From Guyanagaster necrorhizus (taxonomy: Eukaryota > Basidiomycota > Agaricomycetes > Agaricales > Physalacriaceae): a stretch of DNA of 64,000 nt. The position numbers and the translations under genes were made by a program. A model generated the notes under the pieces. The model searched no databases. It saw nothing but the letters and a program-made list of their open reading frames with translations, and was not told the DNA's origin. Positions 1-64,000 of the stretch are shown here, in pieces (the stretch's first letter is position 1; the number at the start of each line of letters is the position of its first letter). The DNA lies in the NCBI RefSeq assembly GCF_019112545.1, contig NW_025064896.1:689187-753186 (forward strand), in the 5' to 3' direction.

Positions 1-141
1 TCTAATGGAACTCCATTTGGTCCATCCAGATCCTTAGGCTCCAACTTGAGGGTGATATTGCCAATAGCTTTGTCAATGCCCATGCACTCTGCTGGACTCT
101 GTGTGTGCACTCAAGCCCACTTGATTAGCACATTCCTAACA
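1..141 (+). repeat. GyB LTR, 3' end (left-truncated by window)
   Basis: The sequence matches the last 140 or so bases of the GyB LTRs at 6117-6614, 13995-14492 and 42328-42827 and ends in the same CTAACA terminus. Directly after it the reverse transcriptase of element A resumes, so a GyB element or solo LTR inserted into A. Its other end lies outside the window, so the target duplication cannot be checked. Confidence 0.9.
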
Positions 142-1000
142 GATAACATCCTCATTATATCCAAGGATCAGGAGGAACATCAATGATTAGTCTGCTAAGT
201 TCTGAAACTAATGAGAAAACAAACTCTTTCTCAAAGCCAAGAAGTGTGAATTCAAAGTATTCAAAACTGAGTACTTTAGAGTGATCATCAGTGAAGGAAG
301 CATTTGAATGGACTCAGTCAAAGTCACAGAAGTGATAGAATGGCCAGAACCTATAAAAAAGAAGAAATTACAATCTTTTTTGAGATTCATCAACTTCTAT
401 CACTGGTTCATCCACAACTACAGCAAAATCATGCAACCTATGACCCAGCTAACTGGAAATGCTCCATGGGGGTGGAGACCATCACAACAGGCTGCATTCA
501 AGGACCTCAAGTGATGGCTGGCCAGGGACATCATTCTTGCCATTCCAATGTAGAAAGGAAAGTTCTGAGTCAAAGCTGATTCAAGTGAAGGAGCTATCAG
601 AGTGGTACTTTTCTAAGAACAAGACAGGAAGTGGTGACCAGTAGCCTTTCTATCAAAAGCCTTAACAACCACTGAGCAAAATTATGAGATATATGATAAG
701 GAACTATTAGCTATAATGCTCACTCTAAAGAAATGGCAACACTATCTTATTGGTGCAATTTATACCTTCAAGATCTGAACAGATCATCAGAATCTATGAT
801 ACTTTCAACAGCCACAAAAACTCAACTGATGATAAGTCTGCTGAGTCACTGAATTGAGCCAGTACCAATATAACTTACATCATAAAGCTGGCATAGTAAA
901 CAAAAAGGCTGATCTCCTTAGTTAACAAGTGGATTATAACCAGAGAGAATGTGACAATGAGGTGACTCTATTAATGCCTGGACACTTCTGAGCAATGATA
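142..1000 (+). pseudogene. pol: Element A pol fragment: RT C-terminus and RNase H
   Basis: Starts just after the RT catalytic box (DNILIISKDQEEHQ) and runs through the RT thumb/connection (motif LQSFLRFINFY near 370-405) into RNase H ([20 protein letters not shown] near 690-750; HHKAGIVNKKADLLS near 880-920). The frame has TGA/TAG stops and at least one frame change. The upstream part of RT is displaced by the GyB LTR ending at 141; gag and the 5' LTR of the same element lie inverted at 49049-51749. Non-functional. Confidence 0.85.
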
Positions 1001-2461
1001 CTGCTCACTGAAGAAGAGATCCATGAGTGGATCAAGAGTGCTACTTGGAATAACTATAAATAGAACCAGTGAGTCACCTCCTCACTCAATCACAAACAAG
1101 GAATAATAAAAGAGAGAGGGCTCATTCAATATGATGAGTGGATTTACATTCTGCAGGATAAGGGATTGCAAGGGGAAATCATCACAATATATCACAATCA
1201 TGAAACTGCAGAACACCTCAGCATTGCCAAAACAAAGGAACTGATGTTACAGAAGTACTGGTGGCCAAAAATAGAGTGTGATATCAAGCACTATATAAAA
1301 AGATGTGAAATCTGCCAATACAGCAAATCATCAACACAACTATAGGCTGCACCATTACACTCAAATGAGATCCCAAACTCTCTGTAAACCCACATCTCCA
1401 TGAACATGATCATTGGACTGCCAGAATACAATGGCTATGACACAATCATAGTGATCATCAATCACTTCTCTAAAGCTATAATTCTCATCACATGTTTAAT
1501 AGAACTAATGTCAGAAGGATGAGCCAGAATACTATGTGATGAAGTCTATGCTAAGTATGGAATGCCTCAAGTAATCATCTTTGACTGAGGGCCTCAATTT
1601 GTCTCAAAATTTCTTGACAACCTTTACTGATTGTTTAACATCAAATGAAATGCCTTAATTGTCTATCACCTACAAACAGATGGCCAGATAGAGAGAACCA
1701 ACCAGAAAATTGAGAAATACCTCTGACTATTCATCAACTACTGCCAAGATGACTGGACAGAATGGTTGGCCCTTGCTGTATTTTAACATAACAATTGCAT
1801 CCACTCTGCAACAGATAAAACACTCTTCTTTATTAACACTGGTCAGCACCCCTATATCACCCATACTATATGTGCCCACACCACAACATCTGCTTCTTCT
1901 GACTTTAGCATCACAATGACCAAGATCCATGAGAAAACCCAGGCCACTCTCAAAAAAGCTGTAGTCTCCATAAAAAAACAATATAACAAATATTGCACAT
2001 CCACATACATATATTCTATTAATGACAAGATCTGGTTGGACACCACCAACCTCTATCTGCCTTGACTCAAGTGGAAACTAAATGATAAATGCACCAGACC
2101 CTTCTTTATCCTTGCAAAAGTCGATACTTTAGTCTACAAATTACATCTACCTCTCTATTGGAAAATCCACAATACCTTCAATGGATCCTTATTAACTCCT
2201 TTTATTGCATCTGCCTTTCCAAATTAGGAATGACCACTGTCTCCTCTCTCTGAACTGGTTGGTGACAATGAATAATACAAAATCAACTAAATATTAAATC
2301 ACAAACTACAGAAAATTAAAGTATATGGTAGAGGAATGATGACAACAGTTGACTGCCTGGTCAGTTGGAAGGGCTATGGCCCTGAATCCAACCAATGGGT
2401 CAACAAAAAATGCATGAATACTGATGATGCTATATACAAATATAAACTATCTCTAAATTAA
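1001..2461 (+). pseudogene. pol: Element A pol fragment: integrase and chromodomain
   Basis: Integrase zinc-binding HHCC module near 1190-1320 (NHETAEHLSIAKTKEL, RCEICQYSK), catalytic core near 1390-1740, then the C-terminal region and a chromodomain (VSWKGYGPESNQWVN near 2360-2405). The polypeptide ends LSLN-stop at 2459-2461, the same end as in J, L and E. The first catalytic Asp is replaced by Asn (MNMIIGLP); the second Asp and the Glu region (DGQIERTNQ) remain. Stops such as CD*GPQF-type positions mark transition damage. In life the chromodomain would steer integration to modified histones. Confidence 0.87.
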
Positions 2462-2494
2462 GCCATCAGAACAATGGTCTTAAGGAGAGAGTAA

Positions 2495-2964
2495 TATTAT
2501 GATTTTTATCACTTTATCACCTTTTTGCTTCATCTAACCCCTATTTATGCTTAGTCAGAGTGCCTACATCAGTATTTAAGGCTATAGGACTGGATTAGTC
2601 AGCACAATAAACCCAGTTGGTCATTGTCTTTTGATGCAATAGTATTGCCCAATAACACACAATAACCCTATTGTCAACAGTAATGATGCTTAAGAATAAT
2701 GAGCATAATAGCCACAGAGGATACAATTAGTAGTAGTATTTATAACTATTCCAGATGACTGTATATAAGTAGGACAGCTCTTGCTGGGATAACTCAGCTT
2801 CAAGCTAAAGTTTATTCACATACTATTCTATCCTCAAGCTAATCACAAAGGCCTTGTCATATAACTAATCATCATTCACATCAGTGGACTCTGATAGAAC
2901 ACTTGAGTGCAAAGTGATATTAGTTTATCATGTGTTTGAGATCATGTGCAGCTTAGGTCAAACA
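2495..2964 (+). repeat. Element A 3' LTR (GyA)
   Basis: 470-bp LTR starting TATTATGATTTTT (decayed TGTTATG) after a purine-rich GGAGAGAGTAA tract and ending GGTCAAACA. It carries the GyA transcript-start segment AGCTTCAAGCTAA near 2812. The right flank gactc (2965-2969) matches, in inverted form, the flank of the 5' LTR at 51750-51754, so the two LTRs bound one insertion. Confidence 0.93.
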
Positions 2965-4160
2965 GACTCTGTCCACTCCATATGGATCTACACCAAGCTT
3001 GATCTTTGACATGCCTATCATTTTGTCTGCATATCTAAAGGAGATGAATTGAAAACAGCCTTCTAGACCTATTATAGTTCTTTTGAATAGCATGTCATGC
3101 CTTTTGGCCTCACAAATGCTCTGGCAGCATTCCAATAATTTGTGAATAATATATTCTCTGACATGCTCAATATATCAGTAGTAGTCTATCTTGACAATAT
3201 TCTTATATATTCTGACAATCCAAAAGATCATCAAAAACATATTTGTGAGGTTTTATGCAGGCTTAGAGCTAATAGACTCTACTGCAAAAGCTTCAAATGC
3301 AAATTCAACTAGGATTCCATAGAATATCTAGATTATATCCTATCACCTGAAGGATTTTGCATGTCTGAAAAAAAAGTCAAGGCCATTGTTGACTGGCCAG
3401 TGCCACAAAAAGTCAAGAACATCCAATCTTTTCTTGGCTTTGCCAACTTCTACTATCACTTTATACATGAATATAGTGATATCATTATTCCCTTTACATG
3501 ACTCATCCACAAGAGAACTCTATGGAAATTCAATGACAAATGCTTGGCTGTCTTCAATGAGTTGAAACAGGCCTTTATATATGCTCTCATTCTTACTCAC
3601 TGGGTCTCCAATCAAAAAATAGTGGTGGAAACTAATGCCTCTGATTATACAATTGCAGCTATTCTCTCTATCTATCTTGAAGATGATGAAATTCACCCTA
3701 TTGCCTTCTGCTCCCAGAGCCTCCACAATGCTGAACTCAACTATGACACTCAAGATAAAAAGCTTCTAGCTATTTTTGAAGCTTTTAAATATTAGTGGCA
3801 CTATCTTAAAGGCTCCACAGACTCCATCAATATCATAAAAGACCACAAGAATCTTGAATACTTTGCTATCACTAAGATTATAATCTGCTGACAGATCTGC
3901 TGGTCTAAATACCTATTCTAGTTCAACCTAGTAATCTGGTTCCACTCTGAGAAACTTGGAGAGAAACTGAATATGCTCACTAGATGATGAGACATCTACT
4001 TTAAAGAGGGGGATAGCTAATATGCTCAAGTCAACCCTCATAATTTCTGACCTGTGTTCATCCAAGAACAACTTTCTGCATCACTCCACACAATCTATCT
4101 CAAAGGCCTCACTCTACAGGCTAGTGCCATCATGGATATTAACAAACTCTACACTGATAT
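2965..4160 (+). pseudogene. pol: Element B pol fragment: RT and RNase H
   Basis: Begins inside RT palm (SVHSIWIYTKLDL) and covers the catalytic box, here YLDN instead of YLDD (near 3190-3200), the thumb (SFLGFANFYYHF) and RNase H (VVETNASDYTIAAIL near 3620-3665; LNYDTQDKKLLAIFEAF near 3735-3785; DHKNLEYFA). It reaches the RNase H-integrase linker before J interrupts it at the TSD gatat (4156-4160). One main frame with several TAG/TGA stops replacing Trp/Arg/Gln codons found in K. No CpG dinucleotide was seen by eye across most of this stretch. Confidence 0.9.
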
Positions 4161-4597
4161 TGTTAGGCTCAAGCATCATGTGAATGATGACACATGATAA
4201 ACAGATGTCTCTTTGCACTTTGAGAGATCACCTGAGTTCACTGACTGTGTACTTGCTCAGTGTGTCACAAGGTCAAGTTATTGACTCAAAGTAGAATGGT
4301 GAATATAAACTTTAGCTTGAAGCTGAGGTATACCAGCAAGAGCTGTAGGTCTTAAATACTATACAGACTGTGCTAAGAATACTACTACTTATTGTGTTGT
4401 TCTGTGTCTATGGTGCTTGTTGTCCTTAAGCATCGTTGTTGTATATAAGAGGTTGATTGTGTATCATCAAGCGTCGTTGTGGGTGGGTAAAGAATAAGTC
4501 AGTTGTGATGACCAATCTCTTCCCATGATTCCAGTTTTGGTATTCTGACTAAGCATAAATAGGGGTAAAAGTCATAGGAAAGAGAAAAATTGTAACA
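4161..4597 (-). repeat. Element J 3' LTR
   Basis: 437 bp, bounded TGTTAGG...TGTAACA on the plus strand. It equals the 5' LTR at 20148-20584 in length and differs, by eye, only by transitions, several of them TG versus CA or CG versus TG/TA. The adjoining interior ACCCCCTTCTTA is the polypurine tract on the element strand. Confidence 0.95.
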
Positions 4598-4609
4598 TTA
4601 CCCCCTTCT
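4598..4609 (-). other. Element J polypurine tract
   Basis: On the minus strand the bases next to the 3' LTR read AAGAAGGGGGTAA. This purine run is the expected primer site for plus-strand DNA synthesis. Equivalent tracts precede the 3' LTRs of E (58629-58642), M (39337-39348) and K (13983-13994). Confidence 0.75.
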
Positions 4610-4630
4610 TAAGACCATCATCCTGATAGC

Positions 4631-6111
4631 TTAATTTAGGGATAATTCATATTCATGTATAGCTTTGTCAGCATTCATATATTTCTCATTGATCCATTGA
4701 TTAGATTCAGGCCTGTAACCCTTCTAACTGACCAAATAGTCTACTGTGGTTGTTGTGCCACCATCCTTTGCTTTAACTTTTTGCAGTTTATAGTTTAATA
4801 CTTGATCGATTTCATAGTGTTCTTCATCGTCAATCAGGTTGAGGGGGGTGGTGGAGGTTGTATTTGGTTCAGGAACACTGGAGCGACATAAGAGGAGAGG
4901 AGCATTTCATTAAACACATCATGGATCTTCCAGGTGGAGGGTAGCTTTAGTTTGTATGCTGAGGCTCCCACTTTTGATATTATAGAGAAGGGTCTGGTAC
5001 CCTTATCGGCTAGTTTGCATTTGAGATGTGGCAAATAGAGGTTCATTGTGTCCAGCCAGACTTTGTCACCTATGTTGTATGTATGTGCCAGGCATTAGTG
5101 TTTGTTATACTGGGCTTTCATGGATATCGCAGTTTTTTTGAGAGTGGACTTGGTCTCTGCATGGATTTTGGCCATGGTTGTTGTGAAGTTGCTGGAAGCG
5201 GGGGTCATGGTGTGATGCCATGTTGTCTGAGTGATGTGGGGGTGTCACCCATAATTTACAAAGAATGGAGTCTTCTCTGTAGCCAAATGTATTTGGTTAT
5301 TATATTGGAATGCTGCCAGTGCTAGCCACTCCACCCAGTCATCTTGATGGTAGTTAATGAAGAGGCATAGGTATTTCTCCACTTCCTGATTGGCTTGTTC
5401 TGTCTGTCCATCGGTTTGTGGATGGTATGCCATGGATGCATTTCATTTGATGTTGAGAATGCGATACAAGTTGTCAAGGAATTTGGAGATGAATTGAGAT
5501 CCTCTGTCCGAAATGATGACCTGAGGTATTTCATATTTCACATATACCTTGTCTTGTAGGATTTTGGCCCATCCTTCAGAGGACAGCTTAGTGGAGCAGG
5601 CAATTGGAATAATTGTTTTAGAGAACCAATCAACAATAATGAGGATGGCATCATAGCCATTACAGTCAGGTAATCCAGTGATCATATCGACTGAGATATG
5701 GGTCCAAGGGGATGAGGGGACTTTGTTAGGATGTAGGAGAGCTTTCCATGCTTGGGTTGTTGCTTTTCCTTGCTAGCATGTTTTGCATGCTTTGATATAT
5801 GCAATAACATCGTTCCCTATCTTCAGCCATCAATACTCTTGCAAGACAAGTTCTTTGGTTTTTGCAATACTGGGGTGTCTGGTGGTCATGTGATTGTGAC
5901 ATATGGTGATAAGTGCACCACGTAGTTTCTGGTCTCTGAGAATATAAATCCATCTATCATAACAGATTAGTCTGTCTTCCTTTGTCATTCCCCTTTCATG
6001 GTTAAGTGAGGGGGTGACCTTTTAGTCTCATGTTTGGCTATCATGGGTTGCACTCTGGATTTGCTTGTGAATCTCCTCTTCTGTCAGCATTATCATTGCT
6101 TAAAAGTGTTT
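4631..6111 (-). pseudogene. pol: Element J pol: integrase and chromodomain
   Basis: Minus-strand frame ending LSLN-stop at 4631. Order: integrase zinc module (near 5960-5770, with ACKTC), catalytic core (MITGLPDCNGYDAI near 5685; SDRGSQF near 5520; DGQTEQAN near 5400; the second Asp and Glu are 36 codons apart, the D-x35-E spacing), C-terminal domain (KVWLDTMNLYLPHLK) and a chromodomain that is frameshifted near 4840-4640. The CpG content and intact core motifs make this one of the better-preserved integrases here. K's insertion at 6117 separates it from RNase H. It still carries in-frame stops, so it is not functional as it stands. Confidence 0.9.
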
Positions 6112-6116
6112 GGGTT

Positions 6117-6614
6117 TGTTACATGCATGCTACTGGCCTCTGTGTCACCTCAACCAACCACGAATCCAATCACACTACCCACTGGACTCTGACTGCTTCT
6201 CATTACCTACTAATTTCATTTCACCAGTATTATTTTACATCCATATTTCACATTGTAATATTTAGACTCTGAACTCGGTAATGAATACTGACACTGGAAT
6301 CCAATGGAACCTGACTCGGAATTAGCTACCATTAGTATATAAAGCCATGTACATCATTGTAGCTACTCAGTTCAAATATCAACTTGGATAAGCCATCTAC
6401 ACTTCACACTTGCCTCAACTCCTCCTTATCTCATCCATTGGATTCTGCTCTGAAGGATATTCCTGTTCACTTCTCTGATGGAACTCCATTCCACCCATCC
6501 AGATCCTTGAGCTCTGACTCAAGAGTGATGTTGCCAATAGCTTTGTCGACACCCACACACTCTGCCGGACTCTGTGCATGCACTCAAGCCTACTTGATTG
6601 GCACGTTCCTAACA
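6117..6614 (+). repeat. Element K 5' LTR
   Basis: 498 bp, TGTTACATG...CCTAACA. Same length as the 3' LTR. By-eye alignment shows transitions only, often TG in one copy against CA in the other. TATATAAA at 6336-6343 is the probable TATA box. Confidence 0.96.
6336..6379 (+). promoter_or_regulatory. K LTR promoter: TATA box and self-priming transcript start
   Basis: TATATAAA (6336-6343) lies 33 nt before AGTTCAAATAT (6369-6379). This second segment is complementary, apart from one CpG-type change, to the primer-binding site at 6617-6627, and in the 3' LTR (14247-14257) the match is perfect. The spacing fits transcription starting at the complementary segment. Confidence 0.7.
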
Positions 6615-6616
6615 GT

Positions 6617-6644
6617 ATATTCGAACTCAAACCCTTGAGTCGAA
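6617..6644 (+). other. K primer-binding site (self-priming) and adjacent hairpin
   Basis: ATATTCGAACT (6617-6627), two bases after the LTR, is the reverse complement of AGTTCGAATAT at the predicted mRNA 5' end. No TGG-type tRNA primer site is present. The same bases also form a stem, TTCGAACTCAA with TTGAGTCGAA and loop ACCC (6620-6644), conserved with compensating CG-to-CA/TG changes in B (about 54414-54443). Confidence 0.75.
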
Positions 6645-6653
6645 AATTTTATC

Positions 6654-8102
6654 ATGTCCACCACATTTACCAAACTCACAGAGACCGATCCCGAACAAAG
6701 ACAGCTCACCCATTCAAACATGTTTTCCATAGAAGACATTCCAGCCTCTGTCTCAAAGAAACAACCAGGCCTGTTTGGATCAGTCTCCAGTGAGGGACAA
6801 CCTTCCCATAGGGAAACCTACAATCACTCTAGCTTTACTGCCTGCTAACCTAATTATGACAATTCTCCTAACCCTTTCAACACCACCAGCATCCCAACCA
6901 ACAGGGTCCAACAGGCCAGTCTGATGTATAGCACCTGAACTAACCCTCCAATAGACCCCTTATCTCTGGGCAACAACCATGGGAATCCAGACAGCCCAGA
7001 CTCAGAGGGCAGAGATGAAGACACCCCTACTCATACTCCCATCTGATGGGAACTGGCTGGCAATCCACCAAACCCTCTCTCAGGTGGACCAGGAGAACCA
7101 GAGGGATCAGAAGGTCCAGGTGGTCCCAATGGCCCAAGCAGCACTGACGGCCCCACAGGAAGTAACAATCCAAACCAGCAGAACATGTTCCTAGAATTCA
7201 TGAACCTGTTACGAGGAGTCTCTGCCTCCCTCAACAACCCTAAACCAGCCACTGTCCATACTAAGGTCAAGGAACTAGAACCATTTGATGGCTTTGACTC
7301 TTGCAAACTGAAGGTTTTCATTGTCTCCCTTCAGTTGAACTTCAACGACAGACCTATCACATTTGCAATGGATGCTAACAAAGTTAACTATGCTATTTTA
7401 TTTCTGGCTGGCATCATGCTCAACTGGTTCAAACCAGACATTCTTAACCCTAATCTGCAGAATCTACCAGCCTGGCAATTCTTCTATGCAGCCTTCTTAG
7501 ATGAGCTTCATAGCAACTTCAGCCCTTTTGATGCTATCAGAGATGCTGAAGATGCATTAGAACACCTTCGGATGTGTGATAGAGATCAGATCATAAAGTA
7601 TATAGTCTAATTCAACCAGTATGCTTCACAAATTGGGTATGGAGATAACTCCCTCCACTATGCCTTTTACCGTGGCCTCTGCACCTGTATCAAGGATGAC
7701 ATGGCACACCATGGGAAGCCAAACAACCTTCATGATATGTGCTTCCTTGCCCAAGAACTTGATGCTCACTACTGGACCTGGAAGACCAAAATTGCCTGTG
7801 AAAACTGGGACAATAAATTCCCCAACCCCAAATCCAAGAGGTCTAGCACTTCTTCCTCAGACTCTAGCTCCACACTGAAATCTACCACCCCTAAGCCCTA
7901 TGCTGACAAGCTAGGCAAAGATGGCTGTCTTACTCAGGAAGAAAAAGACCGCTGGTGTCAGAACAACCTTTGCATATTCTGTGGAGCCAAACACAAGACC
8001 GAAGACTGCAACAAGCAGAAGGCAGCAGCCTCCACCAAGAGACATGCAGCAGAGGTCGACACCGCTCTCATGGAACTGGCCCCGATGGAGTCAGAAAACT
8101 AA
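6654..8102 (+). pseudogene. gag: Element K gag
   Basis: Gag packages the RNA in virus-like particles in the cytoplasm. The ATG at 6654 opens a frame of about 482 codons to TAA at 8100-8102. Order: a Ser/Thr-rich N-terminus, a low-complexity Gly/Pro/Glu stretch (about 7085-7165), the retrotransposon gag core (ELEPFDGFDSCKLKVFIVSL near 7270; FYAAFLDELHSNFSPFDAI near 7480-7540) and a zinc knuckle [13 protein letters not shown] (7971-8009, CX2CX3HX4C). A few in-frame stops (for example 6847 and the codon after IIKYIV near 7608) are the only breaks, all transition-compatible. Pol lies in the -1 frame and overlaps the gag end. Confidence 0.92.
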
Positions 8103-8590
8103 AAAGCAACCCTGTTCCCTTCATGCAAGTTCAGGGTTGCATTGACTGTATTCACACACTGGAGGTCATCACTCTCAATGCAACATCCCTTTCCAATCAC
8201 TCCTTCCACATTCCCCTCTCAGCAGAATTGCCAACTACTACAGAACCCGATGGTTCTTCAACTTGTATCATCCTACATTTTCTTGCCCTTATTGATTCTG
8301 GCTCTAGCCACTGCTTTGTTGACACTAAGTATGTAGCTGCCAATGAAATCCCCATTAAAACCATTCCTAGTATGCAACTTCGATTATTTGATAGCTCTAT
8401 CGGGAGCTGTATATCTCAAATCGCAACCATCCCCATCTGTTTCCCATCCAGAGACACTTTCTCCATCGACTTCTATGTCACTCCTCTAGATTCGTCTTGC
8501 AATCTTGTCCTAGGATACAACTGGCTCTCCCACTACAATCCACTAATTGACTGGGCTGAGAACAGTATCATTTTCTGCTCAAGCTACTAG
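8103..8590 (+). pseudogene. pro: Element K aspartic protease domain
   Basis: The frame is -1 relative to gag and is open upstream of the gag stop to 8590. The retropepsin catalytic triad is intact (ALIDSGSS near 8290) and the second conserved block [17 protein letters not shown] is near 8505-8555. It would process Gag-Pol inside the particle. The TAG at 8588-8590 ends the open stretch; RT continues in the same frame beyond it, so this is one nonsense codon in a longer pol. Confidence 0.9.
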
Positions 8591-11570
8591 GATCCCACTC
8601 CAACCAATTCCGCAGCCTCCACCACATTCCAGGGACTTCTGTGCCCACAGGACAACAGTCCACCCCTCTCTGAGCCTTCCAGCTCAAATCTGAGACTTCT
8701 GTGCCCACCAGACTCCACCAGTCCAACTCCCAGGGCTTCACTCCATTCCAAATCAACTCCAGGTAACTGGTAGACTCCATTTCCATATGAACCCATCTAC
8801 TTCTATCCTCCCTCAGAGTCTTTTACTATGAAAGCACATTCAAAGATCTCCATCATATTTGCTGCTGCATTTGTCTGAGCCAGTGCAAAAGAAGGTGCTC
8901 AGCAGTTCATACTGCAGTCTTCCTTGCCTAATATTGGAGCCAAAGCTGCATCTATGGAACCAGCAGATCTTTTACCAGTGCCAGTAGAGTACCACAATTT
9001 TGCAGACGTCTTCAGCAATACCCTCTCTGAAAAACTACCTGAACACAGGCCATACGACCTCAAAATCAATCTCAAGGAAGAAACCTCTCCATCGCTTGGA
9101 CCCATTTATTCTCTCTCAGAATCTGAACTCAAGGCCCTATGAGAGTTTATTGATGATAATCTGCACAATGAGTTCATTACTCCATCCCACTCTCTACATG
9201 GGGCTCCAGTTCTATTTGTCAAGAAAAAGACCAGTGAACTCTGACTTTGTGTCGACTACTGTGGCCTAAACAAAATCTCCAAGAAGGATCGCTACCCTCT
9301 TCCCCTCATTTCTGATCTCTTTGACTCTGCCCACTCTGTGTGCATCTACACTAAGCTCAACCTTTGGCATGCCTACCATCTTGTTTGCATAGCTAAGGGG
9401 GATGAATGGAAAACAGCCTTCTGGACCTGTTATAGTTCCTTCGAATAGCATATCATGCTTTTTAGCCTCACAAATGCTCTAGCAGCATTCCAACAATTTG
9501 TGAATGATATATTCTCTGACATGCTTGACATATCAGTAGTAGTCTACCTCGATGACATCCTTATATATTTCGACAACCCAGAAGATCACCAGAAACATGT
9601 TCGAGAGGTTCTACACAGGCTTAGAGCTAATGGACTCTATTGCAAAGGTTCCAAATGTGAATTCAACCAGGATTTCATGGAATATCTAGGCTATATCCTA
9701 TCACCTGAAGGACTTTGCATGTCTGAAGAAAAAGTCAAGGCCATTGTTGACTGGCCGGTGCCATGAAAAATCAAGGACATCCAATCTTTTCTTGGCTTTG
9801 CCAACTTCTACCATTGCTTTATACATGAATATAGCAATATCGTTCTTTCCCTTACATGACTCACCTGCAAGAGAACTCCATGGAAATTTGATGACAAATG
9901 CTTGGCTGCCTTCAATGAGTTGAAACAGGCTTTTACACATGCTCCCATTTTTACCCACTGGGTCTCCAATCGAAAGATAGTGGTGGAAACTGACACCTCT
10001 GACTATGCAATTGCAGCTATCCTCTCCATCTATCTTGAAGATGGCAAAATTCACCCCATCGCTTTCTGCTTCTGGAGCCTCCACAATGCTGAACTCAACT
10101 ATGACATCCATGACAAAGAGCTTCTAGCCATTTTTGAAGCCTTTAAACATTGGCAGCACTACCTTGAAGGCTCCACAGACTCCATCAATGTCATAACAGA
10201 CCACAAAAACCTTGAATACTTTGCCACCACCAAGATTCTAACCCACCGACAGGTCTGCTGATCCAAATACCTATCCCAGTTTAACCTAGTAATCCAGTTC
10301 TGCTCTGGAAAACTTAGTGGGAAACCGGATGTGCTCACTAGATGATGGGATGTCTACTCTAAAGAGGGAGATAGTCAATATGCCCAAATCAACCCCCACA
10401 ATTTCCAATCCATGTTCATCCAAGAACAACTCTCTGTGTCACTCCAAGCAATCTATCTTGAAGGCCCCACCCTATGGGCTAGTGCCATCATGGATATCGA
10501 CAAACTCCACACTGATATCAGATAAGCACAATCCTCTGATGCTATGTCCTCCGACAGCCTCCGCCAGGCCAAGGCCACTTCCGAATCCTCTCTCTCTCAA
10601 TGGTCTATTGACGAATCCAACATCTTTCACTTCGAAGGCTGCATCTACATCCCAGACTCTGATGATCTCCATCTCCATATACTACAGAACAATCATGACC
10701 ACATCTTGGCAGGTCACTTTGGTCAAAACCAGACATTAGAACTAGTCCAGTGGAACTACACCTGGCCAAAGATGCATGAATATGTCCGACACTATGTTAA
10801 GTCCTGCACAGTTTGTGGGCACAACAAGCCATCCAGACACTGCCCCTATGGGTTACTCAAACCTCTACCAGTTCCCGAATGGCCATGGGATTCTATTTCC
10901 ATGGACTTCATTGAACAACTACCGGACTCCAATGGATTCACCACCATCTTAGTAGTCATAGACTGAGCTAGCAAGCAAGCCATCTTTATTCCCACTCATA
11001 ACTCCATCAACTCCATGGAGCTCGCCCAACTTTTCCTTATCCATGTATTCTCCAAACATGGAATACCTAGTCACATCACATCTGACCATGGCTCTAAATT
11101 CTTCTTCCAATTTACTCGTGTCTTAGCCATGGCCCTTGACATGGAACTCCATCTTACCTCTAGTTATCATCTGGAGGCTGACAGCCAAACTGAACAAGCA
11201 AACCAAACTCTGAAACAATACATCTGCATCTACTGCTCCTACCAGCAGGACAACTGGGACACCCTCTTACCCATTGCTGAATTCACCTACAATAATGCCC
11301 CTAACGCATCCACTGGAATTTCCTCATTCTTCGCTAACAAGAGTTACCACCCTAACATCACTATTCACCCTGAAAGGGATATTGCCTCTGCCTGGGCCTG
11401 AGATTTCACGGTCAACCTTGATGAACTCCATCAATTACTGAAGGATAAAATTTCTGAAGCCCAGTCTTGCTACAAGACCCAAGCAGACAAGCATCAGATT
11501 CTGGCACCTCCGTTCACAGTGGGGAACAAGGTCTACTTCAGCTCCAAATATATCAAAACCACCTGCCTGA
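8591..11570 (+). pseudogene. pol: Element K pol: RT, RNase H, integrase core
   Basis: Single frame with scattered nonsense codons. RT: FADVFSN and RPYDLKINL entry motifs (about 8990-9080), APVLFVKKK, catalytic YLDD intact at 9545-9556. RNase H: VVETDTSDYAIAA and LNYDIHDKELLAIFEAF (about 9980-10145). Integrase: HHCC module (HDHILAGHFGQNQT, SCTVCGHNK, about 10690-10830), first Asp 10904-10906, second Asp 11084-11086, Glu 11192-11194 (D-x35-E). All catalytic residues I can place are present. Stops are mainly TGA replacing CGA (VID*ASKQ) and TGA/TAG replacing TGG (SFE*HIM). X copy 1 interrupts the integrase C-terminal region at 11570. Confidence 0.93.
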
Positions 11571-12979
11571 TGATATGCAGGCTACATGTCTAGCCCTATA
11601 ATTTGCAAATTCTGCATAACACACTAGAATATGCTAGTAACTGAGGATCATTAGCCAGTAGAGGACTATGGCTGAGGCTCCAAGCTGATAGTCATGCTAG
11701 TCACCAATACTAAGTCCAAAAGAGACTTTGTAAAATAACATGGCNNNNNNNNNNNNNNNNNNNNNNNNNNNNNNNNNNNNNNNNNNNNNNNNNNNNNNNN
11801 NNNNNNNNNNNNNNNNNNNNNNNNNNNNNNNNNNNNNNNNNNNNNNNNNNNNNNNNNNNNNNNNNNNNNNNNNNNNNNNNNNNNNNNNNNNNNNNNNNNN
11901 NNNNNNNNNNNNNNNNNNNNNNNNNNNNNNNNNNNNNNNNNNNNNNNNNNNNNNNNNNNNNNNNNNNNNNNNNNNNNNNNNNNNNNNNNNNNNNNNNNNN
12001 NNNNNNNNNNNNNNNNNNNNNNNNNNNNNNNNNNNNNNNNNNNNNNNNNNNNNNNNNNNNNNNNNNNNNNNNNNNNNNNNNNNNNNNNNNNNNNNNNNNN
12101 NNNNNNNNNNNNNNNNNNNNNNNNNNNNNNNNNNNNNNNNNNNNNNNNNNNNNNNNNNNNNNNNNNNNNNNNNNNNNNNNNNNNNNNNNNNNNNNNNNNN
12201 NNNNNNNNNNNNNNNNNNNNNNNNNNNNNNNNNNNNNNNNNNNNNNNNNNNNNNNNNNNNNNNNNNNNNNNNNNNNNNNNNNNNNNNNNNNNNNNNNNNN
12301 NNNNNNNNNNNNNNNNNNNNNNNNNNNNNNNNNNNNNNNNNNNNNNNNNNNNNNNNNNNNNNNNNNNNNNNNNNNNNNNNNNNNNNNNNNNNNNNNNNNN
12401 NNNNNNNNNNNNNNNNNNNNNNNNNNNNNNNNNNNNNNNNNNNNNNNNNNNNNNNNNNNNNNNNNNNNNNNNNNNNNNNNNNNNNNNNNNNNNNNNNNNN
12501 NNNNNNNNNNNNNNNNNNNNNNNNNNNNNNNNNNNNNNNNNNNNNNNNNNNNNNNNNNNNNNNNNNNNNNNNNNNNNNNNNNNNNNNNNNNNNNNNNNNN
12601 NNNNNNNNNNNNNNNNNNNNNNNNNNNNNNNNNNNNNNNNNNNNNNNNNNNNNNNNNNNNNNNNNNNNNNNNNNNNNNNNNNNNNNNNNNNNNNNNNNNN
12701 NNNNCAATTTGGTGTTGATCCTAAGTCCTAATTATACTTAAACATTGCTATAAACTACTCTCATGAGTATTGCATCTTTGAAAGCAAGATAGAGTTGAAT
12801 AACTGTCTTTATTGACTGCCCCTTTGATTTTATTTAAGACTGCAAGAGTGCTTCTATTGTACTTGAAACAACCAACCTCAACTGTATTTGGTGATTGTGT
12901 ATTGAGTGGTTAGATTGGTGATTGAGAGTTCATCCCTCATTTGCCTCTCTTAGTCACTTAGCCATTACCAAGCACATCA
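11571..12979 (+). mobile_element. X copy 1: LTR-like repeat with internal assembly gap
   Basis: Starts TGATATGCAGG, ends AGCACATCA (short TGAT/ATCA inverted ends) and matches X copy 2 at 47644-49048 on both sides of the N run. It sits in K pol with a short duplication (ctga before, ccga after; one C/T difference). Size and termini suit a solo LTR of a long-LTR element that I do not recognise. No coding sequence is seen. Confidence 0.85.
11745..12704. other. Assembly gap (960 N)
   Basis: Run of N inside X copy 1. The matching interval in X copy 2 (47819-48771) is 953 bases, so the gap size is realistic and its content is probably X interior. Long X-only translations through this run are artefacts. 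Confidence 0.99.
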
Positions 12980-13409
12980 CCGACCAGAAAATTTTCAGAG
13001 AAATACCTTGGTCCTTTTGAAATCATAGCCCAACCTGGTACCCACTCCTTTACCCTGAGGCTTCCATCAGACCTCCAGTCCATTCACCCTGTCTTCCATA
13101 TGTCACAATTGGAACCCATAGAAGAAAACACCATTCCTAACCGAATCTAACCACCACCACCTCCAGTTGAAGTTGACGGAGAAGAACATTTCGAAATAGC
13201 CCAAATTCTCAACTCTAAACTGGACCGCCAGTTCTGCTGCCCACTGCTGTACAAAATCCAGTGGCTAGGCTATGAAGGTACCAACGAAGAATTTGCTTGA
13301 TTATCGGCCTCCGAGTTCTCCGCTGATGAATTTATTGAAGAATTCCACCACCGATATCCAGACAAACCAGGACCCTTGTCCAAAGTTATTCAAACATCCC
13401 ATTCCTAAT
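12980..13409 (+). pseudogene. pol: Element K pol C-terminus: integrase tail and chromodomain
   Basis: Resumes after X. A GPY/F-like segment (FSEKYLGPFEIIAQPGTHSF, about 12995-13055) is followed by the hydrophobic SQLEP region and a chromodomain (HFEIAQILNSKLD, LYKIQWLGYEGTNEEFA, ADEFIEEFHH; about 13185-13355). It ends at TAA near 13407. Two nonsense codons are visible (after PNRI, and TGA for Trp after EEFA). The chromodomain would bind modified histone tails and target integration to heterochromatin, which fits the nesting seen here. Confidence 0.88.
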
Positions 13410-13584
13410 ACAGTGCTACTCTGGACACCACCAACACCCCACCTTACCATTTTAATTCTAACCACTAATTACCACTGTTCAATCACCCTTTCTAGATTCT
13501 CAAAGTCAAAAAATTTTGCATTTATATTTTTGTCCACCACCAACATCCGACACCCTTTTCTATATACATTTTGTACAAAATATT

Positions 13585-13880
13585 TTACAAAGAAGCAGAA
13601 TCTGACAGGCCCACACCAGAAGCCAAACCTCCTCCCTCTTCCTCTCCAACTTCTCCCTCTGCTCCTTTCTCCATGTCTCCTGGGCCACATGGTCCACTCA
13701 GACCCTTTCCTCCTGCTCCTGCTCCCCTTGCTATTCCAAATGGCTCTCCACAGCCTCTGCATATTCTTCCTCCATGGTTTGCTATTCTAGACAAAACAAT
13801 TCTGTGGCCTTCAGGGCCATCAGAGGTGGATCCCCTCACCAAAGGCTTGGGAGTGCATGAGCGATGACATAGGTGAAGAT
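13585..13880 (-). pseudogene. Antisense ORF remnant in K (core deleted)
   Basis: Minus strand, between pol and the 3' LTR of K. It aligns with the two ends of the antisense ORF of B: an N-terminal part with MEEEYAEAVESHLE and KLERKREE, and the C-terminal GLSDSASL followed by the conserved TAA (13585-13587). About 1 kb that B has in between, including the cysteine cluster, is missing at a junction near 13630. A 2-base loss also shifts frame upstream of MEEEY. The remaining 13410-13584 and 13881-13982 hold no other feature I can support. Confidence 0.65.
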
Positions 13881-13982
13881 GGTGGTTTTAGATCAAGCTG
13901 AAAAAACTCCTATGGCCACCAACAATCTTCCATGTGGCCCCACCGGCCATCAGAATCTGTGCTCTTGAGGGCAAGAATGCTA

Positions 13983-13994
13983 AGAGGGGGATAC
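13983..13994 (+). other. Element K polypurine tract
   Basis: AAGAGGGGGATAC abuts the 3' LTR. This is the expected plus-strand primer site. Confidence 0.75.
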
Positions 13995-14492
13995 TGTTAT
14001 GTGCATGCCACTGACCTCCATGTCATCTCAACTAACCGTGAATCCAATCACACTACTCATCAGACTCTGACCACTTCCCATTACCTACTAATTTCATTTC
14101 ACCAGTATCAATTCACATTTGTATTTCACATTGTAATATCTAGACCTCGAACTTGGTAACGAATACTGACACTGGAACCCAATGGAACCCAACTCAGAAT
14201 TAGCTACCATTAGTATATAAAGCCATATACATTATCATAGCTACTCAGTTCGAATATCAACTTGGATAAGCTGTCTACACTTCACACTCGCCTCAACTCC
14301 TCTTTATCTCATCTGTCAGATTCCACTCTGAAGGATATTCCTGTTCACTTCCCTGATGGAACTCTGTTCCACTCTTTCAGATTCTTAGGCTCCGACTCAA
14401 GGGTGACATTGCTAATAGCTTTGTCAATGCCCACACACTCCATCAGACTCCACATGTGCACTCAAGCCTACTCGATTGGCATGTTCTTAACA
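13995..14492 (+). repeat. Element K 3' LTR
   Basis: 498 bp, TGTTATGTG...CTTAACA, followed by the duplicated gggtt. It contains AGTTCGAATAT (14247-14257), a perfect 11-nt complement of the primer-binding site at 6617-6627. Confidence 0.96.
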
Positions 14493-14497
14493 GGGTT

Positions 14498-16015
14498 GGA
14501 GTATGGTCACCCCTTGATTGTCGCCTCTCTCTTGATCATGATCGGCACATCATAATAGGAGGTCTGCCTTCTTGTTTGCTACTCCTGCTTTGTGATGAAG
14601 GGTGTATCGGTACTGACTGAGTTCTGTGACCCACCAGACCTGTCGGCAGTTCAGTTTCTGAGGTTGTTGAAAGTATCTGAGATTTTAGTGGTTTGTCCAG
14701 ATCTTGAAAACTTTAGAGGCTCTGATTAGATAATGTTGCCATTCTTCTAGGATGAGCATTATCACAAGCAACTCCTTGTCGTAGATCTCATAATTCCTTT
14801 CTGTCACTGTTAAAGCCTTTGAGAGGAACATGACTGATCACCACCTCCCTTCTTGTTCCTGTGACAGGACTGCCCCAGTCACTCCTTCACTGGAGTCCAC
14901 CTCGACTCAGAATCTCCCCTCCTGAGAAGATATAGTGAGGACAACATCCTCAGCCAGTCATCACTTTAGGTCATCAAAAGCAAGTCATTGAGGGTTTCCC
15001 CATATCCAGGGGGTGTTACCAGTGAGTTGAGTCATTGGCCTGACAATCTTGCTGTAGTCATAGATAAACCATTGATAAAAGTTGGTAAATCCAAGAAATG
15101 ACTGTAACTCCTTCTTCTTGGTCGGCTCTGGCCACTCGGTTACCCCTGCCACCTTGATAGGGTCCATGCAGATACTTCCTTCACTGATGATCACCCTGAG
15201 ATACTCTGTTTCTAGCACCTTGAACTTGCATTTCTCAGCCTTGAGGAATAATTTATGCTTCCTCATCAGAGCAAGTACTTGTCACACTAATCTCTGATGT
15301 TCCTCCTTGGTTTGTGACATGATTAGGATGTCATCAAGGTATATTATAACCTTTTTGGTGGTGATGAGGTCTTTGAATATGTCATTCATTATTCACTGGA
15401 ATGTTGTGGGGGAGTTGGTGAGCCCGAAGAATATGACTGTCAGCTCAAATAGTTCTCGGTTTGTCTGGAAAGCCACCTTCCACTCATCTCCCTCCTTTAT
15501 TTGGATATTGTTATATCCCTATCAGACATCCAATTTCATGTAATATTTAGCCCTCTGTAGCTTGTCTATGAGCTCAGAGATTAGTGGAAGAGGGTATCAA
15601 TTTTTTATGGTCATCTCATTTAGTTTATGATAGTCTTGGACCAGTCGTAACTTGTCATCTTTCTTCTTGATAAAGAAAAAGGGGGATGCTATGGGAGATT
15701 TGGAGGGTCTGATTCATCCGCTGGACAGATTCTCTTTCAAGAACTTGTCGAGTTCCTGTTGTTCGTTGATGCTGAGAGGGTATGTCTTACAGTCGAGATT
15801 GGCATTTGCATTTGAGATTAGTTCAATGGCATGATCCCATGGTTTGGGTATTAGTAGTTCATCAAAACTCTCCTTTTTGAAGAGATCCTGAAAATCCTGG
15901 GCCCAGTCTGATACTATCTCTTCGAATGACCTTTCCTCCTTCTGTTCATGGGCCTTGGCTGCTAGGGTATTGGCATGGTGCACAGCCCGAATGTGCAGCT
16001 CCTGTTGGAGATCCA
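14498..16015 (-). pseudogene. pol: Element J pol: RT and RNase H
   Basis: Minus strand. From high to low coordinate: the pre-RT acidic segment (FEEIVSDWAQDFQDLFKKESFDELL), NLDCKTYPL, a catalytic YLDD intact near 15345-15325 (VIIYLDDILIM), thumb (KKKELQSFLGFTNFYQWF near 15130-15070) and RNase H (14930-14498, ending DHDQERGDNQ at K's insertion). Stops and frame changes are more frequent in RNase H. The frame is -1 relative to J gag. Confidence 0.9.
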
Positions 16016-16903
16016 TGGCAAGGATGGTCTCTCCATCTTCTATCTCCTCATCCCACCAGTCCTCCAGATCTTCATCTGGCAGTTCAAAAGGGATTTTTCA
16101 ACAACAGCACCTGACAAACGTGATCCATCTAGTCTTCCAGTTGATTAATGAATTGTGCCATATAAGCTAATCATGGCCTAAAAAGATCTCCTTGGTTCTG
16201 AGATCAGTGATGGCCAAGTTGATTCATTCCATGTGATCCCCAATCATTAATCTGAGCTCTATGAACTCAATGATAGACCCTGCTTGATTTTTAGTTCTAT
16301 TGGTGTTATAGACTGGTATCGGGGCTGTGGTTGCTCATATCAGAAGATAATATTAGTTGATGAAAGCTCAATTAATCAAGCTTCCAGTACAACTGCTGTC
16401 GATCAGAGCTGTTACAGCATATGGAGTTCAGGTCATGAGAGTTTCGATCTGCATCTTGGTGATCAAATCCCTTCCAGTGGTTTTTGTTTGTTAAATGAAT
16501 TTCCAGGGTCCACAGAGCTCATCTAGCCATTCTAGGGCTGGACATCTTTTAGCCCTTTTTAACCTTTCTATCATTTCGTCTATTACTTCCTCAGCTCTTG
16601 TTCAATGGACCCAGTTCTTCAAAACAGCCTTTGCTTCTGCTTCGTCCTTAGCATTTTGTATGGCTCTCCAGGTCTATTCAGTGTCGAATGGTTTGAGCCA
16701 AGTGTTGGGGCTCTCTGCTCCTGTTTGGCCTGTAGGCATTTGAGCTCCTTTTTGCGATTCTTTGGTGTGTGTAGTAATTCAGAGTATATTCAAATGCATG
16801 GAATGTGTAGGCATAGGAGTAACTATAAAGGTACTATCAGTCCATCTAGTGGCTGGTATTAGCACACCGTGAAAGTCCTCAGCTGACCTAGTGGAATCAC
16901 TCA
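16016..16903 (-). pseudogene. pro: Element J pre-protease spacer and protease
   Basis: The Lys/Glu-rich spacer after the gag zinc knuckle leads into a retropepsin-like domain: ALIDSSCTGS near 16420-16390 (the usual D-S-G triad reads D-S-S), PIPVYNTNRTKNQAGSI, LRTKEIFLGHD and LINWKT near 16190-16120. Similar intact D-S-G occurs in M (ALIDSGCMGSS) and E (ALIDSGCTRSS). The changed Gly would inactivate it. Several stops are present. Confidence 0.82.
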
Positions 16904-19882
16904 CTAGTCAGCTCCATCTTTTACTTTCTCCACCTTGGTCTCCTTTCTGAGCTCCTCATCTTCTTTTTGTAACTCAGCAATTTGTGCCTGGATGTCTTCC
17001 TGGGTCCACTTCTTCTTTGGGCAATCCTTTACCATATGCCCTTTGAGCCTGCAGTTAAAACACTTCCCTTCCTTTTTCATCCAATCAATATCCATTGGCT
17101 TTCCTGCACCCATATAGGTAGTCCTGGTTTCTGTCTTTTGTGATCCATATGAGGTTGAGGCCATAGAGGCTTCCTGTGATTTCCCAGCAGTTGTCTCTGA
17201 TGACTTGTTCAGGGTTGGCGGCATTAGTTTCTTGATGTAATCTTGCAGGGTTGATGATTCCACTTTCTGTCTTTGTCACTCCTTGTACATCTTGACGATC
17301 CTTCCCTTCCACTTGTTATACCCTATTAGCATCAGTCTTTTGATGCCAATAGCTGAGATCATCATGATGTATGAGAGTGAGACTTCTTGCTTGAGGGCTT
17401 TGATCATCCGCCTGGTATTTTCCATGTCTTCCTGGATGCCAGCCAGTTTGGCTAGCCATTCTAGTTCATCAAAATAGTCAGTGGCGGCCTTATCTCCCAT
17501 CTTGTATTCCTTGATTTTTTGCTTATGTACTTCCCATATGGCTGGATCGATAAACTTGTCATTTAACATTTATTTAAAGACTGGCCAAGATGAGTATCAG
17601 TAGTGATCATGAGTTTTGGACCAGAAGTTAGGGGAGATGAGGATCCACTAAGTCTTGGCCTTCTCTTCTAAGTATGAGGCTATGAAGACAACTTTGTTCA
17701 TATCGGTCTCAAGATATCCAATATAGACTTCAAAGTACTGTTCACAGTCTACCAGGAAACGATGGATATTGTCAGAGGTGCCCTTGAAGGGGCATGGCTT
17801 CTGTAGCAGGTCTGGTCAGCACTGAAGTACCATTGCATTGCTCAGGAGTGGTCCCATTGGATTGGGCCATTTGGAAAAGGGAGGCCTCCACCAGTCAGCT
17901 GGCAGGCTAGAGAACAAGTGAAGGGAGTTATCATCTGCTATCAGGCTGCCACATGGGAGGGCATCTTTTTGGACAATCAACTCATCGCAGATGGTGAATC
18001 CTAGGCATATTGCTTTGAGGTCATCTGCTAAAGGCTCCCTCCCACTCTCGGTTGCTTCCTCAGCTGGAGGTTGTGCTCCAAGAATGCGGCTTTCTTTGCC
18101 AGTCCATGAGTTTCGATAGCTAATCGGCTTTTCTGGAGCTGATGGTTGGGACTGATTAAGCTGTGTTGCTATGGTTTGGGTTGATGTTGCTGAGTAGGAA
18201 AATGTGCTGCAGACCAAAGGTGCTGTGTATATGGCTCGTTTCAGCATGACAGGGGGTGTTCACAGCATTAGTCGAACCACTACCAGCATCTGGTATGCTA
18301 GCGGTGTTTCTACCAGATCCTCAGAATGATTCTTGTTGTACTGGTTTGCCATGTAATTTATGGCAGCATGTCTTAAAATCTCTGTTTTTTTGTTAGTGTT
18401 TGAATGCACATATAATTATCCCATTGGCAAGACTGCCCAAGCAGTGTCTCGCCATAAAAAGTTTACTCCCTGAAGGTAGTATTCCTGATACTCCTTCATT
18501 CTCACCTCTCTTATCGCCCTTTCCAGTTCTTCATCATCAGTGTCTTCTGTCATGAGATAAGCCAGCTCTCTGCTCAGACAGGACGGGTTGCTACTTTCAG
18601 TTTCCTCATCTTTCTCATCCTCTTTCTCTTCGAAGAAGTCGTCAGGTGGAGTATAGAAACTCTCTACATCCCTTAGTTGGGCCGTCATCCTGCTCCTCTG
18701 GCTGAGTGCTGGGGCCAGTGATAGGGCCTGTGGCCTCAGAAGTATAGGTGGAGTCTGGTCAGGCTCTGATGTAGTCATCGTATCAGTTATCTTCTGCCAC
18801 TCTTGCTGCCTCCACATGCTCATGATAAAGCTGGACGTTTCTTCAGTAGTCATTGTTAAGAAGTTGTCTGACCACCTGGCTCCTGAGGAACCCTTGGAGG
18901 GCCTGGGCAGAGATGTGGGCAGTCCCAGGGACTCGTAATCTGTAGTGTCTAAAAACAGACTCATCATTGCTGAATGTGGTGTCGATACTGGGGGTTCAGC
19001 AGGAAGGGGGATACTGGGGGGTTGGGGGGCATAGGAGAGGGGTTCCTCTGAACTCGAGCCTGGCTCTTGCTTCGCTCCAGACACTGGTGTTGTCACTGAG
19101 CTCTCTGAAGGTTGGGAAGGTTGGGTCAGCCCAGACAGGGGCAAGGACTGAGACGCCTTCACCTTGAAGCCCATACCAGTTAAAGGGATTGGCCACATCC
19201 AGTCGGGCCCTCTCCACTTCTCACTGCTCTTCTCAGTGCTCCTGATCATGAGCAGCCACCTTTTTTGTCTTTCCTTGCTTGAGAAGATGCTTCTCAAGCT
19301 CACTGTGAATCAGCTGCAGTGCTGTTTGCTGCCTCTGTTCTTCTTATCAAAGAGCCTCATCATAGTTGAAGGGTCAGTTAGTGTCTCAGGTCGGGAAGTA
19401 CCTGTGGATGATTTCGTCTTGTACCCTTCTTCCTTCTTGTTCATCTCAGAGATGGTCTGAGGCAGCCCTCTCTATCCTACCACTAGTTCCAACTGACTGT
19501 AGAGGGAAGGTGGCAGGGCTCCTAGACTAGCTTCTAGGAGTCGCATATCAGGATTGCTAAGCCATCCGAGTGAGACTGAGAGAGTCTCAGACATAGTCAC
19601 CAATCTCTCTGGTCGGAGAGATGAGGGTAGAGTCAGGAGAGGGGGACTGTTGAAAGAAGTCCTCCAGGATGTTTTCATCTTCATAGTCTGGCAGAGGTCC
19701 ATGGACCCAGGGGTTCTGGAATCCTGTGAGAGGATCATTGCAGTCTTGGCTAGATCATCGAGAGGGGTATCGGTGCCTTTCTTCTTCTTGAATGTCCCCT
19801 TGATGCAGACTGCTAGGCCTGGCCTCAGGTAAGAGGCTTGTCGGAGGCTGGTGGGACATTCGTTGGGAGTCTGAGATGTCAT
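16904..19882 (-). pseudogene. gag: Element J gag (long, about 990 codons)
   Basis: One minus-strand frame from ATG at 19882 to TAG at 16904. It starts MTSQTPNECPT. It has a long Ser/Pro/Glu-rich region (about 19300-18420, including an acidic run EEKEDEKDEETESS), the gag core (FLVDCEQYFEVYIGYLETD near 17760-17700; DYFDELEWLAKLAGIQEDM near 17490-17430) and a zinc knuckle CFNCRLKGHMVKDC (CX2CX4HX4C, near 17070-17030). Few stops interrupt it (after ELELVVG at 19472 and a handful more). It forms the particle and binds element RNA. The N-terminal third is unusually long for a Gypsy gag and is shared by L, M, D and A. Confidence 0.9.
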
Positions 19883-20133
19883 GTAAGGGAAGGTTGAGGG
19901 TTACGTTTCGTAGTATTTATTGGATGCACTGAAATTTGTGGTAATGTTGGATAGCCCAAGCAGTGATTGAATGGCGTCTCCAGCACAGCTGGATGATCAC
20001 CAATAATCCTATCAATGTTCTGATGATGGAAGCAAGGAGTTTGAAGAACTCATAGTCAAAGTTCAGATCTGATGAGTTGATTGAGGGCATTCAGTTTTCT
20101 TCACACTAATGGGCATGAGGAAAGGGAAGGTAC
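19883..20133 (-). other. Element J 5' leader
   Basis: Untranslated stretch between primer-binding site and gag ATG. Equivalent leaders occur in A, D, L and M. No ORF or other signal is seen. Confidence 0.6.
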
Positions 20134-20146
20134 AGCTTTGAGCTAA
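20134..20146 (-). other. J primer-binding site (self-priming)
   Basis: AGCTTTGAGCTAA on the plus strand is the exact reverse complement of TTAGCTCAAAGCT at 20299-20311, the predicted mRNA 5' end inside the same LTR. It lies one base from the LTR boundary. A TATTTAAG TATA-like box is 34 nt upstream of that start on the element strand. Confidence 0.8.
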
Positions 20147-20147
20147 T

Positions 20148-20584
20148 TGTTAGGCCCAAGTGTTATGTGAATGATGACATATGATAAACAGATGTCTCTT
20201 CGCACTTTGAGAGATCACCTGAGTTCACTGACTGTATACTTGCTCAGTGTGTCACAAGGTCAAATTATTGACTCAAGGTAGAATGGTGAATATAAACTTT
20301 AGCTCAAAGCTGGGGTATACCAGCAAGAGCTGTAGGTCTTAAATACTGTACAGACTGTGCTAAGAATACTACTACTTATTGTGTTGTTCTGTGTCCATAG
20401 TGCCCATTGTCTTTGAGCATCGTTGTTATACATAAGAGGTTGATTGTGCATCATTAAGTGTTATTGTGGGTGAGTAAAGAATAAGTCAGTTGTGATGACT
20501 AATCCCTTCCCACAATCTCAGTTTTAGTACTCTGACTAAGCATAAATAGAGATAAAAATTATAGGAAAGAGAAAAATTGTAACA
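20148..20584 (-). repeat. Element J 5' LTR
   Basis: 437 bp, TGTTAGGCCC...TGTAACA, followed by the duplicated target gatat (20585-20589). It pairs with 4161-4597. Confidence 0.95.
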
Positions 20585-20612
20585 GATATCAAACAAGCAC
20601 AATTCTCTAATC
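20585..20612 (+). other. 28-bp sliver of element B between J and L
   Basis: Reads gatatcaaacaagcacaat and onward, matching the RNase H-integrase linker of K near 10515-10545. It carries J's right target copy at its left and L's left target copy (taatc) at its right. Confidence 0.9.
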
Positions 20613-21070
20613 TGTTAGACCCAAGTTGTATGTGACTATAAACATGTGATAAACTGATGTCACTTTGCACTTTGAGTGGAATGTCAGAGTTCACTGATTG
20701 TAAATAATAGTTGTGATGCATCAAGGCCTTAAGACTGTCTCAAGAGAGAATAGTGTGAAAATAAACTTTAGCTTGAAGCTGGGGATTATCAGTGAGAGTG
20801 AGTGATCTTAAATACTATACATAGTGTGCTAATAATACCACTACTTATTGTGTGTTTCTGAGTCTATTATGCTCATTGTCTTAGAGCATCACTATTATAC
20901 ATAAAAGGGGAGTTGTATATCATCAAGCAGCATCATCATATCAAAAGGTAATGATGGACTTGGCCAATTGTGATGACTAAGCTTTATCCTACAGTCTTAA
21001 GCACTTGTCTTGATGCTCTGACTAAGCATAAATAGGGGTTAATCAGAAAATAAGGTGAAAAATCATAACA
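20613..21070 (-). repeat. Element L 3' LTR
   Basis: 458 bp, TGTTAGACCC...CATAACA. It matches 30115-30572 in length and differs mainly by transitions. Confidence 0.94.
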
Positions 21071-21103
21071 TTATCCTCTTCTTAAGACCATCATCCCAAT
21101 AGT

Positions 21104-22500
21104 TTAATTTAGAGATAATTCATAGTTATGTATGGCATCATCAGTGTTCATCAGCTTTTCATTTACCCACTGGTGTGATTCAGGCCTGTAATCTTTCCAA
21201 CTAACCAGGTAGTCCACTGTAGTCATTGTGCTATCCCTTTTTGCCTTGATTTTTAGTAATTTATAGTTTAATATCTGATCAACTTCATAATGTTCTTCAT
21301 CATTAGTGAGGTCTGGCAGAGAATGTGGAGGCCTTTCCTGGTTTGAAAAGGCCAGAGCAATATATAGCATTAAGAGGGTTTCATTGAATACATTGTGGAT
21401 TTTCCAGGTGCTGAGTAGGCATAACTTGTATGCAGACTCTCCAACTTTCTTGAGTATCATAAATGGTTCTATTTTTTTGTTGGAGAGTTTTTGCTTTGGA
21501 TGTGGAAGATGAAGGTTGGCTGTGTTTAACCAGATCTTATCATTAATGGAGTATATATATGGGGCATAGTGATATTTGTTGTATTGTGCTTTCATTGATG
21601 ATGCTGCTTTTTCTAGTGCTGACTTGGTTTTGGTATGGATCTTTGCCATTGTGGTGGTGAAGTCTGAGGATGTGGGGGTTGTGGTATAATATCATTCTGT
21701 TTGGGTGATATTGGGATGTTGTCTGTAGTTAATGAAAAAGAATATTTTGTTAGTGGCAGAGTGGATGCAGTTGTTGTGTTGGAAGGCTATGAGGGCTAGC
21801 CATTCTACTCAGTCATCTTGGTGATAGTTAATGAATAAGCAGAGGTATTTCTCCACTTCTTGGTTGGCCTGTTCAGTCTGGCCATCTGTTTGGGAATGGT
21901 ATGCTGTAGAGGCATTCTGTTTAATGTTCAGTAATCGATATAAGTCATCTAAGAATTTAGAGACAAATTGAGGACCATGATCTGAAATTATGACTTGTGG
22001 CATTCTGTATTTGGCATAGACTTCATCATGCAAGATTTTGGCCCACCCTTTGGGGATCAGTTCCATGAAGCAGGTGATCAGAATGATTGCCTTTGAGAAT
22101 TGATCAACCATGATGAAAATAGCATTATAGCTATTGCAATCTGATAATCTGGTAATCATATCCATGGAGATATAGGTCCATAGTGACAATGGGACTTTGT
22201 TGGAGTGTAGGGGTGCAGCCTGGGGCTGCATTGATGATTTTCTCCACTGGCAGACTTCACAGGCTTTAACATATTTAGTGATGTCATTATCCAGTTTTGG
22301 TCACCAATATTCTCACAGTATGAGTTTCTTAGTCTTGGTGATGTCTGGGTGTCCTGCTGTTGCATGATCATGGCAGGTGGTGATAATCTTGCTATAAAGG
22401 CTTCAGTCCTGTGGGATGTAAATTTGTCTATTATAACAAATTAATCTCTCTTTCTTTGTTATTTCTCTTTCGTGATTTAGTGATAGAGCAACCCATTGGT
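21104..22500 (-). pseudogene. pol: Element L pol: integrase and chromodomain
   Basis: Minus-strand frame ending LSLN-stop at 21104. Integrase core with MDMITRLSDCNSYNAI near 22160, SDHGPQF near 21985 and [10 protein letters not shown] near 21880, then NDKIWLNTANLHLPHPK and a chromodomain (VSWKDYRPESHQWVNEKLM near 21220-21160). The zinc module (near 22390-22250) is partly degraded. Long stretches are open (140 and 181 codons), so decay is moderate. In-frame stops remain. Confidence 0.9.
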
Positions 22501-24090
22501 TCTATTTGTGGGCATCATGGGTTGCACTCTTGATTCACTTGTGGATTTCTTCCTCTATGGGTATTATCATGGCCCTGAAATGTTCAGGCCTCAATAATGT
22601 GATACTCTCATTATTGCTTCCCCCTTGATTGTGGTCAGCTTGTTGAGAGAGTAGATTGGCCTTCTTATTCATGGTCTCAGCCTTATGATGAAGGGTGTAT
22701 TGATACTGGCTGAGCTCAGTGACCCATGGTGCTTGTTGACAGTTCAGCTTCTGCAGTTATTAAAAGTACCATAAATTTTGATGATCTGTCTAGATCTCAA
22801 AAATTTTGGTAGCTTTGATTAGGTAATATCACCATTCTTCTAGTGTGAGCATAATTATGAGCAACTCCTTGTCATAGATTTCATAATTTTGCTTCATCAC
22901 CATGAGAGCTTTAGAGAGAAATGCAATAGGATGCTATTTCTTGTCTTGTTTCTGGAATAGGACTATGCCTATTGCCTCCTCACTAGAGTCTGCCTCTATC
23001 TGGAACTTCTCTTCCTGAGTGGGGATTGTGAGGATTACATCTTTGGTGAGTCACCTTTTCAGATTGTTAAAAGCCATTTGCTGAGAGGGTCTTCACACCC
23101 AGAGGGCATTACCAATGAGCTGTGTCATTGGTACACAATCTTGCTGTAGTCCCAGATGAATCAGCAATAAAAGTTTGTGAATCTGAGAAAAGATTGGAGC
23201 TCTTTCTTCTTGACTGGTTCTGGCCACTCTGTTACTCCTGTAATCTTGATGGAGTCCATCTGAATACTTCCTTCACCAATGATTACTCTAAGGTACTCCA
23301 TTTCAAGGACTTTGAATTTGCACTTCTCCACCTTGAGGAACAGTTTGTGTTTCCTCATCAGGGCTAACATCTGACATACTAGCTTCCTGTGTTCCTCCTT
23401 TGTTTTCAACATTATTAGAATGTTGTCAAAATAGATGGTGACTTTTCTAGTGGAGATAAGATCCTTGAAGATGTTGTTCATCATCCACTGAAATATGGCT
23501 GGAGAGTTGGTGAGTCTAAATAACATTATGGTTAGCTTGAACAACCCCTAGTTAGTGCAAAAAGCCACCTTCCACTTGTTACCCTCTTTGATTTGTGTGT
23601 TATTATATCCTCATCAGATATTGAGTTTGATGTAATATCAGGCTCCCCATAGTTTGTCCATTAGTTCAGAGATGAGAGAAAGGAGATAACAATTTTTAAT
23701 TATCATTTTATTGAGCTTATGGTAATTCTGTACCAGGTGAAGCTTGCCATCCTTCTTTTTTATAAAGAAGAAGGGAGATGCCATAGGGGATTTTGATGGT
23801 CAAATCCTCCCACTGGACAGATTTTCATTGAGGAACTTATCAAGTTCCTGTTATTTATTATATCTAAGCAGGTAGGTTTTGTAATCAAGGTTGGTGTTAG
23901 CATTTGGAATTAATTTGATTGCATGGTTCCAGGATTTGGGTTCTAGTAATTCATCAAAGCTCTTCTTCTCAAAGAGATCCTTGAAGTCACAGGCCCATTC
24001 AAGCACTATTTCTTTGAATGTCTTCTTCTCCTTCTGTTCATTGGCTTTGGCTGCTAGATTGTTGGTGTGATGTATTGCACAAATATGCAT
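22501..24090 (-). pseudogene. pol: Element L pol: RT and RNase H
   Basis: Minus strand. Pre-RT segment (FKEIVLEWACDFKDLFEKKSFDELL), NANTNLDYKTYLL, catalytic box reading YFDN (KVTIYFDNILIM near 23440) instead of YLDD, thumb (KKKELQSFLRFTNFY near 23220-23165), then RNase H down to about 22560 ([22 protein letters not shown] blocks). The altered catalytic box and stops mark it as dead. Confidence 0.88.
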
Positions 24091-24433
24091 CTCATGTTAG
24101 AGATCAATGGTGAGGATGGTTTCTTTATCCTCTATTTCTTCATCCCACTGATTCTCAGAATCCTCATCTGGAAGTTTGAATGAGAGCTTGCAACACTTGC
24201 AGTGGGTGAAGATTATTCTCCTGGTCTTCCAATTAATCAGTAGATTGTGTCTGACCAACCAGTCATGACTGAGAAAGACTTCTTTGGCTTCTAGATTGGT
24301 TACCACAAGGTCAATCCTCTTAGAATGGTCACTGATCATGAGTCTGAGTTTAACAAATTTGATGATTGAGCCAGCTTGGTTTTTGGTCCTGTTGGTGTTG
24401 TAGATGGAAATTGAGGCTGCTGTTGAAGAGAAT
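24091..24433 (-). pseudogene. pro: Element L protease, C-terminal part
   Basis: SIYNTNRTKNQAGSI, LRLMISDHSKRIDLV, EVFLSHDWLVRHNLLINW: the second half of the protease as in M and E. The N-terminal half with the catalytic triad is at 26196-26310, beyond an inserted block. Confidence 0.85.
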
Positions 24434-26195
24434 CTGTGTGCACACAATGTGAAAATAGATACAGCAGAGTGTTATCCACTGACCACACTCATACTAACAC
24501 ACACACAAAACTCTTAGTTCATGAGGGGATTATAATGTGATAAAAGTAGCAATCAACAAATATAATTGTCCTCTTCAATGAGATCACAGCACATGAACAG
24601 TAATAGCACACTTACAACAGTCCAAGGTCTCTCTAAGCCTTAAAGCTTTTCATTTTATCAGAACAAGAGGTGGCAACTGGTGTTGCCAGACCTCAAGGCA
24701 AAAGATACTGCAGCTCAATATAATACATTGAAACACTCTCACAAAACTCTCCAAATCATTCTAAGCACAGCTCAGATCAACTCAAAATCCTTAACACACA
24801 CAATACATGACTCAAAGCTTTGTGCTTTAAGCAAAAACCAATCACAAATACATCCACAAGTGCCAAAGAGCACAGATCTCTGTTCACAAGCTTCCAAACC
24901 AATCATAGATTCACAGGATTCAAACTTATATGATCCAGAGACACAACACAATAAAACACCATCCAACAGACCAAAGGGTTTGAACCTCTGCCACCTGTAG
25001 TGTCACATATCACAAATACCTCAAAAACTCAAGATGATGCCCTACAGACACTGTTCTCTTATTCTCAGGTTAGAGTGCAATCCAAAACCTCTTATCAAAC
25101 TGGGCTTAAGTCCTTCATAAGCTTTGATGCCTTGCTTAGTTCTCACAGCTCTCTCCAGGATATTCAATAATATGTTTATTCTCTCACCCAAAGTTACAAA
25201 CACAAACCCAGAGCCAGAGTGTAAGGCTTTCTGTGCCCAATACACTGCAACTGTGGGGGTCAGAAACTTGTGCTCCACTCATACAATACCATATTTAAAT
25301 ACTCTACTATAATACTTACTAATACAATCCTACTATAGTATCCTCAAAGCATGAGACTCCATGCTGGATCCCACAGGTATTATTCACATGCATATCACAG
25401 TCACCACACTTATTCTCTTCTAGGTGAGGACTGTGTCCACTGTTCCTTCACTAGCTGACATCAGCTAGCTGGCCTTGCCAGGTCTGCTCACTTTTTTATT
25501 TTCCCAGTGACATCTCTGACAGCAGTAAACTGTTCCAGACCCTCAGAGTTATCTCTTATGCCAGGAGTCAGCCACAATAGCTATATTCTGCTTTCCTGTG
25601 TCCAGCCAGTCATTCCATCTGACTCACCAAAGGTGCCATTTCTTGGTATGATACAGAGTCCCTCACTGTGTTATGTATGCTAAGGCACTGTAAGTATACA
25701 CACAAGGCTTGGAGTGGTATGCATGCTATTCATTCCTGAGGTAATATTCTTCTACTTATTACTTTGTTGTCATCATTCTATTTCTCTGTTCAATACCCAT
25801 TTACTCAGACACCTTTCTTTGGGCCTCAGTTCTCTGTTCTAAAGCATATCCCATCAGTGCATCAATAGCTATGCATCTTTGATTAATGTGATCAGAATTG
25901 CCAATCATATTTTGATTGTAGTCTTTTTATTTTTAGCATGTCCTCTTGTAATAGTATTGGTGCATTTAGGGCCAAGTGCTGGGACCTCACATACAGCCTA
26001 ACCCCTCTGGTATTAGTCTGTTACTAAGCCATGCACTCTGCTTATTGTTACTTCAGTTTAGCCTTATGATAGCTAGGTTTCTGTGTGCTCTAGTCCTATT
26101 TTCTATTACATGCTTGCTAGACTGGAATGCAGTCCATGTATTTGCAATTTTCACAATTTTACATGCCTGAACATGGAGAGGGCATGTCACTGTAG
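24434..26195. mobile_element. Unclassified 1.76 kb insertion in L protease
   Basis: Protease coding sequence stops on one side (TRTTV, near 26196) and resumes on the other (ASISIYN, near 24433), so the block between is foreign to L. It shows no Gypsy domain. A plus-strand frame at 24680-25000 (106 codons) has no recognised family. Weakly similar inverted stretches lie near the ends (AATGTGAAAAT near 24448, ATTTTCACAATTTT near 26147), not enough to call a DNA transposon. The boundaries are accurate to about 20 bases; no clear target duplication was found. Confidence 0.6.
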
Positions 26196-26790
26196 TTCTG
26201 GTGGGGAGTTTGTGTTGCTCAATGAAGGTTTAATTAATCAAACTTTCTATGCAGCTGCTGTTGATTAGGGTGGTTATCATGTAGGTTGAGCAGATTATTA
26301 GCATCTCAATTTGAGCCTTCATGAGAAGGTCCCATCCAGGTGTTTTGGACCAATAAATAAACTTTCATGGTCCTTGTAGTTCATCAAGCTATTCCAAGGC
26401 TTGGCATCTTTCTGTATTCTTTATTTCTCTGACTACTTTATTAACAACCTCTTCAACTCATGTTTTGTGAATCCAATTCTGGAGTATGGCTTTTGCCATT
26501 GCTTTGTTCTTGGCATCCTTGATGGCCCTCCATGTCCACTTGGTGTTGAATGGTTGGAGCCATGTGATGGAGCTCACTGCCTCTGTTTGGCCTTTAGGTA
26601 TTTGAGTTGTTTCTTGATGTGATTCTCAGATGTACAAGGCCAGTGACTAAGGTATATTTGAATGCATAGGTATGATAGGCTTAGGAGTAACTACAGAAAT
26701 ACTATTAGTCTGATTAGCAGCTATTGATTGCACACTGTGAAGTCCTTCAGCCAGTTCAGTGGAATCACTCACTGACTGGCCCTATCTTTT
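26196..26790 (-). pseudogene. pro: Element L pre-protease and protease N-terminal part
   Basis: Minus strand; the catalytic block reads TLINSSCIESLIN near 26275-26230, so the D-S-G triad is changed to N-S-S. The spacer upstream (26790-26310) matches M 34999-35560 and J 16903-16440. Broken by stops. Confidence 0.78.
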
Positions 26791-29700
26791 GCCTCCTCCA
26801 CTTTGGTTTCATTGCCAAGACCTTCTTCCTCCTTCTGGAGTTTGGTGATCTGAGCTCAAATATCTTCTCAAGTTCACTTCTTAGGGTAGTCCTTGGCCAT
26901 GTGGCCCTTCTGTCTGCAGTTGAAGCATTTACCTTCTTTCTTCATTTAGTTAATATCTATGGGCTTCTCTGCCCTTATGTATGTTGTTTCAGATCCAGTC
27001 TTCTGTGTGCCATAAGTGAGAGCTATCAAGAGTCCTGATGATTTTCTGGCAGTTGTTCCTGATGATTTGGTGTTATTTGGGGTTGGCAGGGTTGACTTCT
27101 TCAAGTAATCTTGCAGCATTAATGATTCTGCTTTCTGCCTTTGTCACTCTTTGTATATTTCAATGATTCATTCTTTCCACTTGTCATAGCTGACTGACAT
27201 CAGGGCTTTGATGCTAATTGCCAAGATCATCATGATGTACAAAGAGGGGACTCCTCTCTTGAGGGTCTCAACCATTCTCCTCTTGTTGGCTGTGTCATCT
27301 CAGATGCTGGCAAGCTTTGTGAGCTGTTCTAGCTTGTCAAAGTAGTCAGTTGCCATCTTATCCCCCATCTTGTAGTCCTTGATTTTCTGTTTATGGACTT
27401 CTTGAACTGCTAGATCAATAAATTTGTTGTGTAGCATTTGTTTAAAAACCAGCCATGATGGGTATCAGTAGTGTTCTCAGATAGAAGATCAGAAATTAGG
27501 GGAGATGAGGATCCATCAGATTTTGGCCTTTTCTTCTAGGTAAGAGATGGTAAAGATGACTTTATTTATGTCAGTTCTGAGATACCTGATATAGATCTTG
27601 AAGTATTATTCACAGTCAATCAGGAATCAGTCAATATCATCAGACACCCCCTTGAAGAGGCAGGATTTTTGGAGTAAGTCAGATTAGCACTGCAGGACAG
27701 TGGCATTTTCAGATAATGCACTCATCAGATTGGGTCATTCTGAAAATAGGGGTCAGCACCACTTGTCTGATGGTCAGAGAAAGGAATGGAGGGAATTGTC
27801 ATCAGCCACAGGGCTTCCTTGTGGGGGAGCTTTCTTTCAGACAATGATTCTGTTCCTGACAGTGAATTCTAGTCAGATTGCTTCTGGGTTGTCTCTTAGC
27901 AATTCCTTTCTGGTTCTGCTTCCACTGGCTTTGTCAAGTGGGGGTTGAGCTCCCAGCATCCAGCTTTCTTTGCTGGTCCAGGAATTTCAGTATGAGGTTG
28001 ATGAGTCTCTTAGCTGGAGTTGGGACTGGGACAGCCAAGTTGCCATGGATCAGGAAGAGGGTGTGGAGTATGAGAATGTACTTCAGATTGATGGTGCTGT
28101 ATATATAGCTTATTTTAGGGTGACAGGAGGTGACCACAGTATTAGTCAAACTGAGAGCAGCAGTTGGTATTCTGGTGGGATGCCAACTGGGTCTTCAGAG
28201 TGATTTTAGTTATACTGCTGGGCAGCATATCTTGTTGCTGCATGCTTTAGTACTTCTGTTTGTTTGTTAGTTTTGCAACTCAAATATAATTGTCCTGTTT
28301 GTGATGCCAACCAGTTAGTGTCACACTATAGAAAGTTTACTCCTCTCTCATATAGCTCCTGATACTCTTGCATCCTTGCTCATTGGATTTTCTCCTCCAA
28401 TGCTTCTTCATCTGTGTCCTCATTCAGTCTATAAGTGAGTTCTTCCCCAGTGCAGGATAGCTTGTTGCTTTCAGTCTCTCCTCCTTTCTCAAGCTCATTG
28501 CCCTCTTTTTCCTCAAGGAGAGAAGCAGTGGGTGGGTCATAAAAACTCTCCACACCCTCTTGCAGTCATACTGTCAACTCACTGTCCTGGCTGGATACTT
28601 GGCCCAGTGGTGGAGCCTGAGAAATCTGAGATGTCAAGGTAGGTGGAAGCGAGCTGGCTTCTAATATTAGAGTCATATCAGTTTCTGCCTGTCACTCTCA
28701 CTGCTGCCACTCACTCACAATAGAGCTGAATATTTCTTCAATATCTGTCATTGAGGAGTTGTCTGACCACTCAACTTCTGAGGAATCCTCAGAGGGTATG
28801 AGCAGGAATATAGGCAGTACCAGAGACTCATAATCTATAGTGTCTGAGAATGGACTCATCATCCTTAAATATAATGTCAGTGCTGAGAGTTTGTCAGGAA
28901 GGAAAATATTGTGGGGTTGGAAAGCATGGAGTGGTTTTTAGGACATTGTCCCAAGCTAGAGAAGAGACTTTATCATCTTTGACTCTGGCCTCATTGGCTG
29001 TATAGACTTCCATGTTTGCCCAGTGCTCAGAGGCTCAGAGGTCAGAGTTAATAGTGCTTGGCTCACTAAAGACCAGAGTCGAGAGTGAATAGTCAGCACA
29101 GACTAGTGCAAGTACTAATGTGATCTTAGATTGTAGTTCATACTAGTTGGATACATCAGCTCTTGCCAGTCAGGCTCTTTCGATGTCTTGCTGCTGCTCT
29201 CTATGCTGACAATCATATTTGGCAGCCCTTCTGGCCTGTCTCTTAAGGATGAGGTGCTTCTCAAGCTCACTGCAGGCTGGCTGAAGAAGATTGTGCTGTC
29301 TTTGCTTTTTCTGTTGGAGGGCATCTTTATAGTTAAATAGGACATTGAGGTTCCATACAGGAAATAGTCAGTGGATGATTTCATTTTGATTTTCTCAAAT
29401 TTGTCACTTGTCATTGAGCTGGTCTGAGGAGGCCCACTCCAACTCATCACTTGTTCTAATGGAGTGTTGAGCCAAAGTGAGAGAGCTGTGAGACTGGCTT
29501 CTAAGTAATGCCTGATGGAATCTTGAATCTAGCCAAGTGGCATTGAGAGAGTCTCAGATATGGTTAGCAATCCTGTCAGTTTGAGAGGCAGTGGAAGAGT
29601 CAGAGGAGGGAGACTGCTGAAAGAAGTCTTCTGAGATGCTTTCATTCTCATAGTCAAGAGGAGACTCTGAAATCCATAGGTTTCAGAATCATGTGACACA

Positions 29701-29849
29701 AGAGTCATGGTCTCTGCTGGATCATCAAGGAGAGTATCAGTGTCCTTCCTCTTCTTGAATGTCCTCTTGATATGGGCTGTTAGGCTCAGCTTTGGGTAAG
29801 GGGCTTGTTGGAGGCTGGTGGGATGTTTTTCAGGATTTGGAGATATTAT
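26791..29849 (-). pseudogene. gag: Element L gag
   Basis: Aligns end to end with J gag. The start codon position (29847-29849) reads ATA where J has ATG, a G-to-A change that removes the start. The core (27700-27250) and a zinc knuckle region (near 26930-26890, CFNCRQKGHMAKDY-like, last Cys changed to Tyr) are recognisable. Many stops. Same long Ser/Pro-rich N-terminal region as J. Confidence 0.82.
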
Positions 29850-30100
29850 GTAGAGGGAGGTCTGAGATTATGTTTCATAGAATATGTCAGATATGTTGAA
29901 ACTTGTTATAATATCTGATTGTCCAGACAGTGATTGAATAGTGTCCCTGACACAGCTGGATGATCACCAATAATCTTAATAAGATACCAACAATAGATGC
30001 AAGGAGTTCAAAGAACTCTTGGTCGAAGTTCAGATCTGATGTGTTGATTAAGGGCATTCAGTTTCCTTCACACTATAGTGCATAAAGAAAGGAAAGAAGC

Positions 30101-30113
30101 AGCTTTGAGCTAA
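30101..30113 (-). other. L primer-binding site (self-priming)
   Basis: AGCTTTGAGCTAA, one base from the LTR. The LTR counterpart in L reads TTAGCTTGAAGCT (20613-21070 copy), differing only at the central CpG-derived dinucleotide. Confidence 0.75.
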
Positions 30114-30114
30114 T

Positions 30115-30572
30115 TGTTAGACTCAAGTTGCACATGACTATAAACATGTGATAAACTGATGTCACTTTACACTTTGAGTGGAATGTCAGAGTTCACTGAT
30201 TGTGAATAATAGTCATAATGCATCAAGGCCTTAAGACTGTCTCAAGAGAGAATAGTGTGAAAATAAACTTTAGCTTGAGGCTGAGGATTACCAGTGAGAG
30301 CAAGTGATCTTAAATACTATACATGACATGCTAATAATACTACTACTTACTGTGTGTTTTTGAGTCTATTATATCTATTGTCCTAGGGCATCACTATTAT
30401 GCATAAAAAGAGAATTGTACATCATTGAGCAGCATTGTCACATCAAAAAGCAATGACAGACTTGGTCAATTGTGATGACTAAGCTTTATTCCATGGTTCT
30501 AAGCACTCATTTTGACACTCTGACTAAGCATAAATAGGAGTTAATCAGAGAATAAGATGAAAAATCATAACA
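30115..30572 (-). repeat. Element L 5' LTR
   Basis: 458 bp, TGTTAGACTC...CATAACA; right target copy caatc follows. Confidence 0.94.
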
Positions 30573-31177
30573 CAATCCTATATCCTTTAACAGTCTCCAC
30601 TAGGCCAAGGCTACTTTTGAATCCTCTCTCTCTCAGTGGTCTATTGATGAATCCAACATCCTTCACTTTGAAAGCCATATCTATGTCCTGGACTCTAACA
30701 ATCTCTATCTCTGTATACTACAGAACAGTCATAACTATATCTTAGCAGATCACTTTGGTCAAAACTAGATATTAGAACTAGTCCAGCAGAATTACACCTG
30801 GCTAAAGATGTGTGAATATATTTAATACTATGTTAAGTCCTGCATAGTTTGTAGATGCAATAAGACACTTAGACACTGCTTCTATAGATTACTCAAACCT
30901 CTACTGGTTTCTGAATGACTATGGGATTCTATTTCCATGAATTTACCACCATCCTAGTAGTCATGGACTGAGCTAGCAAGCAAGCTATCTTCATTCTCAT
31001 TTATGATACCATTAACTCCATAGAGCTCACTCAACTTTTCCTTATCCATGTCTTCTTTAAACACAAAGTATTCAGTCACATCATATCTGATTGCAGCTCT
31101 GAATTTATCTCCCAGTTCACTCATGCCTTAGCTACCACTCTTAACATAGAACTCCACCTTACTTCTGATTATCATCT
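30573..31177 (+). pseudogene. pol: Element B pol fragment: integrase zinc module and start of core
   Basis: Continues B after L: the QWSIDESNI segment, HHCC module (VKSCIVCRCNK-like near 30830-30860) and the core up to the codon where M inserted (TSDYHL). A 31-bp deletion near 30937 removes the first catalytic Asp region and shifts frame. Dense in stops, CpG-poor. Confidence 0.85.
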
Positions 31178-31709
31178 TATTATGATTTTTCCTATTTTCT
31201 TTTCTTTTTCCTTGATTTATTTGGGATTGACTCCTATTTCTGCTTAGTCAGAGTGCCTAAACCTGGCACTCAAGATCATGGAAATGCTTAGTCATCAGCA
31301 CTGCCCTGATTCTGGTTGCTGCTGTAAAGTCACACAACAGCCCAATGACAGAGAAGTCTCTCTTATCTTTGTGCAGCAGTAACAGCAGTAACAGCACAAC
31401 AGCAGGATAATACTTTTTGTAGGTATCTTAGCAATGCTAGACAAAATGCTACACAGCACCAGCAAAGACAATTAGGTAGTTATATTCTTGAAATGATAAG
31501 ACTTTAATATTTAAGCAGTGTAGCTCTTGCTGTAGTAACTCCAGCTTCAAGCTAAAGTTTATTCTCCACCATCTTATCTCAAGCAACTTGTAACTGCCTT
31601 GATCACATAATGCCAACAACACATCAGTGGACTCTGATAGTATAACTCAAAGTGCAAGGTTCTATCAGTTTATCACGTATTATTAGTCATGTGAAATTTG
31701 GGCTTAACA
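31178..31709 (+). repeat. Element M 5' LTR
   Basis: 532 bp, TATTATGATTTTT...GGCTTAACA, nearly identical to 39349-39880. It contains a CAG/CAA-rich stretch near 31372-31405 that is part of the LTR in both copies. Confidence 0.95.
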
Positions 31710-31710
31710 A

Positions 31711-31723
31711 TTAGCTCAAAGCT
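31711..31723 (+). other. M primer-binding site (self-priming)
   Basis: TTAGCTCAAAGCT, one base after the LTR. The LTR start segment reads AGCTTCAAGCTAA near 31545, differing at the central dinucleotide only (CA against TG, both from CG). Confidence 0.75.
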
Positions 31724-31974
31724 TCTGGCTTCCCTTTCTCAAGCTCAATTGTGCTGAGAAACTGAATGCCCCCTGCACTTAATCCTTTCAACCCAAACTT
31801 TACTCACAAGTTCTTTAAACTCTTGGCTTCTATTATAAGAATCTTGATCAGTCTATTGGTGATCATACAGCTATGCTGTAGACACTAATTGATCACTGCT
31901 TGAGCAATCAGGCATTATCAAGAGTTTCAATGTATTTGAACCATCCTCTACAATATCACCAGACCTCTCTCTCT

Positions 31975-34900
31975 ATGACATCCCTGCCTCTGCCCAACAG
32001 TCCTTCTGACCTGCAGAAGGACCCAGCTCTAAAAATGTTTCTGAGAGCTCAACTGAAGAATATCCTAGAGAAGAAGAGGAGCAGCATCAGCAGCACACAT
32101 ACCCCTCACAACCTCTATCTGCAGTTGTCTGAGACCCTGGAAACCCTTGGGCTACAGGGTTTCAATGACTCAGACCTGACACTTCCATTCTGTCTCCTGA
32201 GCACAATATTCCAGCAATGAGGACAACAACCTCTATCCCTAGCACTGGCATTGGGCACTGTGCGAGAGACTCTTTTGATGCCCCATGGATGGCTTGAGAG
32301 GCCAGAAATTTCATGGGCCATGGATCCTGATGAACCATGTCAATATGAAGTAGCAGCATTGACCACAGATCAGAGGTTGGAAGCAACTCTTATTTCAACA
32401 ATAACAGTGACAAGTGCCAGTACTGGCAAGCTGCTGCCAGAAAAGCTGACTGGCTGGAGCACTGCACAGCTAGTGGTAATACTAGCTGAACAGGGGGTGT
32501 ATGAATGGTTCCAGGAACAACACAATCAGCCAGTAACATTACTCTGGTCTTCTCTCAAGAGGACTAAGTTTGACATGCCCATAACATTTTCAAGTATCTC
32601 CAGAAGCAGGCATGTATTGATGATGAGATCACAAGAGAGAACACCCTCTTTGGATGGTATCTCTGAGCATGAGAGGCAGTTGAGTGGAGAAGTAACTGAA
32701 CTAGTACACTTGTTGGTACTACTACCAACAGTGTATCTGACACTCCATTCCAGAAATCTAGCACTCCTGCCACCAAGCCTGATTCCTGGGCAGAACCATC
32801 TAACGAGGTCATCCACATAGACAATGCCCACCAGAGGGCATCACTCGATCTTGACAATGACCATCTACTATCTTATGGGACTGATACTATCACAGAAACT
32901 GATGATATCTTTTTCAGGAGAGATGGGATACTGACAGACAGAGAAACTATCAGAGAAGATGATGAGGGTATTGACCTCACAGGTGATATTCAAAGGTTTC
33001 TCAATGGGAACTTTGCTGCCCTTTTTCTCAACCTGTGGTTCTATCGAAACTTCTGCCAGTATCACAGAGCAATAGCAGCAGCAACAGCAAGAGAAGAGGA
33101 CAAGAAGTAGCAAAGACAGTCTAAGCAGCAGCCTACTCTTTGACCCAGACCCAATGATATCAGACCTAGTATGCAGCCTCAGCATGGCCATCTCAGAGAT
33201 CTATGACCTATGTGACAGTTTCCTCCTTGAGGAAGACACAGGCAGTGAGACCACCAGTGGAGATATAGATGACAAGGAGAAAAAGGATCCTGATGAGGAA
33301 GTTGAGATCCCTCAGACTGACTGAGCCAGTATGTAGGACATACAAATGCATGAAGAAAAGATGAAGAAACTGGCACAGAAGGCATGCTAGAAGGACTTTA
33401 TGGAGTTGTACCAAGATAGTACAACTACACTATAGATGGATGACACCTGGTTGGTGTCACCCATAAGATAAAGGTATACCACCACCGACAGGATTGAGCA
33501 CATGGAAATTTTGTAATATGCAGCTACTGAACAGGCTATTTTTATTTATAATAAAAGATATTTAGGACATCAAATGCAGGCATTGCCACCATACAGCCTG
33601 AAGTATGGCTCAACACCAAGACTATGGATGCTGAGTGTTGTGCCGAGCAAACTGGTCAATATGGCACCTATGATCTGAATAATATCATCAAAATATTCAT
33701 TCACCACCTTGGCTGTCTGCAGTACAGCATCTCAGCTTTCTAGAAGCTGACTCCAGCTGAGTAGCCACTACCTGAACCTATGGAGGTTGCTGATTCAGCA
33801 ATCTTTTGCTAGACAGCCACCATCAGATAAAGCTGAAGGCAGCAGAGGGGAAAAGGCATCTGAAGAGCCTCTTTCCACAGAAGATGACTCTATGGCTATT
33901 GCTCAGGGTTGGACTGTCAAGAATGGGCAGATCATGCAAAAGGAAGTTCTATCACCAGAAAGTCCTATTGCTGATGATGGTTTCCTCTATTCATTCTCAG
34001 GACCTCTGCCAGCATGGATAGTCCTGCCTGCTGGCAGGATCCTGAACTCTATAGCTATGCTTACCACTGACACTCAAATTCTTAATATGAAGCTGACTCT
34101 TGTGAGTGAGCCATGTTTCTTCAAAAGACAGTCAGACAATATCGATCACTTTCTTATCAACTGTGATCAATATTTCCAAGTATTTGCCTCATACTTTCTT
34201 CTCAATATGTACAAGGTAATCTTTGCCACCACTCACATATCAGAGAAGGCCAAAACTTGATGGATCTTGATCTCTCCCATGTTTTGGTCAACCACATAGT
34301 CACATCACTGGTATCCCTTATGGCTGATCTTCAAATAAATGATCATTAACAAATTCACAGACCTAGCTGTCCAAGAAGTCCACAAGCAGAGGATAAAGGA
34401 CTTCAAGATAGGAGATAAGCCAGCCATCAATTACTTTGATGAGTTAGAGTGACTCAGCAAACTTGCTGGGGTCTAGGACAACACATCCAACACTGGTAGA
34501 ATAGTCAAATACATGAAGATGAGGGCTCTATCCTCTTATCTTAAGATCATCTCTGACATTGGTCATGGTATTCTGGTCAGGTATGACAAATGGAAGACAT
34601 GCATCATTACAATGTATAAAGAGCAGCAATGACAAAAGGCAGAATTGGCCACCCTATCATAGGAAGGCCACAAGAATCAGAGACAGAGCTTGAAGCCCTC
34701 TACCTCCAATGCAACCACACCTGCTAAGCCCAGAGGCTTGGCCTCAACTTTCTCATATAGTAAGAAGTGAACCAGTATGAGCATGATATATACTGAAATG
34801 AGTCAATCTATAAATGTGAATCACCTCCAGAAGGAGAGAAAGTGTTTCAATTGTGGCCAGAAGAGCCACATGGCATGGGACTGCCTCCAGAAGAAGAACA

Positions 34901-34998
34901 AGTGCACTCATGAAGACATACAGGCACAGCTCACAGAGTTGATGAAGGAAGACAAAGACCTCAGGCAGAATGATAAGCCCAAGGAGGTAAAAGACTGA
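31975..34998 (+). pseudogene. gag: Element M gag
   Basis: ATG at 31975 (MTSLPLPNSPSD), aligned with the J start. One frame of about 1,007 codons to TGA at 34996-34998. Long Ser/Thr/Pro and Gln-rich N-terminal half, core (DNIDHFLINCDQYFQVFASYF near 34140-34200; INYFDELE near 34425) and zinc knuckle CFNCGQKSHMAWDC (near 34846-34887). Open stretches of 106, 189 and 157 codons survive between stops. Pol follows in the -1 frame. Confidence 0.9.
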
Positions 34999-35900
34999 GC
35001 TGAGCAGTGAGTGACTCTACTGGCTCAGTCAAACTAACAAAGAGTGGACTGTCACCTTCAGCCATTGAATAGACTGACTTTATTTTTGTAGTACCACCCT
35101 CTATGCTTAAATTATGCATGCATTTGAATATATCTGACAGTACCACTCATCTATTGGAATTGCCTAAGGAATCAAAACAGGAATCTCAACTGTCAATGAA
35201 TAGCTGAACAAGGGCAGAGAGCTCTCAAAAAGGTAAATCATCACTTAACATTCATCAAGCTAACAAACTAATAGAAACTCAACCATTTGTGGGCCAAACT
35301 GGGGCAGAGGGCTCCATTGGCTGGCTAAAACCATTCAACACTGAATGGACTTGGTGAGCTATCAAAGACATGAAGAATGAGGCAGTGGCAAAAGCCATAC
35401 TCAAGAATTGAGTATACAAGACCCAAGCCAAAGAGGTGATCAATGATATGATCACCAAGATGTGAGAGACTGAACAATGTCAGGCTTTGGAGTGGCTCAA
35501 TGAATTGCATGGACTGTAGAAGTTCATACAATGATCCAAGACCTTGGACCAAAACCTACTGGCCAAAGCCCAAATAGAGACTCTTACATCTCACAGTACC
35601 CATATGGTCACAGCACTAATTGATAGTGGATGCATGGGAAGCTCAATTAACTGTACTTTTATCAATAAGCATGGACTTCTGACTCAAGCAATGACTGCTC
35701 TAATTCCTGTATATAATGCAGATGAAACAAAGAACCAAGCCAGTTCAATCACTGAATATGTCAAGCTTAGACTCACCATCAGTGATCATTCAGAACAGAT
35801 CAACTTGGCAGTAACTGACTTAGGAACCAAGGAAATATTTCTTGGTCATAATTGGCTGATCCAACATAATCCGCTAATCAATTAGATAACTGGATGCATC
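34999..35900 (+). pseudogene. pro: Element M pre-protease spacer and protease
   Basis: Spacer with the TEWTW-RAIKD-like segment near 35345, then ALIDSGCMGSS (intact D-S-G triad near 35620), PVYNADETKNQASSI and EIFLGHNWLIQHNPLIN (about 35835-35880). Frame -1 relative to gag. One open run of 113 codons (35544-35885). Confidence 0.88.
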
Positions 35901-37530
35901 ATTTTTGCAAGATGCCGATGTCAAAAGATCTCATTCAAGTTATCTGATGAGAACCTCAAAGACTGATGGGATGAAGAAATGGAAGATGGAGAGATGATTC
36001 TCACTGTCAACCTACAGAAGGCTATTCATATTCATGCCATACACCATGTGAACAATCTAGTGGCAAGAGCCAATGCTGAAAAGGAGAAGAAAACATTTGA
36101 GGAAATAGTATCTGAATGAGCATGAGACTATGAAGACTTATTCAACAAGGAAATTTTTGATGAATTACCTGAATTGAAACTCTGGGACCATGCTATAGAA
36201 TTGATTTCCAATGCAAATACCAATCTGGATTGCAAAGTTTATCCACTTGGCAACAACAAAGAACAGGAACTAGACAAGTTCCTTGATGAAAACTTATCTA
36301 GTGGATGGATCTGACCATCAAAGTCACCAATGGCTTCACTCTTCTTCTTTGTTAAAAAGAAGGATGAAAAGCTCCAACCAGTATAAGATTATCAGAAGCT
36401 CAACAAAATGATGATCAAGAATCATGATCTGCTTCCTTTAATCTCAGAGTTGATGGACAAACTCTGAGGCACCAGATACTATACTAAATTGGATATTCAG
36501 TGGGGATACAACAATGTGTGCATCAAAGAAGGCAACAAATGGAAGGCCACTTTTCAAACTAACTGTGATTTGTTCAAACTGACAGTTATATTCTTTGGAC
36601 TCATCAATTCATCAGCAACCTTCCAGTGGATAATGAACAACATCTTCAAGGATCTCATTGCCACTGGAAAGGTCATGATCTACTTGGATGACATTCTTAT
36701 TATATTCAAGACCAAAGAAGAACATTGATGCTTAGTATGACAGATACTAGTGTTGATGAGGAAGCATCAGCTTTTTCTCAAAGCTAAGAAGTGTGAATTC
36801 GAGATACTCAAGACTGAGTATCTCAGAGTCATTATCAGCAAAGGAAGCATCAGAATGGACCCTGTCAAAGTGGCAGGAGTAACTGAATGGCTGAAACCAA
36901 CTAAGAAGAAGGAACTGCAATCATTCCTTGGATTCACCAATTTCTACCAATGGTTCATCTGAGATTACAGCAAAATAGTCTGACCTATGATGCAATTGAC
37001 TGAGAATGCCCCATGGATCTGGGGATCTTCCTAACAGGCAGCATTCAATGACTTTAAATGCCAATTATCCAAAGATGTTGTCTTGGCAATACCAAGCCAG
37101 GATGGCAAGTTTTGAATAGAGGCTGATTTGAGTGAAGGTGCTATCGAGGCAGTCCTCTTTCAGGAGCAAGACAGCAAATGGCAGCCAGTTGCATTTTTAT
37201 TAAAAGCACTGACTGTCACAGAATGAAACTATGAGATCTACAACAAGGAACTCCTTACTATAATACTCACCTTAGCTGAATGGCAGCATTATCTCATCAG
37301 AGCAGTCTAGGTCTTTGAGATCTAGACAGATCATCAGAATCTCCAATACTTCTGACTCTCTCAGAAGCTTAACCACCAATAAGCCTGATGGGTCATAGAA
37401 TTATCTGAATATAAATATACATTACACTATAAAGCTGGTGCAGCAAACAAGAAGGCTGATTTCCTCAGCTGCAGAGTGGACTATGACCAGGGGGGAACCA
37501 ACAATGAAGGAGTTGTATTATTTCAACTAG
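35901..37530 (+). pseudogene. pol: Element M pol: RT and RNase H
   Basis: Pre-RT segment (KKTFEEIVSE, IFDELPELK), palm with KLDIQWGYNNVCIKEGNKW, catalytic YLDD intact (KVMIYLDDILII near 36670-36705), thumb (KKELQSFLGFTNFYQWF near 36900-36960), RNase H (ETMRSTTRN-type frames and IYNKELLTIILTLAEWQHYL near 37235-37290; KKADFLS near 37450). Same frame as protease. Several stops. Confidence 0.9.
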
Positions 37531-39316
37531 AACACTTCTGAGCAATGATCATGCCCACCAAAGAGGAAGTACATAAGCACATCAAGAGTGCTATCTAAGA
37601 TCTCTACAAGTGGGATCAAAGAATTGCCCCATCACTCAACCATGAGTGGAGACTAAAGAAAGAAGGGGAAATGATCTGCTATGATAGTCAGATCTATATC
37701 TCAAGGGATCAGGGACTTTATGGTGATATCATCACCACATGTTATGATCATGTGACTGCTGGACACTCTGGGATTGCTAAAATGAAGAAACTAGTCTTGA
37801 GGGAGTATTGGTGATCCAAAATAGACTATGATATCATCTGATATGTCAAAGCTTGTGAGGTTTGTCAGTGCAGCAAGATCTCAACACAATCCAGAGCAGC
37901 TCCACTCCATCTGAATGAGGTTCCTTTATTACCATGGATCCACATTTCAGTGGACATGATAATCAGACTTTCCAAAAGCGATAGCTATAATGCAATCATC
38001 ATCATAGTTGATCACTTCTCAAAGATGATCATTCTGATCACTTGTTCAACAGAGTTAATATCAGAAGGATGGGTGAAAATCTTATGAGATGAGGTTTATA
38101 CCAAGTATAGTATATCTCAAATAGTGATTTCAGACAGAGGTCCATAATTCATCTCTAAATTCTTAGACAACTTATATCGACTCCTTAATATTAAACGGAA
38201 TGTCTTAATGATATATCACTCACAGACAGATGGCCAGACAGAACAAGCGAATCAAGAAATTGAAAAGTACCTTTGACTTTTTATTAACTACAGACAAGAC
38301 AATTAAACAGAGTGGCTAGCCCTAGCTGCTTTCTAACACAATAATAGGATTCATTCAGCAACTGGCAAAACTCCATTTTTCATAAACTATGGGCAACACC
38401 CTCTAGTCACCCAAACTGACCAAAAACACATGACAACCCCAGCATTCACAAATTTTGCCAAGAAAATAGCAAAAATACATAGAGAAACAAAGATAGCTCT
38501 CAAAAAGGCTGCTTCAATAATAAAAAAACAGTATGACAAACATCAGAAGCCCACTCACAAGTACTCAATAAACAACAAGATTTGGTTGGACACCACCAAC
38601 CTTCATCTTCCATATCCAAAGCAGAAACTGGCAGACAAATGAATGGGACTATTCAAAGTTATTGCTAAAGTTGGCAACTTGGAAGATTCATAATGTCTTT
38701 AATGAGGCATTATTAACACCATATGTCATATGTCATGCTCACCTTTCCAAACCAAGAATGACCATCACTGCCATTACCAAAACTTATCAACAATAAAGAA
38801 TATTATAAAATTGATAAAATTCTAAATCATAAATATCAAAAAATCAAAGCATAAGGCAGAGGTATGAAAACAACCATTGACTATCTAGTCAGCTGAAAAG
38901 GCTACAGACTAAAATCAAACCAATCAGTCAATGAAAAATATATAGACATAGAGAAAGCAATACATGACTATGAACAGTGAAGTAACAAGGTTGACATGGG
39001 CAAATACATTGACCTAAATTTTAAAGCCAATGAAGACTACCAGTAGAGGATATGTTCAATATTATACTCTGCTGAGTCACAATATCTGCAAATTATCAAG
39101 GTGACAAATAGGATACACAGTGAAGAGCAATGTCCAAAACATTTTCTGACTAGCAAAACAGAAATGGGTGGCAGTGCAGCAAATAAGGCAACAACTACAG
39201 TGTCTATCACTGCTTTATGTGCAAAACACATTGGCCAATACAGAGTCATATTTAACATTATAGGTCCAGCAGATAGGCTATCTGTGACTGGCCAGAAGGA
39301 TTTATCTCTAAATTAG
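37531..39316 (+). pseudogene. pol: Element M pol: integrase and chromodomain with extra C-terminal block
   Basis: Integrase zinc module (YDHVTAGHSGIAKMKKL, ACEVCQCSK near 37740-37880), core (VDMIIRLSKSDSYNAI near 37955; SDRGP near 38125; [10 protein letters not shown] near 38228), then KIWLDTTNLHLPYPK and a chromodomain (TTIDYLVS near 38870 to HDYEQ near 38980). In J, L and E the protein ends LSLN directly after this point. Here about 320 bp intervene (38982-39301) before KDLSLN-stop at 39314-39316, in a different frame that is open for 71 codons. Confidence 0.85.
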
Positions 39317-39348
39317 CCATCAGGACAATGGTCTTAAGAAGAGGGTAA

Positions 39349-39880
39349 TATTACAATTTTTTCTATTTTTTTTTCTTTTTCCTTGATTTATTTGGGATTG
39401 ACTCCTATTTCTGCTTAGTCAGAGTGCCTAAACCTGGCACTCAAGATCATGGAAATGCTTAGTCATCAGCACTGCCCTGATTCTGGTTGCTGCTGTAAAG
39501 TCACACAACAGCCCAATGACAGAGAAGTCTCTCTTATCTTTGTGCAGCAGTAACAGCAGTAACAGCATAACAGCAGGATAATACTTTTTGTAGGTACCTT
39601 AGCAATGCTAGACAAAATGCTACACAGCACCAGCAAAGACAATTAGGTAGTTATATTCTTGAAATGATAAGACTTTAATATTTAAGCAGTGTAGCTCTTG
39701 CTGTAGTAACTCCAGCTTCAAGCTAAAGTTTATTCTCCACCATCTTATCTCAAGCAACTTATAACCACCTTGATCACACAATGCCAACAACACATCAGTA
39801 GACTCTGATAGTATAATCTGAAGTGCAAGGTTCTATCAGTTTATCATGTGTTATTGATCATATGGAATTTGAGCTTAACA
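39349..39880 (+). repeat. Element M 3' LTR
   Basis: 532 bp, TATTACAATTTTT...GAGCTTAACA, preceded by the polypurine tract AAGAAGAGGGTAA. Confidence 0.95.
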
Positions 39881-40707
39881 TATCTGGAGGCTGATGGACA
39901 AACCAAATGGGCAAATCAAACTCTAAAACAATACATCCACATCTACTGCTCCTACCAGGAGGACAACTGGGACATCCTCTTATCCATTGCTGAGTTTGCC
40001 TACAACAACACCTCTAATGCATCCACTGGAATTTTTCTGTTCTTCACCAATAAGGGTTACCACTCTAATATCACCATTCATTCTGAAAGAGACATCACTT
40101 CTGCTTGAGTCTGAGATTTGCAGTTGATCTTGATGAACTCTATCAAGTATTAAAAAATGAAATCTCCAAAGCTCAGGCTCACTACAAGATCCAAGTGGAC
40201 AAGCATCAGATTCCAGCATCCCCATTCACAGTGAGTGACAAAGTCTACCTCAGTTTCAAATATATCAAAATAACCTGCCCAATCAAAAAATTCTCAGAGA
40301 AATACCTTGGTTCTTTTAAAATTATAGCCCAATCTGGTTCTCACTCCTTCATGCTGAGGCTTCTGTCAGATCTCCAGTCTATTCACTCAGTCTTCTATGT
40401 GTCACAATTGGAACCCATAGAAGAAAACACCATTTTTAACTGAATCCAACTATTGCTGCCTCTAGTTGAAATTGATAGAGAAGAATATTTCAAAATAGCC
40501 CAAATCCTTAACTCTAAGCTGGACTGTTGATTCCACTACTCACTGCTGTACAAGAGCCAGTGGCTAGGCTATGAAGATACCAATAAAGAATTTGCTTGGT
40601 TATTGGCCTTCAAGTTCTCCACTAATAAATTTATCAAAGAATTTCACTATTGATACTCAGATAAATCAGGACTCTTATCTAAAGTCATTCAAACATTCTG
40701 TTCTTAA
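39881..40707 (+). pseudogene. pol: Element B pol C-terminus: integrase end and chromodomain
   Basis: Resumes at the codon where M inserted: EADGQTKWANQ carries the region of the catalytic Glu, replaced here by Lys. It continues through SIAEFAYNNTSNAS, FSEKYLGSFKIIAQSG (about 40300-40345) and a chromodomain (YFKIAQILNSKLD, WLGYEDTNKEFAWLLA, about 40485-40620), ending at TAA 40705-40707 as in K. One frame change near 40110. Confidence 0.9.
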
Positions 40708-40881
40708 TGCAACACTACTCTGGACACCATCAGCATTCCATCTTACTATCTCAATTTTAACCACTAATTACCATCATTTCAATCACTTCTTTTATACTTT
40801 CAAAGTCAAAATCTTGTATTTACATTTTTGTCCACTACCAACATTCAATATCTTTTTCTATATACATTTTGTACAAAATTT

Positions 40882-42141
40882 TTACAGTGAAGTGGCATCT
40901 GATAGGCCTGCATCAGAACTCAAACACTCTCTCTGCTTCTTTAACTTCTCTATATCCTCACCCAGCCTCTTCAATATTGCCTCTCAAAGATTCTCTGCCT
41001 TTTGATCTCTTTCATCCTTGAAAATCAGTTGGGTCTTCTTTCAGACCTCTACTTTAGATTCCAAAAACAGCTTCAAGAGAGATGCTATATCATTAGAATT
41101 ATAGTCATCCTAGAGATCTGCTATAGTACTATAGATATCTGCCAGCTCTTTCACCAACTTGTCTATATAATGCATTAACTTGCAAATTAATTTTGAAATT
41201 TGATGGAGGCTAGTAAAGACCTTCACACTACTGATCACCTCACTTGCAGTGACATTCTTATTGAATGAACAGATGGTTTTCTTGATCTTGCAGCAAGCAC
41301 AAGTCCACCTTTAACTGGCATCTTTGGTTATCAATCATATGTAATACTATGCACTATTTTGATGACAGTGCATACAGCTTTCTGAAAACAAAGCTAAGTC
41401 AAACCATGCAGGAATACTAAGACACTTACTTTCATTATCCAACAACTCTTTATCCTCTGCTAGCCCTGCAACTTTCAACTTCACCTGTTTTTTGAGACTA
41501 GCAACTATCTCTGTCCCACTGCTATTCACTACACTCCTTGACCTGAATTTGTGTTTATGGCCTCTCTCTGCTGAGCCTGTCACCCTCTTCTTATCTTCTT
41601 GCACCTTTCTCCTCCTCTCCAAAACTCCCTCAGACCCCTTATCCAGCTCACCTTCAGACTCCATTAAGGTATGACTGGCTATTTTTTTGAAATAGAGACT
41701 GAACTCAGAATCAAACTGAGCTATCAGAACTTGTTACAGCCTGAAATTGATAGCCTCTGCAGGAGTCACTTGTAATTCACTTTCTATAACCATCTCCTCC
41801 TACCTTACTTCTGAAGCTGCAGCCCTCACCATAGCCTCTGCAGCCTCTCTCTCTTCAGCCTTCCTTTGAGCTGCTTCTCTCAATGCCTTCTCTGTCTCCT
41901 TTGCTTGCCTCTCTACTGCTTGCTGAATCTCCTCTCTCTTCCTCTCCAACCTCTCTTGCTGCTTATTTCTTCATGTCTCTCAGGCCACATGATTCATCTA
42001 GACTTTCTCCTTCTACTCTTGCTTCTTTTTCTACTCTAAGTGGACTTCTACAGCCTCTGTATATTCTTCCTCCATGGCTTGCTATTTCAGATAGAATAAG
42101 TCCTTGGCCTCTTTAGGGCCATCAGGAGTGGATTCCCTCAT
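40882..42141 (-). pseudogene. Antisense accessory ORF in element B with Zn2Cys6-like cluster
   Basis: Minus-strand frame of 420 codons between pol and the 3' LTR, opposite to gag-pol, from ATG 42141 (an upstream start is possible) to TAA 40882. About 14 stops interrupt it, all transition-compatible, and the frame never shifts. Order: N-terminal MEEEYTEAVE region; a Glu/Arg/Ala-rich coiled-coil stretch (about 41960-41820); a basic patch GHKHKFRSRS (near 41550); a cysteine block CX2CX6(Y)X14CX2CX6C (41376-41269), which is the Zn(II)2Cys6 spacing with one Cys codon reading Tyr; then two amphipathic helices (SKLICKLMHYIDKLVKELA; LKRLGEDIEKLKKQ). The C-terminal GLSDATSL-stop is shared with K. Fungal Zn2Cys6 domains bind DNA; a regulatory or genome-binding role here is inference. 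I do not recognise the protein family. Confidence 0.7.
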
Positions 42142-42327
42142 CAAAGACTCAGAAGTGCATAAACAATAATATATGATGAGAGACAATATAGTTGTAAAAG
42201 TTTAGGTGATGATGGTGGTATCAGATCAAGTTGCAAAACTTCTCACAGCCACCAACAATCTTCTATATAGCCCCATCAGCCATCAGAATCTGCACTCTTA
42301 AGAGCAAGAACACTAATGAGGGGCTAC

Positions 42328-42827
42328 TGTTACATATATGCTGCTGGCCTCCATGTCACCTCAACCAACCATGAATTTAATCACTAAAACCTGTCAGACT
42401 CTATCCACTCTCTATTATCTGTTAATTTCATTTTTATTATTATCATTTCACATCTGTATTTTATATTGTAATATCTAGACTCCAAACTTGATAGTGAATA
42501 TTGACACTGGAATCCAATGGATTCCAACTTAGAATTGGCTACTATTAGTATATAAAACCATGTATAATCATTGTAACTACTCAGTTTGAATATCAACTTG
42601 AATAGCCATTTACACTTCATGCTCACTTCAACTTTTTTCTATCTCATCCATCAGATTCTACTCTGAAGAATATTCCTCTTCACTTCTCTGATGGAACTCT
42701 ATTCTGTCTATCTAAATTCTTGGGCTCTGACTCAAGAGTGATGTTGCCAATGGCTTTGTTGATGCCCATGCACTCTGCTGGTCTCTACACATGCATGAAG
42801 ATCCAGTCAATTGGCATGTTTCTAACA
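42328..42827 (+). repeat. Element B 3' LTR (GyB)
   Basis: 500 bp, TGTTACATATATG...TTTCTAACA; partner of the inverted LTR at 54446-54945. The right flank gtgat starts C's integrase and does not match caagt at the 5' end. Confidence 0.93.
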
Positions 42828-43520
42828 GTGATTTCAAGTAGCTTGTACAGCTCTTATATAAACTGTAAGATAAATCATGAGTCTTGGTCTGAGATGATTT
42901 TGTCTGGAAGACTATGATAGACATATATATGGTCTTGAAAAAGTCATACCCACTCTTCTGCATTCAAACTCATGTTGGTGGTGATAGAAATAAGTTCTTT
43001 AGAAAATTGATTCATAATAGCTAGGATAGTGTTATATTCTTTAAACTCAGAGAGAGAGCCTATCATGTCTACTAAAATCATCTTCCATTTGTCTGAAGGG
43101 ATCTCATTGGAGTGTAATAGTACTGCCTACTTCTGAGTGCTGATTTTGGTTCTTTGGCATATTTCACACTCTTTGATATAAGCTTCTACTAATTTTCAAA
43201 GGTTAGGCCACCAATAATTCTAGGTGATCAGCTTCTATGTTTTTGTGATCTCTGAGTGTCCTGCTATTGAGTGGTCATAGCAGATGGCTATGATTTTCTC
43301 TTATAGCTTCTTGCTTGCTGAGATGTACAATCAGTTGTAGAAATAGGGTATTCTCTCCTCAAGAGTCCATTCTTCTTCTTTATTGTCAATAGCCAACTGT
43401 ACTGAGTCCTCTGTGAATTTCTTTCTCTTTGCACCTTTTTAAGATTTCAGAGGCAGTTGGGAGGATTATAGCATTCATATAGAATATTTCTAGCTTGAGT
43501 ACTACTATTTTTTCATTATT
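42828..43520 (-). pseudogene. pol: Element C pol: integrase zinc module and core (partial)
   Basis: Minus strand. HHCC module (SIAGHSEITKT, ECEICQRTK near 43280-43150), core starting MILVDMIGSLSEFKEYNTI (near 43085), LPDKIISDQDS (near 42895) and ending LYKLLEIT at B's insertion. The first two catalytic Asp are present; the Glu is missing because the gene is cut. The sequence differs from both GyA and GyB and resembles Tf-type chromovirus integrases. Only a few stops. Confidence 0.87.
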
Positions 43521-44866
43521 CTTTTCTCCTTGATCCTGGTCTACTCTTTAGCTGAGTAGATCTGCCTTTTTGTTGGCAGCACCCAGTTTATGATGAAGGC
43601 TAAAGTGGTATTCAGCTAATTCTGTTACCCATTGTGCTTGTTGTCAATTCAGTTTTTGTGGTTTTTTGAAATACTGGAGATTTTAGTGATCAGTCTATAT
43701 TTCAAAATCATATCTGGCTTCCATCAAATAATGACACCATTCATCCAAGGCTGTCATTATCATAAGCAACTCCTTATTATAGATTTTATAATTTGGTTCT
43801 GTGACAGAGAGTGCTTTTGATAGGTATGCAATCAGTTTCCACTGTCCCTCCTATTCTTGGCTAAGAATGGCTCCTAGAGCCTCTTCAGATGCATTTACTT
43901 CAATCTTAAATCTTTCATCATCAATGAGAATGGCCAGAATGGGATCTGAACAAATCTAGTGCTTAATTTCTTGGAATGCCTGTTTCTGGGCTTTTTTTCA
44001 CTTCCACTCTGCCTTTCCAGTAAGCTTGGTTAGTAGCAAGGTCACTCAGCTATATCATTCTATAAATTGTTGATAGAAGTTGGCAAATCCTAGAAAGAAT
44101 TGCAGTTTCTTCTTCTTGGCTGGCATAAGCCACTCCTATACTCCTGCTATCTTTATAGAATCCATTCATAGTCTTTCTTTAGTGATAATGAGTCCTAGAT
44201 ATTCTATTTTCAGGGTTTCAAACTTGCATTTTTCTGGTTTTAGATATAATTTGTTTTTTTCAAAGAATTTATAGCATCTGCTATACTATGGCTTAGTGCT
44301 TTTCAAGAGTCTTTGAGAAAATCATTATATCATCCAGATAAATGGTGACCTTCTCTTGCATGATAAGATCTTGGAAAACATTATTTATCATGGTCTGAAA
44401 AGTTGCTGGGGAGTTGGTGAGTCCAAAGAACATCACTAGTGGCTCAAACAGTCCTTGGTTGGTTTGGAATGCAGTTTTTCATTTGTCTCCTTCTTTGATT
44501 TGGATATTATTATATCTCTACTGAACATCCAGTTTGGTGAAGTATTTGGCTTCTGATAGTTTGTCTATGAGCTCAGAAATTAATGAAAGTGGGTACCAAT
44601 TTTTAATGGTAGGGTCATTAAGTTTTCAGTAATTCTGAACTGGTCATAACTTTCCATTCTTTTTTTTTATGAAAAAAAGAAGGAGGCCATAAGAGACTTG
44701 AATACTTGGATCCTTTCACTAGTTAGGTTTTCATCCAGGAATTTGTCTAACTCTTTCTGCTCAGCCCTTTCTAGTGAATACACCTTGCAGTCCAGATTGG
44801 TGTTTGCTTCTAGTATTAGTTCAATAGCATGATCTCATAGTTTCCTTGGTGGTAATTCATCAAAGT
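43521..44866 (-). pseudogene. pol: Element C pol: RNase H and RT (partial)
   Basis: Minus strand. From DELPPRKL, DHAIELILEANTNLDCK (44866-44790) through the palm, a catalytic YLDD intact near 44340 ([10 protein letters not shown]), thumb (KKKLQFFLGFANFYQQF near 44120-44070) and RNase H (KIYNKELLMIMTAL near 43790-43730). D's LTR cuts it at 44867, so gag and protease of C are absent from the window. C hosts both B's 3' end and D. Confidence 0.87.
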
Positions 44867-45321
44867 TGTTATGATTTTTTCCTTTTTTCCTTTTAATCTC
44901 TATCTATACTTAGTCAGGGCATCTACACTGGTGCTTAGGACAATGGGACAGGCTTAGTCACTATAATAGGCTAAGTCTGCCATTGTCTTCCAACAACAAC
45001 AATGTCTCTCAACTATGGACAATACTTTTTTGTAGGCAGTAGCAATGCTCAAGGACAATAAGCACTATAATCTAGAAATGCACAATTAGTAGGGATATAT
45101 TTATCTTATGGACAAATAGTATATAAGTAGTGTAGCTCTTGCTGTATATCCCCAGCTTTGAGCTAAATTTTACCTTCACTATTCTACCTTGAACTGATTT
45201 GTATTTGGCTTTGAGATGTAACATCATATAAACACATACAGTGAACTTAGGTGTGACTGTACAAACTCAATACAGTGTCTATTTATCATGTGTTTCAGTC
45301 ACATGTTGCTTGAGCTTAACA
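44867..45321 (+). repeat. Element D 5' LTR (GyA)
   Basis: 455 bp, TGTTATGATTTTTTCC...GAGCTTAACA, inserted in C RT (left flank aaagt). Closest in sequence to E's LTR at 58643-59100, sharing long blocks such as the CACAATTAGTAGG region. Confidence 0.93.
45120..45166 (+). promoter_or_regulatory. D LTR promoter: TATA box and self-priming start
   Basis: TATATAAG (45120-45127) is 34 nt before AGCTTTGAGCTAA (45154-45166), which is the exact reverse complement of the primer-binding site at 45323-45335. Same geometry as J and K. Confidence 0.75.
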
Positions 45322-45322
45322 A

Positions 45323-45335
45323 TTAGCTCAAAGCT
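45323..45335 (+). other. D primer-binding site (self-priming)
   Basis: TTAGCTCAAAGCT, one base after the LTR; perfect 13-nt complement of 45154-45166. Confidence 0.8.
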
Positions 45336-45586
45336 TCTGTTTCCCTTTCTTTATGCATGTTAATACAAAAGAAACTAAATGCCACTATCAGCCACATCAA
45401 CCTCTGATCTTACCAATGACTTCTTTAAGCTATTGGCTTCTATTATTGGAATGTTTGTAGGGCTACTTGCCATCATCCAACTTTGTTGAGAATGACAATC
45501 AGTAACTGCCTGGGTAGTCTGGCACTACCATGCCTTCAAACAAGTATAACAAATTCTATGAAATGTCACACTCAATCTCTCCTTTC

Positions 45587-47643
45587 ATGATATTTCAGTT
45601 TCTGTCTGAACCTCCTTCCAGCCTGCATTCAGACCTGTACCCAAAGCTCAGCCTAGTAGCCTAAGTTCACAGGATGATGAGAAAGAAGAAAGACACTGAT
45701 ACTCTTCAGGATCACAATGATCAAACAGCAGAAACAGCAACACTCAGCACACTGTGTTCAGAAACCTATAGACTCATCTGACAAACTTCTCTCTGGTCCC
45801 AGACCATAAGAACAAGGACCTCTCTGATGACTTCTTTGATGCTGAGCTATCTCTTGACTCTTCTACTACCTCTTCTGAGCACAGAATTGAAAACCATGCC
45901 AGAGACTCTCTTGATACCACTCAGGTGGCTTCAGACTCTAGACACAGCTTTTTCTATGCAATCCCAGAAAGTAGCCCAGCACTATTCTAGCATGGAGACC
46001 CCTACTTCAGAGACCTCAGGCTAGAGTGAGATCATGAATTTGAAGGACTAACAGTTGCAGATAAAATCCAGTCTGCTGAGCAAGACATCACAGACATATT
46101 ATACAAGTTACTAGTCACCATAACAGCAGAGTAGATCTGACAGCTTGCTGAGTGCTGGACCACCCAGACTCAAAATGAGTATGAGGCAGCTCAGTATAAC
46201 ACATAATACCAATGCTACCAGCATGAGCTTGAGACTGCCACTTGAGAATCTGCTTCTCCAACATGGTACAGACTCAGAACTAAAATCTCAGGCTCTTTAT
46301 TCAAAAAGCCTAGCACAATAGAAACTGACCCATGGACTGGACCACCAGAAGCAGTCACTCAAAGAAAAGTGGCTCAGTAGGACATCTATTCTCCTCCTCC
46401 CAGAAACTCTAGCACCACCAGCCCAGATACCATTCTCTCAGACATCAATTTTATCCTCAATGCCTATGAGCTTCAAGTCTCTCTCAATATCTGTATCAGT
46501 GATCACAGTATCTGATGCTTTCTTGGAGAAAGAATTGCAGGACTATTTCTCAACTCTTTCTTCTACTAAAACTTCTGCTGATATTTCTGTAAACTAGAGG
46601 AACAGAGAGAGTGCAGCAGCAGCAGAAGCAATGCTGAGATCAGCACCAGCTGACTCCAGCCACAGTCTTCTTCTAGGCCCAATTCAAATGCTGCTAGACC
46701 CAGCACTCAAAATGAAGGGCAGCTCTCCCATAATGATCAAGGCCTCTAAACCACCAACCTATAACCTGCCTAATGACTCCTCCATCAAGGACAGTGAGAA
46801 GGACAAGGAGGACAAGGAGAACATGGAAGAGAAGGTGCTAACTGACTGGAGAAATTGGGAATAGCACAAGCAAGAGGATCAGGCTGCCCTTAAAGCAGAA
46901 ATACAATGTGAATAGGAGAAAGAATATTTAAGACTGTATCAAAAAGAAATGGCAGTCTTATGGAGAGACATTAGTTAATTAATGTTGTCTCTAGAAAAGG
47001 AGTATACCACTGCAGATGAAGCTGAAAAAATTGACATTTTACAGTACATCATAACCAAATAGGCTATTTTTATTTATAATAAGACACATTTCAAAGATCA
47101 ATTGAGGAAACTCCTGGCATATGAATCCAAGTAGATTCAATCTATGCTATGGACTTTCTCTATCACTCTAAAATAAGCCATATACATAGCACCATCCATT
47201 CAAACAACTAGTATCTGATATATATACTCAGACTCATCCATTCACAGCTCAGCCAGTCAGCTTGCCTGATCTCAACCTCCTCTGACAAGCTGAACCACAG
47301 GATTCTGAAATCTCTGGACTGGCACTGAGAGTTGGCTCCTCAGTGGACAACCACTATCTGACAAGGCTGGACCCAGTGAAAAGGCCTCTGAGATAGATGA
47401 CTCTAAGGCTATTAAACTTGGATTCACTGTATGAAACAGAATCATTGTGTGGAAGGAAGCATGCCTTGCAGAGAGCTCAGTTGCTGATGATAATTTGCTT
47501 TATTCATTTCTCAGCTCATCAGCCAAATAATGACAACCACTATTTGATTAATACTCTAACCCAATAGAGGCACTACTCTAAGATGTTGCCAGCATCAATT
47601 GCAAGCCTAACTTGCTCCAGAAGCTCCACTCCTTCAAGGGCAC
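45587..47643 (+). pseudogene. gag: Element D gag, truncated
   Basis: ATG at 45587 (MIFQFLSEPPSS) in a frame that runs, with stops, to 47643. Long Ser/Thr-rich N-terminal half, acidic Lys/Glu stretch (SEKDKEDKENMEEK near 46790-46830), the AVLWRDI block (near 46950) and VADDNLLYSFLSS (near 47485), ending LHSFKGT where X begins. The gag core and zinc knuckle are absent. The 3' part of D is not contiguous here. Confidence 0.85.
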
Positions 47644-49048
47644 TGATATGCAGGCTACATGTCCAGCCCTATAATTTGCAAATTCTGCATAACACACTAG
47701 AATATGCTAGTAACTGAGGATCATTAGCCAGTAGAGGACTATGGCTGAGGCTCCAAGCTGATAGTCATGCTAGTCACCAATACTAAGTCCAAATTGGACT
47801 TTGTAAAAATAACATAGCCTAAGAATAAAAATCCTAAGTCAGATTTGAACTTAGAAAAGTTCAGCACCACATCTTGGAAAATACTAAGTCCAAGTTGGAC
47901 TTAAAAATAGTACCTCAAATAGAGCCAATTCTACATGCCACTAAGACAAGTATATTCTAAGACAGCTAGGGGTATAATACTATAGCCAGTTGTGGAGTAT
48001 TGAGTAGAGATAGCATCATCCAGGAGCAGTAAGAAGAGAGACCCAATGATCTGTGGCTAGCACTGTGAGTTTTGACTCAAATGCCTAAGTCCAAATTTCC
48101 TAGGTATCAGGTGACCTAAGGGACTTAGAATTGAGAGGAATAGAGTGGATAGAACCAGTTGACTGGGCCTGATCAATTGAGCTACTAAGAATAACTCAGA
48201 GAATTAAAACTTTGAGTAGACAGAAAGGAGTTAGGTACCCACAGGCACTGTAGGCTTAAAATAAAGCTGTGCGGTGGCCAGGCGGGTCTGGGCAAGCCTA
48301 GGGGAGTCTAGGAGTGCCGCCATTCTGGAATAATGGCATGATTCAGCTTTAAACAGGAGAAATATTATTTTGAATGCTTTATTTATAGATTCTGTACCTG
48401 TTGTTCATATATAAAAGAAGGGAATGGGGGGGAAATAGCAAGCAAGCAATCCACCCCTGCATTCAGGTCTTCTAGTCCACTGTAGCTAGTCTCTGGGACA
48501 ACGGATTTTGAGTTCTGCTTCGACTTAGTGATTTATTTAAGTTGCTTTATCACTTAGAGAGGATTGGATTGGAATAATAACTGTATTTTGGGTTTCAGAT
48601 TAATTTGGGTTTCAAACTATAAGGGTTTCAGCATCAGAATACAAGTTCTTTGGTTTTGAGGACTGCTAGACAGCCAAGAGTGCAGCTAGTCAAGCCTAAG
48701 TGCTTGATAGACTCAGTATTTGGGTTTCAGAGTTCATTGGATTTCAGAATATTCTAAGTTGATTTGGAGCACAATTTAGCATAGATTCTAAGTCCTAATT
48801 ATACTTAAACATTGCTATAAACTACTCTCATGAGTATTGCATCTTTGAAAGCAAGATAGAGTTGAATAACTGTCTTTATTGACTGTTTCTTTGATTTTAC
48901 TTAAGACTGAAAGAGTGCTTCTATTGTACTCAAAGCAACCAACCTCAACTGTATTTGGTGATTGTGTATTGAGTGGTTAGGTGTTGGTGTTTGAGAGTTC
49001 ATTCCTCATTCACCTCTCTTAGTCACTTAGCCATTACCAAGCACATCA
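47644..49048 (+). mobile_element. X copy 2: 1.4 kb LTR-like repeat
   Basis: 1,405 bp, TGATATGCAGG...AGCACATCA. It has a TATATAAAAG box near 48408, two perfect 17-bp palindromes (47785-47801 and 47886-47902, AAGTCCAA/TTGGACTT arms) and four GGGTTTCA repeats (48590, 48607, 48623, 48722). It keeps a CpG-containing stretch near 48268-48320 and has no ORF of note. Flanks are gag of D (plus) on the left and gag of A (minus) on the right, with no target duplication, unlike copy 1. Best explained as a solo LTR used in recombination. Confidence 0.85.
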
Positions 49049-51010
49049 TCAGATAGCCTTGGAATCATCTTTAACCAGATCCTTCTTTGTTCTGCTTCCT
49101 TCAGCTTTATCAGATGGCAGTTGCCCACAAAGTAGTTGGCTTTCCTTGCCAGTCTATAGATTGTAGAAACTGGCTGGTCAGCTAGTTAGCTTGAGTCATG
49201 ACCATGAGAGCTGGGTTGCTAAGGTTTGGACCAAAGGTGCAGAGTATGAGTATCAACTTCAGCTTGATCAGATTGATGGAGCCATGTAGATGGCTCATTT
49301 TGGAGCTGTAGATGGCATCTATAATATCAGTTGTATATTGAATTTTGATTTGTATAGCAGTAGTTCATTGAGTTGATCTTCTGGGTGCCAATAGTTGTAA
49401 ACCAAGACAGCATATTTGATAGTGGAGTACTGTAAAATGTCCTGTTGCTCAGACAGTTCTGCATTAATGTATAATTATCTCATTTGTGACACCAACCATT
49501 TGGTGTCATACCATAAAAATATTACTTCTTCTTTGTATAAATCCTGGTATTCTCCTTCTCTAGCTCTTTGTATCTCCTGTTCCAGTGCTTTCTGATCAAG
49601 GTTTTCCTCTGCACACTTCATAAAGTCTTCAAGTCTATAGGGGCCTTCACTGCTTTTTATTTCATTCTTGTCTTTTTCAACCTCACTGCTCATTCCATCC
49701 TCATTCTCAAGAAGAGAAGCAATAAGCTGGTCAAAGATGCTTCTCTCATGTGGTCTGATTGTCACTGGGGAGCTGATGGAGCTGGATGCTGAGCCTGGCT
49801 TTAGGGTTTCTGGAGATGGAGGTAGCAGATAGATGTGCTCAGAGACCAGCTCTAATCTTGACATGGTACCAGTTGCTGCTATGCACTCATGCTGCCATCC
49901 AGTCCTCACTATAGACTCAGAAGTTTCTGTAAAACTTCAGATTGAGGAATTGTCCAGCAACTCAACTTCTGAGAAATTGCCAGAGAGTGTGATCAGAGAT
50001 ATAAGCATTAAAAGGTACTTATAGCCTATAGATGTTGAGGATGGACTTGGCATCCAAGTGGATGGTGTTAGAACTGAGAGTGTGTCAGAAAAAGAGATAT
50101 TAGAGGGTCTTGGGACTGGCATACTGAGAGGGAGGTATATCATCTCTTCAGAGAGGAGGAGTTGTGTCTCTCCTGGCAGCTTCACTGGGAGTGACAGGAC
50201 TGTAGAATCCTGCCCATGAGTCTGTTTTGATGGTACTGGATTCTCAGAAGGGAGACCTGAAAAGTTCAGAGCAGAATCTATATCAGCCTAAAGATTCACT
50301 CCCCAGATGGGTGGCTTTAGCCTCCTGCTGTTGCTGGCACTGTCATCTGTCTTTCTTCTCTTCTTCATATTCTTGCTGGGTTTGCACTCTAGTGTGCTCT
50401 ACAAGTTCTTCTTGAGCTTGCTCTTCTTGTCACTGCTGCTGCTGCTGTACTGTTGCATTATAGTTGAATAGGACTCAGAGGTTCCAATCCAGGAAAATTC
50501 TGTGGATGATTCTGTCCCAGACTACCAGTTCTTATCTTTATCTATCACTGTCACTACCAGGTGTCTGACCCACCCCATGGCTACTGTGGTTGGAGTGGAC
50601 TGAGGGGTTGAAACTTCTGATCAGAGTTGCATAGAGTGAATTGTGTCCTGAGTGTGGTGAAACATGTTGGAATCCTGAAGCCATCTGAGGGGCATCAATA
50701 GAGTCTCTAGCATGGTCTCTAATGCTGAGTGCTCTTATAGCAGTGAAAGGACTGGAGAATAGCAAGTCATCAAAGAAGGTCACAGAGAGGTCCTCATCCT
50801 CATAGTTAGAGATAGAGGGTGAGATCCATGAGTTTCTGAATCCCATGAGATAATGGTTTTAGTTTCTGCTGTCAGGTCAAGAGAGTTAAGAAGGGTATCA
50901 GTACTCTTCTACTTTTTGAACATCCTCTGTATGTGAGCCACTAGGCCTAGCTTCAGATAGGGATCATTCCATGGACTGGTAGAATAGTCAGGCAGAGTCA
51001 GAGATATCAT
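49049..51010 (-). pseudogene. gag: Element A gag, 5' part (inverted)
   Basis: ATG at 51010 (MISLTLPDYSTS, aligned with J, M and D starts); minus-strand frame running to 49049 with stops. Recognisable: LETLLMPLRWLQDSN, the acidic MSSEVEKDKNE stretch and the EGEYQDLYKEEVIFLWYDTKW block (about 49560-49490). Cut by X before the gag core. With the LTR at 51276-51749 it is the missing front of element A. Confidence 0.87.
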
Positions 51011-51275
51011 AGAGTGGCAAGTCAGGGGTTATGTTTTATAGGATTTGGTGAATGTTCTAAAATTCCTAGTAGTGTCTAACTGCCCAAGTTGTGATTGATT
51101 GGCATCCTTAACACAGCTGAATGATCACCAATAATCCTAACAATGTTCTGATAATAGAGGTAAGAAGTTCAAAGAACTCATGATTGAAGTTGAAAGATTC
51201 AGGATTGATAGATGGCATTCAGTTTCCTCCACACTATAGTGTGTGAAGAAAGAAAAGATGAAGCTTCAAGCTAAT
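51011..51275 (-). other. Element A 5' leader and primer-binding site
   Basis: Leader between LTR and gag. On the minus strand it begins ATTAGCTTGAAGCT, complementary to AGCTTCAAGCTAA in A's 3' LTR (near 2812). No ORF. Confidence 0.7.
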
Positions 51276-51749
51276 TATTTGACCCAAGCTGCACATGATC
51301 TCAAACACATAATAAACTGATGTCACTTCATGCTCAAGTGTTCTGTCAGAGTCCATTGATGTGAATGATGATCAGTTATGTGACAAGACCTTTGCAATTG
51401 ACTTGAGGATAGAATAGTAAGTATGTGAATAAACTTTAGCTCAAAGCTGGATTATCTCAGTGAGAGCTGTCCTACTTATATACAGTCATCTGAGATAGTT
51501 ATAAATACTACTACTAATTGTATTCTCTGTGGCTATTATGCTCATTGTCCTTGAGCATTGTTACTGTCTACAATAGGGTCATTGTGTGTCATTGGACAAT
51601 GCTGTTGCATTGAAAGACAATGACCAACTGGGTTTATTGTACTGACTAATCCAGTCCCATGGCCTTAAGTGCTGATGTAGGTGCTCTGACTAAGTGTAAA
51701 TAGGGGTTAGATGAAGCAAAAAGGTGATAAAGTGATAAAAATCATAACA
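51276..51749 (-). repeat. Element A 5' LTR (inverted)
   Basis: 474 bp; on the minus strand TGTTATGATTTTTATC through GGGTCAAATA. Near-identical start to A's 3' LTR at 2495-2964. The adjacent bases gagtc (51750-51754) are the inverted copy of the target gactc at 2965-2969. Confidence 0.92.
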
Positions 51750-52950
51750 GAGTCAAGGAGATCAGAAATAAGAGGAAGAGAGTAGTGATCCTTTTTGAAG
51801 ATTTTGTTTAGGCTACAGTAGTTGACACAGAGTCAGAGTTCACTGGTCTTCTTCTTGACAAATAGGACCAGAGCCCTATGCAGAGAGCAGGACAGAGTAA
51901 TGAATCTATTGTGCAGATTATCATCAATAAACTCTTATAGGACCTTGAGTTCAGATTCTGAGAGAGAATAAATGAGTCTGAGCAGTGGAGACATTCCTTC
52001 CTCAAGGTTGATTTTGAGATCATACAGCCTGTGTTCAAGTAACTTTTTGGAGAGGATATTGCTGAAGACATCTGCAAAATCATGATACTCTACTAGCACT
52101 GATGAAAGATCTGCTGGTTCTGTGGATGTGGCTTTGGCTCCAATATTAGACAAGGAAGGCTGCAGTGTAAACTGCTGAGCATCTTCTTCTGCACTGGCTT
52201 GGACAAATGCAGCAGCAAATATGATGGAGATCTTTGAGTGTGCTTTCATAGTAAAAGATTCTGAGAGAGGATAAGAATAGATGAGTTTATATAGGCATAG
52301 AGCCCATCAGCTACTCAGAGCAGATTTGAGATGGGGTGAAGCTCCAAAGGTTAGACTGATAGAGTCCAATGAGTGTGAAAGTCCTGAAATTAAGCTGAAG
52401 GGCTCAGAGAGAGGTGAACTATTGTCCTATGGGCATAAAAGTCTCAGAGATGCAGTGGAGGCCATGGAATTGGTTGGAGTGTGATCCTGGTTATTTAAAT
52501 AGAAAGTGATACTGTTTTCAGCCCAGTCAATCAGTGGATTGTAGTGAGAGAGCCAGTTGTATCCTAGAACAAGATTGCAAGATAAATTCAGATGAGTGAC
52601 ATAAAAGTCAATAGAGAAGGTGTTTTCAGAAGAAAAACAGATAGGAATAGTTGTAGTTTGAGATATATGGCTTTCAATAGAGCCATTGAATAATCAGAGT
52701 TGCACACTAGGGATAGTTTTAATAGGAATATTATTAGCAGCTATGTACTTAGTGTCAACAAAGCAGTGGCTAGAACCAGAATCAATAAGAGTGAGAAAAT
52801 GCAGAATAGTAGAAGTTGGAGACCTATTGGATTTCATACTAGTTAGTAATTCTGCTGAAAGTGGAAGGTGGAAGGATTGGTTGGAAACAGATATTGCATT
52901 GAGAGTAATAACCTCTAGTGTGCAAATAGAGTCAATACAATCCTAAACTT
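51750..52950 (-). pseudogene. pol: Element B protease and RT N-terminus (inverted)
   Basis: Minus strand. Protease near 52950-52480 ([23 protein letters not shown] block near 52790, D-S-G intact; [17 protein letters not shown] near 52570-52510), a spacer (52480-52250), then RT entry (FADVFSNILSKKLLEHR, YDLKINLEEG, SLSESELKVL, 52095-51935) ending at A's insertion. Frame changes between segments; stops are few. Pairs with 2965-4160. Confidence 0.88.
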
Positions 52951-54406
52951 GCATGGAGAAAACAGAGTTGCTTCTTAGTTTTTCAACTCAGTTAGAGCTG
53001 GTTTCTTAGGATTAATGTCTACTTTAGCTGCATGATCCTTGGCAGATGCTGCTGCCTTTCACTTGTTGCAATCTTTGGTCTTATATTTAGCTCCACAGAA
53101 CATACAAAGAGTGTTCTAGTGCTGGCAGTCTTTTTCTTTCTGAGTAAGATGGCCATCTTTGCCTAGCTTGTTGGCATAGGGCTTAGAGATGGTAGATTTT
53201 AGTGTGGAGCTGGAGTCCAAGGAAGAAGAGTTGAACCCCTTAGATTTGGGATTGGAAAATTGATTGGAGACCTTATTGTCTCAGTTTTCATGGGCAATTT
53301 CAGTCTTCTGGATCCAGTAGTGAGCATCAAGTTCTTAGACAAGGAAGCACATGTCATGAAGGTTGTTTGGCTTCTCATAGTAGGCCATATCATCCTTGAT
53401 GTGGATGCAGAGGCCACAGTAAAAGGCATGGCAGAGGAAGTTATCTCTATATCCAATTTGTGAGGCATACTGATTGAATTAGACTATATACTTCATAATC
53501 CAGTCTCTATTATTTATCTGAAGGTGTTCTAATGCATCTTTAGCATCTCTGATGGCATCAAAGAGGCCAAAGTTGCTATGAAGCTCATCTAAAAAAGCCA
53601 TATAGAAGAATTGCCAGGCTGGCAGATCCTGCAGATTGAGGTTAAGAATGTCTGATTCAAACCAGTTAAGTGTGATGCCAGTCAGAAAGAAAATAGCATA
53701 GTTGACCTTGCTAGCATCCATTGTGAATGCAGTAGGTCTGTCATTGAAGAGACTGAAGAGAGACTATGAAAGCCTTCAGTTTATGAGAATTAGAGCTGTC
53801 AAAAGGTTTCAGTTTCTTGACTTTGATTTGAATGATGGCTAGCTTAGAGTTATTGAGAGAAGCAGAGACTCCTCATAACAGGTTCATAAATTCTAGAAAC
53901 ATGTCCTACTAGTTTGGGTTGTTGCTTTCTGTGGAGCTATTAAAGCTGCTCAGACTATTGGGACCACTTAGTCCTCCTGAAAAAGAGTTTGATGGATTAC
54001 CACCAGGTTTTCATTAGATGGGAGTATGAGTAGAGATGTCTTCACCTCTGCCCTCCAAGTCTGAGCTGTCTGAATTCTCATGCATGTTGCCCAGAGATAA
54101 AGGATCTATCAGAAGGTCAGTTCAGATACTGTATATCAGGCTGGCCCATTGGACTCTATTAGTTGGCATGCTGGTGATATCAAAAGAGTTAGGGGAATTG
54201 TCATAATTGAGTTGGCAGACAGTAAAGCTAGAGTGAGTGTAAGTTTCTCTATGGGAAGGTTTTCTTCTACTGGAGGCTGATCCAAAAAGGCCTGGTTGTT
54301 TTTTTGAGACAGAGGCTAGAATATCTTTTATAGAAAACATGTTGCAATAGGTAGGCTGAGTTTGTTTGGGATCAGCTTCTGTGGGTTGGATAAATGAGGT
54401 GGACAC
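52951..54406 (-). pseudogene. gag: Element B gag (inverted)
   Basis: ATG at 54406 (MSTSFIQPTEADPKQ), aligning with K gag. Core: NYAIFFLTGITLNWFESDIL and LDELHSNFGLFDAI (53720-53570), then a zinc-knuckle region near 53120-53060 with CMFCGAKYKTKDC, His changed to Tyr. Two frame changes and several stops. The gag end reads TTGAAAAACTAA near 52980, matching the K gag terminus. Confidence 0.88.
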
Positions 54407-54432
54407 AATAAAATTTTTGACTCAAGAGTTTG

Positions 54433-54443
54433 AGTTCAAATAT
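54433..54443 (-). other. B primer-binding site
   Basis: AGTTCAAATAT on the plus strand (ATATTTGAACT on the element strand), adjacent to the 5' LTR; complementary, apart from CpG-type changes, to the predicted transcript start near 54683. The hairpin seen in K is kept. Confidence 0.65.
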
Positions 54444-54445
54444 AC

Positions 54446-54945
54446 TGTTAAAAACATGCTAATTGACTGGACCTCTATGCACATATAGAGACTGATAGAG
54501 TGTATGGATATCAATAAAGCTATTAGCAACATCACTCTTAAGTCAGGGTCCAAGGATTTGGATAGACAGAATAGAGTTCTATCAGAAAAGTGAAGAGAAA
54601 TATCCTTCAGAGTGGAATCCAATGGACAAGGTAGAGAGGAGTTGAAGTGAGCATGAAGTGTAGATGGCTATCCAAGTTGATATTCAAACTGAGTAGTTAC
54701 AATGATTATACATGGTTTTATATACTAATGGTAGCCAATTCTGAGTCAGGATCCATTGGGTTTCAGTGTCAATATTTGCTTCTAAGTTCAGGGTCTAGAT
54801 ATTACAATGTGAAATACAGATGTAAAATGATAATAGTGAAAATGAAATTAATAGGTAATGGAGAGCAGGCAGAGTCCAGTGAGTTTTGGTGATTGAATTC
54901 ATGGTTGATTGAGGTGACACAGAGGCTGGTAGCATGCATATAACA
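54446..54945 (-). repeat. Element B 5' LTR (inverted)
   Basis: 500 bp, on the plus strand TGTTAAAAACATG...GCATATAACA. Same length as 42328-42827. The outer flank acttg lies in E. Confidence 0.93.
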
Positions 54946-55560
54946 ACTTGACACACCATTAAGGATGCAAAGACAGAAGAAGAAGCCAGAGCAGTACTTA
55001 AAAACTGAGTTTACTGAACAAGAGCAGAAAAAGTGATCAATGAGATGGTCAAAGAGATGAGGAAGGCCAAGAGGTACTGAGCACTAAAATAGCTCAACAA
55101 ACTAAAGGGACCAAAGAAGTTCATCAGGCAACAGAAGACCCTGAAATGAGACTTAATGATAAAGGCCCAAATTAAAACACTTACCTTCCAAGCTATCCAT
55201 ATGATGGTAGCCTTAATTGACAGTGGCTGCACTAGGAGCTCAATCAACCATACTTTCATTGATAAGCATAATCTACTAACTCAAGCCACCATCACTTCAA
55301 TCCTGGTGTACAATGCTGATAGAACCAAAAACCAAGCCAGCTCAATTACTGAATTCATCAAGCTATAACTAACAATCAGTGATCATTCAGAACAGATTGA
55401 CTTAGCAGTCACAAACTTAGGGACCAAGGAAGTATTCCTTGATTATGACTGGCTCATTTGGCATAACCCACTCATCAACTGAAAAACTAGCAGAATCACC
55501 TTCACTTAATATTGATGCTGTAAAATCCCCTTCAAGTTACTAGATGAGGATCCAGAAGAC
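54946..55560 (+). pseudogene. pro: Element E pre-protease and protease
   Basis: Begins inside the pre-protease spacer (KVINEMVKEMRKAK). ALIDSGCTRSSINHTFIDKH (55210-55265) has an intact D-S-G triad, then VYNADRTKNQASSI and EVFLDYDWLIWHNPLIN (about 55425-55480). E's gag and 5' LTR are not contiguous with this piece. Confidence 0.87.
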
Positions 55561-57130
55561 TAATGGAATAAAGAGATAGTGAATGGTGAAACTATCCTTG
55601 CTGTGAATATAGAATGAGCCATACACATTAGGGCTATCTATCATGCTAACAATCTGGCTGTAAAGACTAATGTGGGGAAAAAAGAAAAGATGTTCAAAGA
55701 GTTGGTACCTGAATGGGCCTGAGACTATTGGGACTTATTCAGTAAAGAAAGCTTCAATGAGCTACCAGAGCCAAAGCTATGAGACCATGCAATTGAGTTG
55801 ATCCTGAATGCAAATGCCAACTTAGATTGCAAAACATACCCCTTTGAGAATCTAGAGCAGCAGAAACTTAATAAATTCTTGGACAAGAACCTTTTCAGTA
55901 GACAGATCTGACCCTCCAAGTCATTCATGGCCTTCCCCTTCTTTTTTGTCAAAAAGAAGGGCAGTAAACTCCAGCTCATCTAAGACTACCAAAAGCTGAA
56001 TGAAATAATGATTAAAAATTATTATCCTCTTCTGCTTATCTCAGAACTTATGGACAAGCTATATGAAGCATGATACTATACTAAGTTGGATGTCAGATGG
56101 GAATACAACAACATGAGGATTAGAGAAGGCAATGAGTGGAAGGCAGTCTTCTGGACCAACTGTGGACTCTTTGAACTGACAGTTATATTCTTTGGTCTTA
56201 CTAATTCTTCTGCAACCTTCCAGTAGATAATGAACAATATTTTCAAAGACCTCATCACTATCAGAAAGATTATGATCTATCTCAATGACATTCTCATCAT
56301 ATCTAGAGACTGAGAAAAACATCAACAACTAGTCTGACAGATACTCAAATTAATGAGAAAGCACAAGCTTTTTCTCAAAGTAGAGAAGTGCAAGTTTGAG
56401 GTACTGAAAACAGAATATCTTAAAGTGATCATCAGTGAAGAAAGTATTCAAATGGACCCAGTTAAGATGGCTGAAGTGACCAAATGACTGATATCAATAA
56501 AAAAAAAAGAGCTACAATTCTTTTTAGGATTCATCAATTTCTACTATCAGTTCATACAAGACTACAGCAAGATCATCCATCCCATGATACAATTAACTGA
56601 GAATGCTCTCTAGAACTGAGGACCCTCTCAACAGGCTGCATTCAACAATCTCAAACAACAACTTACTAAGGATATAGTCTTAGCAATCTTGATACAAGAA
56701 GGGAGGTTTCAAGTCAAAGCTGACTCAAATAAAGGAGTGATCAGTGTAGTTCTCTCCCAGAAGTAAGACAGCAGATAGAAATCTATAGCCTTTCTCTCTA
56801 AAGCATTAACTATCACAGAGTGCAACTATGAGATATATGACAAGGAATTGCTAGCCATCATGCTAGCCCTCTTGGAATAGCATCATTATTTGATCAGAGC
56901 AGTCCAGACTTTCAAAATCTGAACTGACCATCAAAACCTCCAATACTTCTGACTTCTCCAGAAACTTAATCAACAACAGGCATGCTGAGTTATAGAACTT
57001 TCTGAATATGACTATATCTTACACCACAAGGCCAGCACAGCAAATAAGAAGGCTGATCTTCTTAGTTAATGAGCAGACCATGATCAGAGAGGGGAAGATA
57101 ATAAAAGAGTGATATTACTAAAGCCCAAAC
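55561..57130 (+). pseudogene. pol: Element E pol: RT and RNase H
   Basis: Pre-RT (KESFNELPEPK, NANANLDCKTYPF), palm ([20 protein letters not shown]), catalytic box YLND instead of YLDD (near 56280-56290), thumb (KKKELQFFLGFINFYYQF near 56500-56550), RNase H ([32 protein letters not shown] near 56840-56880). One frame, many TGA/TAG stops. The changed Asp would abolish polymerase activity. Confidence 0.9.
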
Positions 57131-58608
57131 ATTTTTGAGCAATAATAATGTCAATGAAAGAAGAGATCCATGAATAAATCAAGAATGCCATGCAAAACAT
57201 CAACCAGTGGAACCAGCAAATGACCCTATCACTAAACTATGAGTGGAGAATGATAAAGAACAATGGACTGATCCAGTATAATAGAAGGATCTATATTCTC
57301 TGAAATCATCAGCTTTAAGAGGAGATCATTGCTATTCATTATGATTCTGCAACTGCAGGACATTCAAGGATCACAAAGACCAAAAAACTGATCTTACATA
57401 AATATTAGTGGCTAAAGATGGGGCAGAATATAGAAGAGTATATAAAGGGATGCAAAATGTATCAGCAAGAGAAGGCATCTACCCAGCCACATGCAGCCTC
57501 ACTTCACTCAAATGAAGTTTTGCAGAGACCCTAGACTCACAGCTTAGTTGATATGATCACTGGCCTATCAGACTGTAACAGCTACAATATGATCATTGTT
57601 ATTGTTGATCAGTTTTTCAAGGTTATTATACCAATCACATGCTTGATGAAACTTTTATCAGAAGGATGAGCAAAGATTCTTTATGATGAGATCTATGCCA
57701 AATATAGTATGCCCTAAGTCATCATCTCAGACTGGAGTCTTCAATTTGTCTCAAAATTTCTTGATAATCTATACCAACTTCTGAACATCTGCAGCAACAC
57801 CTCCATAGCCTATCACCCTCAAACTGATGGCCAGATGGAATGCATAAACCAAGAGATCAAGAAGTATCTCTGTATGTTCATTAACTACTGCCAGGATGAC
57901 TGAAAAGAGTGGCTCATGTTAGTGGCATTCTAGCACAATAACCAAATCCATTCCACCATAGAAAAAACCCCATTCTTTGTCAACTATGATCACCATCTAG
58001 ATATAGCCCAAACTGACTGACTACAGACTACCACTCTCACCTCCTCTGACTTTGCCTGCACCATGTCCAAGATTCATGATGAAATACACACCACTCTCAA
58101 AAAGGCAGTGGCATCTATGAAGAAACAATATGATAAACATTGCTGTCCCACTCACTAATACTCTATAAATGATAAGGTTTGGCTTGATACATCCAACCTT
58201 CATCTACTTCATTCTAAATAGAAGCTTGTCAACAAATACATCAGATCATTCTCAATCCTTCCTAAAATTGGCTCCTTCACTTATAAACTCCACCTTTCTA
58301 TTGGATGGAAGATTCATGATGTATTTAATGAAACCTTTTTCACACCATACATCACATTCATTTTTTCCAATCAAGAATATCTACCTCCACCAGAGCCAAA
58401 ATTAATCAATGATGAAGAACATTATGAAGTTGATCAAGTCCTCAACCACCAACTTCACAAAGTCCATGCTTGTAGCAGAAGATCATGAACAACTGTCAAA
58501 TATCTGGTCAGTTGGAAGGGCTACAGCTCTGAATCAAACCAGTGAATCAAAGAATGATATATGAATGCATCAACTGCTATACATGATTATAAACACTCTC
58601 TAAATTAA
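57131..58608 (+). pseudogene. pol: Element E pol: integrase and chromodomain
   Basis: Zinc module YDSATAGHSRITKTKKL ... GCKMYQQEK (last Cys changed to Tyr, near 57340-57475). Core: VDMITGLSDCNSYNMI (57550), SDWSLQF (near 57730), DGQMECINQE (near 57825, catalytic Glu kept). Then KVWLDTSNLHLLHSK and chromodomain (VSWKGYSSESNQ near 58510-58545), LSLN-stop at 58606-58608. Stops and Trp/Arg losses throughout. Confidence 0.9.
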
Positions 58609-58642
58609 TGCATCAGAACAATGGTCTTAAGGGAGGGGGTAA

Positions 58643-59100
58643 TGTTATGATTTTTTCTTTTTTTCTTTTTTGATTAACTTCTATTTATGCTTAGTCAGAG
58701 TGCCTAGACCAGTGCTTCAAATTGTGAAACAAGCTTAGTCACCATAATAGGCTGAATCTGCCATTGTTCTCTGACGATGATGACACCTCTCAATGAAGGA
58801 CAATACTTTTTTGTAAATAGTCATGATGCTCAAAGACAATAAGCACCATAACCTAGAAACACACAATTAGTAGGAATATATTTATCTATGAACAAATAGT
58901 ATATAAATAGTGTAGCTCTCACTGTATATCTTCAGCTTTGAGCTAAAGTTTATTCTTCACCACTTTATCTTGAGCTGACTGTTTCTGGCCTTAAAACATT
59001 AGATTAACAAGCATACATAGTAAACTCTGATATGACTGTACAAACTCAATACAGTATCAGTTTATCATGTGTTTAGATCACATGCAACTTAGGCTTAACA
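58643..59100 (+). repeat. Element E 3' LTR (GyA)
   Basis: 458 bp, TGTTATGATTTTTTC...GGCTTAACA after the polypurine tract AAGGGAGGGGGTAA (58629-58642). The right flank ctaag begins the RT of G. Confidence 0.94.
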
Positions 59101-60480
59101 CTAAGATATTTGAGAAACTGATATCTGAATGGGCATATGATTTTTATGATCTGTTTACCAAAGAGAGCTTTGATAAACTACCAGAGCTGAAGCCTTGGGA
59201 TTATATGATCAAACTCATTTCCAATATCAGCACCAATCTCAATTGCAAGGTATACAATCTTAGCACACTGGAACAGATCAAGTTAGACAAGTTTTTGGAG
59301 GAGAATTTGTCTAGTGGATGAATAAGACTATTGAAGTCCCCTATGGTGTCACCCTTCTTCTTCATGAAAAAGAAGTATGGCAAACTCTAATTGATTCAGG
59401 ATTATTGAAAACTCAATGAGATGATGATCAAGAATTATTACCCTCTCTCACTGATTTCTGAATTGATGGACAAATTGCATGGCACCCAGTACTACACTAA
59501 GCTTAATGTTCAGTGAGGATACAATAATGTGCAGATTAAGAAGGTAAATGAATGGAAGACAGCCTTCTGAACTAATCACAGACTTTTCAAGCCAACAGTC
59601 ATGTTCTTTAGATTGATCAATTCCTCTGCAACATTCTAATAGATGATGAATGATATTTTCAAAGATCTCATCACCATGAGAAAGGTCATAATCTGTCTAG
59701 ACAACATCCTAATCATGTCAAAAGATCAAGAGGAACACTGACATCTAGTCTGCCAGATACTGAAAATAATAAGGAAACACAAACTATTCCTCAAAGCCAA
59801 GAAGTGTGAATTTAAGGCACTAGAAACTGAATACCTCAGGGTAATCATCAGTAAAAAAAGCATTTGAATAGACTCCATCAAGATGGTAGGAGTAACAGAA
59901 TGGCCAAAGCTGACCAAGAAGAAGAAATTACAATCCTTCCTCAGATTTATGAACTTTTACTGCCAACTTATCTGAGATTATAGCAAGATTGTCTGCTCCA
60001 TGACTTAGCTCACAGAGAATGCTTCCTGGACCCAGAAAATAGCCCAGCAATCTGCATTTGATGATTTAAAGAGGCAATTAGCCAAAGATGTGGTACTTGT
60101 AGTACCAACAGAGGAAGGGAAATTCTGAGTTGAGGTGAACTTGAGCAAGAAGACAATAGATGCAGTCCTCTCACAGAAGCAGGATGAAAAATAGCAACCT
60201 ATTGCATTTCTCTCAAAGGCATTGACCACCACTGAATGCAATTATGAGATCTATGACAAAGAACTCTTAGCCATCATGCTGGCACTTGCTGAATGGAGGT
60301 ATTATCTGATTGGTGCTATTCACATCTTCAAGGTCTGAACTGATCATAAAAACCTATGCTACTTCTGATCAGTACAGAAACTCAATCAATGACAAGCCTG
60401 CTGAGTCACTGAGCTCATGCAATATCAATACACATTGCATCATAAGATGGGAACAGCAAACAAAAGGCAGATCTGTTGAG
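59101..60480 (+). pseudogene. pol: Element G pol: RT and RNase H
   Basis: Starts in the pre-RT segment (IFEKLISEWAYDFYDLFTKESFDKL), then NLNCKVYNL, palm, catalytic box CLDN (near 59695-59705) instead of YLDD, thumb (KKKLQSFLRFMNFY near 59920-59960) and RNase H ([25 protein letters not shown] near 60235-60310). A one-base loss near 60462 (at the ANKKAD motif) shifts the frame. Dead copy. Confidence 0.88.
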
Positions 60481-62023
60481 TCATAGATCTGATCATGATT
60501 AAGGAGAGGAGAATAATGAAGGAGTAACTCTCCTGAAACCAGAACACTTTTGCACTATGATCATATCAACAGAAGAAGAGATCCATGAGCAAATTAAGAG
60601 TGCAATGTGATGGATGAAATTATAGGATTAACAGATTGCTCCCTTGATCAATCATAAGCAGAGTATGACTAAATCAGGGAATTTGATATACTATGACAAT
60701 CAAATCTATATTCTCTGAGATCATGCACTCTGAGGGGAGCTCATCACCATGTCTTATAACTATGCTACTGCTAGACACTCTGAGATCATGAAGATGAGGA
60801 AACTGATACCACAGAAGTACTAGTGGCTGAAAATAGAGTAAGACATCGAGAAGTATATAAAGAGATGTGAAACTTATCAGCAGACCAAGACAAGCATACA
60901 GGCACAAGCTACTCCACTTCACTCAAATAAAGTTTCTATAAAACTATAAACTCATATCTTGGATGATATGATCACTAGACTTTCAGACTGTAATAGCTAT
61001 GATGCTATTATCATCATTGTTGACTGATTCTCAAAGGTGATTATTTCCATTATATGTTTGATAGAGTTATCTTCCAAGAGATGGGCCAAGATCTTACATG
61101 ATGAAGTCTATACAAAATATGAAATATCTCAAGTCATCATCTTGGATTAGAATCTACAATTCATGTCCAAATTTCTTGATGATCTCTATTGCCTACTTAA
61201 CATCTGAAGCAATGCATCAACCACCTATCATCCACAAACAGATGGATAAACTGAATATGTCAATCAAGAGATCAAAAAGTATCTTCAAATGTTCATCAAT
61301 CACAGGCAAGATGACTGGACAGAATAGCTTACTCTCACAGCATTCTAACATAATAATTATGTGCACTCAGCAACTAACAAGACCACCTTCTTTGTTAATC
61401 ATAGCTATCATCCATACATTATTATCATGAACTGACACAAAGCCATGACTCCTGCATCATCTGACTTTGCTGATCTCATGACTTCTATTCATGTCAAAAC
61501 ATGCTCTGCCCTCAAAAGAGCTGCTGCTGCAATGAAGACACAATATGATAAACATTACCATCTAGCATATGAATACTCTATCAACAACAAAGTTTGGTTG
61601 GACATGACCAATCTTTATTTTTCTCATTCAAAATGCAAACTAGCAGACAAATGCACTAGCCTCTTTCTAATTATAGCAAAGGTTGGTGCCTCTGCATATT
61701 AACTATAATTACCAGACTCCTGATGTATCCACTCATTTTTTAATAAAACACTTCTAACATCATATATTAGCCTCATGCTCCTCAACCAAGAACTGCCACC
61801 ACTATCTCAATCTAATCTGATCAGAGAGAAGAAATACTATGAAGTGGAATAAATTCTCAACTATAAATTACAAAAAGTCCATGCATAAGAAGAGAGCACT
61901 CAAATGGTTGTCTACTATTTGGTGAAATAGAAGGATTATAGACCAGAATCAAATCAGTGAATCCATGAGCAAGATATGCATATAGATAATACTATCCAGA
62001 ACTATAAAATTGCTCTTAATTGA
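60481..62023 (+). pseudogene. pol: Element G pol: integrase and chromodomain
   Basis: Zinc module (YNYATARHSEIMKMRKL, RCETYQQTK; second Cys changed to Tyr, near 60755-60890), core (LDDMITRLSDCNSYDAI near 60960; DG*TEYVNQE near 61240), NNKVWLDMTNLYFSHSK (61580-61630) and a decayed chromodomain (VY*LVK*KDYRPESNQ near 61910-61955). Ends at TGA 62021-62023, the LSLN position reading ALN. Many stops. Confidence 0.87.
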
Positions 62024-62056
62024 TTCATTGAGATGATAATCTTAAGAAAAAGGTGA

Positions 62057-62502
62057 TGTTATGATTTTTTCTTATTTTATCATCTTTTTCTTATCTTATC
62101 AGAGTGCCTATCTTATTATGAGTGTCTACCTGCAAGTGTGGGAATGATTAGGTAATCACAATGATATGCACTATTATACTCAGTCATCTCATCCTCAAAC
62201 AATTCCCTATTGTCTACTCCTTGACAATCAGACAGAATAAGCAGCATAGCACAGAACAGTATAATAGAAAGGCAGTTATATTTATCATAGTTAAACAGTA
62301 TATAAATAAGATAGCTCTCACTGTAGTAGTTCAGCTTTGAGCTATAAATTTACCTCACACTATCTTCTTTTGAGCCCAGCTTGTCTTTGGCCTTAAAGTA
62401 TTTGCCTGGAATAACATATCAAAGTGAACTCTAGTGTGACTATAAACATAATGCAGTGCTAGTTTATTATGTGTCTAAATCACATGCAAGCTAGGTCTAA
62501 CA
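62057..62502 (+). repeat. Element G 3' LTR (GyA)
   Basis: 446 bp, TGTTATGATTTTTTC...GGTCTAACA. The right flank tctaa lies in the 5' leader of H. Confidence 0.92.
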
Positions 62503-62606
62503 TCTAAAGAAGTTGTTGGTAAGATCAGGGATTGAGGTTGGTGGCATTCAGTTTCCTTCACTGCTAGTGTGCATAAGAAAAGAGAAGCAGAAAGCTTTGA
62601 GCTAAC
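62503..62606 (-). other. Element H 5' leader fragment with primer-binding site
   Basis: Minus-strand leader (GATCTTACCAACAACTTC resembles D near 45412-45430) and, next to the LTR, AAGCTTTGAGCTAAC, the GyA self-priming site. Cut by G at 62502. Confidence 0.8.
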
Positions 62607-63045
62607 TGTTAGATCTGCTCAGCACATGATCTTATATACATGATAAACTGATGCTGTATTATATTCATACAGTCATATCAGAGTTCACTTCTTTGTGTAG
62701 TCAGTGTGCATCAAGGCTTTAGGGTAGTTAAGCTTGAGAGAAGAGAAGTATAGAATAAACTTATAGCTCAAAGCTGAGTTACTACAGTGAGAGCTATCCT
62801 ACTTATATACTGTCTGAGTCATAATAAATATAACTGGCCTATTATACTGTCTTGCACTATACTGCTTGTTCTGCCTGGTCATCAGAGAGTAGACAATGGA
62901 GTGTTGTCCATGGGTGAAGCAACCAAGTACAATGGCACTGTCTTTCTGTTGTGATTACATAATTTTCCCCATACTCACAGGTAGATGCTTGAGATAGATG
63001 CCCTGATAAGAAATAAAAATGATAAGATAAGAAAAAATTATAACA
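62607..63045 (-). repeat. Element H 5' LTR (GyA)
   Basis: 439 bp, TGTTAGATCTG...TTATAACA; right flank ccaag lies in the Copia RNase H. Confidence 0.9.
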
Positions 63046-63215
63046 CCAAGCACATTGATATTCACTTTCACTTTATTTGCTGGATCATCAGTGAAGGCTC
63101 CCTTCATCTTGTTTATTGTTCTACTGAGGACATGGTTGCTGATGCTCTCACCAAGCCTTTATCTTCAGCCAAGGTGAAGCACTTTGCTACTGAGCTTGGA
63201 CTTTGCTCCACTTGA
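63046..63215 (+). pseudogene. pol: Ty1/Copia pol 3' end (RNase H C-terminus)
   Basis: KHIDIHFHF ... EGSLHLVYCSTEDMVADALTKPLSS is the typical C-terminal RNase H block of Copia elements (KHIDIxxHF, VADxLTKPL). It ends LGLCST with TGA at 63213-63215. No internal stop in this piece. H's LTR cuts it on the left, so the rest of the Copia element lies beyond the nest. A purine tract GAGAGGGAG follows directly. Confidence 0.9.
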
Positions 63216-63222
63216 GAGGGAG

Positions 63223-63433
63223 TGTTGGATTAGCAAGCAGAAGCTCCATCATATCCCACCAGCTGAGCTCAATACCCTTTTATATCAGGATGGACAATAT
63301 ATACTGAATGCCATCTGTCAAGCACTCTCACTGCATTTCTGCTTATCACTATGCTGTGTGAGAGTGAGTATCTACTTGTATTACTTCATATATCTCACTG
63401 ACTAATATCTTATAGTCTATGTTATATCTAACA
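63223..63433 (+). repeat. Copia 3' LTR (about 211 bp)
   Basis: Begins TGTTGGAT right after the purine tract and reaches ATCTAACA, giving near-perfect 8-bp inverted ends. Short LTRs of this size are usual for fungal Copia elements. The 3' boundary is slightly uncertain because its last bases recur downstream. Confidence 0.7.
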
Positions 63434-64000
63434 GTGTATTCTACTAGGTACAATGATTGTTCACCATGTTTCCACTTATTGCTATGCTGTATGAGGTCTA
63501 TGTTATATCTAATAGTGTATTCTACTAGGTCCTATAAATACATATCACTTTCTTAGATGAAGATCATGTGTATGATGATGAGAATAACATAGATGAAGAC
63601 ACTAGTTCAGACTCCCTTAGACTGACTCTGAACCAGATCTTTGAATCTGCATGAGACTTTGTGACATTCTAATCAAAGAAAAATAGAAAAAAAGATTTTT
63701 TATATTATATTGAAGCAGTATTTCATAGAGGACATAAGGTCAGTCATTCTTGAAATTCAAGCTAGCTCCTCACTAAAGAAGCTGATCAGCACTATCCATA
63801 AGTTCCAAGCTCCAAGCCTTCAATGTGTTATGATAATTACATCCATTTGACAGTGGTAGCTTTGTGAAAGAGAAAAGAAACATTGGACTTGTTTATAAAT
63901 CAAGAAATTGGGCCTTGAAAGGCATTGAAGCCACTCTGAGATTCCCAAAATAGCCTTAACCACCATAAACTGGAGAGGTGCCCATAAACCCTTGACTCTA
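63434..64000. other. Right-end unassigned sequence with a partial LTR duplicate
   Basis: 63415-63449 and 63496-63530 are 35-nt direct repeats with one C/T difference; they span the LTR end and its flank. The second is preceded by another LTR-like piece (CTATGCTGTATGAG, compare CTATGCTGTGTGAG at 63350), so part of the LTR plus flank was duplicated with an internal deletion. From 63540 on, a short acidic stretch (LDEDHVYDDENN) in a frame full of stops is the only coding hint. I recognise nothing else. Confidence 0.5.

What the first reader, a model, noticed from the sequence alone, without database searches (positions are those of the whole stretch)
40882..42141. Antisense 420-codon frame in a Gypsy element encodes a Zn2Cys6-like protein
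Seen: between pol and the 3' LTR of B, on the strand opposite gag-pol, one frame stays aligned for 420 codons with about 14 stops but no frameshift. It carries a coiled-coil-like Glu/Arg stretch, a basic patch, a CX2CX6(Y)X14CX2CX6C block and two amphipathic helices, and shares its C-terminal end and stop with K. Known: antisense ORFs between pol and 3' LTR are described in plant Tat/Ogre Gypsy elements; Zn2Cys6 clusters are typical of fungal regulators. Inference: the element carried an antisense gene for a DNA-binding protein, perhaps for self-regulation or captured from the host. I am not aware of this in fungal chromoviruses.
Basis: partly seen in the sequence, partly recalled or inferred. 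Interest (0 to 1): 0.88.

Follow-up and report, generated by a model that had tools for sequence, protein, structure and literature searches.

The report
Spliced antisense gene in fungal retrotransposon
A family of jumping elements in a likely fungal genome carries, on the strand opposite its replication genes, an extra protein-coding gene that natural selection has kept, that is likely spliced through one short intron, and that is predicted to make a zinc-binding nuclear protein which would regulate the element itself.

Summary
The minus-strand frame at 40882-42141 is one decayed copy (14 internal stops) of a gene present in well over a hundred copies in this genome. Its layout in B is exon 1 42189-41430, a 48-nt intron 41429-41382, exon 2 41381-40882. 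The intron keeps GT...AG in 51 of 51 aligned copies and varies from 47 to 54 nt; 39 of 51 lengths break the frame. Frameshifting indels are 9.6 per kb per copy in the intron, 0.2-0.4 in the exons (first 24 nt excluded). This minus-strand frame is the constrained one: transversion dN/dS 0.31 (0.26-0.37) between random copies, 0.75-1.77 in the other five. Nine of 51 copies have both exons open, four of them with ATG in frame. Six cysteines (CX2CX6CX14CX2CX6C) are each kept in 45-49 of 51 copies, followed by a heptad helix, but Pfam Zn_clus scores far below cut-off: "Zn2Cys6-like" holds, membership does not. Antisense genes in fungal chromoviruses have a precedent (Boty/brtn). The conserved intron, measured selection and six-cysteine protein were not found reported in the held library. 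Transcription, splicing, zinc and DNA binding are untested.

The parts
42187..42189 (-). position of the family's predicted start codon (ATG letters in 34 of 51 copies, in frame with the exon-1 end in 22; ATA in B)
41430..42189 (-). exon 1: Glu/Arg/Lys-rich helix, acidic stretch, predicted nuclear localisation motif of the form PKKxxKLEV; 8 internal stops in B
41382..41429 (-). predicted spliceosomal intron, GTAAGT...TTTTCAG, 48 nt
40882..41381 (-). exon 2: CX2CX6CX14CX2CX6C block (Cys3 is Tyr in B), heptad helix, acidic C-terminal helix, stop TAA; 6 internal stops in B
42328..42827 (+). 3' LTR of element B (TGTTA...TAACA); 138 bp lie between it and the antisense start
39882..40704 (+). end of B's pol after a nested insertion; end placed by alignment to copy L021; SH3_Tf2-1 in the open piece 40087-40440
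30575..31177 (+). upstream part of B's pol, cut off by the nested insertion

Best explanation
The frame is a decayed copy of a two-exon gene carried antisense to gag-pol, between pol and the 3' LTR, by a chromovirus-type Gypsy family of a likely fungal genome; selection has kept its coding sequence, its intron is likely spliced out of an antisense mRNA, and the protein is predicted to be a nuclear six-cysteine dimer that would bind the element's DNA and regulate its transcription. Shown: position, orientation, many copies, strongest constraint in that frame, conserved GT...AG intron with free length, conserved cysteines and lysines, heptad helix. Inferred: antisense transcription starting in or next to the 3' LTR; splicing; translation from ATG; zinc binding; nuclear entry; dimerisation; DNA binding; feedback on the element (dampening or timing of sense transcription, as HBZ does in HTLV-1). 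The intron can persist because the packaged genomic RNA is the sense strand, in which it cannot be spliced.
For: Transversion steps by codon position 77:46:120 over 51 copies. Transversion dN/dS 0.31 (0.26-0.37, 25 random pairs) and 0.52 (0.37-0.80, 25 nearest pairs) in this frame; 0.69-1.96 in the other five over both pairings. Intron GT...AG in 51 of 51 copies, lengths 47-54, 39 of 51 not a multiple of three; frameshifting indels 9.62 per kb per copy in the intron, 0.39 in exon 1 from nt 25, 0.20 in exon 2 less the stop. Genome-wide 179 exon1-intron junctions and 0 spliced junctions, up to 3 mismatches each, as expected if the spliced antisense mRNA is never reverse transcribed. Both exons are open in 9 of 51 copies, with ATG in frame in 4 of these. 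Six Cys kept in 48, 45, 45, 48, 49 and 47 of 51 copies; heptad helix p 0.0005. RT, RNase H, integrase and Tf2-1 SH3 domains on the sense strand.
Against: No RNA evidence of any kind. PF00172 far below cut-off; with cysteine columns fixed, shuffled profiles reach up to 20.5 against the real 20.1, so similarity beyond spacing is weak. The Cys codons are no better kept than Lys, Leu, Phe or Tyr codons. One sense frame is also below 1 (0.75, 0.62-0.92 and 0.69, 0.51-0.99); its third positions are those of the antisense frame, which can explain it. The pairs are not fully independent, so these intervals are too narrow. 19 of 51 copies have a 17-18-nt deletion at the start that removes the ATG or puts it out of frame, in 14 clades of a midpoint-rooted FastTree tree, young copies among them, so the product may not be needed in cis or the start may lie elsewhere. 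In the 12 of 51 copies with 48-, 51- or 54-nt introns the frame stays in register unspliced.
Confidence: 0.55

Rival explanations
1. The antisense gene is real and spliced, but its six-cysteine protein is not a DNA-binding regulator: it works on RNA or protein, for example nuclear import, packaging or RNA export, or blocks a host silencing factor.
For: No Zn_clus match above cut-off; no relative of known function; the basic residues lie mainly in the second cysteine half (CKIKKTAC), unlike the textbook cluster (recalled).
Against: Spacing fits the Zn2Cys6 rule, all six Cys align with host Zn clusters, and the order cluster, linker, heptad helix is that of Gal4-type regulators (recalled).
Confidence: 0.3
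2. Only the antisense RNA matters (dsRNA or antisense silencing of the element) and the frame is a by-product.
For: Antisense silencing is discussed for plant elements (PMC7264820, passages); a paper on antisense transposon-derived long noncoding RNAs in the fungus Blumeria hordei came up (PMC10648671, listing only); 19 of 51 copies have the start region deleted.
Against: Codon-position bias and dN/dS 0.31 in exactly this frame; indels rare in exons and common in the intron.
Confidence: 0.06
3. The coding strand is the sense strand (an env-like extra ORF) and the antisense frame is its mirror.
For: A sense frame of 369 codons is open in one young copy, L050; sense frame 1 has dN/dS 0.75 (0.62-0.92) and 0.69 (0.51-0.99), below 1.
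Against: The antisense frame has 0.31 and 0.52; third positions of the antisense frame vary most and second positions least; the GT...AG intron reads on the minus strand. The 369-codon sense frame is not shown to be the one with dN/dS below 1.
Confidence: 0.02
4. A passenger gene captured from the host and carried without benefit to the element.
For: An intron in a retroelement fits capture of genomic DNA; Zn-cluster genes are common here (39 matches).
Against: Constraint between copies across subfamilies; no relative in the protein set; none of the 39 Zn_clus matches coincides with one of the 150 listed exon-2 matches.
Confidence: 0.07

Closest known systems
Boty-like Gypsy elements of Botrytis cinerea with the antisense gene brtn (Zhao 2011; not held, seen as citation and mention in passages of PMC7264820, PMC8365987, PMC4227169)
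   Same: Fungal LTR element, gag-pol reported with a CHROMO domain, extra antisense gene between pol and 3' LTR.
   Different: No sequence of brtn was available to compare; whether brtn has an intron or a cysteine cluster is not stated in the passages seen.
Plant Retand, Grande and RIRE2 antisense ORFs (PMC11963269 and PMC7264820, passages)
   Same: Antisense ORF between pol and 3' LTR, kept in most copies; TRP28 predicted to bind DNA; Grande protein nuclear.
   Different: Non-chromovirus lineage in the case of Retand, other protein domain, longer pol-LTR region in Retand; the word intron does not occur in either main text.
HTLV-1 HBZ (PMC1459196, passages, abstract included)
   Same: Spliced antisense gene expressed from the 3' LTR; nuclear; inhibits transcriptional activation; the model for the mechanism proposed here.
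   Different: bZIP protein (recalled and listed); splicing joins an LTR exon over 1.4-1.5 kb, not a 50-nt internal intron; expression is proven there and not here.
Fungal Zn2Cys6 regulators (Gal4 type, PF00172)
   Same: CX2CX6C-X14-CX2CX6C spacing followed by a heptad helix.
   Different: Below the Pfam cut-off; cluster in the C-terminal half of the protein; basic residues mainly in the second half of the cluster.

Membership tests
Fungal Zn2Cys6 cluster (PF00172) | Six cysteines with spacing CX2CX6CX5-16CX2CX6-8C (rule recalled) | tested here: met
   CX2CX6CX14CX2CX6C, each Cys kept in 45-49 of 51 copies
Fungal Zn2Cys6 cluster (PF00172) | Score above the curated Pfam cut-off (21 bits) | tested here: not met
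   7.2 bits, E 7.2, in 1 of 13 scanned pieces (9 of the 13 span the block); not listed for the other 12
Fungal Zn2Cys6 cluster (PF00172) | Profile similarity to Zn clusters beyond cysteine spacing | tested here: inconclusive
   hhalign probability 13%, E 0.0022 against 20 of the genome's 39 Zn_clus matches; score in the box 20.1 against 13.7 +/- 3.0 (max 20.5) with Cys columns fixed and 8.7 +/- 1.7 (max 13.0) with all columns shuffled, 40 shuffles each
Fungal Zn2Cys6 cluster (PF00172) | Binds two zinc ions and DNA | not testable with these tools
   needs protein
Chromovirus (Ty3/Gypsy) | RT, RNase H and integrase of Ty3/Gypsy type | tested here: met
   RVT_1 1.2e-22, RT_RNaseH_2 2.3e-12, rve 5.4e-9, SH3_Tf2-1 2e-13 in copy L021; in B itself only SH3_Tf2-1 6e-12 was tested
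Chromovirus (Ty3/Gypsy) | Chromodomain at the integrase C-terminus | tested here: inconclusive
   PF00385 E 3.6e-5 to 4e-4 in 3 of 4 pol ends, 20.7-24.0 bits, under the 25.1 cut-off
[quoted passage not shown]
brtn homologue | Sequence similarity to brtn | not testable with these tools
   paper and sequence not held
HBZ-like antisense regulator (works like) | Spliced antisense mRNA from the 3' LTR | tested here: inconclusive
   splice sites conserved in 51 of 51; no RNA data

The most novel reading that the evidence does not exclude
A fungal retrotransposon encodes its own Gal4-like transcription factor: a spliced antisense gene, expressed from the 3' LTR like HBZ of HTLV-1, makes a dimeric zinc-cluster protein that reads sites in the element's LTRs and sets the balance between sense and antisense transcription, in trans for all copies. 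It would be an HBZ-like circuit evolved independently, built from a fungal-type DNA-binding module, with an intron that marks the antisense strand as messenger and never as genome.
Probability: 0.35. Interest if true: 0.82.

Novelty: new variant of a known kind. Interest (0 to 1): 0.62.

Why it matters
Antisense genes in LTR retrotransposons have been noted in plants and in Botrytis, but their function is described as unknown (PMC7264820). Here one genome holds copies with open exons, a measurable selection signal and a built-in splice reporter: the 49- and 52-nt introns put the exons out of frame, so detection of the spliced antisense mRNA would show that the gene is expressed as a protein-coding message. 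It makes the question whether retrotransposons regulate themselves through antisense proteins directly testable in a fungus.

Tried and rejected
Relatives of the protein: three searches of the 5.8-billion-protein set (at E 0.001; at E 1) gave none; this set may hold few fungal proteins, so absence there says little. PDB by profile: nothing below E 0.33. Pfam on 13 antisense pieces: no family above cut-off. None of the 39 Zn_clus matches in the genome coincides with the 150 listed exon-2 matches. Raw transition counts were set aside because CpG is absent in B (observed/expected 0.0) and CpG decay would mimic or hide selection; hence transversions only. The first indel count for exon 2 was wrong: in 41 copies the aligner put a gap inside the stop codon; one search corrects it and also leaves out the first 24 nt of exon 1, where 16 copies have a 17-nt and 3 an 18-nt deletion. 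Rows dropped: 3 of 54 copies (L027, L042, L055) from the 51-copy alignment for an insert, poor coverage or masked bases; 5 of 40 (L027, L042, L044, L045, L047) from the first alignment. Alignment A1 held one row from a wrong coordinate (L061) and was replaced by A2. A second, 5' intron ending at TTTTTTCAG upstream of the ATG was considered by eye; no donor stood out, so it is not claimed. Structure prediction was not tried: the loci came by a route that the tool does not list as admitted, and B itself has three stops in the cysteine block. A comparison of young copies with the start deletion (6 copies, dN/dS 0.86) and without it (7 copies, 0.14; two of these have ATA) uses overlapping pairs and few changes and is only a hint. 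Paper searches in the held library listed no report of an intron-bearing or zinc-cluster antisense gene in a fungal Gypsy element; the listed papers were judged by title and abstract start except the five read in passages.

Full report
What is there. The minus strand of window 42141-40882 reads 420 codons with 14 internal stops and no frameshift. The same sequence recurs across the genome: 44 matching stretches from 40 scored of 267 candidates by DNA, 150 listed matches each for an exon-2 and an exon-1 piece (287 and 411 candidates), and 179 matches to the exon1-intron border with up to 3 mismatches, 0 to the reversed control. I fetched 53 copies from these lists and with B aligned 51 of 54 (three dropped). 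The 14 copies were chosen for long open frames, so the share of open copies below is not a genome-wide rate.

The element. B's sense strand carries the end of pol with a Tf2-1-like SH3 domain, ending near 40704 by alignment to copy L021, about 180 bp from the antisense stop. L021 has reverse transcriptase, RNase H and integrase, and the pol ends of 3 of 4 younger copies show a chromodomain below the Pfam cut-off. The 3' LTR is 42328-42827. In copy L057 the antisense stop and the pol stop are also about 180 bp apart, tail to tail, so the gene does not overlap pol. B's pol is interrupted by a nested insertion at 31178-39880 bounded by 532-bp direct repeats that are 95.9% identical.

A likely spliced gene. 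Just before the cysteine block, on the minus strand, B reads GTAAGT...TTTTCAG over 48 nt (41429-41382). All 51 aligned copies keep GT...AG, 49 keep GTAAGT, 35 end in CAG and 16 in TAG; lengths are 49 (29 copies), 52 (7), 51 (7), 48 (3), 50 (2), 54 (2) and 47 (1), so 39 of 51 break the frame unless the stretch is removed. Frameshifting indels against copy L059 number 25 in the 52-nt intron, 15 in 763 nt of exon 1 (from nt 25) and 5 in 497 nt of exon 2 (less the stop) over 50 copies: 9.62, 0.39 and 0.20 per kb per copy. In B the intron happens to be a multiple of three, which is why it passed as coding. When the two exons of one present-day copy, L059, are joined at these sites the frame is open for 428 codons from ATG to TAA. 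In 9 of 51 copies both exons are free of stops, and 4 of these 9 have the ATG in frame. No spliced junction is found in the genome with up to 3 mismatches: an antisense mRNA would not be reverse transcribed as genome, so the intron stays. Splicing itself is inference; no RNA was seen.

Selection. Transversions were used because CpG sites are absent in B. Over a FastTree tree of 51 copies transversion steps at codon positions 1, 2 and 3 are 77, 46 and 120 (p 4e-8), with the same order in each exon. For comparison, transversion steps per column are 0.28 at third positions, 0.23 in the intron, 0.21 upstream of the start and 0.51 downstream of the stop. Transversion dN/dS is 0.31 (0.26-0.37) for 25 random pairs and 0.52 (0.37-0.80) for 25 nearest pairs; the other five frames give 0.75-1.77 and 0.69-1.96. 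One of these, sense frame 1, is also below 1 (0.75, 0.62-0.92; 0.69, 0.51-0.99); its third positions coincide with those of the antisense frame, which can account for it. Pairs share branches, so the intervals are too narrow. The frame with the lowest value is the one whose phase continues across the intron. Mirror-ORF and chance explanations are therefore unlikely.

The protein. Exon 1 encodes a Glu/Arg/Lys-rich helix, an acidic stretch and a PKKxxKLEV-type basic motif that resembles known nuclear localisation signals (recalled). Exon 2 encodes CX2CX6CX14CX2CX6C; the cysteines are kept in 48, 45, 45, 48, 49 and 47 of 51 copies and 23 of the 24 losses are Cys to Tyr, a single transition. Their mean conservation (0.92) exceeds the average codon (0.77; six random codons reach it in 1.7% of draws), but Lys, Leu, Phe and Tyr codons are kept as well or better, so this is not a sign specific to cysteine. 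The helix after the block has heptad periodicity in L059 (p 0.0005). Pfam Zn_clus is listed for 1 of 13 pieces, 9 of which span the block, at 7.2 bits against 21. hhalign against 20 of the genome's 39 Zn clusters puts all six cysteines in register with probability 13% and E 0.0022; shuffling the other columns shows that spacing carries most of that score. The protein thus looks like a Zn2Cys6 regulator but is not filed as one. No homologue was found in the protein set.

Start codon. ATG letters stand at the family start in 34 of 51 copies, in frame with the end of exon 1 in 22. In 19 copies a 17-18-nt deletion lies over the start region, scattered over 14 clades; in 10 of these an ATG remains but none is in frame. 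It is probably slippage between two near repeats (by eye). Six young copies with this deletion show weaker constraint than seven without it (0.86 against 0.14; few, overlapping pairs). This suggests, weakly, that the ATG is the real start and that the product can act in trans.

Known precedents. [quoted passage not shown] Retand's TRP28 proteins are predicted to bind DNA. In fungi, Boty of Botrytis cinerea carries the antisense gene brtn (Zhao 2011, cited; paper not held), and a Boty-like gag-pol with a CHROMO domain is described in PMC4227169 (passage). HTLV-1 HBZ is a spliced antisense gene from the 3' LTR whose product inhibits transcriptional activation (PMC1459196, passages). The kind is therefore known; the conserved intron, the six-cysteine protein and the measured constraint are what I could not find reported in the held library.

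Verdict. A real, conserved, intron-bearing antisense gene in a chromovirus-type element (confidence about 0.9 for this part); DNA-binding self-regulator as mechanism, about 0.55.

Noticed in passing
window 31178-39880: A nested insertion of about 8.7 kb bounded by 532-bp direct repeats (95.9% identical) sits inside B's pol; the flanks share about 4 bp when aligned to K. Sense-strand features in this stretch belong to the insert, not to B.
   Followed up: partly
window 6117-14493: Element K has both LTRs (84.4% identical), a withheld stretch read as N near 11.75-12.70 kb, and an antisense gene with about 1 kb deleted, including the intron and the cysteine block.
   Followed up: partly
window 40882-42141 and L009: CpG is completely absent (observed/expected 0.0) in these two, while two other copies keep some (0.15 and 0.37; four copies examined): strong CpG-directed decay of repeats.
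   Followed up: partly
L050, L053, L056, L058, L060, L061 and 13 other copies, start of exon 1: A recurrent 17-18-nt deletion over the start codon in 19 of 51 copies, spread over 14 clades, likely slippage between near-direct repeats; no copy with it keeps the ATG in frame.
   Followed up: partly
L050:1012-2118 (coordinates on the reverse complement): A 369-codon frame open on the sense strand, mirror of the antisense exon 1; the antisense frame has the lower dN/dS.
   Followed up: partly
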